Below are positions 1-42,124 of a stretch of DNA of 42,124 nt, in pieces (the first letter of the stretch is position 1; each line of letters starts with the position of its first letter). The DNA lies in IMG/VR virus record IMGVR_UViG_3300031566_000120, positions 1 through 42,124 of that record, one strand, 5' to 3'. This DNA comes from a virus. The notes below the pieces were generated by a model. It searched no databases. It was not told where the DNA came from and worked only from the letters and a program-made list of their open reading frames with translations. The translations under genes and the position numbers were made by a program.

Positions 1-9
1 GTTTATGAT
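1..9. repeat. Terminal 9-bp direct repeat, left copy
   Basis: The first nine bases, GTTTATGAT, are identical to the last nine (42116-42124). With terminase genes starting right after, this suggests the window is a circular or terminally redundant phage genome opened near the packaging site. Nine bases is shorter than usual assembly overlaps and fits the size of a cohesive end, but a cos site is not shown. Bases 10-82 hold no convincing gene. Confidence 0.5.
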
Positions 10-82
10 GGGAGGTTTTGTGCGTTTATTGGACAAAAAAGGTTCAAATACATACACCCAGACAGGATGAAGCGGGAACAAT

Positions 83-862
83 GTGGGGAAGAGTAAAGAC
101 TCAAAGGGGCCGGGTGGTCGGACTCGGAAGGTCGCAAAGTCTAAGGAAAAGGCGAAGGCGGCCGGTGGACCGCGCGGAGGAAGCCGACAATCGGTACGCA
201 AGTCAAACCCGAAATCGACGCCGCGAACCGTGGCTCACGGCGCCGCGAAATCGTCCGACACGAAACTCGGACGACGAACGGTTGGTACTGTTGGAACGCT
301 CGAGGACCTGGCGCCCCTTATGGCCCTGCCGCAAAACGTCCTCGTGGATGCTATCGACGGCCTCACGCGGGCGACGCTTCTCTCCTGGGAACGCGAGGGG
401 CTGCCGAGCCGGAAGATGGAGGGCCGAAAGGTGTACCCTCTGCTCGAGTTCATCAAGTTCCTGCACAAGCGTTTCGTGCGCGCGGGGCGGCCGGCGACGG
501 CCGAGGGCTCGGAGCTTCTCAGGTATAAGGCCGAAAGCGAGAAGTACCAGGGGATACTGCGGAGGCAGCGCGCCGAACTCCAGGAGGGCAAACTCATTCC
601 CCGCGCCGAGGCCGAGGACGAAATGGTGCGCCTGGTGCTCGAGGTCAAGGCGGCGCTCCTCTCAATGCCGCCGGCATTATCCCGCCAGGTCGCGAACATG
701 CCGGCGGCCGACGTCAGAAAGACTCTGGAGGATCACGTAGCATGGCTGTGCTCACGGCTCGAGGCCGGACGCGTGCCGGTGCCACAAGGCGCGGCGGCCG
801 CGATCGCAAAGGCGATCACGGAGACGAAACGCGGACGGGCTACGAGGAAATCGACAGCGTAG
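83..862 (+). CDS. Terminase small subunit (Nu1-like)
   Basis: 259 aa, GTG start. This is the DNA-recognition subunit of the packaging motor, which binds the genome end and delivers it to the large subunit. The first 50 residues are a basic Lys/Arg/Gly-rich tail. Residues ~75-125 form a helix-turn-helix of the Nu1 type, including a segment WEREGLPSRKMEGRKVYPL that matches the sort of recognition-wing region used to choose DNA sites. Residues ~140-225 are a long helical stretch rich in Arg and Glu (RYKAESEKYQGILRRQRAEL), typical of lambda Nu1 relatives and probably the subunit-interaction region. It is the first gene of the virion module and overlaps the large subunit gene by about 120 bases. 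The family call rests on pattern recognition and gene order. Confidence 0.85.
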   Translation: MGKSKDSKGPGGRTRKVAKSKEKAKAAGGPRGGSRQSVRKSNPKSTPRTVAHGAAKSSDTKLGRRTVGTVGTLEDLAPLMALPQNVLVDAIDGLTRATLLSWEREGLPSRKMEGRKVYPLLEFIKFLHKRFVRAGRPATAEGSELLRYKAESEKYQGILRRQRAELQEGKLIPRAEAEDEMVRLVLEVKAALLSMPPALSRQVANMPAADVRKTLEDHVAWLCSRLEAGRVPVPQGAAAAIAKAITETKRGRATRKSTA

Positions 863-2799
863 GACTGCGGTGGCCCGGCCTCTCGGACGCCTGGGCGCTC
901 CCCCAGCAGCTCAAGCCCTCGGAGTGGGCGGCCCTCCACCGGGTACTTACCCCTGCCGAGTCGGCCGAGCCGGGCCCGTGGAACCCCAACCGCGTGCCGT
1001 ATCTAAACGGCATCATGGACGCCTGCACGGAGTACGAAGAGGTCATCGTGATGAAGGGGCCGCAGCTCGGGATCTCCGAGGCGATACGAAACGTGGAGGG
1101 CTTCTGGATCGACCATGACCCCGGGCCGATGATCGTGTGTATGCCGGACCGGGAGAGCGCCAAGGAAATGCTCGACGAGCGGATCTCCGTTATGGTCCGA
1201 AGCACGCCGTCGATCGCCGGCAAGATGACCGCGCGCGTCAGGGACATTACGAAACTCGTAATCAGGCTTACTACCTGCACGATTCACATAGGCTGGGCGG
1301 GCTCGCCGCAGAGCCTTGCCACGAGGCCCGCGCGGTACGGCATAGCGGAGGAGGCCGACAAGTACCGGCCGTGGTCCGGGCGCGAGGGGACTCCCGTCGA
1401 GCACCTGAAGGAGCGCCTCAACACCTACCGCAACCGCTCGACGTTCGTGATGGTCTCGACGCCGTCGACGCGCGAGGGGCCGATATTCGAGGCGTTCGAC
1501 GAGAGCCCGCTCAAGGTGTTCTTTACGGTGCCCTGCCCGCACTGCGGCCGGTACCAGCGACTTGTCTGGACAAACGTCAAGTGGCAGAAGGCCGCCGGCG
1601 AGGACAACAAGGCGGCGGCGGAGCGTATCAAGAGGGAGGAGTCCGCCTGGTACCAGTGCGAGTACTGCGACGGGAGGATCGAAGAGCGGCACAAGCCGGG
1701 GATGCTTGCGCGGGGAGTATGGGCCTCGGACACCGAGTCCGTCCTGGCCGACGGCACGGTGACGGGCAAGCGGCCGAAATCCCGGAGGATCGCGTTTCAC
1801 ATCTCAGCTCTCTATTCCCCGTGGTTGCCCTGGTCGGACTGCGCCGCGAAGGGACTGCTGGCCATCGGGCACCCCGGGCGGCAGATGACGTTTCGAAACT
1901 TCGTCCTCGCCGAACCGTTCGAGGTGCAGGCGGCGCGCATCAAGGCCGCGGAACTCCTGCCCAAGGTGGCCGCGGGCCACACGCCGAAAGTGATACCCGC
2001 CTGGGCGACGGCCGTCATCGCGACGGCCGACACGCAGGCCGATCATTTCCGTTTCGTGGTGCGGGCCTGGGGCCGCGGCGACACGGGTATCATGTCGCGC
2101 CTCTTGGACTACGGCCGCGCGGAGACCACGGAGCAGCTGCGGATGATGACGCTCGATGCGAGGTTCGCCTTCGAGGGCGGCGGCGTGCCGGCGATTGGGC
2201 CGTATATGCTCGTGGTCGACTCCGGCGGCGGGTCTCGGATTTCCGGAGACAGCGCCAACCTCACCCACCGGGTCTACAAGTTCGCGCAGACCGACCCGAG
2301 GATACTCCCGTCGCACGGCGCCGGCGGCAGCCGCAAGATGGACGTGCCGTTTCGAATTCGGGTCGTCAAGTACGAACCGCCTGGCGGGCTTGCGCCGATG
2401 CAGGTCAAGTACTTGCGCATCGAGACGGGTTACTACAAGGACGTCTTAGCGACTTCGATAAAGAAGGGCCAGCCGGAGCACGAAGGCGAGGAGGTAACGG
2501 AGGGCACGTGGCAGCTGCACTCGGATGTCCACGACGACTACCGGCGCGAAATGGCGAGCGAGCACAAGGTCTTGATCCGCCAGGGCACCACGCAGCGTTT
2601 CGAGTGGGTGCCGATCTCGGGCGGCGCGCCGAACCACTACTGGGACTGCGAGGTCACGCAGTGCGCGGTCGCCGACATGATGCACGTCGATACGCTCATG
2701 AACCTGGTGACGGCGCTTCGAAATCAGGGCGCGCAGGCGCCGCGGCGCGAACAGGGACCGGGATGGACGGGGGCGAGGCGAAATTGGCTCAAGGGATAA
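742..2799 (+). CDS. Terminase large subunit (GpA family)
   Basis: 685 aa. ATPase-nuclease that cuts concatemeric DNA and pumps it into the prohead. The ATPase motif MKGPQLGIS lies near residues 104-112 (GpA-type Walker A), and an acidic Walker B-like AEEAD near 202-206. Two zinc-ribbon pairs, CPHC at 265-268 and CEYC at 306-309, are characteristic of the GpA family. The C-terminal third (from ~475, with VVDSGGG) should be the nuclease. ATG 742 has GGAGG ten bases upstream, so the long overlap with the small subunit appears genuine; residues 1-40 are basic and unconserved-looking. No later ATG precedes the conserved LRWPGLSDAW region. Confidence 0.92.
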   Translation: MAVLTARGRTRAGATRRGGRDRKGDHGDETRTGYEEIDSVGLRWPGLSDAWALPQQLKPSEWAALHRVLTPAESAEPGPWNPNRVPYLNGIMDACTEYEEVIVMKGPQLGISEAIRNVEGFWIDHDPGPMIVCMPDRESAKEMLDERISVMVRSTPSIAGKMTARVRDITKLVIRLTTCTIHIGWAGSPQSLATRPARYGIAEEADKYRPWSGREGTPVEHLKERLNTYRNRSTFVMVSTPSTREGPIFEAFDESPLKVFFTVPCPHCGRYQRLVWTNVKWQKAAGEDNKAAAERIKREESAWYQCEYCDGRIEERHKPGMLARGVWASDTESVLADGTVTGKRPKSRRIAFHISALYSPWLPWSDCAAKGLLAIGHPGRQMTFRNFVLAEPFEVQAARIKAAELLPKVAAGHTPKVIPAWATAVIATADTQADHFRFVVRAWGRGDTGIMSRLLDYGRAETTEQLRMMTLDARFAFEGGGVPAIGPYMLVVDSGGGSRISGDSANLTHRVYKFAQTDPRILPSHGAGGSRKMDVPFRIRVVKYEPPGGLAPMQVKYLRIETGYYKDVLATSIKKGQPEHEGEEVTEGTWQLHSDVHDDYRREMASEHKVLIRQGTTQRFEWVPISGGAPNHYWDCEVTQCAVADMMHVDTLMNLVTALRNQGAQAPRREQGPGWTGARRNWLKG

Positions 2800-3314
2800 T
2801 CTGCAAAAGGTGCGGAGGTACGCGGGTTCCCACGTACAAGACCCGCGGCCGCATCCAGTACAGGAAATGCGCGGACTGCGAACACTACTTCACGACGGTA
2901 AAGGGGAACGCAACGATGAGCAGACAGTACGTTATTGCGAGGAAGAAGGCGGAGGAGTTCACGAGGCTCCTGTCCTGGGGCGGGCTGCACATCGACACGG
3001 ACCAGTCTATCCGCCGCGCTGCGGTCGCCGAGATGCTCGCGGTCGGCGAGTTCGTCTGCCCGGGAATAAGACTCTTTCGAAACGGCCAGGCGGTCGGCTA
3101 CGCGGAGGCGGACGATATCTCCGCCGTGCTGGCGCGCGCCGGCCTACTACGAATCAAAACCGCGACCGTTAAGCAGGAGGTCCCTACCTCCCGCCTCCGG
3201 CTTGACAGCCTGCCCCGGGACCTCTCGGCCGGCAACAGAACCGCTCCCACGATGAACGTGAAAGTTTCCCTGCTGGCGACTAAACCTCCCAGGAACGGCT
3301 CCGCAAAAACTTAA
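2763..3314 (+). CDS. Zinc-ribbon phage protein
   Basis: 183 aa, overlapping the terminase gene by 37 bases. The N-terminus has two CxxC pairs (CKRC at residues ~15-18, then CADC) separated by a basic TRGRIQYRK stretch, a zinc ribbon like those of NrdR and phage late-gene regulators. The rest has no recognised domain. An alternative start at ATG 2916 has AAGGGG in front but would discard the zinc ribbon, so I prefer 2763 even though its ribosome site is weak. The last ~40 residues look low in conservation and run into the palindrome region. Function is unknown; DNA or RNA binding is likely. Confidence 0.6.
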   Translation: MDGGEAKLAQGIICKRCGGTRVPTYKTRGRIQYRKCADCEHYFTTVKGNATMSRQYVIARKKAEEFTRLLSWGGLHIDTDQSIRRAAVAEMLAVGEFVCPGIRLFRNGQAVGYAEADDISAVLARAGLLRIKTATVKQEVPTSRLRLDSLPRDLSAGNRTAPTMNVKVSLLATKPPRNGSAKT

Positions 3315-3319
3315 AGTTT

Positions 3320-3362
3320 GTACCAACTGTTGGTACACGCCCCCTGTTATGCTCCGGCATAA
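3320..3362. promoter_or_regulatory. Palindrome and hairpin between terminase and head genes
   Basis: 3320-3336 is GTACCAACTGTTGGTAC: two perfect 8-bp inverted arms around one base. Eleven bases later, 3347-3352 TTATGC and 3357-3362 GCATAA form a second inverted repeat with a 4-base loop. Neither is followed by a T-run, so they are not standard terminators. They are the only intergenic sequence in this part of the operon. An operator or RNA-processing site is possible; nothing in the sequence names the protein partner. Confidence 0.4.
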
Positions 3363-3379
3363 TCCCCGAAACTATCCGC

Positions 3380-3586
3380 ATGGCATCGGATGCGGAACTT
3401 CTTATCGCGGTTGAAGAGGCTCTCCTGGGGCGGCTTTCCAAGCAGTACCAATCCCTCTCGGTCAACGGGCAGATGATCAGTCTCCTTGACCCGGCCGCGC
3501 TCTTGCGGGTGCGGGATGACCTCAAACGCCGCGTCGCGGCGACGTCGGCCCCCAACCGCAGCTTCGTTCGCTTTAACACGGAGTGA
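3380..3586 (+). CDS. gpW-like head-tail joining protein
   Basis: 68 aa. Length, position directly before the portal, and the pattern (N-terminal helix DAELLIAVEEALLGRL, a short beta hairpin SLSVNGQMISL, then a C-terminal helix LLRVRDDLKRRV) match lambda gpW, which binds the portal ring to close the filled head. ATG 3380 is the only ATG before this core. It overlaps the portal gene by four bases (GTGA), so the two are probably translationally coupled. The fold assignment is by architecture, since sequence identity in this family is low. Confidence 0.65.
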   Translation: MASDAELLIAVEEALLGRLSKQYQSLSVNGQMISLLDPAALLRVRDDLKRRVAATSAPNRSFVRFNTE

Positions 3587-5142
3587 CCATGCGAGAGATC
3601 GTTCGCGAGAGCAGGCGGGCGGGCGTCGTCGGCGGCAGGCTCGACGACTGGATCCGCGCGGTATCCCCGACCTGGGCACTCTCCCGCGCCTCGAAACGCG
3701 CACGCGCTGAGGCCTCCGTCTACCAGGCGGCAAGCGCAAAGAGGATCTTCGAGAACTGGTTTCTCGGGGAGGACGAGGACTGGTGGTCAAGCCTCGAGCT
3801 CCCGGAGATACGCAAACGCTGCCGCGACCTCGTGCGAAACAACCCGACGGCCGCCGGCATCGCGCTGATGCTGACCTCGCGGGTGATGGGACTGGGCCTC
3901 TCGCCGCAGCCTTCGTTTCAGGGAGTGCGGGATCTCTCCGAGGATCGCCGCACGGCCTGGCGGGAGGCGGTCGACGATATCTGGGTCAACTGGTCGCTCT
4001 ACGGCTCGGCCGACGAACGCCGGAATTTCTGGCGGCTGCAGAGGCTGGCCTTCAGGCGGGCGATCGTCAACGGCGATTCGTTTCTCGTGAGGAAGTGGAT
4101 CGAGTCGGACGGGCGGCCTTTCGCCACGGCGTACCAACTCATCTCCGCGGACCGCGTGGCCAACCCCACCGGCCTTTCGACGGACAAGAAACTACGAAAC
4201 GGCATCCGCTTCGACGTCAACGGCAAGCCGACGTCGTTCTACATCCGCCAGGCCGGCGCCGGCGGTTTCAGCGCGTTAAGTTTCGACGAGGTGCCCGCCT
4301 ACGGCGACGACGGGGTCCCCAACGTCCTCCAACTCATGATAGAGACGGAGGATGACCAGAGTCGCGGGGTGCCGCTCCTGACGCCGGCAGTGGCCACGTT
4401 TAAGCAGATGAGCGACTACATCGAGGCGATGCTGGTCAGGGCACGGGTCGAGGCCTGCATCTCCGGCTTTGTGCGAACTACCGACGCCGCGGGGACTCTC
4501 GGCGGCCGGACCGCAACTACCGACCAGGTCGGGGGAGCCACGCGGCGCATCGAGGACCTGGCGCCGGGCATGATCGAGTATCTCAATCCCGGGGAGGAGA
4601 TCGATTTTCTCACGCCGCGGAGCCCGGGCAACCAGTTCGAGATCTTCATCAAGCGGCTTCTCCGGGGCATCGGCGCCTCGATCGGGGAGCCGTACGAATT
4701 CATCAGTCAGGATTTCAGCGAGTCCAACTACTCGCAGTCGCGCCTCGCGGTGCAGCTCTCCGCCGACGGTTTCGCGACGCTGCGCGCGGTCGTCGCCGAG
4801 GACGTCTGCCAACCGGTCCTCGAGACGGTGGTGAGGGAGGCGGCGCTGCGCGGCATGATTTCGGAACCCGAGTACTTGCGGCGGCCGGACGATTTCACCA
4901 GGGCCCGCTGGGTAGGCCCCTCGCTGCCGTACATAAACCCCGTCCAGGAGGCGCAGGCCCACAAGCTGGGGCTCGAGACCGGCGAGATCACGCTTGCGGA
5001 CATCTGCCTGGCCCAGGGCAAGGACTGGCGCGAGAACCTCAACCAGCGGCTCGCGGAGGAAAAACTGCGGAGGGAGTCCGGCCTCGCGGAAATGCAGAAC
5101 AAGTCAAGACCGAAGGGAGAAGAAGATGACCAAGGCGACTAA
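3583..5142 (+). CDS. Portal protein (lambda family)
   Basis: 519 aa. Dodecameric portal through which DNA enters and leaves the head. Features of the lambda-type family: an N-terminal region with RKRCRDLVRNNPTAAGI, the central block FRRAIVNGDSFLVRKW followed by ADRVANP, and the C-terminal GASIGEPYEFISQDFSESNYSQSR region that is highly typical of these portals. Length is normal. Start is GTG 3583, with ATG 3589 two codons later as an alternative. It sits between the gpW-like gene and the protease/scaffold gene, the standard order. Confidence 0.93.
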   Translation: MTMREIVRESRRAGVVGGRLDDWIRAVSPTWALSRASKRARAEASVYQAASAKRIFENWFLGEDEDWWSSLELPEIRKRCRDLVRNNPTAAGIALMLTSRVMGLGLSPQPSFQGVRDLSEDRRTAWREAVDDIWVNWSLYGSADERRNFWRLQRLAFRRAIVNGDSFLVRKWIESDGRPFATAYQLISADRVANPTGLSTDKKLRNGIRFDVNGKPTSFYIRQAGAGGFSALSFDEVPAYGDDGVPNVLQLMIETEDDQSRGVPLLTPAVATFKQMSDYIEAMLVRARVEACISGFVRTTDAAGTLGGRTATTDQVGGATRRIEDLAPGMIEYLNPGEEIDFLTPRSPGNQFEIFIKRLLRGIGASIGEPYEFISQDFSESNYSQSRLAVQLSADGFATLRAVVAEDVCQPVLETVVREAALRGMISEPEYLRRPDDFTRARWVGPSLPYINPVQEAQAHKLGLETGEITLADICLAQGKDWRENLNQRLAEEKLRRESGLAEMQNKSRPKGEEDDQGD

Positions 5143-6214
5143 AGGGCAGACTACAAAAGAGACGCTGACAATGCCGGCGGCGACGGCCGTCCTTTCAGCG
5201 ACGCCACAAATTACGCTCGCCGAGGAGGACAAACCCGCGACGTTCGAAATGGTCGCATATTGCGGCGGGGATGTACTGACGCTTGCAGGTATTCGGGGAG
5301 TAGCGGAGATCGCAGGCATCGAACCGGCAAAGGCGAAATTCTCGGTACGCCTCGGCCACGATCCAAAACGCATCGTTGGCCAGGCTTCCGTGAAGTCGAG
5401 GGATAATGATGCCCTTGTCGTGGCCGGTAATATCTTCAAGAATCGCCCCGCGGGGGAGGAGGTGGTCTCCCTTGCTCATGACGGCTTCGAGTGGGAAGGC
5501 TCCGTCAATCTTAAGGCGCGGGTTATCGAACGGATAGGTCCCGGGCGGACGACCACCGTCAACGGCAAACCCTGGGAGGGCCCCGGGGTTGTATTCCGGA
5601 AGTCGCGCCTCGTTGAGGTGTCGTTCTGCGACGCGGGGTACGACCCCGATACAAAGGTCAGCATCGCGGCGGCGGATGGCGGAGAATCTTGCAACGTAGA
5701 GGTCATTGGGGCGGCAAGCCCCGTTCACGAGGAAAAGGAGAACGAGATGGCAGAGAAGGACTTGACGCTTGAAGCCCTCAAGAGGGACCACGCGGACCTC
5801 GTGGCGGCGATCGCCGAGGAAACCCGCAAAGGCGAGAGGGGACGGATCACAGGTATCAACGAGGTCGCGGCAAACTTCGTCTCGATGGGGACCGAGGCCC
5901 AGGCGGCAATCGAGGCGGGCGAGACGGTGGAGGCTGCGGCGCTTCGGTTCGCCAGGGTACACGGAGTGCGGGCGGCTGCGGGCCTCGAGAAGATGAAGGC
6001 GTCGGCGTCCAAGGTCGAGGCCGACGAAACGGACGCGATCGGGGCCGGGACGGGGGCCGGCGACAAAACGTCGGACGAGGCGATCAAGGCGGCGTATGAC
6101 AAGGACCCGAAACTCCAGAAGGAGTTCCTGACGCTCGAGGCGTACGCCGCGTACACCAGGGGTGTCCAGGCCGGCAGGGTCGACGCCGTGATGGGGGCCG
6201 AAAAGCCCAAGTAG
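5126..6214 (+). CDS. Prohead protease-scaffold fusion
   Basis: 362 aa. Start ATG 5126 has GGGAG nine bases upstream and overlaps the portal by 17 bases. Residues ~30-195 look like a herpesvirus-assemblin/prohead protease domain: a His in RLGHDPKRIVG and a Ser in LVEVSFCDAGYDPDTKV occupy the places of the catalytic His and Ser. Residues ~208-362 are Ala/Glu/Lys-rich and helical, as in scaffolding proteins. This resembles the lambda C/Nu3 and Mu I/Z arrangements, in which protease and scaffold share one gene and the scaffold is also made alone from an inner start. The protease would mature the prohead after assembly. Assignment of the exact catalytic residues is inference. Confidence 0.75.
   Translation: MTKATKGQTTKETLTMPAATAVLSATPQITLAEEDKPATFEMVAYCGGDVLTLAGIRGVAEIAGIEPAKAKFSVRLGHDPKRIVGQASVKSRDNDALVVAGNIFKNRPAGEEVVSLAHDGFEWEGSVNLKARVIERIGPGRTTTVNGKPWEGPGVVFRKSRLVEVSFCDAGYDPDTKVSIAAADGGESCNVEVIGAASPVHEEKENEMAEKDLTLEALKRDHADLVAAIAEETRKGERGRITGINEVAANFVSMGTEAQAAIEAGETVEAAALRFARVHGVRAAAGLEKMKASASKVEADETDAIGAGTGAGDKTSDEAIKAAYDKDPKLQKEFLTLEAYAAYTRGVQAGRVDAVMGAEKPK
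5747..6214 (+). CDS. Nested scaffold protein (internal start)
   Basis: 155 aa, same frame as the protease gene. ATG 5747 is preceded by AAAAGGAG ending at 5740, a six-base spacing and one of the best ribosome binding sites in the window, in the middle of a reading frame. The product is MAEKDLTLEALKRDHADL and onward, all helical and charged, exactly the scaffold part of the longer protein. This is how lambda Nu3 and Mu Z are produced. Separate expression is inferred from the site. Confidence 0.65.
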   Translation: MAEKDLTLEALKRDHADLVAAIAEETRKGERGRITGINEVAANFVSMGTEAQAAIEAGETVEAAALRFARVHGVRAAAGLEKMKASASKVEADETDAIGAGTGAGDKTSDEAIKAAYDKDPKLQKEFLTLEAYAAYTRGVQAGRVDAVMGAEKPK

Positions 6215-6223
6215 GCACGCAAC

Positions 6224-6251
6224 GTTCCGGGCGTGTAGTTCCGGGCGGAAC
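6224..6251. repeat. 10-bp tandem direct repeat before decoration gene
   Basis: GTTCCGGGCG occurs at 6224-6233 and again at 6238-6247, separated by TGTA. The second copy also folds as a hairpin, GTTCC/GGAAC (6238-6242 with 6247-6251). It lies in the 71-base gap before the decoration-like gene. Role unknown; it may affect the leader of the following message. Confidence 0.35.
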
Positions 6252-6285
6252 AGTAACGATACCGAAAACATAAAGGAGCGAAACG

Positions 6286-7182
6286 ATGGCACTTTCTGCG
6301 GATGCGATTACGAAACTCCTGACCGGGGAGTATGACGACTTCGCGGTCGAAACCCTCGTCACGATCTACCGGGGCGCGATGGTCGGCATAAAACGCGATA
6401 CGGGCTACGCGCGCGGGCTCGTCGCCGGGGACGTCTTCGCCGGCCACGCCCAGGCCCAGGCAAACAACTCCGCCGGCGCTGCGGCCGCAATAAACGTGCA
6501 GACCCGGCGCGGCCGGTACCCGCTCGAGGTCACACTCGCAAGCGTGGCCATCACCGACGTGGGGAAAACCGTCTACGCCTCCGACGACGCAACGCTCACG
6601 CTCACCCAGAGCACGAACACCCCCGTCGGCAAGGTCCAGCGATACGTCACGACGAACACCTGCGTCGTGGAGTTCAACACCACCCTGGGCCAGATGGGCA
6701 CGAACCTCCTCTACGCCAACGTCGCGGACTCGGCGGAGGTCGAGAACTCGACGGTCGAGACGGCGTTTGATAAATCCGTCACAATACGCGGGGAGGAACT
6801 CCAGATCGGGGACGTCATCCACGTCTTCGCCTCGGGCATGGTCAACGACCAGAACTCGACCGATACGCTGACCGTCAAACTCTACGTCGGCACTGAGGAG
6901 ATAATCTCTCTCGGCGCCGTGGACGTGGCCGACAGCGACATCTTCGCGATCGACGCCTACATCACGATCAGGACGCTGGGCGCCTCGGGGACGCTGGTGG
7001 CGGTCGGCACCTACGTCGCGCCGGCGGCGGCGGGCACGGCGGCGCCGCTGGCCTTCCGCAAGGCCTCCGCCACGGAGGACATATCGGCGGCCGTGGCCAT
7101 CACCGTGAAGGGCACCTGGTCGGTGGCGCACGCGGATAACGAGGTCCAACTGGACTGTTTCATCGCCGAACTCTTGAGGTAA
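6286..7182 (+). CDS. Probable capsid decoration protein
   Basis: 298 aa, AAGGAG seven bases before the ATG. The N-terminal half has the pattern of capsid cement/decoration proteins encoded next to major capsid genes: GYARGLVAGDVFAGHAQAQA, then GKTVYASDDATLTLTQST and VGKVQRYVTTNTCVVEF. The C-terminal half (from ~155) is beta-rich with repeated TLTVKLYVGTEEI-type strands, like an added surface beta-sandwich. That makes it about twice the length of simple cement proteins. It would bind the outside of the expanded capsid. A strong terminator follows it. Confidence 0.65.
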   Translation: MALSADAITKLLTGEYDDFAVETLVTIYRGAMVGIKRDTGYARGLVAGDVFAGHAQAQANNSAGAAAAINVQTRRGRYPLEVTLASVAITDVGKTVYASDDATLTLTQSTNTPVGKVQRYVTTNTCVVEFNTTLGQMGTNLLYANVADSAEVENSTVETAFDKSVTIRGEELQIGDVIHVFASGMVNDQNSTDTLTVKLYVGTEEIISLGAVDVADSDIFAIDAYITIRTLGASGTLVAVGTYVAPAAAGTAAPLAFRKASATEDISAAVAITVKGTWSVAHADNEVQLDCFIAELLR

Positions 7183-7205
7183 AGGAGCGCTTCGAACTCG
7201 GTACG

Positions 7206-7255
7206 GCGCGGGCTGTGCAGGAGCCTGCATCTTCTGCACGGCCCGCGCTTTTTTT
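7206..7255 (+). terminator. Strong intrinsic terminator before capsid gene
   Basis: Left arm 7206-7220 (GCGCGGGCTGTGCAG) pairs with 7234-7248 (CTGCACGGCCCGCGC), 15 pairs with one G-U, and is followed by seven T at 7249-7255. It is a textbook terminator. It lies inside the head operon, between the decoration-like and major capsid genes, so it must be leaky, antiterminated, or define separate transcripts. Confidence 0.85.
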
Positions 7256-7290
7256 GTGAGTGAGGATAGGCCAGATAAAAGGAGAAGGAA

Positions 7291-8238
7291 ATGGGATCGG
7301 AAGCACTGGGACTTTCAAGCCGCGCGGTTGTGGGCCGGATCCTCCACCGTCTGGAGACGGGCTTCGACCAGATCTGGCCGGGCAAACTCGGCCTCTACGT
7401 GCCGAGTGACCAGGCCAGCGAAACCTACAAGTGGCTCGGGCAGGCGCCGGCGATGCGGGAATGGGTCGGCGGCCGGCAGGCCAAGGGGCTCCGCTCGAAC
7501 GGGATCACGGTGGCCAACAAGAAGTTCGAGGCGACCATCGAGATTGACGAGGCCGATTTCCGCAGGGACAAGACCGCGCAGATCATGTCACGCGTCGACG
7601 ACTTGGCGAGACGCGCCAACCAGCACTGGGCCAAACTCCTCACGGCGCTCATCACGGGTAACGGCACCTGCTACGATGCGCAGGCCTTCTTCTCTGCGAC
7701 GCACAGCGAGGGGGACAGCGGCACGCTGCTCAACCTTCTGGCGGCGGGGCAGGTGGCGAGTCTCAACATGAGCACGCCGCCCACCGAGGCCGAGATGGCC
7801 AAGTGCATCATGGATGTCATCGCGTACATGCTCGCCTACGTCGACGACCAGAAGGAACCGTTCCACGAGGATGCCGCCGAATGGCTCATCGTCACGCCCG
7901 TGGCGCTTTTGGGCCCGATACTCGCGGCCTGTACGAAGGACATCCTCAACACCGGCTCGGGCACCACGAACAACATCCTGAAGAACACGAACTGGAAGGT
8001 GTCCTGCCAGGCGAACCCGAGGCTTGACGCGACGTCGACGACCGTCTTCTACGTCTTCAGGACGGACGGGTCGGCAAAGCCCTTCATCCTCCAGGAAGAG
8101 GTCGCGCCGAAGATCGTCACGCTCGCCGAGGGCAGCGAATACGCCAAACTCAACGGCAAGTACCTCTTCTCCGTCGAGGCGGTGAGGAACGTCGGTTTCG
8201 CTTACTGGCAGTACGCGGCGCACTGCACCAGCAGCTAA
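7291..8238 (+). CDS. Major capsid protein (Mu gpT-like)
   Basis: 315 aa, AAAAGGAG nine bases upstream of the ATG. Recognised as the Mu major head subunit type by length and blocks such as PSDQASETYKWLGQAPAMREW near the N-terminus, FEATIEIDEADFRRDK, and near the C-terminus KYLFSVEAVRNVGFAYWQYA, all familiar from gpT relatives. It forms the icosahedral shell with an HK97-like fold. Pairing a gpT-type capsid with a lambda-type portal is a mosaic seen in many phages. The upstream protease/scaffold gene matches the Mu I-Z-T order, with the decoration gene inserted between. Confidence 0.85.
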   Translation: MGSEALGLSSRAVVGRILHRLETGFDQIWPGKLGLYVPSDQASETYKWLGQAPAMREWVGGRQAKGLRSNGITVANKKFEATIEIDEADFRRDKTAQIMSRVDDLARRANQHWAKLLTALITGNGTCYDAQAFFSATHSEGDSGTLLNLLAAGQVASLNMSTPPTEAEMAKCIMDVIAYMLAYVDDQKEPFHEDAAEWLIVTPVALLGPILAACTKDILNTGSGTTNNILKNTNWKVSCQANPRLDATSTTVFYVFRTDGSAKPFILQEEVAPKIVTLAEGSEYAKLNGKYLFSVEAVRNVGFAYWQYAAHCTSS

Positions 8239-8254
8239 GGATCGATTGCCGGGA

Positions 8255-8273
8255 AGGGGGCGCCAGGCCCCCT
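8255..8273 (+). other. GC hairpin after capsid gene
   Basis: AGGGGGC (8255-8261) and GCCCCCT (8267-8273) form a perfect 7-bp stem with a 5-base loop in the 72-base gap after the capsid gene. There is no T-run, so it is more likely a message-stabilising or attenuating hairpin than a terminator. Confidence 0.4.
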
Positions 8274-8310
8274 CTCCGGTCTGCCTGGCTCTGGCGGGAG
8301 GTAAGCCGGC

Positions 8311-8664
8311 GTGAGCGTATTCGAGACGATGGCGCAGGGTTCGTGGGAGATATTTGCGGCGGACTTCGGAATCTCCGTCACGTACACCCCCTCGGGGGGA
8401 TCCCCGGCGACGATCACCGTCATCTGGAACAAAGGGGACATCCTGCCCGGGCACGTCTTTGACGGCGAGCAACTGCTCACGACCGGCACGCTCCTGGCCA
8501 ACGCAGAGGACATCGCAGCCCCGAGTCTCTCCGACACGTTCACCATCGGCGGCGTCGTCTACGCCGTCACCGGCATCGGCCGGACTACCCCGTTCGTCGA
8601 ACTCCAACTCGAGCGGCGTACCCAGGTATCTCTCGGGGGGGACGCTCAGAGGTTACAAAGATGA
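8311..8664 (+). CDS. Head-tail joining protein candidate
   Basis: 117 aa, GTG start with GGGAGGT nine bases upstream. Beta-rich throughout, with FTIGGVVYAVTGIGRTTPFVELQLERR near the C-terminus. That is the usual form of small head-completion or tail-attachment proteins of the lambda FII/Gifsy ATP-binding-like group (the historical name does not mean it binds ATP). Position after the major capsid gene supports it. No catalytic motif is seen. It overlaps the next gene by four bases (ATGA). Confidence 0.5.
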   Translation: MSVFETMAQGSWEIFAADFGISVTYTPSGGSPATITVIWNKGDILPGHVFDGEQLLTTGTLLANAEDIAAPSLSDTFTIGGVVYAVTGIGRTTPFVELQLERRTQVSLGGDAQRLQR

Positions 8665-8957
8665 AGGAACTCCTGGAACTTCTTTTCGAGGTCGCAAAGG
8701 TTTTCGGCATACCCGCCGTGGCCATCGGCTTTTTCATATGGCAGGGACACCGCAGGGAACTGCGCCTCGCCGCACGCCTCGACGTCGTCGACGACTACAT
8801 CCGCAACACGCTCCAGACGCTCGTCGTCGACGGGCACAAGGCCGTCCAGGCCAACAGCCAGATGATGGCCGACTTCACGGCGGCGCTCAAGACGCGGCCC
8901 TGCGTCGCCACGGATATCGAAATGCTCGAATCAAGGAGGCCACCTGGTGGCCGATAG
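8661..8957 (+). CDS. Small single-span membrane protein
   Basis: 98 aa. A hydrophobic helix at residues ~12-26 (FGIPAVAIGFFIW) is followed by an Arg-rich turn (HRRELRLAAR) and a helical segment to residue ~80. Such small one-span proteins with a charged helix resemble some holin-like or phage membrane proteins. Its place inside the head-tail cluster, with start and stop overlaps on both sides, means a lysis role is only a guess. It overlaps the next gene by 11 bases. Confidence 0.5.
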   Translation: MKELLELLFEVAKVFGIPAVAIGFFIWQGHRRELRLAARLDVVDDYIRNTLQTLVVDGHKAVQANSQMMADFTAALKTRPCVATDIEMLESRRPPGGR

Positions 8958-9708
8958 TCTTCAAATCACGACGGCCTCCCTGGCCGCCGGCGAAGTGGGA
9001 GTGGCCTACTCCGAGACGCTGGGCGTTTCGGGCGGGACTCCCGCGTACACGTGGGCGAGGCTTCTCGGGCCGCTGCCCCAGGGACTATCCCTCGCCGCTG
9101 CCACCGGCGAGATCTCCGGCACCCCCGAACGCGTCGAAACGACTACCTTCGCGGTCCGGGCGACGGACAGTCTCTCCGCCACTGGGGACAAGGTTCTCTC
9201 GATTGCCGTCACGGACCCCGCCGGCGTGACACCCTCGGGGATGCTCACGGGGCCCGTCCACTACGCGCGCCTCACCTTCTGCGCGTCGGCGGCATTTCAA
9301 CGGATGATGGGCGCGGCCGACGCGGCCGAGGCCCTCGACTACCTGCCGATCATCGCGGCAGTCGGCGACGATATCCCGATGGGCGCCATCGGCTGGGCCG
9401 GGACGTTTTCTCGGGACTCAGTAGCAGGCGGCAGTCACAACTACTTCGCGAGTAAGGGCGAGATCGAGGCGATTATCCGGGTCGCCCCCTACGATGCGGA
9501 GGCCTGTGAGGGGGACATCTTCGCCCACTTCTCAAATGATTTGGGCGAGATGCTTGCGGACATGGAGCTCCTGTCCGGCACCGCCGGGTACCTCGACACG
9601 CGGGGCGCGACGGTCCGCGGCCCGATGAGGCCCTTGGAGGCCGAGCGCGCGACGGTCGGCGATTTTCTCGAGGCGGTCGTCACGCTTTCTTACCCCGGGA
9701 GTTCGTAA
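8947..9708 (+). CDS. Tail/neck protein with N-terminal Ig-like domain
   Basis: 253 aa, GTG start. Residues ~3-90 form a putative Ig (He_PIG-type) domain: ITTASLAAGEVGVAYSETL, then GGTPAYTW, PQGLSLAAATGEISGTP and FAVRATDSLSATGDK are its hallmark strands. Residues ~100-253 are a separate alpha/beta domain (AAFQRMMGAADAAEAL... EVVTLSY-like end), in the position and size range of a tail terminator or tail-completion protein. The Ig domain probably decorates the head-tail junction and binds surfaces weakly. Fusion to a neck-position protein is uncommon. The next gene starts in its stop codon (TAATG). Confidence 0.5.
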   Translation: MADSLQITTASLAAGEVGVAYSETLGVSGGTPAYTWARLLGPLPQGLSLAAATGEISGTPERVETTTFAVRATDSLSATGDKVLSIAVTDPAGVTPSGMLTGPVHYARLTFCASAAFQRMMGAADAAEALDYLPIIAAVGDDIPMGAIGWAGTFSRDSVAGGSHNYFASKGEIEAIIRVAPYDAEACEGDIFAHFSNDLGEMLADMELLSGTAGYLDTRGATVRGPMRPLEAERATVGDFLEAVVTLSYPGSS

Positions 9709-10319
9709 TGCCCGTTGGACTGCACATCATCGCGAGATACGAAGGCCCCATCGAGGGGAAGATGCGCGACTTCTACCCGGTGCTGACGAAGGCGCTCAGG
9801 GCGGAGGCCGAGTTCTGGCGCGACAAGATTTTGCCCGGCCACTTCAAAGCGGGGGCGGCGCGGAAATACGGGTACAAGCCGCGGGCGGGCACATACACCG
9901 ATTCGAAGCGCGCCGCACTCGCAAAGGGGCGCGTCTACGACTCGAAGTTGAGGATTAACGTGCCCCTGGGGGATCCGCAACTTCCGGCTCTCGTCTGGAC
10001 GGGGCGCACGCGGGGTTTGATGACGAGCCAATCCCGCCTTCTCGTCTTCGGCAAAAAGGTCTCGCTCAGGATGAAGGCGCCGAGCTACATCTTCCAGGCG
10101 GAGCAAATGACCCAGGAATGGGCGGAGCGCGCGAACGCCGCGGCGCGAAAGAATGCGTTCTTTGAATCGAAATCGAAGGCGGTTGCCCGGCCCCCGATGG
10201 TGAACGAGATCGTCCGGATGACGCCCGACGAGCAGGCCGACCAGATGGCGAGAATACAGGACTCCGTGCAGGCGCTTCTCGTGAGACGCACGCCGGTCGA
10301 GGTAAGGAAAATAGCCTGA
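9708..10319 (+). CDS. Tail completion / virion morphogenesis protein
   Basis: 203 aa. Basic, helical N-terminus with KALRAEAEFWRDKILPGHF and a Tyr/Arg-rich segment ARKYGYKPRAG, followed by PALVWTGRTRGLM, a motif common in HK97 gp10/Mu gpG-like tail completion proteins (the phrase LxWTGxLR is typical). It fits between the neck protein and the presumed tail tube gene. It would act in joining tail to head. GGGAG lies eight bases before the ATG. Confidence 0.6.
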   Translation: MPVGLHIIARYEGPIEGKMRDFYPVLTKALRAEAEFWRDKILPGHFKAGAARKYGYKPRAGTYTDSKRAALAKGRVYDSKLRINVPLGDPQLPALVWTGRTRGLMTSQSRLLVFGKKVSLRMKAPSYIFQAEQMTQEWAERANAAARKNAFFESKSKAVARPPMVNEIVRMTPDEQADQMARIQDSVQALLVRRTPVEVRKIA

Positions 10320-10337
10320 TCCCGAAAGGAGACTGAC

Positions 10338-11201
10338 ATGTCCTTCTCACTCGCGGCCCTCAAAAGCGACACAACGGTACTCGGGGGCATCAAAAGTTCA
10401 AGCGTCTCTCCCGGCCTCCAGATGATGCTCGAGGGCGGCTCGGGGCAGGTCTACAAATCGTACGGCGCCGTGGACAGGCTCGCCCCGGTCGCGGAATTCA
10501 GCAGCATCAACATCAACGCGCTGCTGGCCTTCTGCGGAGTCGCGGGCCTCGCCATCAACGCCACGCCGCTCGAACTGTATTTCGTCGAGGACGAGGAGTT
10601 CGTAAGCCGTAAGACGACCGGCGTGAAGATGACACTCTCGAAGGGCGTCCTTTTCCCCCGAAGCGTCTCAGGCCCGGCCATCGGGCCCGCCACCATCACC
10701 TACGGGATCGCCCTGGGCGGGTTTGCCGGCGCGGCGCCGTTCTCAATAGGCATCGACCAGGAGGTGCCCACGGGGGCGAACGTACCGGTGATCGAGATGT
10801 TCAAGGGCGGCCCGCTTACGATTAACGAGGTCGACGCGGGGCCGGTCGAGGACGGGGCAATCGATTTCAACTTCACGATAAGAGAGATCTTCGGCTCCGG
10901 CGCGGTCTACTCCCAGCGGATCCACATTGAGGACATCAGCCCCAGGATGCGGTTCACCGTCCTCGACGCCGAGACGCTCAACACCGTCGGCCTAACGGGC
11001 TCGAACCTGCTGGTGACCTGGACGTTGCTCGCGTGCACGCGCGACGGCGGGAGGACAGGCTCGGGGGATATCGTCTTTTCCACGCACCAGAACAACGTAC
11101 GCGTGGAGGGGATATCGGGCGCGCACGGAGGCGGAGTGTCGAGCACCCTCATCGTGGATGCGAGCTGGGACGGGACGAACACGCCGATCACCGTCGGCTG
11201 A
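10338..11201 (+). CDS. Probable major tail (tube) protein
   Basis: 287 aa, AAAGGAG seven bases upstream of the ATG. Beta-rich with no transmembrane or enzyme motifs: IGPATITYGIALGGFAG, then IDFNFTIREIFGSGAVYSQRIHIEDISPRM, and a C-terminal LIVDASWDGTNTPITVG. It sits directly upstream of the tail assembly chaperone and tape measure genes, the slot of the tail tube subunit in siphoviruses. No family match is claimed; the call rests on position and composition. Confidence 0.5.
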   Translation: MSFSLAALKSDTTVLGGIKSSSVSPGLQMMLEGGSGQVYKSYGAVDRLAPVAEFSSININALLAFCGVAGLAINATPLELYFVEDEEFVSRKTTGVKMTLSKGVLFPRSVSGPAIGPATITYGIALGGFAGAAPFSIGIDQEVPTGANVPVIEMFKGGPLTINEVDAGPVEDGAIDFNFTIREIFGSGAVYSQRIHIEDISPRMRFTVLDAETLNTVGLTGSNLLVTWTLLACTRDGGRTGSGDIVFSTHQNNVRVEGISGAHGGGVSSTLIVDASWDGTNTPITVG

Positions 11202-11220
11202 GAATCGACAGGAGGACTGG

Positions 11221-12027
11221 ATGGGAAGCATTCTGTACTTCATCGCGGGCGAGGCGGGGGCGGCGGAGGCAGTCCTTCGCGCGCGCAACCTCTCGGGAGT
11301 CCTCGCGGGTCTCAAACCCACCACCCGCGGCATCTACAACGGCCCGGAGGGAAAGTCCGGCGTGCTCCTGGCCGGCAACCCGTCCGGGGACATCGGATAC
11401 TTTCCCGACCGGCAGACCTGGCGCAAGGGTACGCGCGGGGATTTCTGGCTGGGCTTTGACCCGGAGGATCCGCCGACGCCCGAGGACCTGGCGAGACCGC
11501 GGCTCGTGTCCGGGCACACGGTCGAAATGCGCGGCGGCGGCAAGTGGACTATTCCCGTGGCGCGCTCTTTCCCCGTGGGCACGGGGCTGCCCCAGATAAT
11601 CGTCCTGGACGAAACCGGGACTGTCACTACCGAGACGGTGCCGGAGTTTGTCGACCTGTCGCGGCGCGCAGAGAAGATCTGGACGGCCATGATCGAGGCA
11701 GCGGCGGCGGCGGAAGAGAAGCGCGCCGCCGGCGACGAGACGGCCGTCGCCGTCTGGTCGATCTCGTTTGCGGAGCGTTTTGAGATCGCGGTCGCGGCGC
11801 TCGCCGTCAACTATCGCCTCGAGGCCGACGAAATCAGCCTGCTCAAGATCATGGAAGGCATACACCAGGACCAGATTCTCTACGCCCTTGTCGACGGCCC
11901 TGCGCTCGACCTCTTCGCAAAAAAAAACTCCATCCCCGAATCCTCACCTACCACCGATGGCGAAGCGGCGAGCTGCCCGACTACCGCCCCACCTTCGGCG
12001 ACCTCGAAATCCTGCGGAGAGAGTTAA
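11221..12027 (+). CDS. Tail assembly chaperone, zero-frame product
   Basis: 268 aa, GGAGG seven bases before ATG 11221. The gene sits between the tail tube and tape measure genes, the universal place of tail assembly chaperones (lambda G/GT), which coat the tape measure while the tube polymerises. The N-terminal half is mixed alpha/beta; residues ~140-235 are helical (AEKIWTAMIEAAAAAEEKRAAG, LLKIMEGIHQDQILYALV). After the A9 tract at 11919-11927 the zero frame degenerates into a Ser/Pro/Thr-rich tail, while the -1 frame looks like real protein. The next gene's ATG touches its stop. Confidence 0.65.
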   Translation: MGSILYFIAGEAGAAEAVLRARNLSGVLAGLKPTTRGIYNGPEGKSGVLLAGNPSGDIGYFPDRQTWRKGTRGDFWLGFDPEDPPTPEDLARPRLVSGHTVEMRGGGKWTIPVARSFPVGTGLPQIIVLDETGTVTTETVPEFVDLSRRAEKIWTAMIEAAAAAEEKRAAGDETAVAVWSISFAERFEIAVAALAVNYRLEADEISLLKIMEGIHQDQILYALVDGPALDLFAKKNSIPESSPTTDGEAASCPTTAPPSATSKSCGES

Positions 12028-12035
12028 ATGCCTGA
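11221..12035 (+). CDS. Tail assembly chaperone, predicted -1 frameshift product
   Basis: About 271 aa. Nine A followed by C (11919-11928) offers several slippery A-AAA-AAA/AAC sites. Slipping back one base gives a new tail that reads ILTYHRWRSGELPDYRP and then TFGDLEILRRELNA, ending at TGA 12033-12035. This is far more protein-like than the zero-frame tail (Trp, Tyr, Asp-Leu-Glu pattern typical of phage tail chaperones). The -1 product overlaps the tape measure start by eight bases. Programmed -1 shifting at this gene is conserved among long-tailed phages. A one-base sequencing error in the A-run would look the same, with the -1 tail then the only true end. Confidence 0.65.
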
Positions 12036-13506
12036 CGTAACCTACACGATCTCGGCCGAAGCGGCGAAGGCGCTTTCGGAAGTCGCGAAAGTGGGCCTCG
12101 AGTACAAGCGCGTCGAGGCGGCGGCCAAATCCACCTCCGATAAGAGCAGGACCGGGGCAGACGCCGTTTCGAAGTCCCTGAAGGGCGCGGTATCGAGCCT
12201 GGTAAGCATGGCGGCCGGATACATGTCCGTGCGGACGGCTATCAATCTCGCAAACAAGGCCTATGAGGACCACATAAAGCTTCAGCGGCAATCGCTCGAG
12301 GCGGCTGCCACCTGGTCGCAGGCGCGGGCAACCGCCCTCGAGATGAGACCCGGAGAATCGGCGGCGGTTACGGCGATGGTGGCGGCGGCCGCGAAGGCCG
12401 GCGGGGTGCCGGAGACGGATATCTGGCGAGCGGCGCCGGCGGCGCTCTCGGCGGCTAAGGGGCTTACGCTCGACCAGGTGCAGAGCGCACTCGCAACCTC
12501 CGCACGATACGCAAGAGTCCAGGGTACGGGCGCCGGCGGGATCACAGCCCGCGCCCAATACGCGCAGGACATCATGCGGATAAGCGGTGCGAAGGACGCG
12601 GCGGCGGCCCTCGGCAGCCTTCAGACGGTGATCGCCGGGGCCCGCGGCATCTCGGCAGAGGCGGTGGCCCAATCGTTCGTCCCGGCCGCTACAGGCTACC
12701 AGCGCTATGGCGACACCTATCGGGAGACGATGGGGTTCATGGGCGGCATGTCGTATTTGATGGGTGACGTGTCGGGCGAGGCCACCGCTACGGGTTTTGC
12801 GGGAATGCGCGAACGGCTTTCGACGCTCCAGGTGCCCAAATACGGGGGTCTCAAAAGCGGCACGACGCTCGGGCGCCTTCAGGAGCTCGGGCCGCTCTTC
12901 ACAGCGTTACCTGACGAGAAAAAGCGGAAACTGCTCACGCAGATTTCCCGGGGCGCAGTCTTTCAGGGCAAGGTTCGCGGTCTCCTGGAGGGAGATGAGG
13001 CCTCCTGGTCGGCAATCAGGGAATCGACCGCAGGGATTCGCGAGCCCGGGCCGGAGGCGGCGGCGCTGGTGGACGCATACTTCCAGGAGGTGGGGGAGGT
13101 GAGGGAATCGGCCGTGGACGAAATCCGAACCGGCGGCGCGGCTACTCGGGAGCGGCTTGCCCGTAAGAGAGTCACGGGCGCCAGGGGCGTCCTCGCGTAT
13201 GACGAGATGGTTTCCGGGCTGGAGGCGGCTGGGGTACCGTATTTGGGGCGATTAGGGGCACGCTCATTATATTACACTGCCCGAATGATGGGCGAGGAGC
13301 CATTTGAGGCCGCGGCGCAAGCGGCCGAGTCCAGGAGCTTCCAACCTCCAGGCCGGCGACTGCGACCAGGAATTGTGAGCGCCGCGGGAGGAGATGCAGC
13401 GGTGAGAGAACTCGCCGCGTCGCTCAGGGCGGCGGCGACGGCGGCCGAGAGGCTCGCCGAGGGAGACCCGGTCGGGGTGTCTGCCCCGAGCAATCACACG
13501 GAGTAA
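12028..13506 (+). CDS. Tape measure protein (short)
   Basis: 492 aa. Helical, Ala-rich protein in the tape measure slot; GGAGAG sits about eight bases before the ATG. Residues ~45-75 contain a hydrophobic helix (GAVSSLVSMAAGYMSVRTAI), and LYYTARMMGEEPFEAAAQ lies late. Tape measures set tail length at roughly 0.15 nm per residue, so 492 aa would imply a tail near 75 nm, at the short end for siphoviruses. The C-terminal ERLAEGDPVGVSAPSNHTE is nearly repeated at 14074-14127, evidence of a local duplication. No lytic domain is seen. Confidence 0.65.
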   Translation: MPDVTYTISAEAAKALSEVAKVGLEYKRVEAAAKSTSDKSRTGADAVSKSLKGAVSSLVSMAAGYMSVRTAINLANKAYEDHIKLQRQSLEAAATWSQARATALEMRPGESAAVTAMVAAAAKAGGVPETDIWRAAPAALSAAKGLTLDQVQSALATSARYARVQGTGAGGITARAQYAQDIMRISGAKDAAAALGSLQTVIAGARGISAEAVAQSFVPAATGYQRYGDTYRETMGFMGGMSYLMGDVSGEATATGFAGMRERLSTLQVPKYGGLKSGTTLGRLQELGPLFTALPDEKKRKLLTQISRGAVFQGKVRGLLEGDEASWSAIRESTAGIREPGPEAAALVDAYFQEVGEVRESAVDEIRTGGAATRERLARKRVTGARGVLAYDEMVSGLEAAGVPYLGRLGARSLYYTARMMGEEPFEAAAQAAESRSFQPPGRRLRPGIVSAAGGDAAVRELAASLRAAATAAERLAEGDPVGVSAPSNHTE

Positions 13507-13525
13507 GAGATGTCGAGTATCGGCG
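13453..13525 (+). repeat. Direct repeat, copy 1 (end of tape measure gene)
   Basis: 13453-13517 matches 14074-14138 with only three mismatches in 65 bases; after a 6-base gap the match continues for eight more bases. The copy spans the last 17 codons of the tape measure gene and then a dead start, ATG 13510, which reads only MSSIGV before a stop. It marks the left side of an inserted gene (13560-14036). Confidence 0.85.
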
Positions 13526-13559
13526 TTTAGAAGAGAGTCTTTTTTGAAAGGATACGGCA

Positions 13560-14036
13560 ATGGCGATCACGGCACTAAGTTACAACTCGACCTTGAAGAT
13601 CACGCAGGCCGTCGAGGTCGACCCGACGCTTTACCAGGATTCAAGCGTCCAGCACGGCCACGCGACGACCGTGGCGGTAACGACCGGCGTCACGAAGGCC
13701 GCCTCGTTCAGCCTGGCGATGACGGTCGGCGCGGCGACCATAGACCTCGAGAACCTCACCGGGGTCAACGGCGTAGCCGTCGTCGGCACCGGCCTGCGCG
13801 TGCAGGAGGCGAAGTTCTCGAACCCCGCCACAAACGGCAACCCGATCACGATCTCGCACGGCGCGGCGAACCCCTATGACGGGTTCGGCGCGGCTTTCAG
13901 CGTAGAACTCGCGCCGGGGGCGGAAGTGCTGCTCCGCACGCTGGACGCCGGCAGCGACATCAGCGCGACGAACTCGGACCTCGATCTCGCGGGCACGACG
14001 ACCCAGGCCCTGAACTGCGTCATCACCCTCGGGTAG
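13560..14036 (+). CDS. Virion-associated beta-protein, possible inserted gene
   Basis: 158 aa, AAAGGA eight bases upstream of the ATG. Beta-rich, Thr/Gly/Val-rich with no hydrophobic segment: TTVAVTTGVTKAASFSLAM, GVNGVAVVGTGLRVQ and LLRTLDAGSDISATN. This is the composition of a phage structural domain (beta-sandwich or tail-tip decoration). It lies exactly between two copies of a 65-bp direct repeat, so it may have entered by a duplication event. Function unknown. Confidence 0.6.
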   Translation: MAITALSYNSTLKITQAVEVDPTLYQDSSVQHGHATTVAVTTGVTKAASFSLAMTVGAATIDLENLTGVNGVAVVGTGLRVQEAKFSNPATNGNPITISHGAANPYDGFGAAFSVELAPGAEVLLRTLDAGSDISATNSDLDLAGTTTQALNCVITLG

Positions 14037-14046
14037 AAAGGCGCGT

Positions 14047-14127
14047 ATGACGGGCGTGTCCAATCTCGTGGCCCTCGCCGAGGCAGACCCGGTCGGGGTG
14101 TCTGCCCCCAGCATTCACACGGAGTAA
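14047..14127 (+). pseudogene. Remnant of tape measure C-terminus
   Basis: A 26-codon frame, MTGVSNLVALAEADPVGVSAPSIHTE in two parts: a short new start, then 17 residues nearly identical to the tape measure C-terminus. It ends just before the start of the next gene. It is best seen as a leftover of the duplication, although a tiny translated peptide is possible because the downstream gene's ribosome site lies inside it. Confidence 0.5.
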
Positions 14128-14152
14128 GAGATGTCGAGTTCAAGTATCGGCG
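14074..14152 (+). repeat. Direct repeat, copy 2 (before 130-aa tail gene)
   Basis: Second copy of the 65-bp repeat, 621 bases after the first. Here the ATG at 14131 opens a full gene (MSSSSIGGYTM). The 6-base insert TTCAAG after ATGTCGAG distinguishes it from copy 1. The ancestral order was probably tape measure end directly followed by the 14131 gene. Confidence 0.85.
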
Positions 14153-14523
14153 GCTACACGATGATCACCGTGCGGGGAACACCGCAGCCGGCGGGGATGG
14201 TGCTGGCCGATATTACGCGCGCCAACGTCGACGGACATGCGTACCAGGAACAGGGCTATCACGCGGCGCCGGAGTTTCTCACCTCAATAGTGGACCTGAC
14301 GACGGCCGCCGGCGTCAAAACGGAGATAGAGGGGTACAAGGCCCTCCAGGCAACGCTCGTCACTATCGTCGACGACCTGGGCAACTCCTGGACGAACGTG
14401 GCGATCCTCTCCGTGCGGACCAGCGGCGGGAAATACGTGGCGTGTCCCGTCGGCGGGGTAAACGGCGGCAACTACCTCCTCTCCGCACAGTGGCAGGTGC
14501 AGCACACGGAGGTCCCGGCGTAG
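14131..14523 (+). CDS. Tail protein of unknown role
   Basis: 130 aa. Compact mixed alpha/beta protein (LTSIVDLTTAAGVKTEIEGY, LVTIVDDLGNSWTNVAILSV, YLLSAQWQVQHTEV), without signal or membrane segments. Small proteins of this kind after the tape measure often belong to the distal tail or baseplate. GGAGTAAGAG precedes the ATG; that ribosome site lies in the duplicated 65-bp segment. I do not recognise the family. Confidence 0.6.
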   Translation: MSSSSIGGYTMITVRGTPQPAGMVLADITRANVDGHAYQEQGYHAAPEFLTSIVDLTTAAGVKTEIEGYKALQATLVTIVDDLGNSWTNVAILSVRTSGGKYVACPVGGVNGGNYLLSAQWQVQHTEVPA

Positions 14524-14551
14524 TGATCTACAGAGTCACAACCGAAAGGCT

Positions 14552-14742
14552 GGTTATCCGCAGATTACGCAGATTACGCAGATTGGGGAAAGGCAAAATC
14601 AAAGGCGGAACTCTTGGTTCAGGGGTAAGGGTTCAATCTGCGCAATCGGCGAAATCTGCGGACAGAAAAGGTGTCGGTTTTGGGGTAGAGGTTCAATCTG
14701 TGGATAGAAGCCGGCGTAGGCGGGTCTGCGGACAGAAGCGGG
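14552..14742. repeat. Dispersed repeat family A, inverted-repeat copy
   Basis: The left arm 14554-14584 is TTATCC followed by three CGCAGATTA-type units (period nine). The right arm 14635-14670 is the imperfect reverse complement (CGAAATCTGCGGACAG type), so about 30 bases can pair around a ~50-base centre. Two further right-arm-like pieces follow at 14690-14708 and 14722-14741. The stretch fills the 232-base gap between two tail genes. The frames crossing it encode only Arg/Leu or Ala/Lys/Ser repeats and are not genes. Confidence 0.75.
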
Positions 14743-14755
14743 TTGAGGTGTTGAT

Positions 14756-15286
14756 GTGACGGTCACGATGAACCCACCGGTAAACGTCGGCGGCAACTCG
14801 TGGAGGCTGTCCTGGTCGTCGGACCAGGACGATCCCACGTTCTACGTCTACGACCTCTCCGAGGGGGGGCTCCTCGACACGACGAAAGCCACGTCGATAA
14901 CGCTCTCGCTCGAGCCGGGCGAGTCGCGCGTCATCGACGTGAGGGAAGAGGCGCTCCCTGCCCCGCCGCGCGGCTACCCGTCGCGGTTGCTTCTGTACTG
15001 GTATGGCCCGGCCGGCACATCGTACTACAAAGTGCAGGAGTACGTCGACGCCGCATGGGTGACCCGGGCGAAAATCTACGACCGGGGCCAGGGGCATTTC
15101 ACCTGGCGCACGCGGCCGCTCGAGGACGTGACGACGCACCAGTTCCGCATTGTGCCGGTCGGGACAAACGGCAACGAGGGGACGCCGGTGACCTGGTCGG
15201 CTTTCATGGTAACGCATCCGGCGCCGCCGGAGGTGGACTACGAATACAGCGAGGTCAGCGGCACGGTGACCGTGAGCGCGGCTTAA
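14756..15286 (+). CDS. Tail protein, fibronectin-III-like
   Basis: 176 aa, GTG start with GAGG about seven bases upstream. Two beta-sandwich-like parts: residues ~8-60 (NSWRLSWSSDQDDPTFYVY) and ~70-165 (RLLLYWYGPAGTSYYKVQEY, TTHQFRIVPVGTNGNEGTPV), the second ending in a Pro-rich PAPPEVDYEY strand as in fibronectin type III modules. Such modules are common on phage tails and baseplates and can bind surface carbohydrates. It starts just after the repeat element. Confidence 0.55.
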   Translation: MTVTMNPPVNVGGNSWRLSWSSDQDDPTFYVYDLSEGGLLDTTKATSITLSLEPGESRVIDVREEALPAPPRGYPSRLLLYWYGPAGTSYYKVQEYVDAAWVTRAKIYDRGQGHFTWRTRPLEDVTTHQFRIVPVGTNGNEGTPVTWSAFMVTHPAPPEVDYEYSEVSGTVTVSAA

Positions 15287-15298
15287 AAGGAGAACGAA

Positions 15299-16345
15299 AT
15301 GCCAGACGTCTACGCCGGCGCGGATGCGCTGCGATTTTACCTGACGGGGGCGAGTTCCGACGGCGGCGCCCAGACCGACCCCAACGCCTCCCTCGGCAAC
15401 TACCGCTCGTCGACGCGGGCCACGTCCCTCGGGATATCGGTCGCCGGCGGACCGGCAAATATCACGGTCGACTACGCGTCCGGGGCCAACGGCACCGGCG
15501 CGGGGTCGGTGTCGGCCGAGTCGGCGGATACGCTCGCGTGGACGCCGCCGGGAGGCTCCAAAGGGGACGCGGTGACCATCGCCAACGGCGAGACGAAGAT
15601 CCTCGTCGCAGGCAGCTCGCACCCCGAGGACTTCGTCGAGGTCTCGAGGACCTCGGCAACGGCCCTCTCGGGCACGGCGACCGTGACCCTCTCCGACCAG
15701 TTCAATAACGTGTTCGGACTCGACAACGTTTCGACCGCCGAGCAGGCCGCCGGCGACACGGAGTACCGGTGCTTCGCGATGAAGAACGTTTCGTCCTCGA
15801 GCACGAACACGATCAAGGCCTGGCTGGGACTCCAGGGCACGGTGGCCGCCGTCAACGCAGCGGGGTACGCGGCCTCGGGGGCCGTGACGGTCACGATAAA
15901 ATCCGGGGATTACGACGACTGGCCCGACTCGGGCTTCGTCGAAAACGAGAACACCGGCGAGGTGATGTACTACACGTCCCGGACGTCCTCGGCACTTACG
16001 GTGCCGGCGGCGGGCCGCGACGTGTGGACCGACGTCGCGGGCGGGGCCGCGGGGACACTGGACGACGTCCTCAACCCGATCGCGGGCATCAGGATCGCCA
16101 AGGAGGCCCCCGCCTCGCAGGCAACCGGGGCGTTTACCGACAAGACCGTCGCCGGCGAGGGCTCCCAGCCGGCGGGGCTCACCTGGAAGCATCCGACGGC
16201 GGTGGACGATGCCGATGTCATCTCGATCGGGGACCTGGCCACCACCTACATCTACGGCCTCTGGGTCGAACGGGCGGTCATCGCGGCGGCGACCGCGGAG
16301 GCCTCGGTCCTCAACGACATCAGGTGTTCATTCGAGGCGCTGTGA
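15299..16345 (+). CDS. Tail structural protein
   Basis: 348 aa, AAAGGAG eight bases upstream of the ATG. Beta-rich, Gly/Ala/Ser/Thr-rich: SLGISVAGGPANITVDYASG, ILVAGSSHPEDFVEVSRTS, NTIKAWLGLQGTVAAVNAAG. Internal VIIxYTS-like strands at ENTGEVMYYTSRTSSALTVP suggest a jelly-roll. No enzyme motif is visible. Its neighbours make it a distal tail, baseplate or side-fibre component. The family is not recognised. Confidence 0.55.
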   Translation: MPDVYAGADALRFYLTGASSDGGAQTDPNASLGNYRSSTRATSLGISVAGGPANITVDYASGANGTGAGSVSAESADTLAWTPPGGSKGDAVTIANGETKILVAGSSHPEDFVEVSRTSATALSGTATVTLSDQFNNVFGLDNVSTAEQAAGDTEYRCFAMKNVSSSSTNTIKAWLGLQGTVAAVNAAGYAASGAVTVTIKSGDYDDWPDSGFVENENTGEVMYYTSRTSSALTVPAAGRDVWTDVAGGAAGTLDDVLNPIAGIRIAKEAPASQATGAFTDKTVAGEGSQPAGLTWKHPTAVDDADVISIGDLATTYIYGLWVERAVIAAATAEASVLNDIRCSFEAL

Positions 16346-16377
16346 TCCGCGGCAACGCGGGACCGGCGGGAGGATAG

Positions 16378-18480
16378 ATGGCGACTGTTTCAGTAACGGG
16401 CTCCGGACCCTACACGATTACGGCCGACGAGTACAAGTGCGTCATCGACGCGTACCGGATCACGGAACTGTATCTCCTCAAGAGCTCGACGCCCGCGACG
16501 AATATTGCTGGCGGCATCTACCCCTGTCTCTGCTGGGGTAGCGGCGAGGATAGGCATTATAGCCTGAGCTATGCGGGTGTGCTGACGCTCGAGGAGGACA
16601 CGCCGGCGCGCGTCGTCGTGAAGTGCACCGGCGACATGCAGCCCACGCCGGGCGGGACCACGCGTGGCACCGGTACCTGGCACGCGTTTTTTTATCCCGA
16701 CCGGATAAACCTGTACGTCGCCTACAACATGTCCTCAAACCCCGCCGGGGGCACCTGGTCGGGCAGACTGTATCGCGCTCAATGGCCCTCGTCGGTCTGC
16801 TGGGACGTATATCGCTACGCCAAACTAACCAGCGGCGCGTACTCCGGGGATATCGACCCGGCGGCTACCGACACCGACAGGGACACAGGCGGCGGCCCGT
16901 GGTCCATCTTCACGGGTTACGAATTGGGGGCGACGGACTATTCGGTACATGCGACGGTGAAAGCGGCGTCGGGCTTCGGCACCCTCACACTCGTCGACCA
17001 CGATACGGGTACGTGGTTGGTCACAAGCGTCAACCAGGCGATAGCGCTGTCCACCACGTACAAGGCGGTCACGCAAATCGACTTTTTGCCCCTTGATGGC
17101 GGCGCATTCGACGAGGACGAGGGCAGCCGACGCTGCGAGATGCTCGCCGCGGCGGATAACCTCTCCGGTGCCGAGGGGCGCGGCGAGGTCATCACCGGGA
17201 CACGCCTGACGGATCGCCCTATGGATATCGATGCGGACTCATTTGCCGAGGGGATGGCTGCCTGGACTGTCCAAGCGGCCTCGGACGAGATCAAGGTCAA
17301 GTGGGCAAAGGAAGCGGCGGACGGCCCGCCGGACCTCATCAATCCGGCCGTCTACGTCTCGTCGCTGCCCGCAGGCGGGATTCTCCAGACAGCCAGGCGC
17401 TCGACCAACGGTACCGACTGGACGGGACTTGTGTCGGGCACCGATTACAACGTGCAGACCTCCGGCACGACGCGCATCTTTCAATATCTTGCGACGGCCG
17501 ACCTCCACGCGGCGCCGTTCTACCTCAACCTCATCTGGGTGGAAGGGGCGACCGGCCAGGGCACGCAGATCCTGCGCGGCCTGTACCAGTACTGGTTCGG
17601 GATCGCACAAACCCTCAGCGGGCGTTTCGGCCACACAACGGGCAAGGGCACGCAGATCCTTCGCGGGATTCACGCCTTCACAACGCCCCAGGGCACTCAG
17701 GAATTGCGCGGTATCTATTCGATCCCCACCGTCTCGCAGGGCGTACAGGTCCTTTGCGGGCGATACATGGTCGGCGTCGACACCGTGGTCCAGGTGCTGC
17801 GCGGGGTGTTCGGCTATCTCGTGACCGTCGGCGCGACGCTCGTGGGACTCCATCGCCTCGCGGCCGACACCGACGAATACGCGCTCTACCGGGGCGTCGA
17901 CACCGCGCCGGACTTTGACGCGGCGCCCTATGAGACGTTTACGACTCTGCCCCACGAAACGGCGGCGCTCGCCGTCAGCCACACGTACCATTTCGTGCTG
18001 CGCCTGCGGAACGACTACAGCCTCGGCAGCCACAACGTCGCTGAGTGGACGGTCACCATCGACGGCGCCGGCGACGTGGTGTCGACACCGCCATCGGCCC
18101 CCACGACGGCCGCGATAGAAGCGGCCGGCGGCGGCAAGGCCAAGGTCACGGTATCGTACCTGTACGGCGCCGACGGCAGTGACCAGGCCGACAAGTGGCT
18201 CTTCTACCACACGGCCGACGGCGTTGACCCGGACCCCGATATTGACGAGGCGGCGGTCTTCACGATGACCAAAGTGGACGGCGTCGCAAAGAAAATATGG
18301 CTCTCTCCGGCCTACGATGATGAGACGACGATCAAAGTCCTCGCCCGCACGAGGCGCAGCGGCACGCCCAACGTCGACAGCGAGAACGTGAACATCCTCC
18401 AGACGACGGCGGACACGGACGGCCCGGCGGAGCCCGCGCCGGCGGGCGTATTCTTCGGAACGGAAGGACAGCAACTCTAA
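16378..18480 (+). CDS. Large tail protein with tandem 15-16-residue repeats
   Basis: 700 aa, GGGAGG six bases before the ATG. Residues 1-390 are a large beta domain with VKCTGDMQPTPGGTTRG and SRRCEMLAAADNLSGAEG. Residues 394-482 hold six tandem repeats of 13-16 residues with consensus QGTQILRGIY, then five variable residues (starts at 17557, 17605, 17644, 17689, 17737 and 17785), each likely one beta strand pair of a solenoid or shaft. The C-terminal 200 residues include a fibronectin-III-like part (YHFVLRLRNDYSLGSHNVAEW). It is probably a baseplate, fibre or tip protein. Its stop overlaps the next start (TAATG). Confidence 0.65.
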   Translation: MATVSVTGSGPYTITADEYKCVIDAYRITELYLLKSSTPATNIAGGIYPCLCWGSGEDRHYSLSYAGVLTLEEDTPARVVVKCTGDMQPTPGGTTRGTGTWHAFFYPDRINLYVAYNMSSNPAGGTWSGRLYRAQWPSSVCWDVYRYAKLTSGAYSGDIDPAATDTDRDTGGGPWSIFTGYELGATDYSVHATVKAASGFGTLTLVDHDTGTWLVTSVNQAIALSTTYKAVTQIDFLPLDGGAFDEDEGSRRCEMLAAADNLSGAEGRGEVITGTRLTDRPMDIDADSFAEGMAAWTVQAASDEIKVKWAKEAADGPPDLINPAVYVSSLPAGGILQTARRSTNGTDWTGLVSGTDYNVQTSGTTRIFQYLATADLHAAPFYLNLIWVEGATGQGTQILRGLYQYWFGIAQTLSGRFGHTTGKGTQILRGIHAFTTPQGTQELRGIYSIPTVSQGVQVLCGRYMVGVDTVVQVLRGVFGYLVTVGATLVGLHRLAADTDEYALYRGVDTAPDFDAAPYETFTTLPHETAALAVSHTYHFVLRLRNDYSLGSHNVAEWTVTIDGAGDVVSTPPSAPTTAAIEAAGGGKAKVTVSYLYGADGSDQADKWLFYHTADGVDPDPDIDEAAVFTMTKVDGVAKKIWLSPAYDDETTIKVLARTRRSGTPNVDSENVNILQTTADTDGPAEPAPAGVFFGTEGQQL

Positions 18481-20633
18481 TGCAGCAGGTGACGGGACAA
18501 TCGGGCGCGGGCACCATCCTCGAGATGGCCAACTGGTACGTGAGGGTAAAGCACCTCTGGGCCGACGAGTGGGTGGACGCGCCGTACCTCGCTCCGCTCT
18601 CGTTTCTCGAGGCCGTCAGCCCCACGATTACCTCCGCGAGGCTGCTCTTCGACTACGGCAACGTCAAGCGAGAGGACTCGGCCGACTTTGCCGTGGAGGA
18701 CCCGCAGCGCCTGCTCGACTGGTACGTCCAGATCATCGGCATCTGGCCCGTCGCCGGCGTCTCGGCCGCCCTCTGGCACGGAGTGATCGCCGACGAACAG
18801 GACTCCCCCGGCGGCGACGCGACGACTCCCAAGGGCCGCCAGGAACTCGCGGCCTTCGGCCTGGAGTATCTCCTGGACCGCGCGACGATCTGCGGCGCGA
18901 CGTGCGAGACGACCGGCGCCTCGGTCGAGATCAAGGTCAGCCCCACGTTTAACCGGCCGGCTCGGCACGGCGCCGGACTGCTCGGAAACAGGAGTGGCGC
19001 GAAGCAGGCGGAAAGCGGGGCGTATGAGTTTTCCAAAATCTCTCACGACGTCTGGACCCATCGGGATATCGCCGAGTATGTCCTGGCGCTCCACCACCCG
19101 ACGGGCATCGAGTTCGAACTCTCGGGCCAGTATGACGTCCTCGACGCGCTGACGAGCGTCCAGGACCTCGAGGGGCTCACGGTGCGCCAGGCGCTTGACC
19201 TCCTCATCGGGCGGCGGCGCGGGATGGGCTGGACAGTTCGAACGACGGGCGCGGGCAAGGCACTGGTCCACGTCTTCACCGTGTTCGACGAGGACGTCTC
19301 CGAGGGGGAGGTGACGATTCCCGCCAACCCCGACCAGCAGACGCTCGACCTCACCGACGTCGCCAAACTCGTCGAGCCCGTGGTGAAACTCGCAACCTCC
19401 GGCCGCTACGACAAGGTGATCGTCCAGGGGGCGCCGCTCGTGACGTGCTTTACCGCCTCGGTTGGCAACGGGTCGCTCGAGGCGGCGTGGACCGTGGGGC
19501 TTGAGACGGAGTACCTGGCAGGCGCCTCGGGCGTGACGGGATACGCGGACCTCTCGGACGGTGAGAAGGCCGAGGCGAACGATACAGCGCGGGGGGCGGA
19601 CCGACTGACCCCGGTCTACGGCCACCTCCGTGTGCCCTCAGACTGGGACTGGACGGCGGTTCACGGGGACGGTGTCGCCCCCTGCATAAAAAACGACGGT
19701 CGCATTGACCGGTTCAATAATCAAACGATCTGGCACGGCGAGCGGCCCTTCAGGCGCTCGCTCCCGATGCTCGAGGGCTTGGACTACTCCACCTGGCCCG
19801 CTACGCAGACCGGCGTTTCGGGCCTCACCGCCGAACTCAAGAAACCGTTCGTCGTAGCGTGGTACAACGGCGGGTACATCCCCGTCGACCGGTTGAACAT
19901 GGCCACCGACGGCGACGTGCCCAACGCCCGCGTGAGAATGCTCGACGCGGACATGGCGATCGAGGTCGCGTTTCCCACAAACCACATCGCGGCATCGGCC
20001 GACTGGTCGGGGGCGGAGGCCACCAACTGGGACCCGGCCCTCGACTGGCGGGAGTACTACGCGACGGTCGCGGTCGAGACCGACGAGAGGATCTGTGTCG
20101 AGGTCGACATCGGCACGGGCAGGTCCTCGGAAATGGTAAAGACGCTGGTGATAGATGTCCCGGACGCGGAGGCCTGGTGGATCGCGCCCGGCACGGTGAT
20201 CGATGTGAACGCCGACGGAACGGTGAAACGCGCGTCTTCCGGCGGCTACCAGACGCGAGACGACAGCCCGCGGCTCCGGGTGATCGCGGCCCTGGCCAAG
20301 GGATGGTACGCCAAGGAGCGCCGCGCGGTGCGCGTGACCATGAACACCATCGAGGACCTGCCGCGCCCGGGCGTGATACTGCGGGCGGTCGACCAGGGCT
20401 GGCACCTCGAGCAGGTCAACTCCGTCGTGACACGCCGGGTATTCGACTGCGTGGCCAACACGACGACCGTGGAAACGGGATTTCTCGAACTCGACGCCAC
20501 GGCCCTTGCGGGCCGGGCCACCGGCGCGGCGGACTCGCGCCTCGCGGCCAGAGAAATGGGAAGACTCGGACGGGAGGTTCGCGCGCTCAAAGAGCACACC
20601 GCGAACCTGCCCGTCCGTGGGTTTCCCGAATAG
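18480..20633 (+). CDS. Baseplate/tail-tip hub-like protein
   Basis: 717 aa. Large protein following the repeat-bearing tail gene. Residues ~200-420 include LHHPTGIEFELSGQYDVLDAL and the segment GLTVRQALDLLIGRRRGMGW, of the kind found in hub proteins with phage-tail (gp27/gpD-like) modules. The C-terminus is helical (AAREMGRLGREVRALKEH). Other residues are beta-rich and Trp-rich. The central ring of the tail tip is the most likely place. The start at 18480 overlaps the previous stop by one base; GGAAGGA lies about 12 bases upstream. Confidence 0.5.
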   Translation: MQQVTGQSGAGTILEMANWYVRVKHLWADEWVDAPYLAPLSFLEAVSPTITSARLLFDYGNVKREDSADFAVEDPQRLLDWYVQIIGIWPVAGVSAALWHGVIADEQDSPGGDATTPKGRQELAAFGLEYLLDRATICGATCETTGASVEIKVSPTFNRPARHGAGLLGNRSGAKQAESGAYEFSKISHDVWTHRDIAEYVLALHHPTGIEFELSGQYDVLDALTSVQDLEGLTVRQALDLLIGRRRGMGWTVRTTGAGKALVHVFTVFDEDVSEGEVTIPANPDQQTLDLTDVAKLVEPVVKLATSGRYDKVIVQGAPLVTCFTASVGNGSLEAAWTVGLETEYLAGASGVTGYADLSDGEKAEANDTARGADRLTPVYGHLRVPSDWDWTAVHGDGVAPCIKNDGRIDRFNNQTIWHGERPFRRSLPMLEGLDYSTWPATQTGVSGLTAELKKPFVVAWYNGGYIPVDRLNMATDGDVPNARVRMLDADMAIEVAFPTNHIAASADWSGAEATNWDPALDWREYYATVAVETDERICVEVDIGTGRSSEMVKTLVIDVPDAEAWWIAPGTVIDVNADGTVKRASSGGYQTRDDSPRLRVIAALAKGWYAKERRAVRVTMNTIEDLPRPGVILRAVDQGWHLEQVNSVVTRRVFDCVANTTTVETGFLELDATALAGRATGAADSRLAAREMGRLGREVRALKEHTANLPVRGFPE

Positions 20634-21876
20634 GCGGAGGAGGGGGGAGCGCATCTACACCTATGGGGCACACCCGTATCAGTTCGCTTGGGCGGAGGAT
20701 CTAAACGGCGCTTGGACACTGGGATGGGCGGACCCGTCCGGCGTCTCCCCCCGCCTCGGGCTTATGCTGGAGGCCTCGCGCCTCCACATCTCGGCGGGCG
20801 GTACGGTGCCCTTTGACCCGCGCGGCAACTCGGTCACCCTTTACGGCGATGAGACGTTTCTCATGACGTACGCTAATCGCGCGACGGACTACTATCCCAA
20901 CATCATACTGAACACGGGCACGTATTACCTGGCGGGCTTGCCGCAGGGCTTCCCCGCCTTCTCCGACGCCGCGAGCGCGTGCGTAAGCTTTCTCCCCTCG
21001 GCGCACCGGTGGGTGTCGTGGTGTCCGCTCGGGCTGACTCTTTTCACCTGGCCAGTCGGCCAGCCGCCGTGGCCGGAGGGCGGGCTCTTCATGACGCTGG
21101 CCATCCGCTGGGGCGAGTTTAGCTGGCAGGGGGTGTGGCTTTCGGTGCTGTGTTCAATGCCCGACTACAGCGCCGTCTCCTACCCGGGGCATCACCACAC
21201 GATGTTCGGAGAGCATCCGGTGACGGCCGACGAGTGCGTGGCATCGGTCTGCGTCCCGGGCGACGAGGACACGTTCAGGCTGTTCCTCTTTGCGTTTGGC
21301 GCAGGGCACTCTCTTACGTATGTAGATGGCGAGCCCGTGGTCATCGAGTACCCCAGCCAGTTCGTTGTGGAAATCACGGTCAGCTGGGGCGGTGTCGGAC
21401 CCGTGTTTCTCGCTGCTCACTCCCACCTCGGCATAACACCGATCGGCGAGGCGTTTGCGGATTTTAACGGTTACAAACACCTGGAGAACCCGGCCGTCTA
21501 TCCTCTCGTCGCCCCTCCCGCATTTGTGCCGCGTGCGATGGCCTGCGGCAGTTCCTACATCCTCTCCTGGGGGTTCGTCGATTCCTACGCCGTGCCGCAC
21601 TACTACGCGATGCTTGCCGGCACGGATGAAGCGGACCCCGGTCCGCTCTCGGAGATCACCGGCCCCATCACCGTCGTCGCCGGCGGGAACGGATACTACT
21701 CGGACGGCGTCAACACGTACCGCTGGAGTCCGACGTCGGGATCCTCAACACTCATCATCGCAGACTGGGCGTGGCCGTTTCCCGCGCCCGATGGCAAGAT
21801 GTTCGTGGGGCGCGTCGAGGACGGCTACCACCACCCCTACCGCCTGGCCGACCCTGAGACGGGAGCATTCCTATGA
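20617..21876 (+). CDS. Tail-tip or fibre protein, unclear start
   Basis: About 419 aa from GTG 20617, which overlaps the previous gene by 17 bases but has no ribosome site. The strong GGAGGAGGGGGG at ~20636-20647 stands just before ATC 20653, with no ATG or GTG in frame there; the first in-frame ATG is 20764. Coding character (YGAHPYQFAWAEDLNGAW) clearly begins near 20653, so a rare ATC start or the GTG are both possible. The protein is Trp/Tyr/Gly-rich beta, with SWGFVDSYAVPHYYAMLAG near the end. I do not recognise the family; a receptor-binding role is a guess from position. It overlaps the next gene by four bases. Confidence 0.55.
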   Translation: MGFPNRRRRGERIYTYGAHPYQFAWAEDLNGAWTLGWADPSGVSPRLGLMLEASRLHISAGGTVPFDPRGNSVTLYGDETFLMTYANRATDYYPNIILNTGTYYLAGLPQGFPAFSDAASACVSFLPSAHRWVSWCPLGLTLFTWPVGQPPWPEGGLFMTLAIRWGEFSWQGVWLSVLCSMPDYSAVSYPGHHHTMFGEHPVTADECVASVCVPGDEDTFRLFLFAFGAGHSLTYVDGEPVVIEYPSQFVVEITVSWGGVGPVFLAAHSHLGITPIGEAFADFNGYKHLENPAVYPLVAPPAFVPRAMACGSSYILSWGFVDSYAVPHYYAMLAGTDEADPGPLSEITGPITVVAGGNGYYSDGVNTYRWSPTSGSSTLIIADWAWPFPAPDGKMFVGRVEDGYHHPYRLADPETGAFL

Positions 21877-22682
21877 AACCGGAAATCAATATCCGCGTGG
21901 TGGCCGAGGGCACGCTTGCGCGGCCGGTCTTCGAGGGACCGACGCTCATCACGTCCGACCATCACCTCAACGTCCACGACGGCCGCGACAACTTTCAGGC
22001 GGAACTCTTCGTCTCCTTTCTGATGGGCTATCACCCGCGAGGATGGAGCCTGCTGTTTCTGGCCGACCTTTTCGATATCTGGGAGGCGGGCTCGCTGCCC
22101 CCGATACTCCGCGACAATGCGGCGGTGCTCGCGCTCATTTCCTTCTATCGCCGCAAGCGACTCGTCGCGGGCAACCACGACGAGGCGCTCTGCCAGGCGG
22201 ACCTCCCGGACCGCCTGGGTATCGAACTCTCGGACGTGATCGACGAGACCGGCGCGTTCGCCTGGCACGGCCACCAACTTGACCCCGCCTGCAGCGGCGC
22301 CGGCGCCAGGTTCGGCAAACTGGCCACCGTCTTCTGGGCGGCCCTCGAGGTGCTGAGGCTCGGCCCGATGCTCGAGGGGGTAAAGGATAGCATCCTCCGC
22401 GGACGTCGGCGAAAGAGCGTGACCGCCTCGAAACGCGGCGACGACAACGACAGGTACATTCAGGACGCGCTCGAGCGGGTCGACCTGGCGATGGACTCGG
22501 GGGCCGAGGCGCCGGTCCTCATCTTTTCGGGGCACACGCACGAGCCGCAGCTACTGAGGATCCCGGGACTGCCCGGGCACTACTATGCGAACCCCGGAAC
22601 GTGGACGCGGCCCGGCCGCGGCGGCGCGATCGAGATCGTCGGCACGAGGATTCGCCTCATCGAGGTGACGAGTGGAGTCTAA
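21873..22682 (+). CDS. LpxH-like metallophosphoesterase
   Basis: 269 aa. All calcineurin-type metal motifs are present: TSDHHL (D29, H31), FLADLFDIW (D65, D68; the usual Gly is Ala), AGNHDE (N101, H102, D103), WHGHQLD (H132, H134) and SGHTHEP (H221, H223). The LADLFDIWE form is characteristic of UDP-2,3-diacylglucosamine hydrolases (LpxH), which make lipid X in lipid A synthesis, and of near relatives with unknown substrates. The last ~30 residues form the usual YYANPGTW ending. It is translationally coupled to the tail gene, so it is expressed late. The substrate is unknown; it might alter the host envelope or act on nucleotides. Confidence 0.8.
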   Translation: MKPEINIRVVAEGTLARPVFEGPTLITSDHHLNVHDGRDNFQAELFVSFLMGYHPRGWSLLFLADLFDIWEAGSLPPILRDNAAVLALISFYRRKRLVAGNHDEALCQADLPDRLGIELSDVIDETGAFAWHGHQLDPACSGAGARFGKLATVFWAALEVLRLGPMLEGVKDSILRGRRRKSVTASKRGDDNDRYIQDALERVDLAMDSGAEAPVLIFSGHTHEPQLLRIPGLPGHYYANPGTWTRPGRGGAIEIVGTRIRLIEVTSGV

Positions 22683-22698
22683 GGTAAGCAGAGGCGGG

Positions 22699-22798
22699 CT
22701 CACGCAAAGCCGCAAAGGACGCAAAGGAAGGCAAAGAGAAAAATAATCCTCGGGTTGCGGGGTAGGTGTTCTTTGCGATCTTGGCGGCTTGGCGTGAG
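22699..22798. repeat. Dispersed repeat family B, hairpin element
   Basis: Left arm from 22699 reads CTCACGCAAAGCCGCAAAGG and continues with two more CGCAAAGGA-type units. The right arm to 22798 is the imperfect reverse complement (CTTGGCGGCTTGGCGTGAG). Roughly 28 bases can pair with a few mismatches around a ~40-base AT-richer centre. It fills the gap between the phosphoesterase and lipoprotein genes. Its architecture, nine-base units in two inverted arms, is the same as repeat family A, but the sequence differs. Confidence 0.7.
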
Positions 22799-22856
22799 CA
22801 AGGGGTAAATCTATTTCTGTGGCGCTTTTTGAGGAACCGTTGGAAGGAGGAAAGCG

Positions 22857-23327
22857 ATGAGGTACGCAAAAGTGCTGACCGTGATGCTCGCGATGGTCGC
22901 GGTGATGGGGTGCTCGTCTTGGGGCGTGAGGATGTCGCCGGAGGGCACGGCTCGACTCGCGGGAGTGGTCGCGGCGGAGGTGGCCGTTCATGCGGCGGAC
23001 CTCAACGCCGCGGACCTGGAACTCGCCCGGCCGGTACTCGTGGCGACGAAGGAGGCGCTCGAGTCGGCGCCGGCCGACAGGCCGCTGGTCATCGCGCAGG
23101 TGCTCGACAGGGAACTCGCGGCGCGACTCGATTTTTTGGAGCCCGCCGACCGCGACGTCCTGCGCCTCGTGGTGTCGGCATTCATGGCGGGCATCGAGGT
23201 GAACGAACCGAACGTTGACGAGGAACAGGCCGCGTCGGTGGCGGCGGCATTCATTGAGGGACTACTCTGGACGGTCGACATGATAATTCGTCCACCGGGC
23301 GATTCCCAACCGGGCCCAGGCGGATAG
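22857..23327 (+). CDS. Lipoprotein, possible outer-membrane spanin or superinfection factor
   Basis: 156 aa, AAGGAGG six bases upstream of the ATG. A short basic N-terminus, a hydrophobic segment (VLTVMLAMVAVMGC) and Cys19 form a lipoprotein signal with lipobox VMGC. The mature part is helical and Ala/Glu-rich (LAGVVAAEVAVHAADLNAADLE), ending in a flexible Pro/Gly tail. Its place as the last gene of the late module before a terminator fits lysis or lysogenic-conversion genes, and a spanin-like or exclusion lipoprotein is possible. No partner inner spanin was found. Confidence 0.65.
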   Translation: MRYAKVLTVMLAMVAVMGCSSWGVRMSPEGTARLAGVVAAEVAVHAADLNAADLELARPVLVATKEALESAPADRPLVIAQVLDRELAARLDFLEPADRDVLRLVVSAFMAGIEVNEPNVDEEQAASVAAAFIEGLLWTVDMIIRPPGDSQPGPGG

Positions 23328-23352
23328 CACCTCCCTATCCGCCGACCTGCGC

Positions 23353-23393
23353 GCCCCGCCGCGTCCCCAACAACGCGGCGGGGCCTTCTTTTT
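23353..23393 (+). terminator. Terminator at end of the late operon
   Basis: CCCCGCCGCG (23354-23363) pairs perfectly with CGCGGCGGGG (23374-23383), with one more G-C outside, around a 10-base loop, followed by CCTTCTTTTT. It closes the virion/lipoprotein transcript before the accessory module. Confidence 0.85.
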
Positions 23394-23483
23394 CCCCCAT
23401 ACCCTCCCTTGCCTGCCGTAACCCCTTTACACACAACGGATAAAGAAATGCAAAAAATAGCGGTTTCCCTGGTGTATTCCCTA

Positions 23484-23512
23484 TAGACAAGAACGCCCGT
23501 TTGACGTATTAT
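23484..23512 (+). promoter_or_regulatory. Candidate sigma-70 promoter of accessory module
   Basis: TAGACA at 23484-23489 and TATTAT at 23507-23512 are separated by 17 bases, with AT-rich sequence in the region after the late terminator. Transcription would start near 23519, giving a ~44-base leader before ATG 23563. The match to consensus is 5/6 and 5/6; experimental support is needed because the host sigma factor is unknown. Confidence 0.5.
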
Positions 23513-23562
23513 ATACAGGTATGAAACAGGTACGAAACAAGAACAGGACGGGAGGCAGGAAA

Positions 23563-24252
23563 ATGGGCAGACTGATCGACGAAGAACGGCCGACCACGCT
23601 GAGGGAAATCGCGGGGCACGAAGGGGCGAAGCGGGAGGTGCGACGGATGACGAGTCGCCCGGGTTGGGACCGCGGGGCGTTCATCATCACGGGACCGACG
23701 GGAGTGGGAAAGACCACGATGGCCCGCGCGATAGTGCGCGACGTGTGCGGTGTGAGTCAGTTCGACGTGCACGAAAAGAACGGGGCGTCATGCTCGGTCG
23801 AGGCCGTCCGGGAGATCGCTGAGGACATTCACTACAGCACGATATTCGGCAACGGATGGAAAGCGTACATCGTAAATGAGTGTCAGAGTTTGTGGCCGTG
23901 GCAGGTGCAGGTGTTCCTCTCGATACTCGACGACCTGCCGGCGAGACGCCTTTTCATCTTCACCACCACGCGCGAGGACAAGGACAAGGCCGGCTGGCTC
24001 TTCACCGGGGAGGCCTGCGGGGAATTCGAGGAGGCCTTTGCGGGCCGGTGCACCACGCTCGAGTTGAAAGCGGACAAAGGCACGATGCGGAAGATGGCCG
24101 AACGGGCCAGGACAATTGCCAGGAAGCACGGCCTCGATGGTCAGCCGGTCGCCCGGTACCTCGAGATCCTCGAGGAAAAGAACGGCAGCATGCGGGCGCT
24201 GCTGCAGACGGTGGAATCTGGTCGTATGAAGTCAGTCAAGCGGGTAAAATGA
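23563..24252 (+). CDS. AAA+ ATPase, clamp-loader/RuvB-like
   Basis: 229 aa from ATG 23563, which has GGAGG seven bases upstream; an earlier ATG at 23521 would sit almost on the predicted transcription start. Walker A is GPTGVGKT (44-51). The Walker B place reads AYIVNECQSL, with Asn105-Glu106 instead of Asp-Glu. FIFTTTRED (131-139) is the sensor 1 region, and the C-terminal helices follow. It resembles the small clamp-loader subunits (DnaX/HolB, RFC). In a phage it may load a sliding clamp or other factor in replication; there is no clamp gene here. Confidence 0.7.
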   Translation: MGRLIDEERPTTLREIAGHEGAKREVRRMTSRPGWDRGAFIITGPTGVGKTTMARAIVRDVCGVSQFDVHEKNGASCSVEAVREIAEDIHYSTIFGNGWKAYIVNECQSLWPWQVQVFLSILDDLPARRLFIFTTTREDKDKAGWLFTGEACGEFEEAFAGRCTTLELKADKGTMRKMAERARTIARKHGLDGQPVARYLEILEEKNGSMRALLQTVESGRMKSVKRVK

Positions 24253-24283
24253 CAAGCGGGGGGCGTCCCCCTGCTGACACGCT

Positions 24284-24308
24284 AACAGGCGGTGAGGCCG
24301 CCAGGAGG
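24284..24308 (+). promoter_or_regulatory. Hairpin-plus-ribosome-site leader, copy 1
   Basis: AACAGGCGGTGAGGCCGCC followed by AGGAGG. GGCGG (24288-24292) pairs with CCGCC (24298-24302) and the Shine-Dalgarno AGGAGG (24303-24308) follows at once, five bases before GTG 24314. A near-identical element precedes the next gene at 24535. Confidence 0.6.
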
Positions 24309-24313
24309 TCACA

Positions 24314-24532
24314 GTGACTCAGGCAGAACACGAGAAATTTGAGTCGGGTATTCATTGGGACGAGTTTCGCATCGAACGCGGAGACGAAGGCGGGTTCATT
24401 CTCTACTCGCGCGACGAATGGCAGGCCTGTGCGTCGGCCGACCTCACGGCGGACGCAGAGGGATGCCTTCGGGTTTTGGGCGAACCTACTGGCGGCGTAG
24501 TGCCGGCCGAGATACTCGAACAAATCGCGTGA
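24314..24532 (+). CDS. Small acidic hypothetical protein
   Basis: 72 aa, GTG start set by AGGAGG five bases upstream. Acidic and likely alpha/beta (FRIERGDEGGFILYSRDEW, ADLTADAEGCLRVLG). No motif recognised. Its leader hairpin is shared with the next gene, so the two may be controlled together. Confidence 0.6.
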   Translation: MTQAEHEKFESGIHWDEFRIERGDEGGFILYSRDEWQACASADLTADAEGCLRVLGEPTGGVVPAEILEQIA

Positions 24533-24534
24533 AC

Positions 24535-24559
24535 AACAGGCGGCGAGACCGCCAGGAGG
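24535..24559 (+). promoter_or_regulatory. Hairpin-plus-ribosome-site leader, copy 2
   Basis: AACAGGCGGCGAGACCGCC followed by AGGAGG. GGCGG (24539-24543) pairs with CCGCC (24549-24553); AGGAGG (24554-24559) lies six bases before ATG 24566. It differs from copy 1 in just two loop bases, while the stem is unchanged. Confidence 0.6.
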
Positions 24560-24565
24560 AATGAG

Positions 24566-24793
24566 ATGGGCTGGATGATTGACGGCAAGATTGCTCTTGA
24601 TGCCATTTGTGAGCGCGAACAGTGGCACCGGAGGAGCGTCATAGATGCGCTCGTTGGCGAAGGGCTTACGTTGGCCGAGGCCGAGGCATACACCAGTTTT
24701 GCGTTTGCAGATCATGCGACGGTGAGTGATGATCGGCCGGAAGACCTCGTTTCCGAGGAACAGTGGGAGAGACTTACGCTGTCAAAGAATTAG
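24566..24793 (+). CDS. Small hypothetical protein
   Basis: 75 aa, start chosen by the leader AGGAGG six bases upstream (an ATG at 24561 is out of frame). Mostly helical: LDAICEREQWHRRSVIDALV, LTLAEAEAYTSFAF, then an acidic C-terminal part. No family recognised. It lies between the twin-leader partner and the methyltransferase gene. Confidence 0.6.
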   Translation: MGWMIDGKIALDAICEREQWHRRSVIDALVGEGLTLAEAEAYTSFAFADHATVSDDRPEDLVSEEQWERLTLSKN

Positions 24794-24817
24794 GCGGGAT
24801 AGGTCCGGGAGATATCA

Positions 24818-25966
24818 ATGCAGATCGAAATGTGGAAAACGGGGAAGGTCAAACCCTACAAGAACAACCCGCGTACGCCGGGCCGGGCGGTCGATGCGGT
24901 TGCCGAGTCGATCACTCGGTTCGGGTTCCGACAGCCGATCGTGGTCGACCCCAAAGGTGTTATCATCGTCGGTCACACCCGCTGGCTTGCGGCCAGGGAA
25001 CTGCACCTCCCGGAGGTCCCCGTCCATGTGGCGAGGGACCTCCCGGCAAAAGAGGCGCGGGCCTACCGCGTAGCAGACAACAAGACGGGGGAGGTGGCCG
25101 ACTGGAACACGGAGAAACTGGTGAGGGAGTTGACGGGCCTGCGGGAGGACGGCGTCGACCTGGAGGCTCTCGGGTTCACGGTCGACGAACTGCAGCAGGT
25201 CCTGAAACCCACCGCCTCGATGGGCCGCACGGACCGCGACGAAATCCCCCAGCGGGAGAAAAAGACCCGGAGCAAACCGGGGGACCTCTGGAGGCTCGGC
25301 GACCATCGACTCCTCGTGGGGAGTTCGCTGGACCCCGACTCAGTCTCGAGGGCTACGGGCGGCCGAATGCCCCTGGCCATCACTGACCCGCCCTTTGAAC
25401 TCAACGCCTACGACCAGGCGAAGGCGCTGCGCCTCGCCGGCGTGAAGACGGCGGTGGTCCTCGGCGGTGGGAAGGAAGTCTGGGCGCTTGCGGCAATGGA
25501 GGATTTCGGGATTCGCTTTGACTTCGTCATAGTCTACGACAGGAGCGTCGCCCTGTCGGGCAAGTCCTCACTCATCTACCGGCACAACCGGGTCCTCCTG
25601 ATGGATTACGACCCGGCCGACAAGAAGTCCCCTCCGGGCTTTTCCTCGGGGGCCGTCCTGGGCAGGGGAGTACCATTTGACCGGGACAAGTGGGCCTCGA
25701 TTACCGGCACGAAATGCTCCGTTCTCCAGGCGCCGGTGCAGAAGTCGCTCTACGGGTACGGGGAGATCTGCGACATCTTCCGATCGTTTGTTCGGGCGCT
25801 CCACAGCCCGACGGTGTACGACCCATTCGCCGGCTCGGGCACCGGGATGATCGCCTCGGAGATTGAAGGCAAGAAATGGATCGGCGTTGAACTCGAGCCC
25901 TGGGTGGCCGACATCGCGGTCAAGCGGTGGGAGGCCTTCACCGGGCGAAAGGCGGTGAGAAAATGA
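24818..25966 (+). CDS. ParB-domain DNA methyltransferase fusion
   Basis: 382 aa. Residues ~5-130 are a ParB/Sulfiredoxin-type domain (NPRT... AVAESITRFGFRQPIVVD, VGHTRWLAARELHLPEVPV), the usual N-terminal partner in phage ParB-methyltransferases. Residues ~155-382 are the methylase with motif order beta: DPPF at 190-193 (DPPY/F, catalytic) then DPFAGSGTG at 335-343 (SAM-binding motif I). The gap of 140 residues holds the variable target-recognition part. It probably makes N6-adenine or N4-cytosine methylation that protects phage DNA or regulates it. The gene overlaps the next by four bases. Confidence 0.85.
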   Translation: MQIEMWKTGKVKPYKNNPRTPGRAVDAVAESITRFGFRQPIVVDPKGVIIVGHTRWLAARELHLPEVPVHVARDLPAKEARAYRVADNKTGEVADWNTEKLVRELTGLREDGVDLEALGFTVDELQQVLKPTASMGRTDRDEIPQREKKTRSKPGDLWRLGDHRLLVGSSLDPDSVSRATGGRMPLAITDPPFELNAYDQAKALRLAGVKTAVVLGGGKEVWALAAMEDFGIRFDFVIVYDRSVALSGKSSLIYRHNRVLLMDYDPADKKSPPGFSSGAVLGRGVPFDRDKWASITGTKCSVLQAPVQKSLYGYGEICDIFRSFVRALHSPTVYDPFAGSGTGMIASEIEGKKWIGVELEPWVADIAVKRWEAFTGRKAVRK

Positions 25967-26790
25967 AGGCTATCTACGAACCCCGGGGGGCGGCTGGAGA
26001 GTACGCGCCCCTGGCTGTCAATCTCTACTCGGGCTGCAGCCACGGCTGCACCTACTGCTACGCCCCCGGGTGCCTGCGGATGTCAGCGGAAAGATTCGGA
26101 AAACCCCAACCGAGGGTTGGCATCATCGAGGCCCTGGACCGGGACTCCAAACGCCTCGCCGGCGGGGGCGGGGGGCCCGTCCTGCTGTGCTTTACCTGCG
26201 ACCCGTACCAGGAACTCGAGCGGGAACATCGCCTCACCAGGCGCGCGCTCGAGATCCTACTCGGCGACGGATGGGTGGTCCGGATCCTGACGAAGAACCC
26301 CGAGATGGCGCTCGAGCTCGACGGGCACCTCATATGGGCCTACCCCGCCGGCGTCGAGTTCGGGACGACGATCCTTTTTACGGATGAAGCGAAACGGCAG
26401 GTGTGGGAACCGGGGGCCCCGACCATAGCCTCGCGGATACGCGCGCTGGCCCGGGCGCGGGACATGGAACTCCATACCTGGGTATCGCTCGAGCCGGTAA
26501 TCGACCCCGAGGAGGCGCTCAAGGTGATCGACCGCTTCGACCACCTGGTCGACGTCTGGAAGGTCGGCCGGTGGAACCACGACCGGCGGGCGAACTCTAT
26601 CGACTGGCCGGGGTTCACCCGGCGCGCGCTTGACCTCTTACTCCAGCAGGGCGCCTGCTACTACATCAAGGACGAACTGTGGCGCTCGGCCGGCTCGGCG
26701 GTCGACGGCTACGAAAAGACGAACATCGGTTATCCGCAGATTACGCAGATTTCGCAGATTAAGTCGGGAGGCGACCATGCCAGGACCTGA
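25963..26790 (+). CDS. Radical SAM protein, SPL/photolyase-like
   Basis: 275 aa, ATG 25963 overlapping the methylase stop (ATGA). The radical SAM cluster is C25-x3-C29-x2-C32 in YSGCSHGCTYCYA, with the CTYCY form usual for spore-photoproduct lyase/SplB-like and phage Rad-SAM proteins. Other family features are FTCDPYQELE, LTKNPEMALEL, LHTWVSLEPVIDPEEAL and DVWKVGRWNHD. The last ~17 residues are coded by a family A repeat (GYPQITQISQI), so the natural end has probably been replaced. DNA repair or nucleotide modification is possible; the substrate is unknown. Confidence 0.8.
   Translation: MKAIYEPRGAAGEYAPLAVNLYSGCSHGCTYCYAPGCLRMSAERFGKPQPRVGIIEALDRDSKRLAGGGGGPVLLCFTCDPYQELEREHRLTRRALEILLGDGWVVRILTKNPEMALELDGHLIWAYPAGVEFGTTILFTDEAKRQVWEPGAPTIASRIRALARARDMELHTWVSLEPVIDPEEALKVIDRFDHLVDVWKVGRWNHDRRANSIDWPGFTRRALDLLLQQGACYYIKDELWRSAGSAVDGYEKTNIGYPQITQISQIKSGGDHART
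26728..26760 (+). repeat. Family A repeat within radical SAM gene end
   Basis: GGTTATCCGCAGATTACG and two more CAGATT units, lying inside the coding frame just before the stop region. It matches the left arm at 14554 in 29 of about 31 bases. In this frame it reads YPQITQISQI. Confidence 0.8.
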
Positions 26791-27052
26791 AACGTACTAC
26801 ATGCCGGGACCGGTCAACCCGAAGAAACTGAAGACCCTCGCCGCCCAGGCCGGCTACACGGGGAGCGAGTTTGCGGCCTCGCTGGGCGTGGCGCAGGCGA
26901 GCGTCTACCGGTGGACCTCGGGCAGGCAGACGATCAAGCCGGCGCGCCGGAAACTCATTCTCACAATATGCCGGCTGCTCTCGGAGCGTTTCGGACGGGA
27001 AGTACTGCCGGAGGAACTGGCGAAAGCCGGCCATACGAAGGGCAGGGCGTGA
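26777..27052 (+). CDS. XRE-type helix-turn-helix protein
   Basis: 91 aa, GGGAGG about six bases before ATG 26777. Residues ~15-70 carry a Cro/C1-type HTH: LKTLAAQAGYTGSEFAASLG, then VAQASVYRWTSGRQTIKPAR, with helix 3 in QASVYRW. The C-terminus is basic and helical. It overlaps the radical SAM gene by 14 bases and its stop lies two bases before the PHP gene start. It may regulate this accessory operon. Confidence 0.75.
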   Translation: MPGPETYYMPGPVNPKKLKTLAAQAGYTGSEFAASLGVAQASVYRWTSGRQTIKPARRKLILTICRLLSERFGREVLPEELAKAGHTKGRA

Positions 27053-27053
27053 C

Positions 27054-27740
27054 GTGGACAAACGCATCGCCACAGGCGCCGTGATAGTCGTCGTCAGCCT
27101 CCTGTTGGCATTTTGCATAGGTGCCTATGGCGGGTACCGCCAGACCCGGCCCCGCTGGCTAAAGTGCAACTTTCACGCGCACTCCACACTATCCCACGGC
27201 ACGCTGCCGCCGGAGGCCGTCAAAGAGGCGTACAGGCTCCTCGGTTACGACGTGCTTGCATTGACCGACAATAACATAGTCTGCGCCGAGGAGCGCTGTG
27301 GCGACATGCTGATCATTCCAGGCGTCGAGTTGGGGATGGAGGGCCATCACCTCATCGTACTCGGCACGCCTCCCGACGAGGTTCGGATATTCGCGCACGC
27401 ACACCTACCTTGGGGGCGATTAGACGAGAACGGAGTTTACGACCCGCAGCCCATCCCCAAGGAGTTCTTCCGGCGAATGATGCTGGAGTACGACGCCTAT
27501 GAGTGCATGCCGGGCGCGGCGTATGATTTTGTGAAGCGGGACAAGCCCTTTTCGTGGAAGGACCGGTACGGCAAGTACACCGTGAAGCCCGGCGTGTCAA
27601 GCGATGATTCGCACCAGCCGCAGGATATCGGCCGGCGCGTCACGTGGGTCTATGCCCCCCCGCGAACGCCGGACATCCTCGCCGCCCTTCGCACGAGGCG
27701 GCGGGTCCGCGTGGAAATCACGGGCCCCGCCTCTGATTGA
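27054..27740 (+). CDS. Membrane-anchored PHP-family phosphoesterase-like protein
   Basis: 228 aa, GTG start. Residues ~8-26 form a transmembrane helix (GAVIVVVSLLLAFCIGAYGG), then a PHP domain: NFHAHSTLSHG (H41, H43), LALTDNN (D72), IPGVELGMEGHH (E92), HAHLPWG and a C-terminal SSDDSH. These are the metal-binding residues of DNA polymerase PHP domains, histidinol phosphatase and related nucleases. The short sequence lacks a second domain. The anchor would place the active site at the membrane, probably outside the cytoplasm. Role in a phage is unknown; nucleotide or nucleic-acid cleavage is a possibility. Confidence 0.75.
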   Translation: MDKRIATGAVIVVVSLLLAFCIGAYGGYRQTRPRWLKCNFHAHSTLSHGTLPPEAVKEAYRLLGYDVLALTDNNIVCAEERCGDMLIIPGVELGMEGHHLIVLGTPPDEVRIFAHAHLPWGRLDENGVYDPQPIPKEFFRRMMLEYDAYECMPGAAYDFVKRDKPFSWKDRYGKYTVKPGVSSDDSHQPQDIGRRVTWVYAPPRTPDILAALRTRRRVRVEITGPASD

Positions 27741-27780
27741 TGCGTGACGTGTCTGGCCGTTTGCGTCTGCTTTGAGTCTC

Positions 27781-28803
27781 TCACAGCTGCCGTATCGCCC
27801 GCCGGAGGTCGACCAACTGAGTGTGTGCGTACCCGTCCGTGACGGCGATTGAAGAATGGCCGGCGAGGTCGCGGGCGACCGACGCCCCCACGCCCCGGGC
27901 GAGAAGCCTCGATACGAAAGTATGCCGCAGCGTGTGCAGTCTGCAGCCCGCCTCCGCCTTCATCTGACGATAGAGATTGTGCCTGTTCCAATGCCCGCCG
28001 GCCGCCGTCGTGAAGAGCCACCCCTCTCGGCCCGTCGGTGCGACGGAGAGGATCTTCCGGTGGACGGGCACCACCCGCTCTTTGCGGTTCTTGGTGGTGA
28101 ACTCGTAGACCTTCCCCCCGTCGACCAACCGGAAGGGCCGCACGGCGAGAAGCGCCCGGCGCCGGTCGAGAAACTCGAGGCGGGCGTTACAGATCTCCGA
28201 CGCGCGAAGACCCGCGTAGACGCCGGCGAGAAACGGCCCCTCGAGCGCCGCGCCGGCCAGTTTCTTTTCGAGCGTCACGATACACTTTTCCGAGAGGATT
28301 TCCAGGCGGCTTTTCGTCTGGCCCCCCTTGAGGCGCATCAGGGGATTGTTCGGCCAGAGGTCCTCCTGGTGCCAGTAGTTTCCCGCGGTGCGGAGCGACC
28401 TCGTGGCGTTTGCGGCCGAGGGCTGCACCGAGATCCACTTGACCACCTGGCCGAGGGTGAGGACGCGAAAGGTGCGTTTCGAAAAGTCCGCCGCGAAACG
28501 CTCGAGCTGGTGTCCGTACCAGGACAGCGTCGAGGCCGCGACGGTGGCGCCCCGGGCCGAGAGAAAGTCCTCCACGAGCTCGGCCAACCCCCGGGAGTCG
28601 TCCCGGAGGTCCTCCGCGATCGCCACCAGGACGTCGGCCAGGGCCTCACGGCCGCCGCCCTCACGCTGCCCCTCATTTATCGCGTCGACCACCGCCTGGG
28701 CCTCGGCCCGGTCCGTCCCGATGCGCCGGCGTATCCGGGGCCGTCCGATCCCCTGGTAGATGTCGAGGTAATAAACACTGCCCTGCTTGACAAGACTGGC
28801 CAC
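27781..28803 (-). CDS. int: Tyrosine recombinase integrase
   Basis: 340 aa, GTG start with GGAGGG about six bases upstream. Catalytic residues are visible: R200 in YAGLRASEI, K238 in TTKNRKERVV, H290 and R293 in LHTLRHTFVSRLL, H316 in DLAGHSSIA and Tyr325 in TDGYAH. The N-terminal ~60 residues include the AP2-like arm-binding region (YLDIYQGIGRPRIRRRIG), then a core-binding SAM-like domain (LVEDFLSARG... STLSWYGHQLERF). It converges with the PHP gene. It inserts the phage at the tRNA-derived site next door (29031-29075). Confidence 0.93.
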   Translation of the reverse strand: MASLVKQGSVYYLDIYQGIGRPRIRRRIGTDRAEAQAVVDAINEGQREGGGREALADVLVAIAEDLRDDSRGLAELVEDFLSARGATVAASTLSWYGHQLERFAADFSKRTFRVLTLGQVVKWISVQPSAANATRSLRTAGNYWHQEDLWPNNPLMRLKGGQTKSRLEILSEKCIVTLEKKLAGAALEGPFLAGVYAGLRASEICNARLEFLDRRRALLAVRPFRLVDGGKVYEFTTKNRKERVVPVHRKILSVAPTGREGWLFTTAAGGHWNRHNLYRQMKAEAGCRLHTLRHTFVSRLLARGVGASVARDLAGHSSIAVTDGYAHTQLVDLRRAIRQL

Positions 28804-28948
28804 AAACCCTCCGCACGTTTACGCGATATACCCGTCAACCTCCACAGGCCCGCCACGGCGGCCCGGGCGCCTACCCTACCCGACACACGCCCCGGCGCCT
28901 CCGCGGCCCTCCTGGCGCTCCCTTTGACGCCCTGGCCGGCCTTTTAAG

Positions 28949-29210
28949 CCGTACATGGCCCGTACATAAGAATCTCTCCGCTTTTCCCCGCCCGCTTTCC
29001 CTAAGTCCTTGCCCCGCCTGTAAATGAAGATGGTGGGCAGGGCCGGGATCGAACCGGCGACACCAGGATTTTCAGTAGCGCGCGGACGATTTCGCAAAGT
29101 CGCGCCTCGACGTAAGTTGCGGCGGGGCCAGCTGTTTACGATTTCGCCGCCGTTCGTCAGTAGGCGATGATAGCCGCTTTACGCGCCCATTTCGTTTATA
29201 AGTCGTACAT
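28949..29210. other. attP region with integrase arm-site candidates
   Basis: The 427-base gene-free stretch 28804-29230 holds attP. CCGTACAT occurs at 28949-28956 and 28960-28967 (11 bases apart, one helical turn) and a variant TCGTACAT at 29203-29210, on either side of the tRNA-derived core at 29031-29075. The arrangement fits arm-type sites around a core. No protein gene or tRNA could be read from the remaining sequence. Confidence 0.55.
29031..29075 (-). other. attP core: 3' half of a tRNA-Phe gene
   Basis: On the minus strand this reads CTGAAAATCC, then GTGTCGCC, the T-arm GGTTCGATCCC with its GGC partner, and the acceptor end with CCA. The anticodon-loop TGAAAATC carries GAA, the tRNA-Phe anticodon. 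The D-arm and 5' half are absent: upstream sequence does not continue a tRNA. This is the classic form of a phage attP, which restores the tRNA 3' end after integration. It is not a functional tRNA by itself. Confidence 0.85.
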
Positions 29211-29230
29211 AGTCCACAGGCGCTCCTGAT

Positions 29231-30094
29231 TCACGCAAGGCCCGGGTTCAGCCGAAGAAGAACACGTTCAACCTTCCGATAGAGGACATCCCTCTTCAGG
29301 GGCGGTTTGTAAGCCGGGAAGGCCTTGCGATTGTCATCTTCCATAGATCGTTGCCCCGCCTCTTCTCTCCGGGCGTTTTCGACCTGGAGTATTGCGGCGA
29401 TGGCCGGCCAATCACCAAGCAACTCGGAAACTACCATGGCCGCGCCGCCCTGATCGAGGTAATAATCCTCCATGTGGTCCTGTGCAATCGACCTGACGTA
29501 GAAGGGAACCGTCTTCAGGGCGGAAATCAACCGTTTGGCCTGAGTCCTCGTCGGAACGCTCTCACGACGCCATCCCAGAATGCGGAGGTACTTCAGTTGC
29601 TTCTCCGTCGCCGGCGGTGGCGTTCGAGCCGTGGGATAATCGTCAGGGAGGAAAGGCTGCATCAAGCACGTATCGCAAAGAAGAACGTTGTCGAACACTA
29701 TCGCCCTACCCGGCGCGACGGACATGGAGCAAGCGTCACAGTAGAAGAACTGTTCGGCGAAAGCGGCCTCGTCGTCCTCGTCTGTTGCGGACTCCGTGAG
29801 TATCGCGACCTCCGTGACTATCGTGAACTCCGTGACGAAATAAGCGGCTTCGGTTTCATCGAGGAGAGCCATTAGCGAAGGGGTTTTCTCGAGCGTAACC
29901 GAACCTGGAGGAGTCTTCTTCATGGCCTCGGGTACCGCCTCGAAGAGAGCGGGCAACACGGCAGCGTATTTCTCGTCCAATGTAAGCCGCATCGTCCCGT
30001 CAGGCTGTCGTGTGGCTCCGGCCGCAAGGTCACTTAGAAACGTTGTAAGGCCGGGCGACTTAACCACGTCGATCGTTACGGTGCCGTTCTGCAT
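29231..30094 (-). CDS. Zinc-binding lysogeny-module protein of unknown function
   Basis: 287 aa, AGGGGGG seven bases upstream of the ATG, 21 bases after the repressor stop, so it is probably cotranscribed with it. N-terminal beta domain (TVTIDVVKSPGLTTFLSDLA), then a run TEFTIVTEVAILTES coded by three 18-base tandem repeats (29791-29842). A zinc pair CDAC... CDTC is at residues ~118-141. The helical tail contains ATEKQLKYLRILGWRRESVP, a motif seen in phage and plasmid proteins of unknown role. Possibly a partner of the repressor or a superinfection factor. Confidence 0.6.
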   Translation of the reverse strand: MQNGTVTIDVVKSPGLTTFLSDLAAGATRQPDGTMRLTLDEKYAAVLPALFEAVPEAMKKTPPGSVTLEKTPSLMALLDETEAAYFVTEFTIVTEVAILTESATDEDDEAAFAEQFFYCDACSMSVAPGRAIVFDNVLLCDTCLMQPFLPDDYPTARTPPPATEKQLKYLRILGWRRESVPTRTQAKRLISALKTVPFYVRSIAQDHMEDYYLDQGGAAMVVSELLGDWPAIAAILQVENARREEAGQRSMEDDNRKAFPAYKPPLKRDVLYRKVERVLLRLNPGLA

Positions 30095-30115
30095 ACAACC
30101 CCCCTTCTAATCCCA

Positions 30116-30910
30116 TCACACCGCCGCGACGAAAGGACGAAACGACTTCACGGTCGAGAACGGCACGCGGTTCTTGCGGTGCCGATACACAAGCAGCACG
30201 CCCCCATCCGCCTTTTCGTAGGAGGCGACGACCACGGCGGGATCCCCACGTAGTTCGAAAAGGCCGAGGCCGGAGCCCTGGACCCTTGCCTCCGGTCCGA
30301 AGATCGCGAAGCCCCGGAACCCCCCCGGCAACCCCTCGAGATCGTCGTCAATCCTCACGGCGATCGACCCCGTTGGTACCGGGCCATAGACTACGTACTC
30401 CCGCTCGCCTTCCTCCACGTCGTCCTCGAGGCCGAGAAACCCCCCCGTCTGACTGAATGACCCCTCGAGCGGCACGTACTCGACGTAGAGGTCTTTCTCG
30501 GCATCTTTTTCGGAAATCATCAGGATGAGGGGTTTCCGGCGTGGACCGGGCGGCATGATTGTCCCCTTCCCCTGGAGTCCGGGCTGCTCGAGTATCCCGA
30601 GTTTCGAGACGAACTGCCGGCCTGGCGGGTTCATCTTTCGATACCGTGCGGCCTGAAGTACCTCCTCGGCGCGGTCGGCAGGTACCCGCCATCGGGCCAG
30701 GATGTCCTCCAGCCGAGAGAGTGCCGGGGGCGGTGCATCGCCCCGAAGTATCTTGGACAGTTGCGGCCGATTGTAATGACCGGCTCTGGCGGCCGCCGTT
30801 ATGTTGCCCTCAAAGAGGTCCTGTACTACCTCAGCAAATACGTCTATGAACTCTCTGACTTTCAAACTCCACCGTGCCTCCACTCCCCACGTATGGACTA
30901 TTGTACACAC
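30116..30910 (-). CDS. CI-like repressor with degenerate S24 domain
   Basis: 264 aa from GTG 30910; GTG 30883 or TTG 30865, the latter with GGAGG 11 bases upstream, are possible later starts. Residues ~36-73 are an HTH (NITAAARAGHYNRPQLSKIL). The C-terminal 120 residues resemble the LexA/CI S24 fold, ending SIAVRIDDDLEGLPG, PAVVVASYEKADGG. The catalytic Ser in the GDSM motif is replaced (IDDDLEG) and the Lys (VKR) is missing, so it should not self-cleave. It faces the Cro-like gene across the switch region. Confidence 0.65.
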   Translation of the reverse strand: MCTIVHTWGVEARWSLKVREFIDVFAEVVQDLFEGNITAAARAGHYNRPQLSKILRGDAPPPALSRLEDILARWRVPADRAEEVLQAARYRKMNPPGRQFVSKLGILEQPGLQGKGTIMPPGPRRKPLILMISEKDAEKDLYVEYVPLEGSFSQTGGFLGLEDDVEEGEREYVVYGPVPTGSIAVRIDDDLEGLPGGFRGFAIFGPEARVQGSGLGLFELRGDPAVVVASYEKADGGVLLVYRHRKNRVPFSTVKSFRPFVAAV

Positions 30911-30920
30911 AAGGACAATG
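30901..30920. promoter_or_regulatory. Candidate operator in the switch region
   Basis: The 104-base interval 30911-31014 separates the divergent repressor and Cro-like genes. At its left edge, ATTGT (30899-30903) and ACAAT (30914-30918) face each other as an imperfect operator-like inverted repeat, with an inner TTGT/ACAA pair. An AT-rich patch (CAAAAAAACTTTATATT, 30940-30956) follows. No promoter pair could be fixed with confidence. Confidence 0.4.
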
Positions 30921-31014
30921 GGCGGCCCCAGGAAAGTTGCAAAAAAACTTTATATTCCTCTTGCAGGGGGGGCCGTGGCGGCGATATACTCTCCACCGGG
31001 TCAACAGGTGCAAC

Positions 31015-31266
31015 ATGGAGGAACCGAGGGTGAAACGGGGAACGTTCAACGGATTGGCGCTGGTCGAATGGCGTCTCGGCATGGGAAAGACGCAGAGGGA
31101 AATGGCTAAAATGCACCGCGTTTCCGCGGCGACCTGGGGCCGGTGGGAGGGCGGCGACTGCCCCAAGCCCGGGAACCTGAAGACGATCTGCGACGAGAGC
31201 AAGAAGCCGCTCTCTTTTTTTTTGACGATAGACGTGGGTATACCCGCCACGAAGGGCGCCGACTAA
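31015..31266 (+). CDS. Cro-like XRE regulator
   Basis: 83 aa. An HTH at residues ~14-52: LALVEWRLGMGKTQREMAKM then HRVSAATWGRWEGGDC, with a typical TQREMA helix 2 and SAATWGRWE recognition helix. ATG 31015 has AGGTG five bases before it; GTG 31030 with GAGGG is an alternative. It is the first rightward early gene, opposite the repressor, the place of cro. The next gene starts inside its stop (TAATG). Confidence 0.75.
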   Translation: MEEPRVKRGTFNGLALVEWRLGMGKTQREMAKMHRVSAATWGRWEGGDCPKPGNLKTICDESKKPLSFFLTIDVGIPATKGAD

Positions 31267-31490
31267 TGGCCGCAAACAATAATCCTCTCGCCGTCGAGGA
31301 CTGCCCGCAAATCGCTTGCGGCGAAGAACGCTCTGAGGGCTACGTCTCGCCCCTCACCAGGGACCTGCGCGTCGAGTACGCGTACCGCGCGCCGGACGGT
31401 GAACTCTTTTTGACGAACGCGCCGACGGTGGACGTCGCGCGGGCCAGGCGGGATGCGTGGATGAAGTCTCGAAGGGACGGGGGACAATGA
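31266..31490 (+). CDS. Early hypothetical protein
   Basis: 74 aa. Acidic N-terminal half with two Cys (EDCPQIACGEER), then DLRVEYAYRAPDGELFLTNAP and a helical RARRDAWMKSRRDGG. No family recognised. It is coupled to the Cro-like gene upstream by TAATG and overlaps the excisionase-like gene downstream by four bases. Confidence 0.65.
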   Translation: MAANNNPLAVEDCPQIACGEERSEGYVSPLTRDLRVEYAYRAPDGELFLTNAPTVDVARARRDAWMKSRRDGGQ

Positions 31491-31885
31491 CGACTCAAAC
31501 CGAACATCTCCTGACTCTCGACGAGGCGGGCGAGTACCTGCGCTGCGGACGCACTACCCTCTACGATCTTGTGCGGCGCGGCGAACTGGTCAAGGTCGCG
31601 ATGGGGGGACGAACGCGCTTCACAAAAGACGACCTCGATATCTACATCGAAAGGCGGCGGCGCGTCGCCGTGGCCCAAACCCAGGCGGGCGCGCCGGCGG
31701 GAGCAAGCACCCGCGATGATACTGTCCCCCGGATTCGCCGGCGCGCCCCTACTATCTACGTTCACCCGGAAGAACTGCCCCCGGAGGCCGGGGCGCCCTT
31801 CAGGACCGCGGAAGAGGCGCTTCGAATCCGGCGGCTGGCCAACCGGCTCAAGAGGACGTACTTCGACGGGAGGCAAGCCTCATGA
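31487..31885 (+). CDS. Excisionase-like MerR/HTH_17 protein
   Basis: 132 aa from ATG 31487. Residues ~8-52 match the DNA-binding excisionase/HTH_17 type: LLTLDEAGEYLRCGRTTLYD, LVRRGELVKVAMGGRTRF, TKDDLDIYIERR. Such proteins bend attachment-site DNA for excision or act as regulators. The C-terminal half is Arg/Pro-rich and unrecognised (VHPEELPPEAGAPFRTAEEA). Location in the early operon suits a xis. Confidence 0.8.
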   Translation: MTTQTEHLLTLDEAGEYLRCGRTTLYDLVRRGELVKVAMGGRTRFTKDDLDIYIERRRRVAVAQTQAGAPAGASTRDDTVPRIRRRAPTIYVHPEELPPEAGAPFRTAEEALRIRRLANRLKRTYFDGRQAS

Positions 31886-31913
31886 CAAGGAAAGAGCGAC
31901 GGAGGGCGGGCAA

Positions 31914-32129
31914 ATGATGCTCAAGGACGCTGAGGGATTTGAGGGGATCGTTGCGGCGGCGAGGCGCGGGAGTCGCAGGCGTTTTTTGAGCAACGTCTGG
32001 CTTGTGGCCGGCGCGGTCGCGCTCGCACTGGGGCTCTGGGCCTTCGTGTCGGTAATGTTCATCGCCGGCGACTTGTCCGCCTCGCCAAGGGCGGGCGAGA
32101 TCTCGCCAAGCGGCGGAATATCGAAATGA
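31914..32129 (+). CDS. Small membrane protein
   Basis: 71 aa from ATG 31914 (ATG 31917 follows at once). A basic stretch ARRGSRRRF precedes a single strong transmembrane helix (NVWLVAGAVALALGLWAF, residues ~27-52), with a Gly/Ser/Pro-rich tail outside. GGAGG lies about 10 bases upstream. The tail codons contain the palindrome GGCGAGATCTCGCC. Function unknown; superinfection exclusion or holin-like roles are only possibilities. Confidence 0.6.
   Translation: MMLKDAEGFEGIVAAARRGSRRRFLSNVWLVAGAVALALGLWAFVSVMFIAGDLSASPRAGEISPSGGISK
32094..32107. repeat. 14-bp perfect palindrome, copy 1
   Basis: GGCGAGATCTCGCC, preceded by a G in both copies and by GTCCGCC about 20 bases to the left. An identical palindrome lies at 34920-34933. 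Both are inside genes (different reading frames), so they were not kept for their amino acids. Confidence 0.6.
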
Positions 32130-32140
32130 CCCAATCGGAT

Positions 32141-32202
32141 GGCGCGGGGCGGTCCGCCAACCGGCGGACAACTGTCCCCCCAGGCCCCGCGCCTCCTTTT
32201 TT
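32141..32202 (+). terminator. Terminator in early operon
   Basis: GGCGCGGGGC (32141-32150) pairs perfectly with GCCCCGCGCC (32184-32193); between them GTCCGCC (32152-32158) pairs with GGCGGAC (32163-32169). The stem is followed by TCC and six T (32197-32202). It could stop or attenuate early transcription ahead of the 32291 gene, perhaps controlled by an antiterminator. Confidence 0.8.
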
Positions 32203-32290
32203 GCGAGGTGTGATGGCGGTGCTGACGGGCGTTCTATCGATGAGGGTGCCTGAGTTGAAACCCAGGTGGAGAAACGGGAGGGGAGTATCA

Positions 32291-32845
32291 ATGCAGATCC
32301 GAAAGGTGAAGTACAACGGGAGTGTGGCCAGGATCGAGTACGCGCGCCCCGTCGCCGACGGGGAGTACGACGAGTTCACACTCGTCTCCCACGATGAGCC
32401 GAGGCAGTCCTTCAAGACCGCCCTCGACTCACTGGCGCCCCACGTCGGGAAACTCCTCGACGTGCCGGATTCGTGGACGAAAAACCTCAAGATCCGGGGG
32501 GTATCATTCTCCTGGCACGAGGAGGTGATGGGCGCGGTGGTGACGGCCTTGAAGACAGTCCCCCGCGCGAAGGCGCCGCTGGTCGTCAACACTCCGCACC
32601 AGGCGGAGAGGACCGCGGCGGACAGGGACATCTCCCGCTGTCTCGAGGAGAACTTTCTCTCGGCGCTCGGGGACGTCGCGCGCGAGGCCGAGGGGTACGT
32701 CATCGGGCAGAGGGCGCAGGGCGCGCTCTTTGAGGGCGAGGGAAACCCCGAGGGAGAGGCGCCGCCGGCGGAGGAACAGGACCCGAAGGACGGCAAGGGA
32801 CAGAAGCCTGCCCGCCGTGGCGGGTCTGCGGATAGAAGGATTTGA
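32291..32845 (+). CDS. Early hypothetical protein
   Basis: 184 aa from ATG 32291, with GGGAGGGGAG about seven bases upstream, so the frame's earlier codons (through the terminator) are not used. Beta-rich N-terminus (IRKVKYNGSVARIEYARPV, YDEFTLVSHDEP) then helices (LKTVPRAKAPLVVNTP, CLEENFLSALGDVAREAE). The acidic C-terminal tail ends with GGSADRRI coded by a family A repeat fragment. No motif recognised. It may act in DNA metabolism, since it is near the replication gene. Confidence 0.65.
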   Translation: MQIRKVKYNGSVARIEYARPVADGEYDEFTLVSHDEPRQSFKTALDSLAPHVGKLLDVPDSWTKNLKIRGVSFSWHEEVMGAVVTALKTVPRAKAPLVVNTPHQAERTAADRDISRCLEENFLSALGDVAREAEGYVIGQRAQGALFEGEGNPEGEAPPAEEQDPKDGKGQKPARRGGSADRRI

Positions 32846-32848
32846 GGG
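32806..32848 (+). repeat. Family A repeat fragment at gene end
   Basis: AGAAGCCTGCCCGCCGTGG, then GGGTCTGCGGATAGAAGG, matches 14705-14745 in order with a few differences. It supplies the last ~13 codons of the 32291 gene. Confidence 0.65.
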
Positions 32849-32914
32849 GAAGAGGTAAGCAATACCTCTTGACCGGGGGAAAACAGGATGCAGGGGAAGG
32901 GAAGCGAAAGTAAG

Positions 32915-32977
32915 GCCCGGGTACGCGGCAACGCGAGGCGCAACATGAGAGGCCCCGCCGCGGCCCGGGCTTTCTTC
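32915..32977 (+). terminator. Long-range hairpin with T-rich tail
   Basis: GCCCGGG (32915-32921) can pair with CCCGGGC (32964-32970), and inside it GCGGC with GCCGC (32926-32930 with 32957-32961), followed by TTTCTTC. A weak intrinsic terminator or a structured leader before the 32992 gene; it lies in a 146-base interval without a convincing gene. Confidence 0.35.
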
Positions 32978-32991
32978 ATTGAGGGCGCGCC

Positions 32992-33279
32992 GTGGAACTG
33001 AAAGAGGTAATCGCCGCGGCGACCGCGGACTGTCTCGACGGCATCGACAAGATGTACCGGCGGCACGGGAAGACCTTCGACCGCAAGGCGTTTCTTGCGG
33101 ACGCGCTCATGATGGCGCCGGCGGATGTCCCGGAGGACCTCCGGACGCTCTCGCTGGGGCAGCTCTCCCAGGCCGCGCGCAACGTTGAGAAGCATTACCG
33201 GACGTGCATCGCACACGATCAGTCGCCGCGCAAAAAAAAGCCGACGGGCAAAGAGGCCGCGGCGGGAATGGGCAAGTGA
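32992..33279 (+). CDS. Early hypothetical protein
   Basis: 95 aa, GTG start with only a weak ribosome site. Helical: MELKEVIAAATADCLDGIDK, GKTFDRKAFLADALMMAP, LRTLSLGQLSQAARNVEKHY, then a Lys-rich tail. No motif recognised. It is the second gene before the replication gene and may be a replication accessory, but nothing in the sequence shows this. Confidence 0.6.
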   Translation: MELKEVIAAATADCLDGIDKMYRRHGKTFDRKAFLADALMMAPADVPEDLRTLSLGQLSQAARNVEKHYRTCIAHDQSPRKKKPTGKEAAAGMGK

Positions 33280-33293
33280 AAGCGAGGGGATAG

Positions 33294-33473
33294 ATGAGCA
33301 ACGTTCTTCGTAGGGCGAGGCGGCGCAGGCAGCGAGAACGCGCGGATCTCAAGGCGCGGCGACCCCACGGCTGGCGACACGCGGGGACCGACCGCAGCAG
33401 GGATGTCGGAAACGTCGGCGCCTGGTCTTCCATGCTGGCGCTACTTGGCGGCCTCTTGCGAAGGAGGGGATAG
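33294..33473 (+). CDS. Small basic protein before replication gene
   Basis: 59 aa. GAGGGGATAG precedes ATG 33294, and its own last codons contain the identical GAGGGGATAG that serves the next gene, whose ATG follows the stop directly. Very basic N-terminus (VLRRARRRRQRERADLKARR), then a short hydrophobic end (WSSMLALLGGLLRRRG). Possibly a nucleic-acid-binding peptide. The tight coupling to the replication gene favours real translation. Confidence 0.6.
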   Translation: MSNVLRRARRRRQRERADLKARRPHGWRHAGTDRSRDVGNVGAWSSMLALLGGLLRRRG

Positions 33474-34802
33474 ATGGCGTCGAGGGCGAAAGTCGCGATT
33501 CTCGAAATGTGGGAATATGGTATCCGCGTTACACCCAGCCAGCGATGCCTCCTCTGGGGGATGTCCGAGTACGAATGGCCCGAGGGCTTCTGCTGGTACA
33601 CCGCTGACACAATCGCGAAGTTCGCCGGGACGAAGCGGCGAAACGGTCAACGCACGATGAGGCAACTCGTGAAGCGCGGGGTAGTCCGTAAATGGATATG
33701 GATTAACCCCGGCGGCAGACAGGGGGCAAACGTCTACAAGGTCTGCCTGCCCGGCCTGGCGCCGGTCACCGAGGAGACGATCAGGCACCTCAGAAACCAG
33801 CGAGGCGGCGCCCCGGCGGTCGGCTGGGAACAACTCCGAGAAGACCTCGGACTGCCCCGCCAGAAGCCCGATTTGAGGGGCGTCCAGGGTGACACCCCTG
33901 AGGGGCGTCATATTGACGCCCCTCAAACGGAATCGAGGGGCGTCAAAAATGGCCCGGGAGGGGCGTCATTTATGGCCTCTGAGGGGCGTCCAGGACGACA
34001 CCCCACTCATAATGTTTTAGATCCTATGACTATTAAACCCAAGGGGGAGGGGGGGGCTGCTTCCACTCCACAACACCCCGCCGGACTGCCCGCCGACGGG
34101 AACCCTCCCCCCCCCACTATTTTTCCCGACACCCCGGAAGAAGAAAAACCACAGGCGGTCGATGAGGCGCTCTACGGCCAGGCGGTCAAGATCGTCAGAG
34201 AAAACCAAAGGGCAAGCGTCTCGCTCCTGCAACGCCGCCTCGGAATCGGCTACTCGCGAGCGGCGCGCTTGATCGACGTCATGAGCGAGAGGGGCGTTGT
34301 CGGGCCGGACAGGGGGTCGGTGCTTCGCGAAGTACTTCCGGCTGCCGGCGACGTCGATGAGGAGGCCGCGGCGACTCAAGTGTGGTGGACGGCGATCTGC
34401 GGGGCGGCCGAGGGCGGGGCGCCACGACGTCGAAAGATCGCTGAGGCCTGCAGGATGATAGCCGCCGAGATGGCCAGGCGCTGGGGAGCGGATGTCGAGA
34501 GGGTGCTCTTGCATCTCTTGATGCGCCGGCCCCAGGCGGCGGCGTCGGCGGAAACCCTTTGCCGATACCTGTTCAACGGCTGGGGGCTCGAGGGGCTTGC
34601 GGCAAAAACCGCTTCGGCGACGGAGCGCACAATCATCGACGTTGCGGAAACGACAAGGGTCGCGGCCGAGGACGAGGCGACAATCGCCGCCAATGTCGCG
34701 CGGCGCCACGAGATTGGCGAGGCGTTTCGAAACGGCGGCTGGGAGGGATTCCGGGCATGGGCTAAAGAAACGGCGGCGAAAGGAAAGGAGGACGCGGCAT
34801 GA
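33474..34802 (+). CDS. Replication initiator-like protein with FtsK-gamma domain
   Basis: 442 aa, GGAGGGG seven bases upstream of the ATG. Residues ~1-95 are a winged-helix domain (WYTADTIAKFAGTKRRNGQR, LVKRGVVRKW) like phage replication initiators. Residues ~134-228 are a Gly/Pro-rich linker whose DNA holds the iterons. Residues ~230-291 are an FtsK/SpoIIIE gamma domain: ALYGQAVKIVRENQRASVSL, LQRRLGIGYSRAARLIDVMS and ERGVVGPDRGSVLREVL follow the family nearly word for word. Residues ~300-442 are helical (CRMIAAEMARRWGADVERVL). Gamma domains read KOPS/SRS, G-rich 8-mers. There is no FtsK motor. I infer origin binding; no known phage family of this type comes to mind. Confidence 0.8.
   Translation: MASRAKVAILEMWEYGIRVTPSQRCLLWGMSEYEWPEGFCWYTADTIAKFAGTKRRNGQRTMRQLVKRGVVRKWIWINPGGRQGANVYKVCLPGLAPVTEETIRHLRNQRGGAPAVGWEQLREDLGLPRQKPDLRGVQGDTPEGRHIDAPQTESRGVKNGPGGASFMASEGRPGRHPTHNVLDPMTIKPKGEGGAASTPQHPAGLPADGNPPPPTIFPDTPEEEKPQAVDEALYGQAVKIVRENQRASVSLLQRRLGIGYSRAARLIDVMSERGVVGPDRGSVLREVLPAAGDVDEEAAATQVWWTAICGAAEGGAPRRRKIAEACRMIAAEMARRWGADVERVLLHLLMRRPQAAASAETLCRYLFNGWGLEGLAAKTASATERTIIDVAETTRVAAEDEATIAANVARRHEIGEAFRNGGWEGFRAWAKETAAKGKEDAA
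33875..34038. other. Putative replication origin: iterons plus AT-rich region
   Basis: GAGGGGCGTC occurs at 33875, 33900, 33935, 33958 and 33981 on the plus strand and inverted (GACGCCCCTC) at 33915-33924. Plus-strand copies are 23-35 bases apart. Copies 2 and 3 form a perfect palindrome of two 12-base arms (33899-33910, 33914-33925). An AT-rich run 34007-34038 (AATGTTTTAG, CTATGACTATTAAA) follows, suited to unwinding. It is embedded in the initiator gene, as lambda ori is in O. Confidence 0.75.
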
Positions 34803-35092
34803 CTGGCACGGTGAAGATAACGGCACACCAACTCGGAGGCGAACGCGTCGAGGAGATTTCGTTCGCGGGGAGTCTCGATGTGGAGGTCGAGATCGGCAGG
34901 TCCGCCAGGGCAACGCCCGGGCGAGATCTCGCCGCGCCAGGCGCCGGCGGACGGCGGATCAAGTTCTCGGTCGTGGAGTCACAGCAGAAGGCGCACCTCG
35001 TCGTCGACAACGGCCTCCAGGTCGGGGACAAACGCCGCACACAATTCCTCTGTCTGCGCGAGGAAGGCGAGACGGATTGGCGGCGGCCGTGA
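34799..35092 (+). CDS. Early hypothetical protein
   Basis: 97 aa, ATG overlapping the replication gene by four bases (ATGA). Beta-rich: VKITAHQLGGERVEEISFAG, SLDVEVEIGRS, IKFSVVESQQKAHLVVDNG. It contains the second GGCGAGATCTCGCC palindrome (34920-34933) in its codons. No family recognised; the composition suggests a small nucleic-acid-binding beta-barrel, but this is weak. Its stop is overlapped by the next GTG. Confidence 0.6.
   Translation: MTGTVKITAHQLGGERVEEISFAGSLDVEVEIGRSARATPGRDLAAPGAGGRRIKFSVVESQQKAHLVVDNGLQVGDKRRTQFLCLREEGETDWRRP
34920..34933. repeat. 14-bp perfect palindrome, copy 2
   Basis: GGCGAGATCTCGCC, identical to 32094-32107 and likewise preceded by G. It lies within a coding region but in a different frame phase, so protein constraint does not explain it. 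Confidence 0.6.
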
Positions 35093-35916
35093 CGGATGCG
35101 GTCCCGGACAAGGCGAAGGTCGTCTCGCGGGGAGTGCCGCCGACGGCGAGGGCGTATTTCGAGGCGGCCTCGAGGGACCGGGAGAAGTGCGCGCTGCGCG
35201 TCGTGAGCCGGTTCGTGACGCGGGGCGGCTCGACGGGAATCGGGGAGATCGGATACCTCGACACGGCGCACCGCGACGGCGTGCTCGAGAAGCACGCGGT
35301 GGGCCGGGTGTACTGGATGGAAAAAGGCGACGTCAAGATGGAGGTCGTCGAGGCCGGGTGGGCCGATGAGGTGGCTCAAAAGGTCAAGGCCCGCGCGCGA
35401 AAGATCGCGGCGCGGATACTCGAGGAGCGGGATGCCGGGCTGCACCTTTGGCCGACGTTCATGGCGACGGCCCAGATCGCTGACCTGGCAAAAGGAGCAC
35501 ACGTGCCAAAAGCAAGGACGGGGTTGAATGAGGACGGGAGGAAAGTCTGGGAGATGCTCGAGGGGCACTTCGGGCCGGCGCGTGCGGTGCCGACCAGTCT
35601 GATCGCGAAGGCCCTTGGGTGCAGCGAGCAGCACGCCAGGATGGTGATCGGGCTGAACAGGAAGTTCTTCCCCGGGAAGGTGGAGGCCCAACAGGGAAAG
35701 GGTTACTACCTGGCCGGGAACCTCGGCCATCGCCCCACTAAGCCGCTGATGCTCCCTCTGTCTGCGCTCGACGGCAAGGGCAACGAACGACCACTCCTGT
35801 CCGCTCCCGGGTTCAAGATCACGGTCACCGGTCCCGGGCTGAACGTTGAACTCGAGGCCGACCGCCCGATGGCGCTGGCGGTGCTGCGGCGCATCACGGG
35901 CGAGGCCGAAGCCTGA
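35089..35916 (+). CDS. Early protein with central helix-turn-helix
   Basis: 275 aa from GTG 35089, which overlaps the previous stop (GTGA); TTG 35077 is another option. A basic N-terminal third (ARAYFEAASRDREKCALRVV), a helical middle with AQKVKARARKIAARILEERD, then an HTH-like segment near residues 170-195 (TSLIAKALGCSEQHARMVIG), and a beta C-terminus (PGFKITVTGPGLNVELEADR). It could be a DNA-binding factor of replication or recombination. The family is not recognised. Confidence 0.6.
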   Translation: MTDAVPDKAKVVSRGVPPTARAYFEAASRDREKCALRVVSRFVTRGGSTGIGEIGYLDTAHRDGVLEKHAVGRVYWMEKGDVKMEVVEAGWADEVAQKVKARARKIAARILEERDAGLHLWPTFMATAQIADLAKGAHVPKARTGLNEDGRKVWEMLEGHFGPARAVPTSLIAKALGCSEQHARMVIGLNRKFFPGKVEAQQGKGYYLAGNLGHRPTKPLMLPLSALDGKGNERPLLSAPGFKITVTGPGLNVELEADRPMALAVLRRITGEAEA

Positions 35917-36104
35917 TGAAGTACACGGCCGCAAGCATCTTTGAGTATCGCGACTGCGACGTCGACGGCTGTGAGGCAAAGGCGCGGTGGGAGTTTTCGG
36001 CGTGGAGCCCCGGGACTCCACCGCGCCGCTTTTTCACGTGCGAGGAACACCGGCTCGAGGGGTTCAAGAGGATCACGACCGAGGGCGTGGGATGTAAGAG
36101 ATGA
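35916..36104 (+). CDS. Small zinc-finger-like protein
   Basis: 62 aa, ATG inside the previous stop (TGATG). Cys/His pattern: C14... C19 in CDVDGCEAKARW and CEEH near residue 43, which can bind one zinc as in small phage treble-clef proteins. No other feature. A family A repeat begins just after its stop. Confidence 0.6.
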   Translation: MKYTAASIFEYRDCDVDGCEAKARWEFSAWSPGTPPRRFFTCEEHRLEGFKRITTEGVGCKR

Positions 36105-36124
36105 GGCCCAGGCAAGGCCAAGAA

Positions 36125-36161
36125 GGTTTATCCGCAGATTACGCAGATTACGCAGATTACG
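36125..36161 (+). repeat. Family A repeat between early genes
   Basis: GGTTTATCCGCAGATTACG followed by two more CGCAGATTA units, identical to the 14554 left arm over its core. It occupies the leader of the 36173 gene, ending 12 bases before that start. Confidence 0.8.
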
Positions 36162-36172
36162 AGGAGGGCGCG

Positions 36173-36415
36173 ATGAATTCTGAGACGGGAGAGATACGAA
36201 CGGGGCCACAACTGGCGGCGTTGCTTGAACGGAACGCGGGCAAAGCTCCGCCACCGTGGATCGAGTTCAAGTACGGCGAGTTGGTAGAAATACGGGGATG
36301 CTACTTTGTGATCGACCGGATGACAAGGGCCTCCCTCGTACTGACTCCCATTAGCCGGGAAGCGGCGGAGAAGATTCGCGAGGAGGCTGATGCGAAATCG
36401 CAAGCCACCGCGTGA
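36173..36415 (+). CDS. Small hypothetical protein
   Basis: 80 aa from ATG 36173, set by GAGGAGGG about seven bases upstream; the frame upstream is only the repeat. The conserved-looking segment WIEFKYGELVEIRGCYFVID and a C-terminal helix (SREAAEKIREEADAK) occur together. Such proteins are common in temperate phage early operons, with unknown role. It overlaps the next gene by 26 bases. Confidence 0.65.
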   Translation: MNSETGEIRTGPQLAALLERNAGKAPPPWIEFKYGELVEIRGCYFVIDRMTRASLVLTPISREAAEKIREEADAKSQATA

Positions 36416-36584
36416 CGCGCACGGATTTCAGAAGAGGAGGCTCCATCTGGCGCTGGCCGCGGCGGGCCTCTCGGCGTCCTCACCCGAATTTCGCGAGATC
36501 GTCCACCGGGTGACCGGCGGCAAGGCGATGATCCTGACGACGCTCACCATAGAGGCAGTCATACGGGAGCTGATCGCAGCATGA
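36390..36584 (+). CDS. Small helical protein
   Basis: 64 aa. Very basic N-terminus (MRNRKPPRDAHGFQKRR), then helices (LHLALAAAGLSASSPEFREI and LTIEAVIRELIAA). It overlaps its neighbours by 26 and 4 bases, the style of a true phage early gene. No motif recognised. Confidence 0.5.
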   Translation: MRNRKPPRDAHGFQKRRLHLALAAAGLSASSPEFREIVHRVTGGKAMILTTLTIEAVIRELIAA

Positions 36585-36997
36585 AAGCGGACCTGATAGA
36601 GGCGATCCTGGAGCAGCTGGCCGGCCGGCGAGGGGAAGGCAACGCAATCAGGGCGTCGGAGATCTCCGTGGGGATCGGCCTGGGCGCGAAGAACGGCGCG
36701 AAGGTCCGCGCCATCATCACCGACCACCTCCCGGACCTCGGCATCATGGTCCTGGCGGGGCGCAAGGGATTCTTCATGCCGTCGGAACCGCCGGACCCCG
36801 AGGAGTGGAACAAGTACATCGCGGACCTCGAGAGCCGGGGATCGAAGATCTACCGGCGGCGGGACTGGACGGTGTTCTACGCAAGGAAAAGCGGACTAGT
36901 GGAGGTCGAGGGACGCTTCGTCGCGCCCCGGGAAGTAAAGACCAGGCAGGGCGGGCTCTTCCGCGGCACGGACGAACTGGCCCTGACGAGGCAGTAA
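36581..36997 (+). CDS. Small winged-helix-like protein
   Basis: 138 aa. Residues ~5-65 look like a winged HTH: LIEAILEQLAGRRGEGNAIR, ASEISVGIGLGAKNGAKVRA, ITDHLPDLGIMV. Residues ~80-110 contain SKIYRRRDWTVFYA. A DNA-binding regulator or replication accessory is possible. It overlaps the previous gene by four bases (ATGA). Confidence 0.6.
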   Translation: MKADLIEAILEQLAGRRGEGNAIRASEISVGIGLGAKNGAKVRAIITDHLPDLGIMVLAGRKGFFMPSEPPDPEEWNKYIADLESRGSKIYRRRDWTVFYARKSGLVEVEGRFVAPREVKTRQGGLFRGTDELALTRQ

Positions 36998-37015
36998 ACG
37001 GACAGGAGGAAAGAC

Positions 37016-38905
37016 ATGGCGGGCAGAAATGATAGTCAAAAGAAGGTCCCGGCAGGGCTCAAGGACCTCGCCGGCACGCCGGCGGGGAAGCTGATTCACG
37101 AACTGCACACGGGAGGGGAGAAGGAAGTCGACCCCGGGCGCATCCAGATGATACCGATTGGGAAACTGGTCACGACGCCGGAGAACCCGAGGGTGATCGA
37201 CGAGAAGGCGGCGGAGTTCGAGGACCTGGTCAAGTCAATCACAGCACAGGGCGTGGTGCAGCCCTTACTCGTGCGGCCGACGGGCACGCGCCGGGGGATC
37301 GGGAACGCCTTCAAGTTTGAAATCCGCGCGGGGGAGAGGCGGTTTCGGGCGGCTGTTGCCGCGGGGCTAAAGACGCTCCCCTGCGTAGTCCGGGAGATGT
37401 CGGATACGGAAGCCTTTGACGTGACCTTTACCGAGAACGCGCACCGCGAGGACCTGACGCCCGTGGAAGAGGGGAAGGCCGTCGGGATACTGCTCGCGCG
37501 CCACGGCGGGGACATCAACGCCGTCTGCGCCGCGATGGGACGAAAGCCCACGTGGATCGCACAGCGGCTCTCCATCGACCGGCGGCTTATCGACGGGTGG
37601 AAGAAACTGGCGTCGTCGGCCGGGATGAAGGGCAAGGTCACGGCAAGGCACCTGGAACTTTTGGCGAGGATACCGGAGCCGGTCCAGAAGCATTTCCTCG
37701 ACATGGCCCTCGGCAAACAGCACCGATGGACCAGCTGGCTCGAGGAGGGGCTGCCCACGGGTGAGGATCTCGCCGACAGGATCCAGGACGAACTGAGGGT
37801 GCTGTCAAAAGCCCCGTGGAAACTCGACGATGCTACGCTCACGAAACGGCCGGCGTGCGCAGAGTGTCCGAAGCGGTCGTCAAAGGATCCGCTTCTCTGG
37901 GACTCGGCCAAGACCAAAGACGACCAGTGCCTCGACGCCAAATGCTACGAGGAGAAGGTCCTGGCGGCGACAGTGCGCGCCGTCGAGAAGGCGCGGGCGA
38001 AGGACCCGGACGCCGTTCTCGTCGCGGGTTACTACGACGGGCCGTCCGAGAAACTTGCCAAGGCGCTCAAGGGGCCGTTTCTATCCTCGCATAAGGTGAC
38101 CGGCTGCACAAAGTCGGACCCCGGGGCGAAACTGTGCGTTCACGTCTCGGGCGAAAAGATGGGGAAGACGTTTTACGCAAAGGTCCGGCGCGATAGCGGC
38201 GCCGGGTCGCGGACGGCGCTCACGCTTGCCGAGAAAAAGAACCGCCTCGAGAAGAAGCGGTGGGTGGAGGTCGAGAAGCGGGTGGCGAAGAGGCTCGAGG
38301 ATAACCGTGACTGGAAGAAGGTGAAGACGCCGAACGGGGTCACTCGACAGGGCCACCTGATCGCCCTCGCCGGGTACTACGGCTGCCACAGCCTGGCAAA
38401 CCCGGGCTACTACTCCCCCGACGTAATGGCCGTCGACCTGAAGGTATTTCGGAAAGCCTTCGCAGGGGAGGCCGAGAAGTTTCTGCCCGGGCAGCAGGAT
38501 TTCGAGGGAGTCCTTTGGGAACTGGTGAACGACAACATCGCGACTGCGATGCACATCGAGGCCTACGTCACGGAGATCCGGCCGGACATGAAGGACGCAA
38601 TCCGCCTCGCCGCGCGGATCGTGGGCGCAGACGCCGACGAAATCCTCAAGGCAATCTCCAAGGAGGCGAAGTTCGCCACGCCGGCGGCCTGGGGGAAGAA
38701 GGCCAAGGCGGCGAAAAAGACGGGAACAAAGGAGGCGAAGGGCAAGAAGGCGCCGGGTACCGTAAAGCAACCCACGCCCGAATCGCCGCAAGTGTGTGAA
38801 CGGTGCGGGCAGGCGCCAAAGGTCGACCTCGCGGTGTGCGCCGCGTGCAGGAAGGAACTCGACGAGCAGGTGGCGGCGAGGAAGAGGGGAAGGACGGCGA
38901 AGTGA
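37016..38905 (+). CDS. Long ParB-like protein with C-terminal zinc ribbon
   Basis: 629 aa, AGGAGG seven bases upstream of the ATG. Residues ~43-155 form a ParB CTPase fold: GERRFRAA (106-113, box II) and ENAHREDLTPVEEG (140-153). An HTH (residues ~155-200, AVCAAMGRKPTWIAQRLSI) follows. Residues ~280-330 have Cys pairs (CAECPKRS and CLDAKCYEE). The C-terminus ends with CERCG...CAAC. The length is about double a ParB. No ParA is present, so partition is unproven; plasmid-like maintenance or DNA loading is an inference. Confidence 0.75.
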   Translation: MAGRNDSQKKVPAGLKDLAGTPAGKLIHELHTGGEKEVDPGRIQMIPIGKLVTTPENPRVIDEKAAEFEDLVKSITAQGVVQPLLVRPTGTRRGIGNAFKFEIRAGERRFRAAVAAGLKTLPCVVREMSDTEAFDVTFTENAHREDLTPVEEGKAVGILLARHGGDINAVCAAMGRKPTWIAQRLSIDRRLIDGWKKLASSAGMKGKVTARHLELLARIPEPVQKHFLDMALGKQHRWTSWLEEGLPTGEDLADRIQDELRVLSKAPWKLDDATLTKRPACAECPKRSSKDPLLWDSAKTKDDQCLDAKCYEEKVLAATVRAVEKARAKDPDAVLVAGYYDGPSEKLAKALKGPFLSSHKVTGCTKSDPGAKLCVHVSGEKMGKTFYAKVRRDSGAGSRTALTLAEKKNRLEKKRWVEVEKRVAKRLEDNRDWKKVKTPNGVTRQGHLIALAGYYGCHSLANPGYYSPDVMAVDLKVFRKAFAGEAEKFLPGQQDFEGVLWELVNDNIATAMHIEAYVTEIRPDMKDAIRLAARIVGADADEILKAISKEAKFATPAAWGKKAKAAKKTGTKEAKGKKAPGTVKQPTPESPQVCERCGQAPKVDLAVCAACRKELDEQVAARKRGRTAK

Positions 38906-39111
38906 GCGAGCGCATTATTGGGGACGTGTGCCGCGTGTGCGGGTGCACGGAATTGTACGGGTGCCCGGGCGGCTGTTCGTGGATCGTGAGGGCCGGGGCC
39001 GAAATCCTCTGCACGGCCTGCATCGCGCACGCGACCGACGACGAACTTGACGCTTCGGACGAAGAGAACGAGGAGGAACAGGATGGCGGAAGTGCGGACC
39101 ACGGAGTATGA
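38902..39111 (+). CDS. Small Cys-rich zinc protein
   Basis: 69 aa from GTG 38902, overlapping the ParB-like stop (GTGA). CRVCGCTELYGCPGGCSWI and ILCTACI provide two clusters of Cys; CxxCxC...GC is a signature of small phage zinc proteins of unknown function. The acidic tail is Asp/Glu-rich. A related protein is at 41644-41769. Confidence 0.7.
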   Translation: MSERIIGDVCRVCGCTELYGCPGGCSWIVRAGAEILCTACIAHATDDELDASDEENEEEQDGGSADHGV

Positions 39112-39604
39112 CTTTAAGTGCCACTATGAGGACGACGGGTGTGTGCGCGAGTGCACTCCGATGTGCGAATACGTGAAAGACGGAGTCGGGCCGGAAGGGT
39201 GTGGGTACTCGGAGGCCGTGCCCAAGCCCAAGCCCGCAATCGTCTGCCTGTGCGGGTCGACGCGGTTCTGGGAGAAGTACCTCGAGGTCGGATGGGAACT
39301 CACGCTCCAGGGGAAGATCGTCTTCGCCGTGGGCGTCTGCAAGCACGCGGAGGACCACGGCGGCGAAGCGCTCGGACAGGACGTGGCGGACAGACTCGAC
39401 GAACTGCACAAGCGGAAGATCGACCTCTCGGATACGGTCTTCGTCCTCAACGTCGGCGGCTACATCGGCGAGAGCACACGGTCGGAAATCGAGTACGCAG
39501 AGAAAATAGGGAAGCCGGTGGAGTATCTTGAGCCCCTGGTCGGGCCTGATTCTGAATCTGTGAAATCTGCGAAATCTGCGGATAGAAAAGGAGGCGTATC
39601 TTGA
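39083..39604 (+). CDS. Nucleoside 2-deoxyribosyltransferase-like protein
   Basis: 173 aa from ATG 39083, with AGGAGG eight bases upstream. Motifs CLCGSTRFW (55-63), KIDLSDTVFVLNVGGYIGES (112-131) and the catalytic-type Glu in GGYIGESTRSEIEYA match nucleoside deoxyribosyltransferase/DUF4406-like proteins common in phages. They may act on nucleotide pools or signalling nucleotides. The N-terminal 45 residues are Cys-rich (C13, C20, C24, C28, C40), an added zinc-like part. The last ~17 residues are coded by a family A repeat (KSAKSADRKGG). Confidence 0.7.
   Translation: MAEVRTTEYDFKCHYEDDGCVRECTPMCEYVKDGVGPEGCGYSEAVPKPKPAIVCLCGSTRFWEKYLEVGWELTLQGKIVFAVGVCKHAEDHGGEALGQDVADRLDELHKRKIDLSDTVFVLNVGGYIGESTRSEIEYAEKIGKPVEYLEPLVGPDSESVKSAKSADRKGGVS
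39551..39590 (-). repeat. Family A repeat, reverse copy at gene end
   Basis: Right-arm orientation of family A (CTGTGAAATCTGCG, then AAATCTGCGGATAG), the last codons of the 39083 gene. It is the reverse complement of the pattern at 26728 and 36125. Confidence 0.8.
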
Positions 39605-40821
39605 AGACTCGATGGATTGCAAGGCTTGTCACTGCCGCCGTTGTAGGCGGCCTGCTTGGTTGGGGTTTTGCGGTCATCGTAAAGGGCGCCGTGTGCCCCC
39701 ACTGCGACCAGGAAATCGAAATCACGCTCTCGAAACCCGCGCAGCCGGAACCGCCGGAGCCGCCGGCGCCAGTAGTACCGCGCGAGTTCGTGCGGTACGT
39801 ATGGGGGGCGCATATCAACGGAGTGCCGGGCGGGTCGGGTCGGTTCGTCATCCTGTCCGCTGACCGACTGGCGCGGTTCAGGCCGGACTTCGTGATATGG
39901 AACTCCTGCGGGACGGCGGCGATGATTCGGGACGAATTGGAGGCGGGCGGGGGGAAATTCGGCGATGAGGCCACGTTCAACTACGCCCGCGACCACCTGG
40001 ACCTCGTGACGTCCGGCGCGTTCATGCGGGTGCATGGCGACCCGTACACGGCTGTCGATGTCGCCGCGCAGAAGTCCCGCTGGGACCGCTGTAACGTCAA
40101 GCACGTCGTCTACAACCCCGAATGGGACTGGACGCCAGGCCGTGCCGAGATGAAAGCATACGTCGGCCCCGATGTCGAGTTCATCTTGGGCAACGTCGGC
40201 TGGGGGCCCAATTATCCCAACCCGGAGTACGTTGCGAAACTCCGCGCCTCCGGCGACGCGCTCGAACACTACTACCGGGGCTACGGGCCGGGGCGGCACT
40301 GGTTGAATTTCAAATGGCGCTGCGCTTTTCTCGACGCGGTGTGTCGGCCGGTCGGAAAAAAGTATTACGTCGGCGTCCAGCCCTGGAACGACCAGGGTCT
40401 CGGCAGTAACCCGCTGGCCGAGTACACCGCGTCGCTGGGTATCGTAGCGCAACACGCCGACGGCATCCTCGGTTGGGGATGGGAGGATATGACCGACGAG
40501 CAGATAGACGCCTGGAACAACCAGCAGGCGTTGGCGAGGCCCGTCCCGACGCACTCGATAATCTTGATCGGCGACGAGCGCATCGACCCCGCGCTGTTCA
40601 GGGTCGCGCACTGGGCCGGGATAGAGTGCGAGGCAGTGCTTCCTGGTCAAGAACCGCGCCTGCCGGTGTTCGACCCGTTCCCACAGGAGGAACACGCGCG
40701 TAGGGCCATGATAGGGTACGTCAGCAACTTCCACAACGGCGTGGTGGACGCCGCCTGGGTCGAGGCCCACGAGAAGGAAATCGCGGCGGCGTGGCTGGGG
40801 GCGGGGGGAGTGGGGGCATGA
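39601..40821 (+). CDS. Membrane-anchored protein, possible TIM-barrel hydrolase
   Basis: 406 aa, TTG start with AAAGGAGG six bases upstream. A transmembrane anchor (residues ~8-27, RLVTAAVVGGLLGWGFAVIV), a zinc pair C32-C35 (VCPHCD), a Pro-rich hinge (PAQPEPPEPPAP), then a ~330-residue domain. Features such as YNPEWDWTPGRAEMKAYVGP, YYVGVQPWNDQGLGSN and DGILGWGWEDMTDEQIDAW look like a beta/alpha-barrel glycosidase-type domain with conserved acidic/aromatic residues. No family is certain. It would face outward. It might cut cell wall or exopolysaccharide, or be a superinfection factor. Confidence 0.6.
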   Translation: MKTRWIARLVTAAVVGGLLGWGFAVIVKGAVCPHCDQEIEITLSKPAQPEPPEPPAPVVPREFVRYVWGAHINGVPGGSGRFVILSADRLARFRPDFVIWNSCGTAAMIRDELEAGGGKFGDEATFNYARDHLDLVTSGAFMRVHGDPYTAVDVAAQKSRWDRCNVKHVVYNPEWDWTPGRAEMKAYVGPDVEFILGNVGWGPNYPNPEYVAKLRASGDALEHYYRGYGPGRHWLNFKWRCAFLDAVCRPVGKKYYVGVQPWNDQGLGSNPLAEYTASLGIVAQHADGILGWGWEDMTDEQIDAWNNQQALARPVPTHSIILIGDERIDPALFRVAHWAGIECEAVLPGQEPRLPVFDPFPQEEHARRAMIGYVSNFHNGVVDAAWVEAHEKEIAAAWLGAGGVGA

Positions 40822-40967
40822 TGTCACTACGCTTCGGACGGGTGGGGATATTTGTGGCATGGTTCGACTGCTGGGTTGGGGCGTACTACAACCAGGAAAA
40901 GCGGCGATTGTACCTGATGGTGCCGTTTGCAGGCGTCTGGATTGATTTCAAAGGGGCGGGGGCATGA
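40818..40967 (+). CDS. Small conserved phage protein
   Basis: 49 aa, ATG 40818 overlapping the previous stop (ATGA); its own stop overlaps the next start. Segments RFGRVGIFVAWFDCWVGAYY and RRLYLMVPFAGVW match a recurrent small phage protein pattern of unknown function (Trp/Tyr-rich, no membrane signal). Being below usual size limits it would be missed by many gene finders. Confidence 0.65.
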   Translation: MMSLRFGRVGIFVAWFDCWVGAYYNQEKRRLYLMVPFAGVWIDFKGAGA

Positions 40968-41296
40968 CTACCGACGAACTCAGCAAACTCGACGCGCAAG
41001 TCTGCAGGTTGTTGGGAATGGAAAAGCACAAACTCCCCTGCGGACGATGGGGGAGCTTCAGTGGCATCTTCCACCTTCGCGAGTGGCCGTCGCCGACGCG
41101 AAATGACGCGGACTTCGGGGAGGCCGTGCGGCTGGCCTACGGCCATGCAATAATACAACTGGGTGGCGACCACCTCAGTGCGGGCGTGTGGTGGGGTAGG
41201 CCCAGTCGCTTAAGCATGCCCTATGGAGAGAGCGATGAACCGGATGTTCAGATTGCCTTCTGTAAGGCAGTGGTCGCGGCAGGGGTGAAGCGGTGA
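40964..41296 (+). CDS. Small phage protein, ABA-sandwich-like
   Basis: 110 aa, ATG overlapping the previous stop. LREWPSPTRNDADFGEAVRL resembles the phage ABA-sandwich domain (DUF2591-like) proteins, which contain a P-T/S-D block before a helix. Cys at CRLLGMEKHKLPCGRWG could bind metal. Role unknown. The next GTG overlaps its stop. Confidence 0.5.
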   Translation: MTTDELSKLDAQVCRLLGMEKHKLPCGRWGSFSGIFHLREWPSPTRNDADFGEAVRLAYGHAIIQLGGDHLSAGVWWGRPSRLSMPYGESDEPDVQIAFCKAVVAAGVKR

Positions 41297-41571
41297 CGGG
41301 CCTTGACCGAATGCGCGAGGCTTGGGAGGCCATCGATTGGGCGCGGAAAGAGGTAGGCCTGGCGCTTGACCAATTCTGCCAGGACAAGGACGAATCGATG
41401 ATCGGGCCACTCGGCGAGATAGACCGTAGACTCGGGCTCGCCCTGGCTGCATGCAGAGCGCGTGTGAAGGCGGAGGAGGCCAAACTCGAGGCCGCGGACC
41501 TCGAGGTGCAATACAAGGCTTCAATATCGCCGCGTGTGGCGGACGGCGGAAAGGCGGGGGCAAGTGAGTGA
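41293..41571 (+). CDS. Small helical protein
   Basis: 92 aa, GTG start (GTGA overlap). Almost entirely helical, with heptad-like spacing (MREAWEAIDWARKEVGLALD, LAACRARVKAEEAKLEAADL). Possibly a coiled-coil partner; no motif recognised. Confidence 0.55.
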   Translation: MTGLDRMREAWEAIDWARKEVGLALDQFCQDKDESMIGPLGEIDRRLGLALAACRARVKAEEAKLEAADLEVQYKASISPRVADGGKAGASE

Positions 41572-41643
41572 ACTCAGGACATTGACGCGAATCGCGCACG
41601 GCGGGCGTGTGGTGAAACTGAAAGGGCCTCGGCGGGTGCGTGT

Positions 41644-41769
41644 ATGGGCGGCCGGGTGTGCGGTTGCACGGATGGCCATGCCTGCGCGGGCGGCTGCTAT
41701 TGGGTGGAACACAACCTGTGCTCGGAGTGCGGCGAGAAAGTTACCCGCCTGGGCGGGGTGAAATCGTAG
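41644..41769 (+). CDS. Very small zinc-knuckle protein
   Basis: 41 aa. VCGCTDGHACAGGCYWVEHN, then LCSECGEKV, gives seven Cys plus His in the same pattern as the 38902 protein (CGCT... GGCxW... LCxxC). Another frame, GTG 41564-41761, overlaps it and codes a basic peptide; part of it (VVKLKGPRRVRV) could be the original N-terminus before a frameshift, because related proteins begin with such a stretch. The Cys pattern makes this frame the convincing one. Confidence 0.7.
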   Translation: MGGRVCGCTDGHACAGGCYWVEHNLCSECGEKVTRLGGVKS

Positions 41770-41821
41770 GCGCAAGGTTGCAACGATCGAGGCGGAAACT
41801 GCAATAGAAAGCGAGGTCGGT

Positions 41822-42061
41822 GTGAAGAGAACGTGCATCGCATCGCGGGGGCTGAGGGCTGCGGCCAGGTGGTTTGCAAGAGTGAGCGGCGCCGAACGGG
41901 AGATCGCGGGGCGCGTCATACTCTCCGACATGGGGCTGGTCACTTGCCGCATCGCTGAGGCGGACGTGCGGATACTCGCTCACCAGGGCAACAGATATGG
42001 CGGATACTACGTGCTGGTCGACGGCCAGGCTACTTGTATGCGAATCATGGAGCCCAAATGA
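41822..42061 (+). CDS. Small hypothetical protein, last gene
   Basis: 79 aa, GTG start with GAGGT six bases upstream. A basic helical N-terminus (RGLRAAARWFARVSG), then beta strands (GRVILSDMGLVTCRIAEADV, GYYVLVDGQATCMRIME). No motif recognised. The 63 bases after it contain a run of nine C and then the terminal repeat, and no clear terminator, so transcription may continue into the terminase genes if the genome is circular. Confidence 0.55.
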   Translation: MKRTCIASRGLRAAARWFARVSGAEREIAGRVILSDMGLVTCRIAEADVRILAHQGNRYGGYYVLVDGQATCMRIMEPK

Positions 42062-42115
42062 GGCGTAAAAGCCCCCCCCCAGCGGGTCCTTCCGACGGAT
42101 TCTGCCCGAACCGAG

Positions 42116-42124
42116 GTTTATGAT
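42116..42124. repeat. Terminal 9-bp direct repeat, right copy
   Basis: GTTTATGAT, identical to bases 1-9. See the left copy: supports circularity or terminal redundancy, with the junction in the gap before the terminase genes. Confidence 0.5.

Follow-up and report, generated by a model that had tools for sequence, protein, structure and literature searches.

Results and discussion

A probable frame change at a run of nine adenines

Does the gene at 11221-12027 of the viral record IMGVR_UViG_3300031566_000120 encode one protein or two and, if two, is the second one owed to the ribosome or to the RNA polymerase? The question arises from a run of nine A followed by C, which the first-pass annotation had taken for a programmed -1 frameshift in a tail assembly chaperone gene. 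The window, that is, the whole stretch of DNA analysed here, comprises the entire virus record of 42,124 bases. The run (A9 at 11919-11927, C at 11928) lies exactly where the annotation had placed the frame change and is read in the zero frame as TTC GCA AAA AAA AAC TCC, so that the in-phase GCA AAA AAA AAC contains two heptamers, A AAA AAA and A AAA AAC. The zero frame ends with TAA (12025-12027), directly followed by the start codon of the next gene (ATG, 12028). Stops flank the -1 frame upstream at 11781 and downstream at 12033-12035 (TGA), the latter just past the start of the tape-measure-like gene, as had been described; no ATG, GTG or TTG start lies within this frame. The computed lengths, 268 aa for the zero-frame product and 271 aa for the -1 fusion, agree with those given before (268 and about 271 residues). 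The coordinates of the features are collected in Table 1; the -1 tail of the window includes the peptide SGELPDYRPTFGDLEILR.

Table 1. Features of the putative tail module around the slip site (coordinates of the window)
Feature	Position	Strand	Basis
Putative major tail tube gene (gpV position)	10338..11201	+	Location only; 29% identity to its positional counterpart in L083
Putative tail assembly chaperone, zero-frame product (gpG-like), 268 aa	11221..12027	+	Homologues
Candidate slip site A9-C	11919..11928	+	Run of nine or ten A in the corresponding position in 7/7 members
-1 frame tail KKKLHPRILTYHRWRSGELPDYRPTFGDLEILRRELNA, putative gpT-like extension reached by -1 shift, fusion of 271 aa	11919..12035	+	Invariant residues in seven members
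Tape-measure-like protein, 492 aa, ATG right after the zero-frame stop	12028..13506	+	Position and counterparts in relatives

In dinucleotide-preserving shuffles of the window, A9 is expected 0.04 times on both strands together, compared to the two cases observed, and the run at 11919-11927 is the only A/T run of at least eight bases within the first 31 kb. Furthermore, GCA and AAA are minor codons in the window, and the chance of Ala-Lys-Lys being written as GCA AAA AAA is 0.7%.

The second nine-base homopolymer, T9 on the plus strand (31215-31223), is likewise of a length prone to slipping by RNA polymerase and lies towards the end of ORF 30874-31266, a small helix-turn-helix gene (the HTH_31 match is below the cut-off). 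Another small ORF carries a run of eight A (33232-33239) close to its 3' end; this run probably represents ordinary lysine codons.

Homologues in uncultivated viruses

Homologues of the chaperone gene, 61% to about 21% identical to it, were identified in six other uncultivated viral contigs, each with an A-run at the homologous place (nine A in five contigs, ten in L093) and with the same -1 relation of the frames, which thus holds for 7/7 members. Two of these contigs were recovered in searches that did not demand an A-run, namely, L002 (30% identity) by a protein search using the sequence encoded upstream of the run, and L083 (61-62% identity to the window) by a two-row profile; in both, A9 followed by C occupies the corresponding place and a -1 tail is present. 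A DNA pattern consisting of eight or more A, 38-68 bases and L..[DN]YRP retrieved 59 stretches and added four members, L093 with A10 and L096, L109 and L119 with A9, in which a long zero-frame ORF ends shortly after the run and the motif is found in the -1 frame; 4/7 members thus came from a pattern demanding A8 or more. A hidden Markov model of the N-terminal part, trained only on the window, L083 and L002, confirmed L096, L109 and L119 as homologues (E-values of 1e-31 to 8e-33), and L093 was marginal (E = 0.22; 0.0043 in the leave-one-out search) but has the same anatomy as the other members. Three further pattern hits (L084, L085 and L088) are unrelated, the NYRPTFGDL common to them being situated inside a long open reading frame. 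The 47 records of terminase relatives contained none matching the chaperone family and hence could not serve as a set unaffected by the A-run bias.

The place of the switch can be narrowed down in L002. There, a TAA (3600-3602) overlapping the run (3601-3609) closes the -1 frame, and the zero frame is terminated one codon past the run, at 3613, which confines the switch to about 10 nt at the A-run. The analysed DNA of the six relatives (3.6 to 14.8 kb) carries no other A/T run of at least nine bases. Between the window and L083, nucleotide identity rises from about 75% upstream of the run to 89% after it.

The conserved -1 tail and the length of the two predicted products

Alignment of homologues, which the first-pass annotation had proposed for assessing whether the -1 frame is conserved, revealed a -1 tail in 7/7 members. 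The motif W..G.L.[DN]YRP follows the run in the -1 frame of all seven, and a Lys, W, G, L, Y, R and P are invariant. The tails of L002 (KKTVALARYEAWARGRLPNYRPTIGDLHLLSLER) and L083 (KKKLAARILTYYRWRSGELRDYRPTFGDLEILRREIDAGR) exemplify this conservation, and the -1 tail of the window on its own matches L002 in a tblastn search (3e-5). Past the run, the tails extend for 31-61 residues, with that of L119 meeting the contig end after 38. The -1 frame thus encodes a conserved C-terminal extension devoid of a start of its own.

The shift had also been viewed as a swap of tails of almost equal length, but this is not a design. The zero frame continues for 32 codons after the run in the window and in L083, but only for 1 in L002, 4 in L093, 6 in L109, 7 in L096 and 10 in L119; near-equal lengths are therefore confined to the window and L083, the member nearest to it. 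For the remaining five, the shift appends a short C-terminal tail of about 31-61 aa, in keeping with the normal G/GT pattern. The zero-frame tail is fairly conserved between the window and L083 (25/32 residues). Simulations with the -1 peptide and phage codon use left the zero frame open for that long in 59% of cases, and the Ser/Pro-rich tail of the window is most likely just read-through.

Neighbouring genes and the proposed role

The position between tail tube and tape measure, which the first-pass annotation had likened to that of lambda G/GT, is supported by the six homologous contigs, with the roles of the neighbours assigned by gene order. The genes follow one another as terminase, portal, FII-like head-tail joiner, tube position, chaperone and tape-measure-like gene, and the upstream head and packaging genes are of the lambda type (GpA terminase, lambda-family portal), accompanied by a virion structural protein (phrog_1731) and an FII/Hc1-like head-tail joiner. 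L083, L002 and L109 have genes that correspond in position to the tube-position, chaperone and tape-measure-like genes; the counterparts of the tape-measure-like protein are 471 aa long and 28% identical in L083, and 566 aa long and 19% identical in L002. Neither the chaperone nor its tail matched a named family in Pfam, PHROGs, NCBIfam or PDB sequences, the tube-position gene yielded no significant match in Pfam, PHROG, NCBIfam or PDB, and the tape-measure-like protein gave no significant hit to named families; consequently, the functions of all three rest on gene order. AlphaFold2 models were too poor for fold searching (pLDDT of 48 for the chaperone and 30 for the tube-position protein).

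The comparison with L083 also exposes a sharp mosaic (8947-11201 of the window versus 735-2990 of L083), in which the product of 8947-9708 is 91% identical and that of the tube-position gene only 29%. Elsewhere in the window, the genes at 24818-25966, 33474-34802 and 37016-38905 encode ParB_N plus DNA methylase, FtsK gamma and ParB_N domains; the partition or segregation flavour of these genes may hint at an unusual life style.

We infer that the gene is, with high probability, a lambda G/GT-style -1 recoded tail assembly chaperone gene of an uncultivated tailed phage, from which two products would be made depending on how the A9 is decoded; the sequences themselves show the A-run and the -1 frame, both of which are conserved across the seven viruses. 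In most rounds of expression the zero frame would be kept, resulting in a gpG-like chaperone, and a minority would move to the -1 frame, resulting in a chaperone with the short conserved C-terminal tail W..G.LPDYRPT..DL. By analogy with lambda gpG and gpGT, the plain form might coat the tape measure and the tailed form might recruit the tail-tube subunits.

Ribosome or RNA polymerase?

The term 'frameshift' used in the first-pass annotation holds as far as -1 recoding at the A-run, conserved in the homologues, is concerned; its ribosomal nature does not follow, because A9 also suits slippage by RNA polymerase. We see about an even chance that ribosomal -1 slippage on A AAA AAA or A AAA AAC is mainly responsible, and it seems rather improbable that neither kind of slippage is. 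Programmed transcriptional slippage, whereby the RNA polymerase would stutter on A9 or A10, adding one A or dropping two, and the tailed form would be translated from the altered mRNA, is a real possibility, albeit one that we place somewhat below even. It is a serious rival because the run length is kept at 9-10, the codon phase drifts and a conserved stimulator is lacking. Indeed, the length of the run (nine in six members, ten in one) is better conserved than its codon phase, the first A being in codon position 3 in four members, position 1 in L002 and position 2 in L093 and L119. A homopolymer of about 8-9 or more A is thus kept across the relatives (six A9 and one A10, found in part via the A8 pattern), and nine A or T is the length for efficient slippage by bacterial RNA polymerase (PMC5009743, PMC3711429). 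If only seven A were needed, the probability of at least nine in all members would be roughly 3e-5 to 1.5e-3, under a simple geometric model that assumes independence where independent events are few and 4/7 members were found via the A8 pattern, a circumstance that weakens this argument. As regards stimulators of the ribosome, the RNA downstream of the run folds no better than shuffled sequences in the window and L083 and only modestly in L002 and L093; a Shine-Dalgarno-like element within 25 nt of the run is present only in L002, that of L109 being too far off; and no stimulator common to the seven sites was found.

On the other side, an in-phase A AAA AAA heptamer is present at 7/7 sites, so that ribosomal -1 slippage is possible everywhere, and further heptamers are available in L093 and L096 (A AAA AAG) and in the window, L083 and L109 (A AAA AAC). 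Longer runs of A might also promote slipping by the ribosome, which counts against a specifically transcriptional signal. In L002, a perfect 8-bp inverted repeat (CGGTAGCC/GGCTACCG, 3610-3656) begins immediately after A9, and GGAGG is found about 11 bases before the run; this combination of a Shine-Dalgarno-like element upstream and a stem after the run favours the ribosome at that site. Moreover, the tail chaperone recoding described in the literature consulted is ribosomal (PMC5009743). It is conceivable, if somewhat doubtful, that in this chaperone family, seen so far only in uncultivated viruses, the G:GT ratio is determined by slipping of the RNA polymerase on A9 and not by ribosomal frameshifting.

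Error, phase variation and chance

Judged from the sequences, the frame relation at the A-run is neither a sequencing slip nor a product of chance. Homopolymers are generally error-prone and L093 has A10, but a sequencing or assembly error, with a real gene of eight or ten A in a plain single frame, is very improbable: the -1 relation is present in seven separate contigs, six of them with A9, and a one-gene reading would need an error at the same spot in every record. Even with the A10 of L093 the frames stay offset, because the codon phase differs there. Phase variation, in which replication slippage would alter the run length and single phages would make one form or the other, seems equally remote; although DNA polymerase also slips on homopolymers (PMC3711429), the length is nine in 6/7 diverged members where a switching run would vary, and on/off switching would ill suit a chaperone whose two forms are required in constant proportion. 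It is just as hard to believe that the -1 tail is open by accident and not made, the zero-frame tail being the real one: the open and fairly conserved zero frame of the window and L083 would fit, but the zero frame is soon closed in the other five members and the -1 motif is retained throughout.

Relation to known systems

In lambda, the minority -1 product of G/GT joins the tape measure and the tube subunits (PMC5009743). The recoded chaperone gene proposed here resembles lambda gpG/gpGT (the class of Xu, Hendrix and Duda 2004; PMC5009743) in its place between the putative tube and tape measure genes, its long zero-frame product, its -1 fusion with a C-terminal extension and its slip-prone heptamer near the gene end, but differs in that its slip site is a homopolymer of nine or ten A, its extension is short (about 31-61 residues) and its family has no detectable sequence relation to known ones. 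Known tail chaperones are highly diverged (PMC5009743), and the absence of a match to named chaperone families does not speak against a G/GT way of working. With the transcriptional slippage of Thermus thermophilus dnaX (PMC5009743, PMC3711429) the locus shares nine A as the only evident signal and a switch of frame that changes the product; however, the gene considered here has another role, its shift adds a conserved tail, and slippage is only a proposal for it. Finally, in the HK97-like chaperone cluster of GeneTack, frameshifting of 6-7% has been measured (PMC3711429). This cluster parallels the window in being a phage tail chaperone with a low-level programmed shift, as proposed here, whereas no relative of the window protein turned up among the cultivated phage records. 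Among the open-access papers searched, none was found to describe a tail chaperone with transcriptional slippage.

In tblastn searches, four members of the chaperone family were compared with 50,697 phage records and one member with 72,556 plasmids; no relative was returned, and two scans of prokaryote genomes were likewise negative. The kind of recoding is already known; the protein family is undescribed, with no cultivated or named relatives found. Conserved tail-chaperone recoding would thereby be extended to a phage group devoid of such relatives, in which A9 together with W..G.L.[DN]YRP provides a motif for annotating these genes, and the seven members constitute a natural set for asking whether polymerase slippage can set a chaperone ratio.
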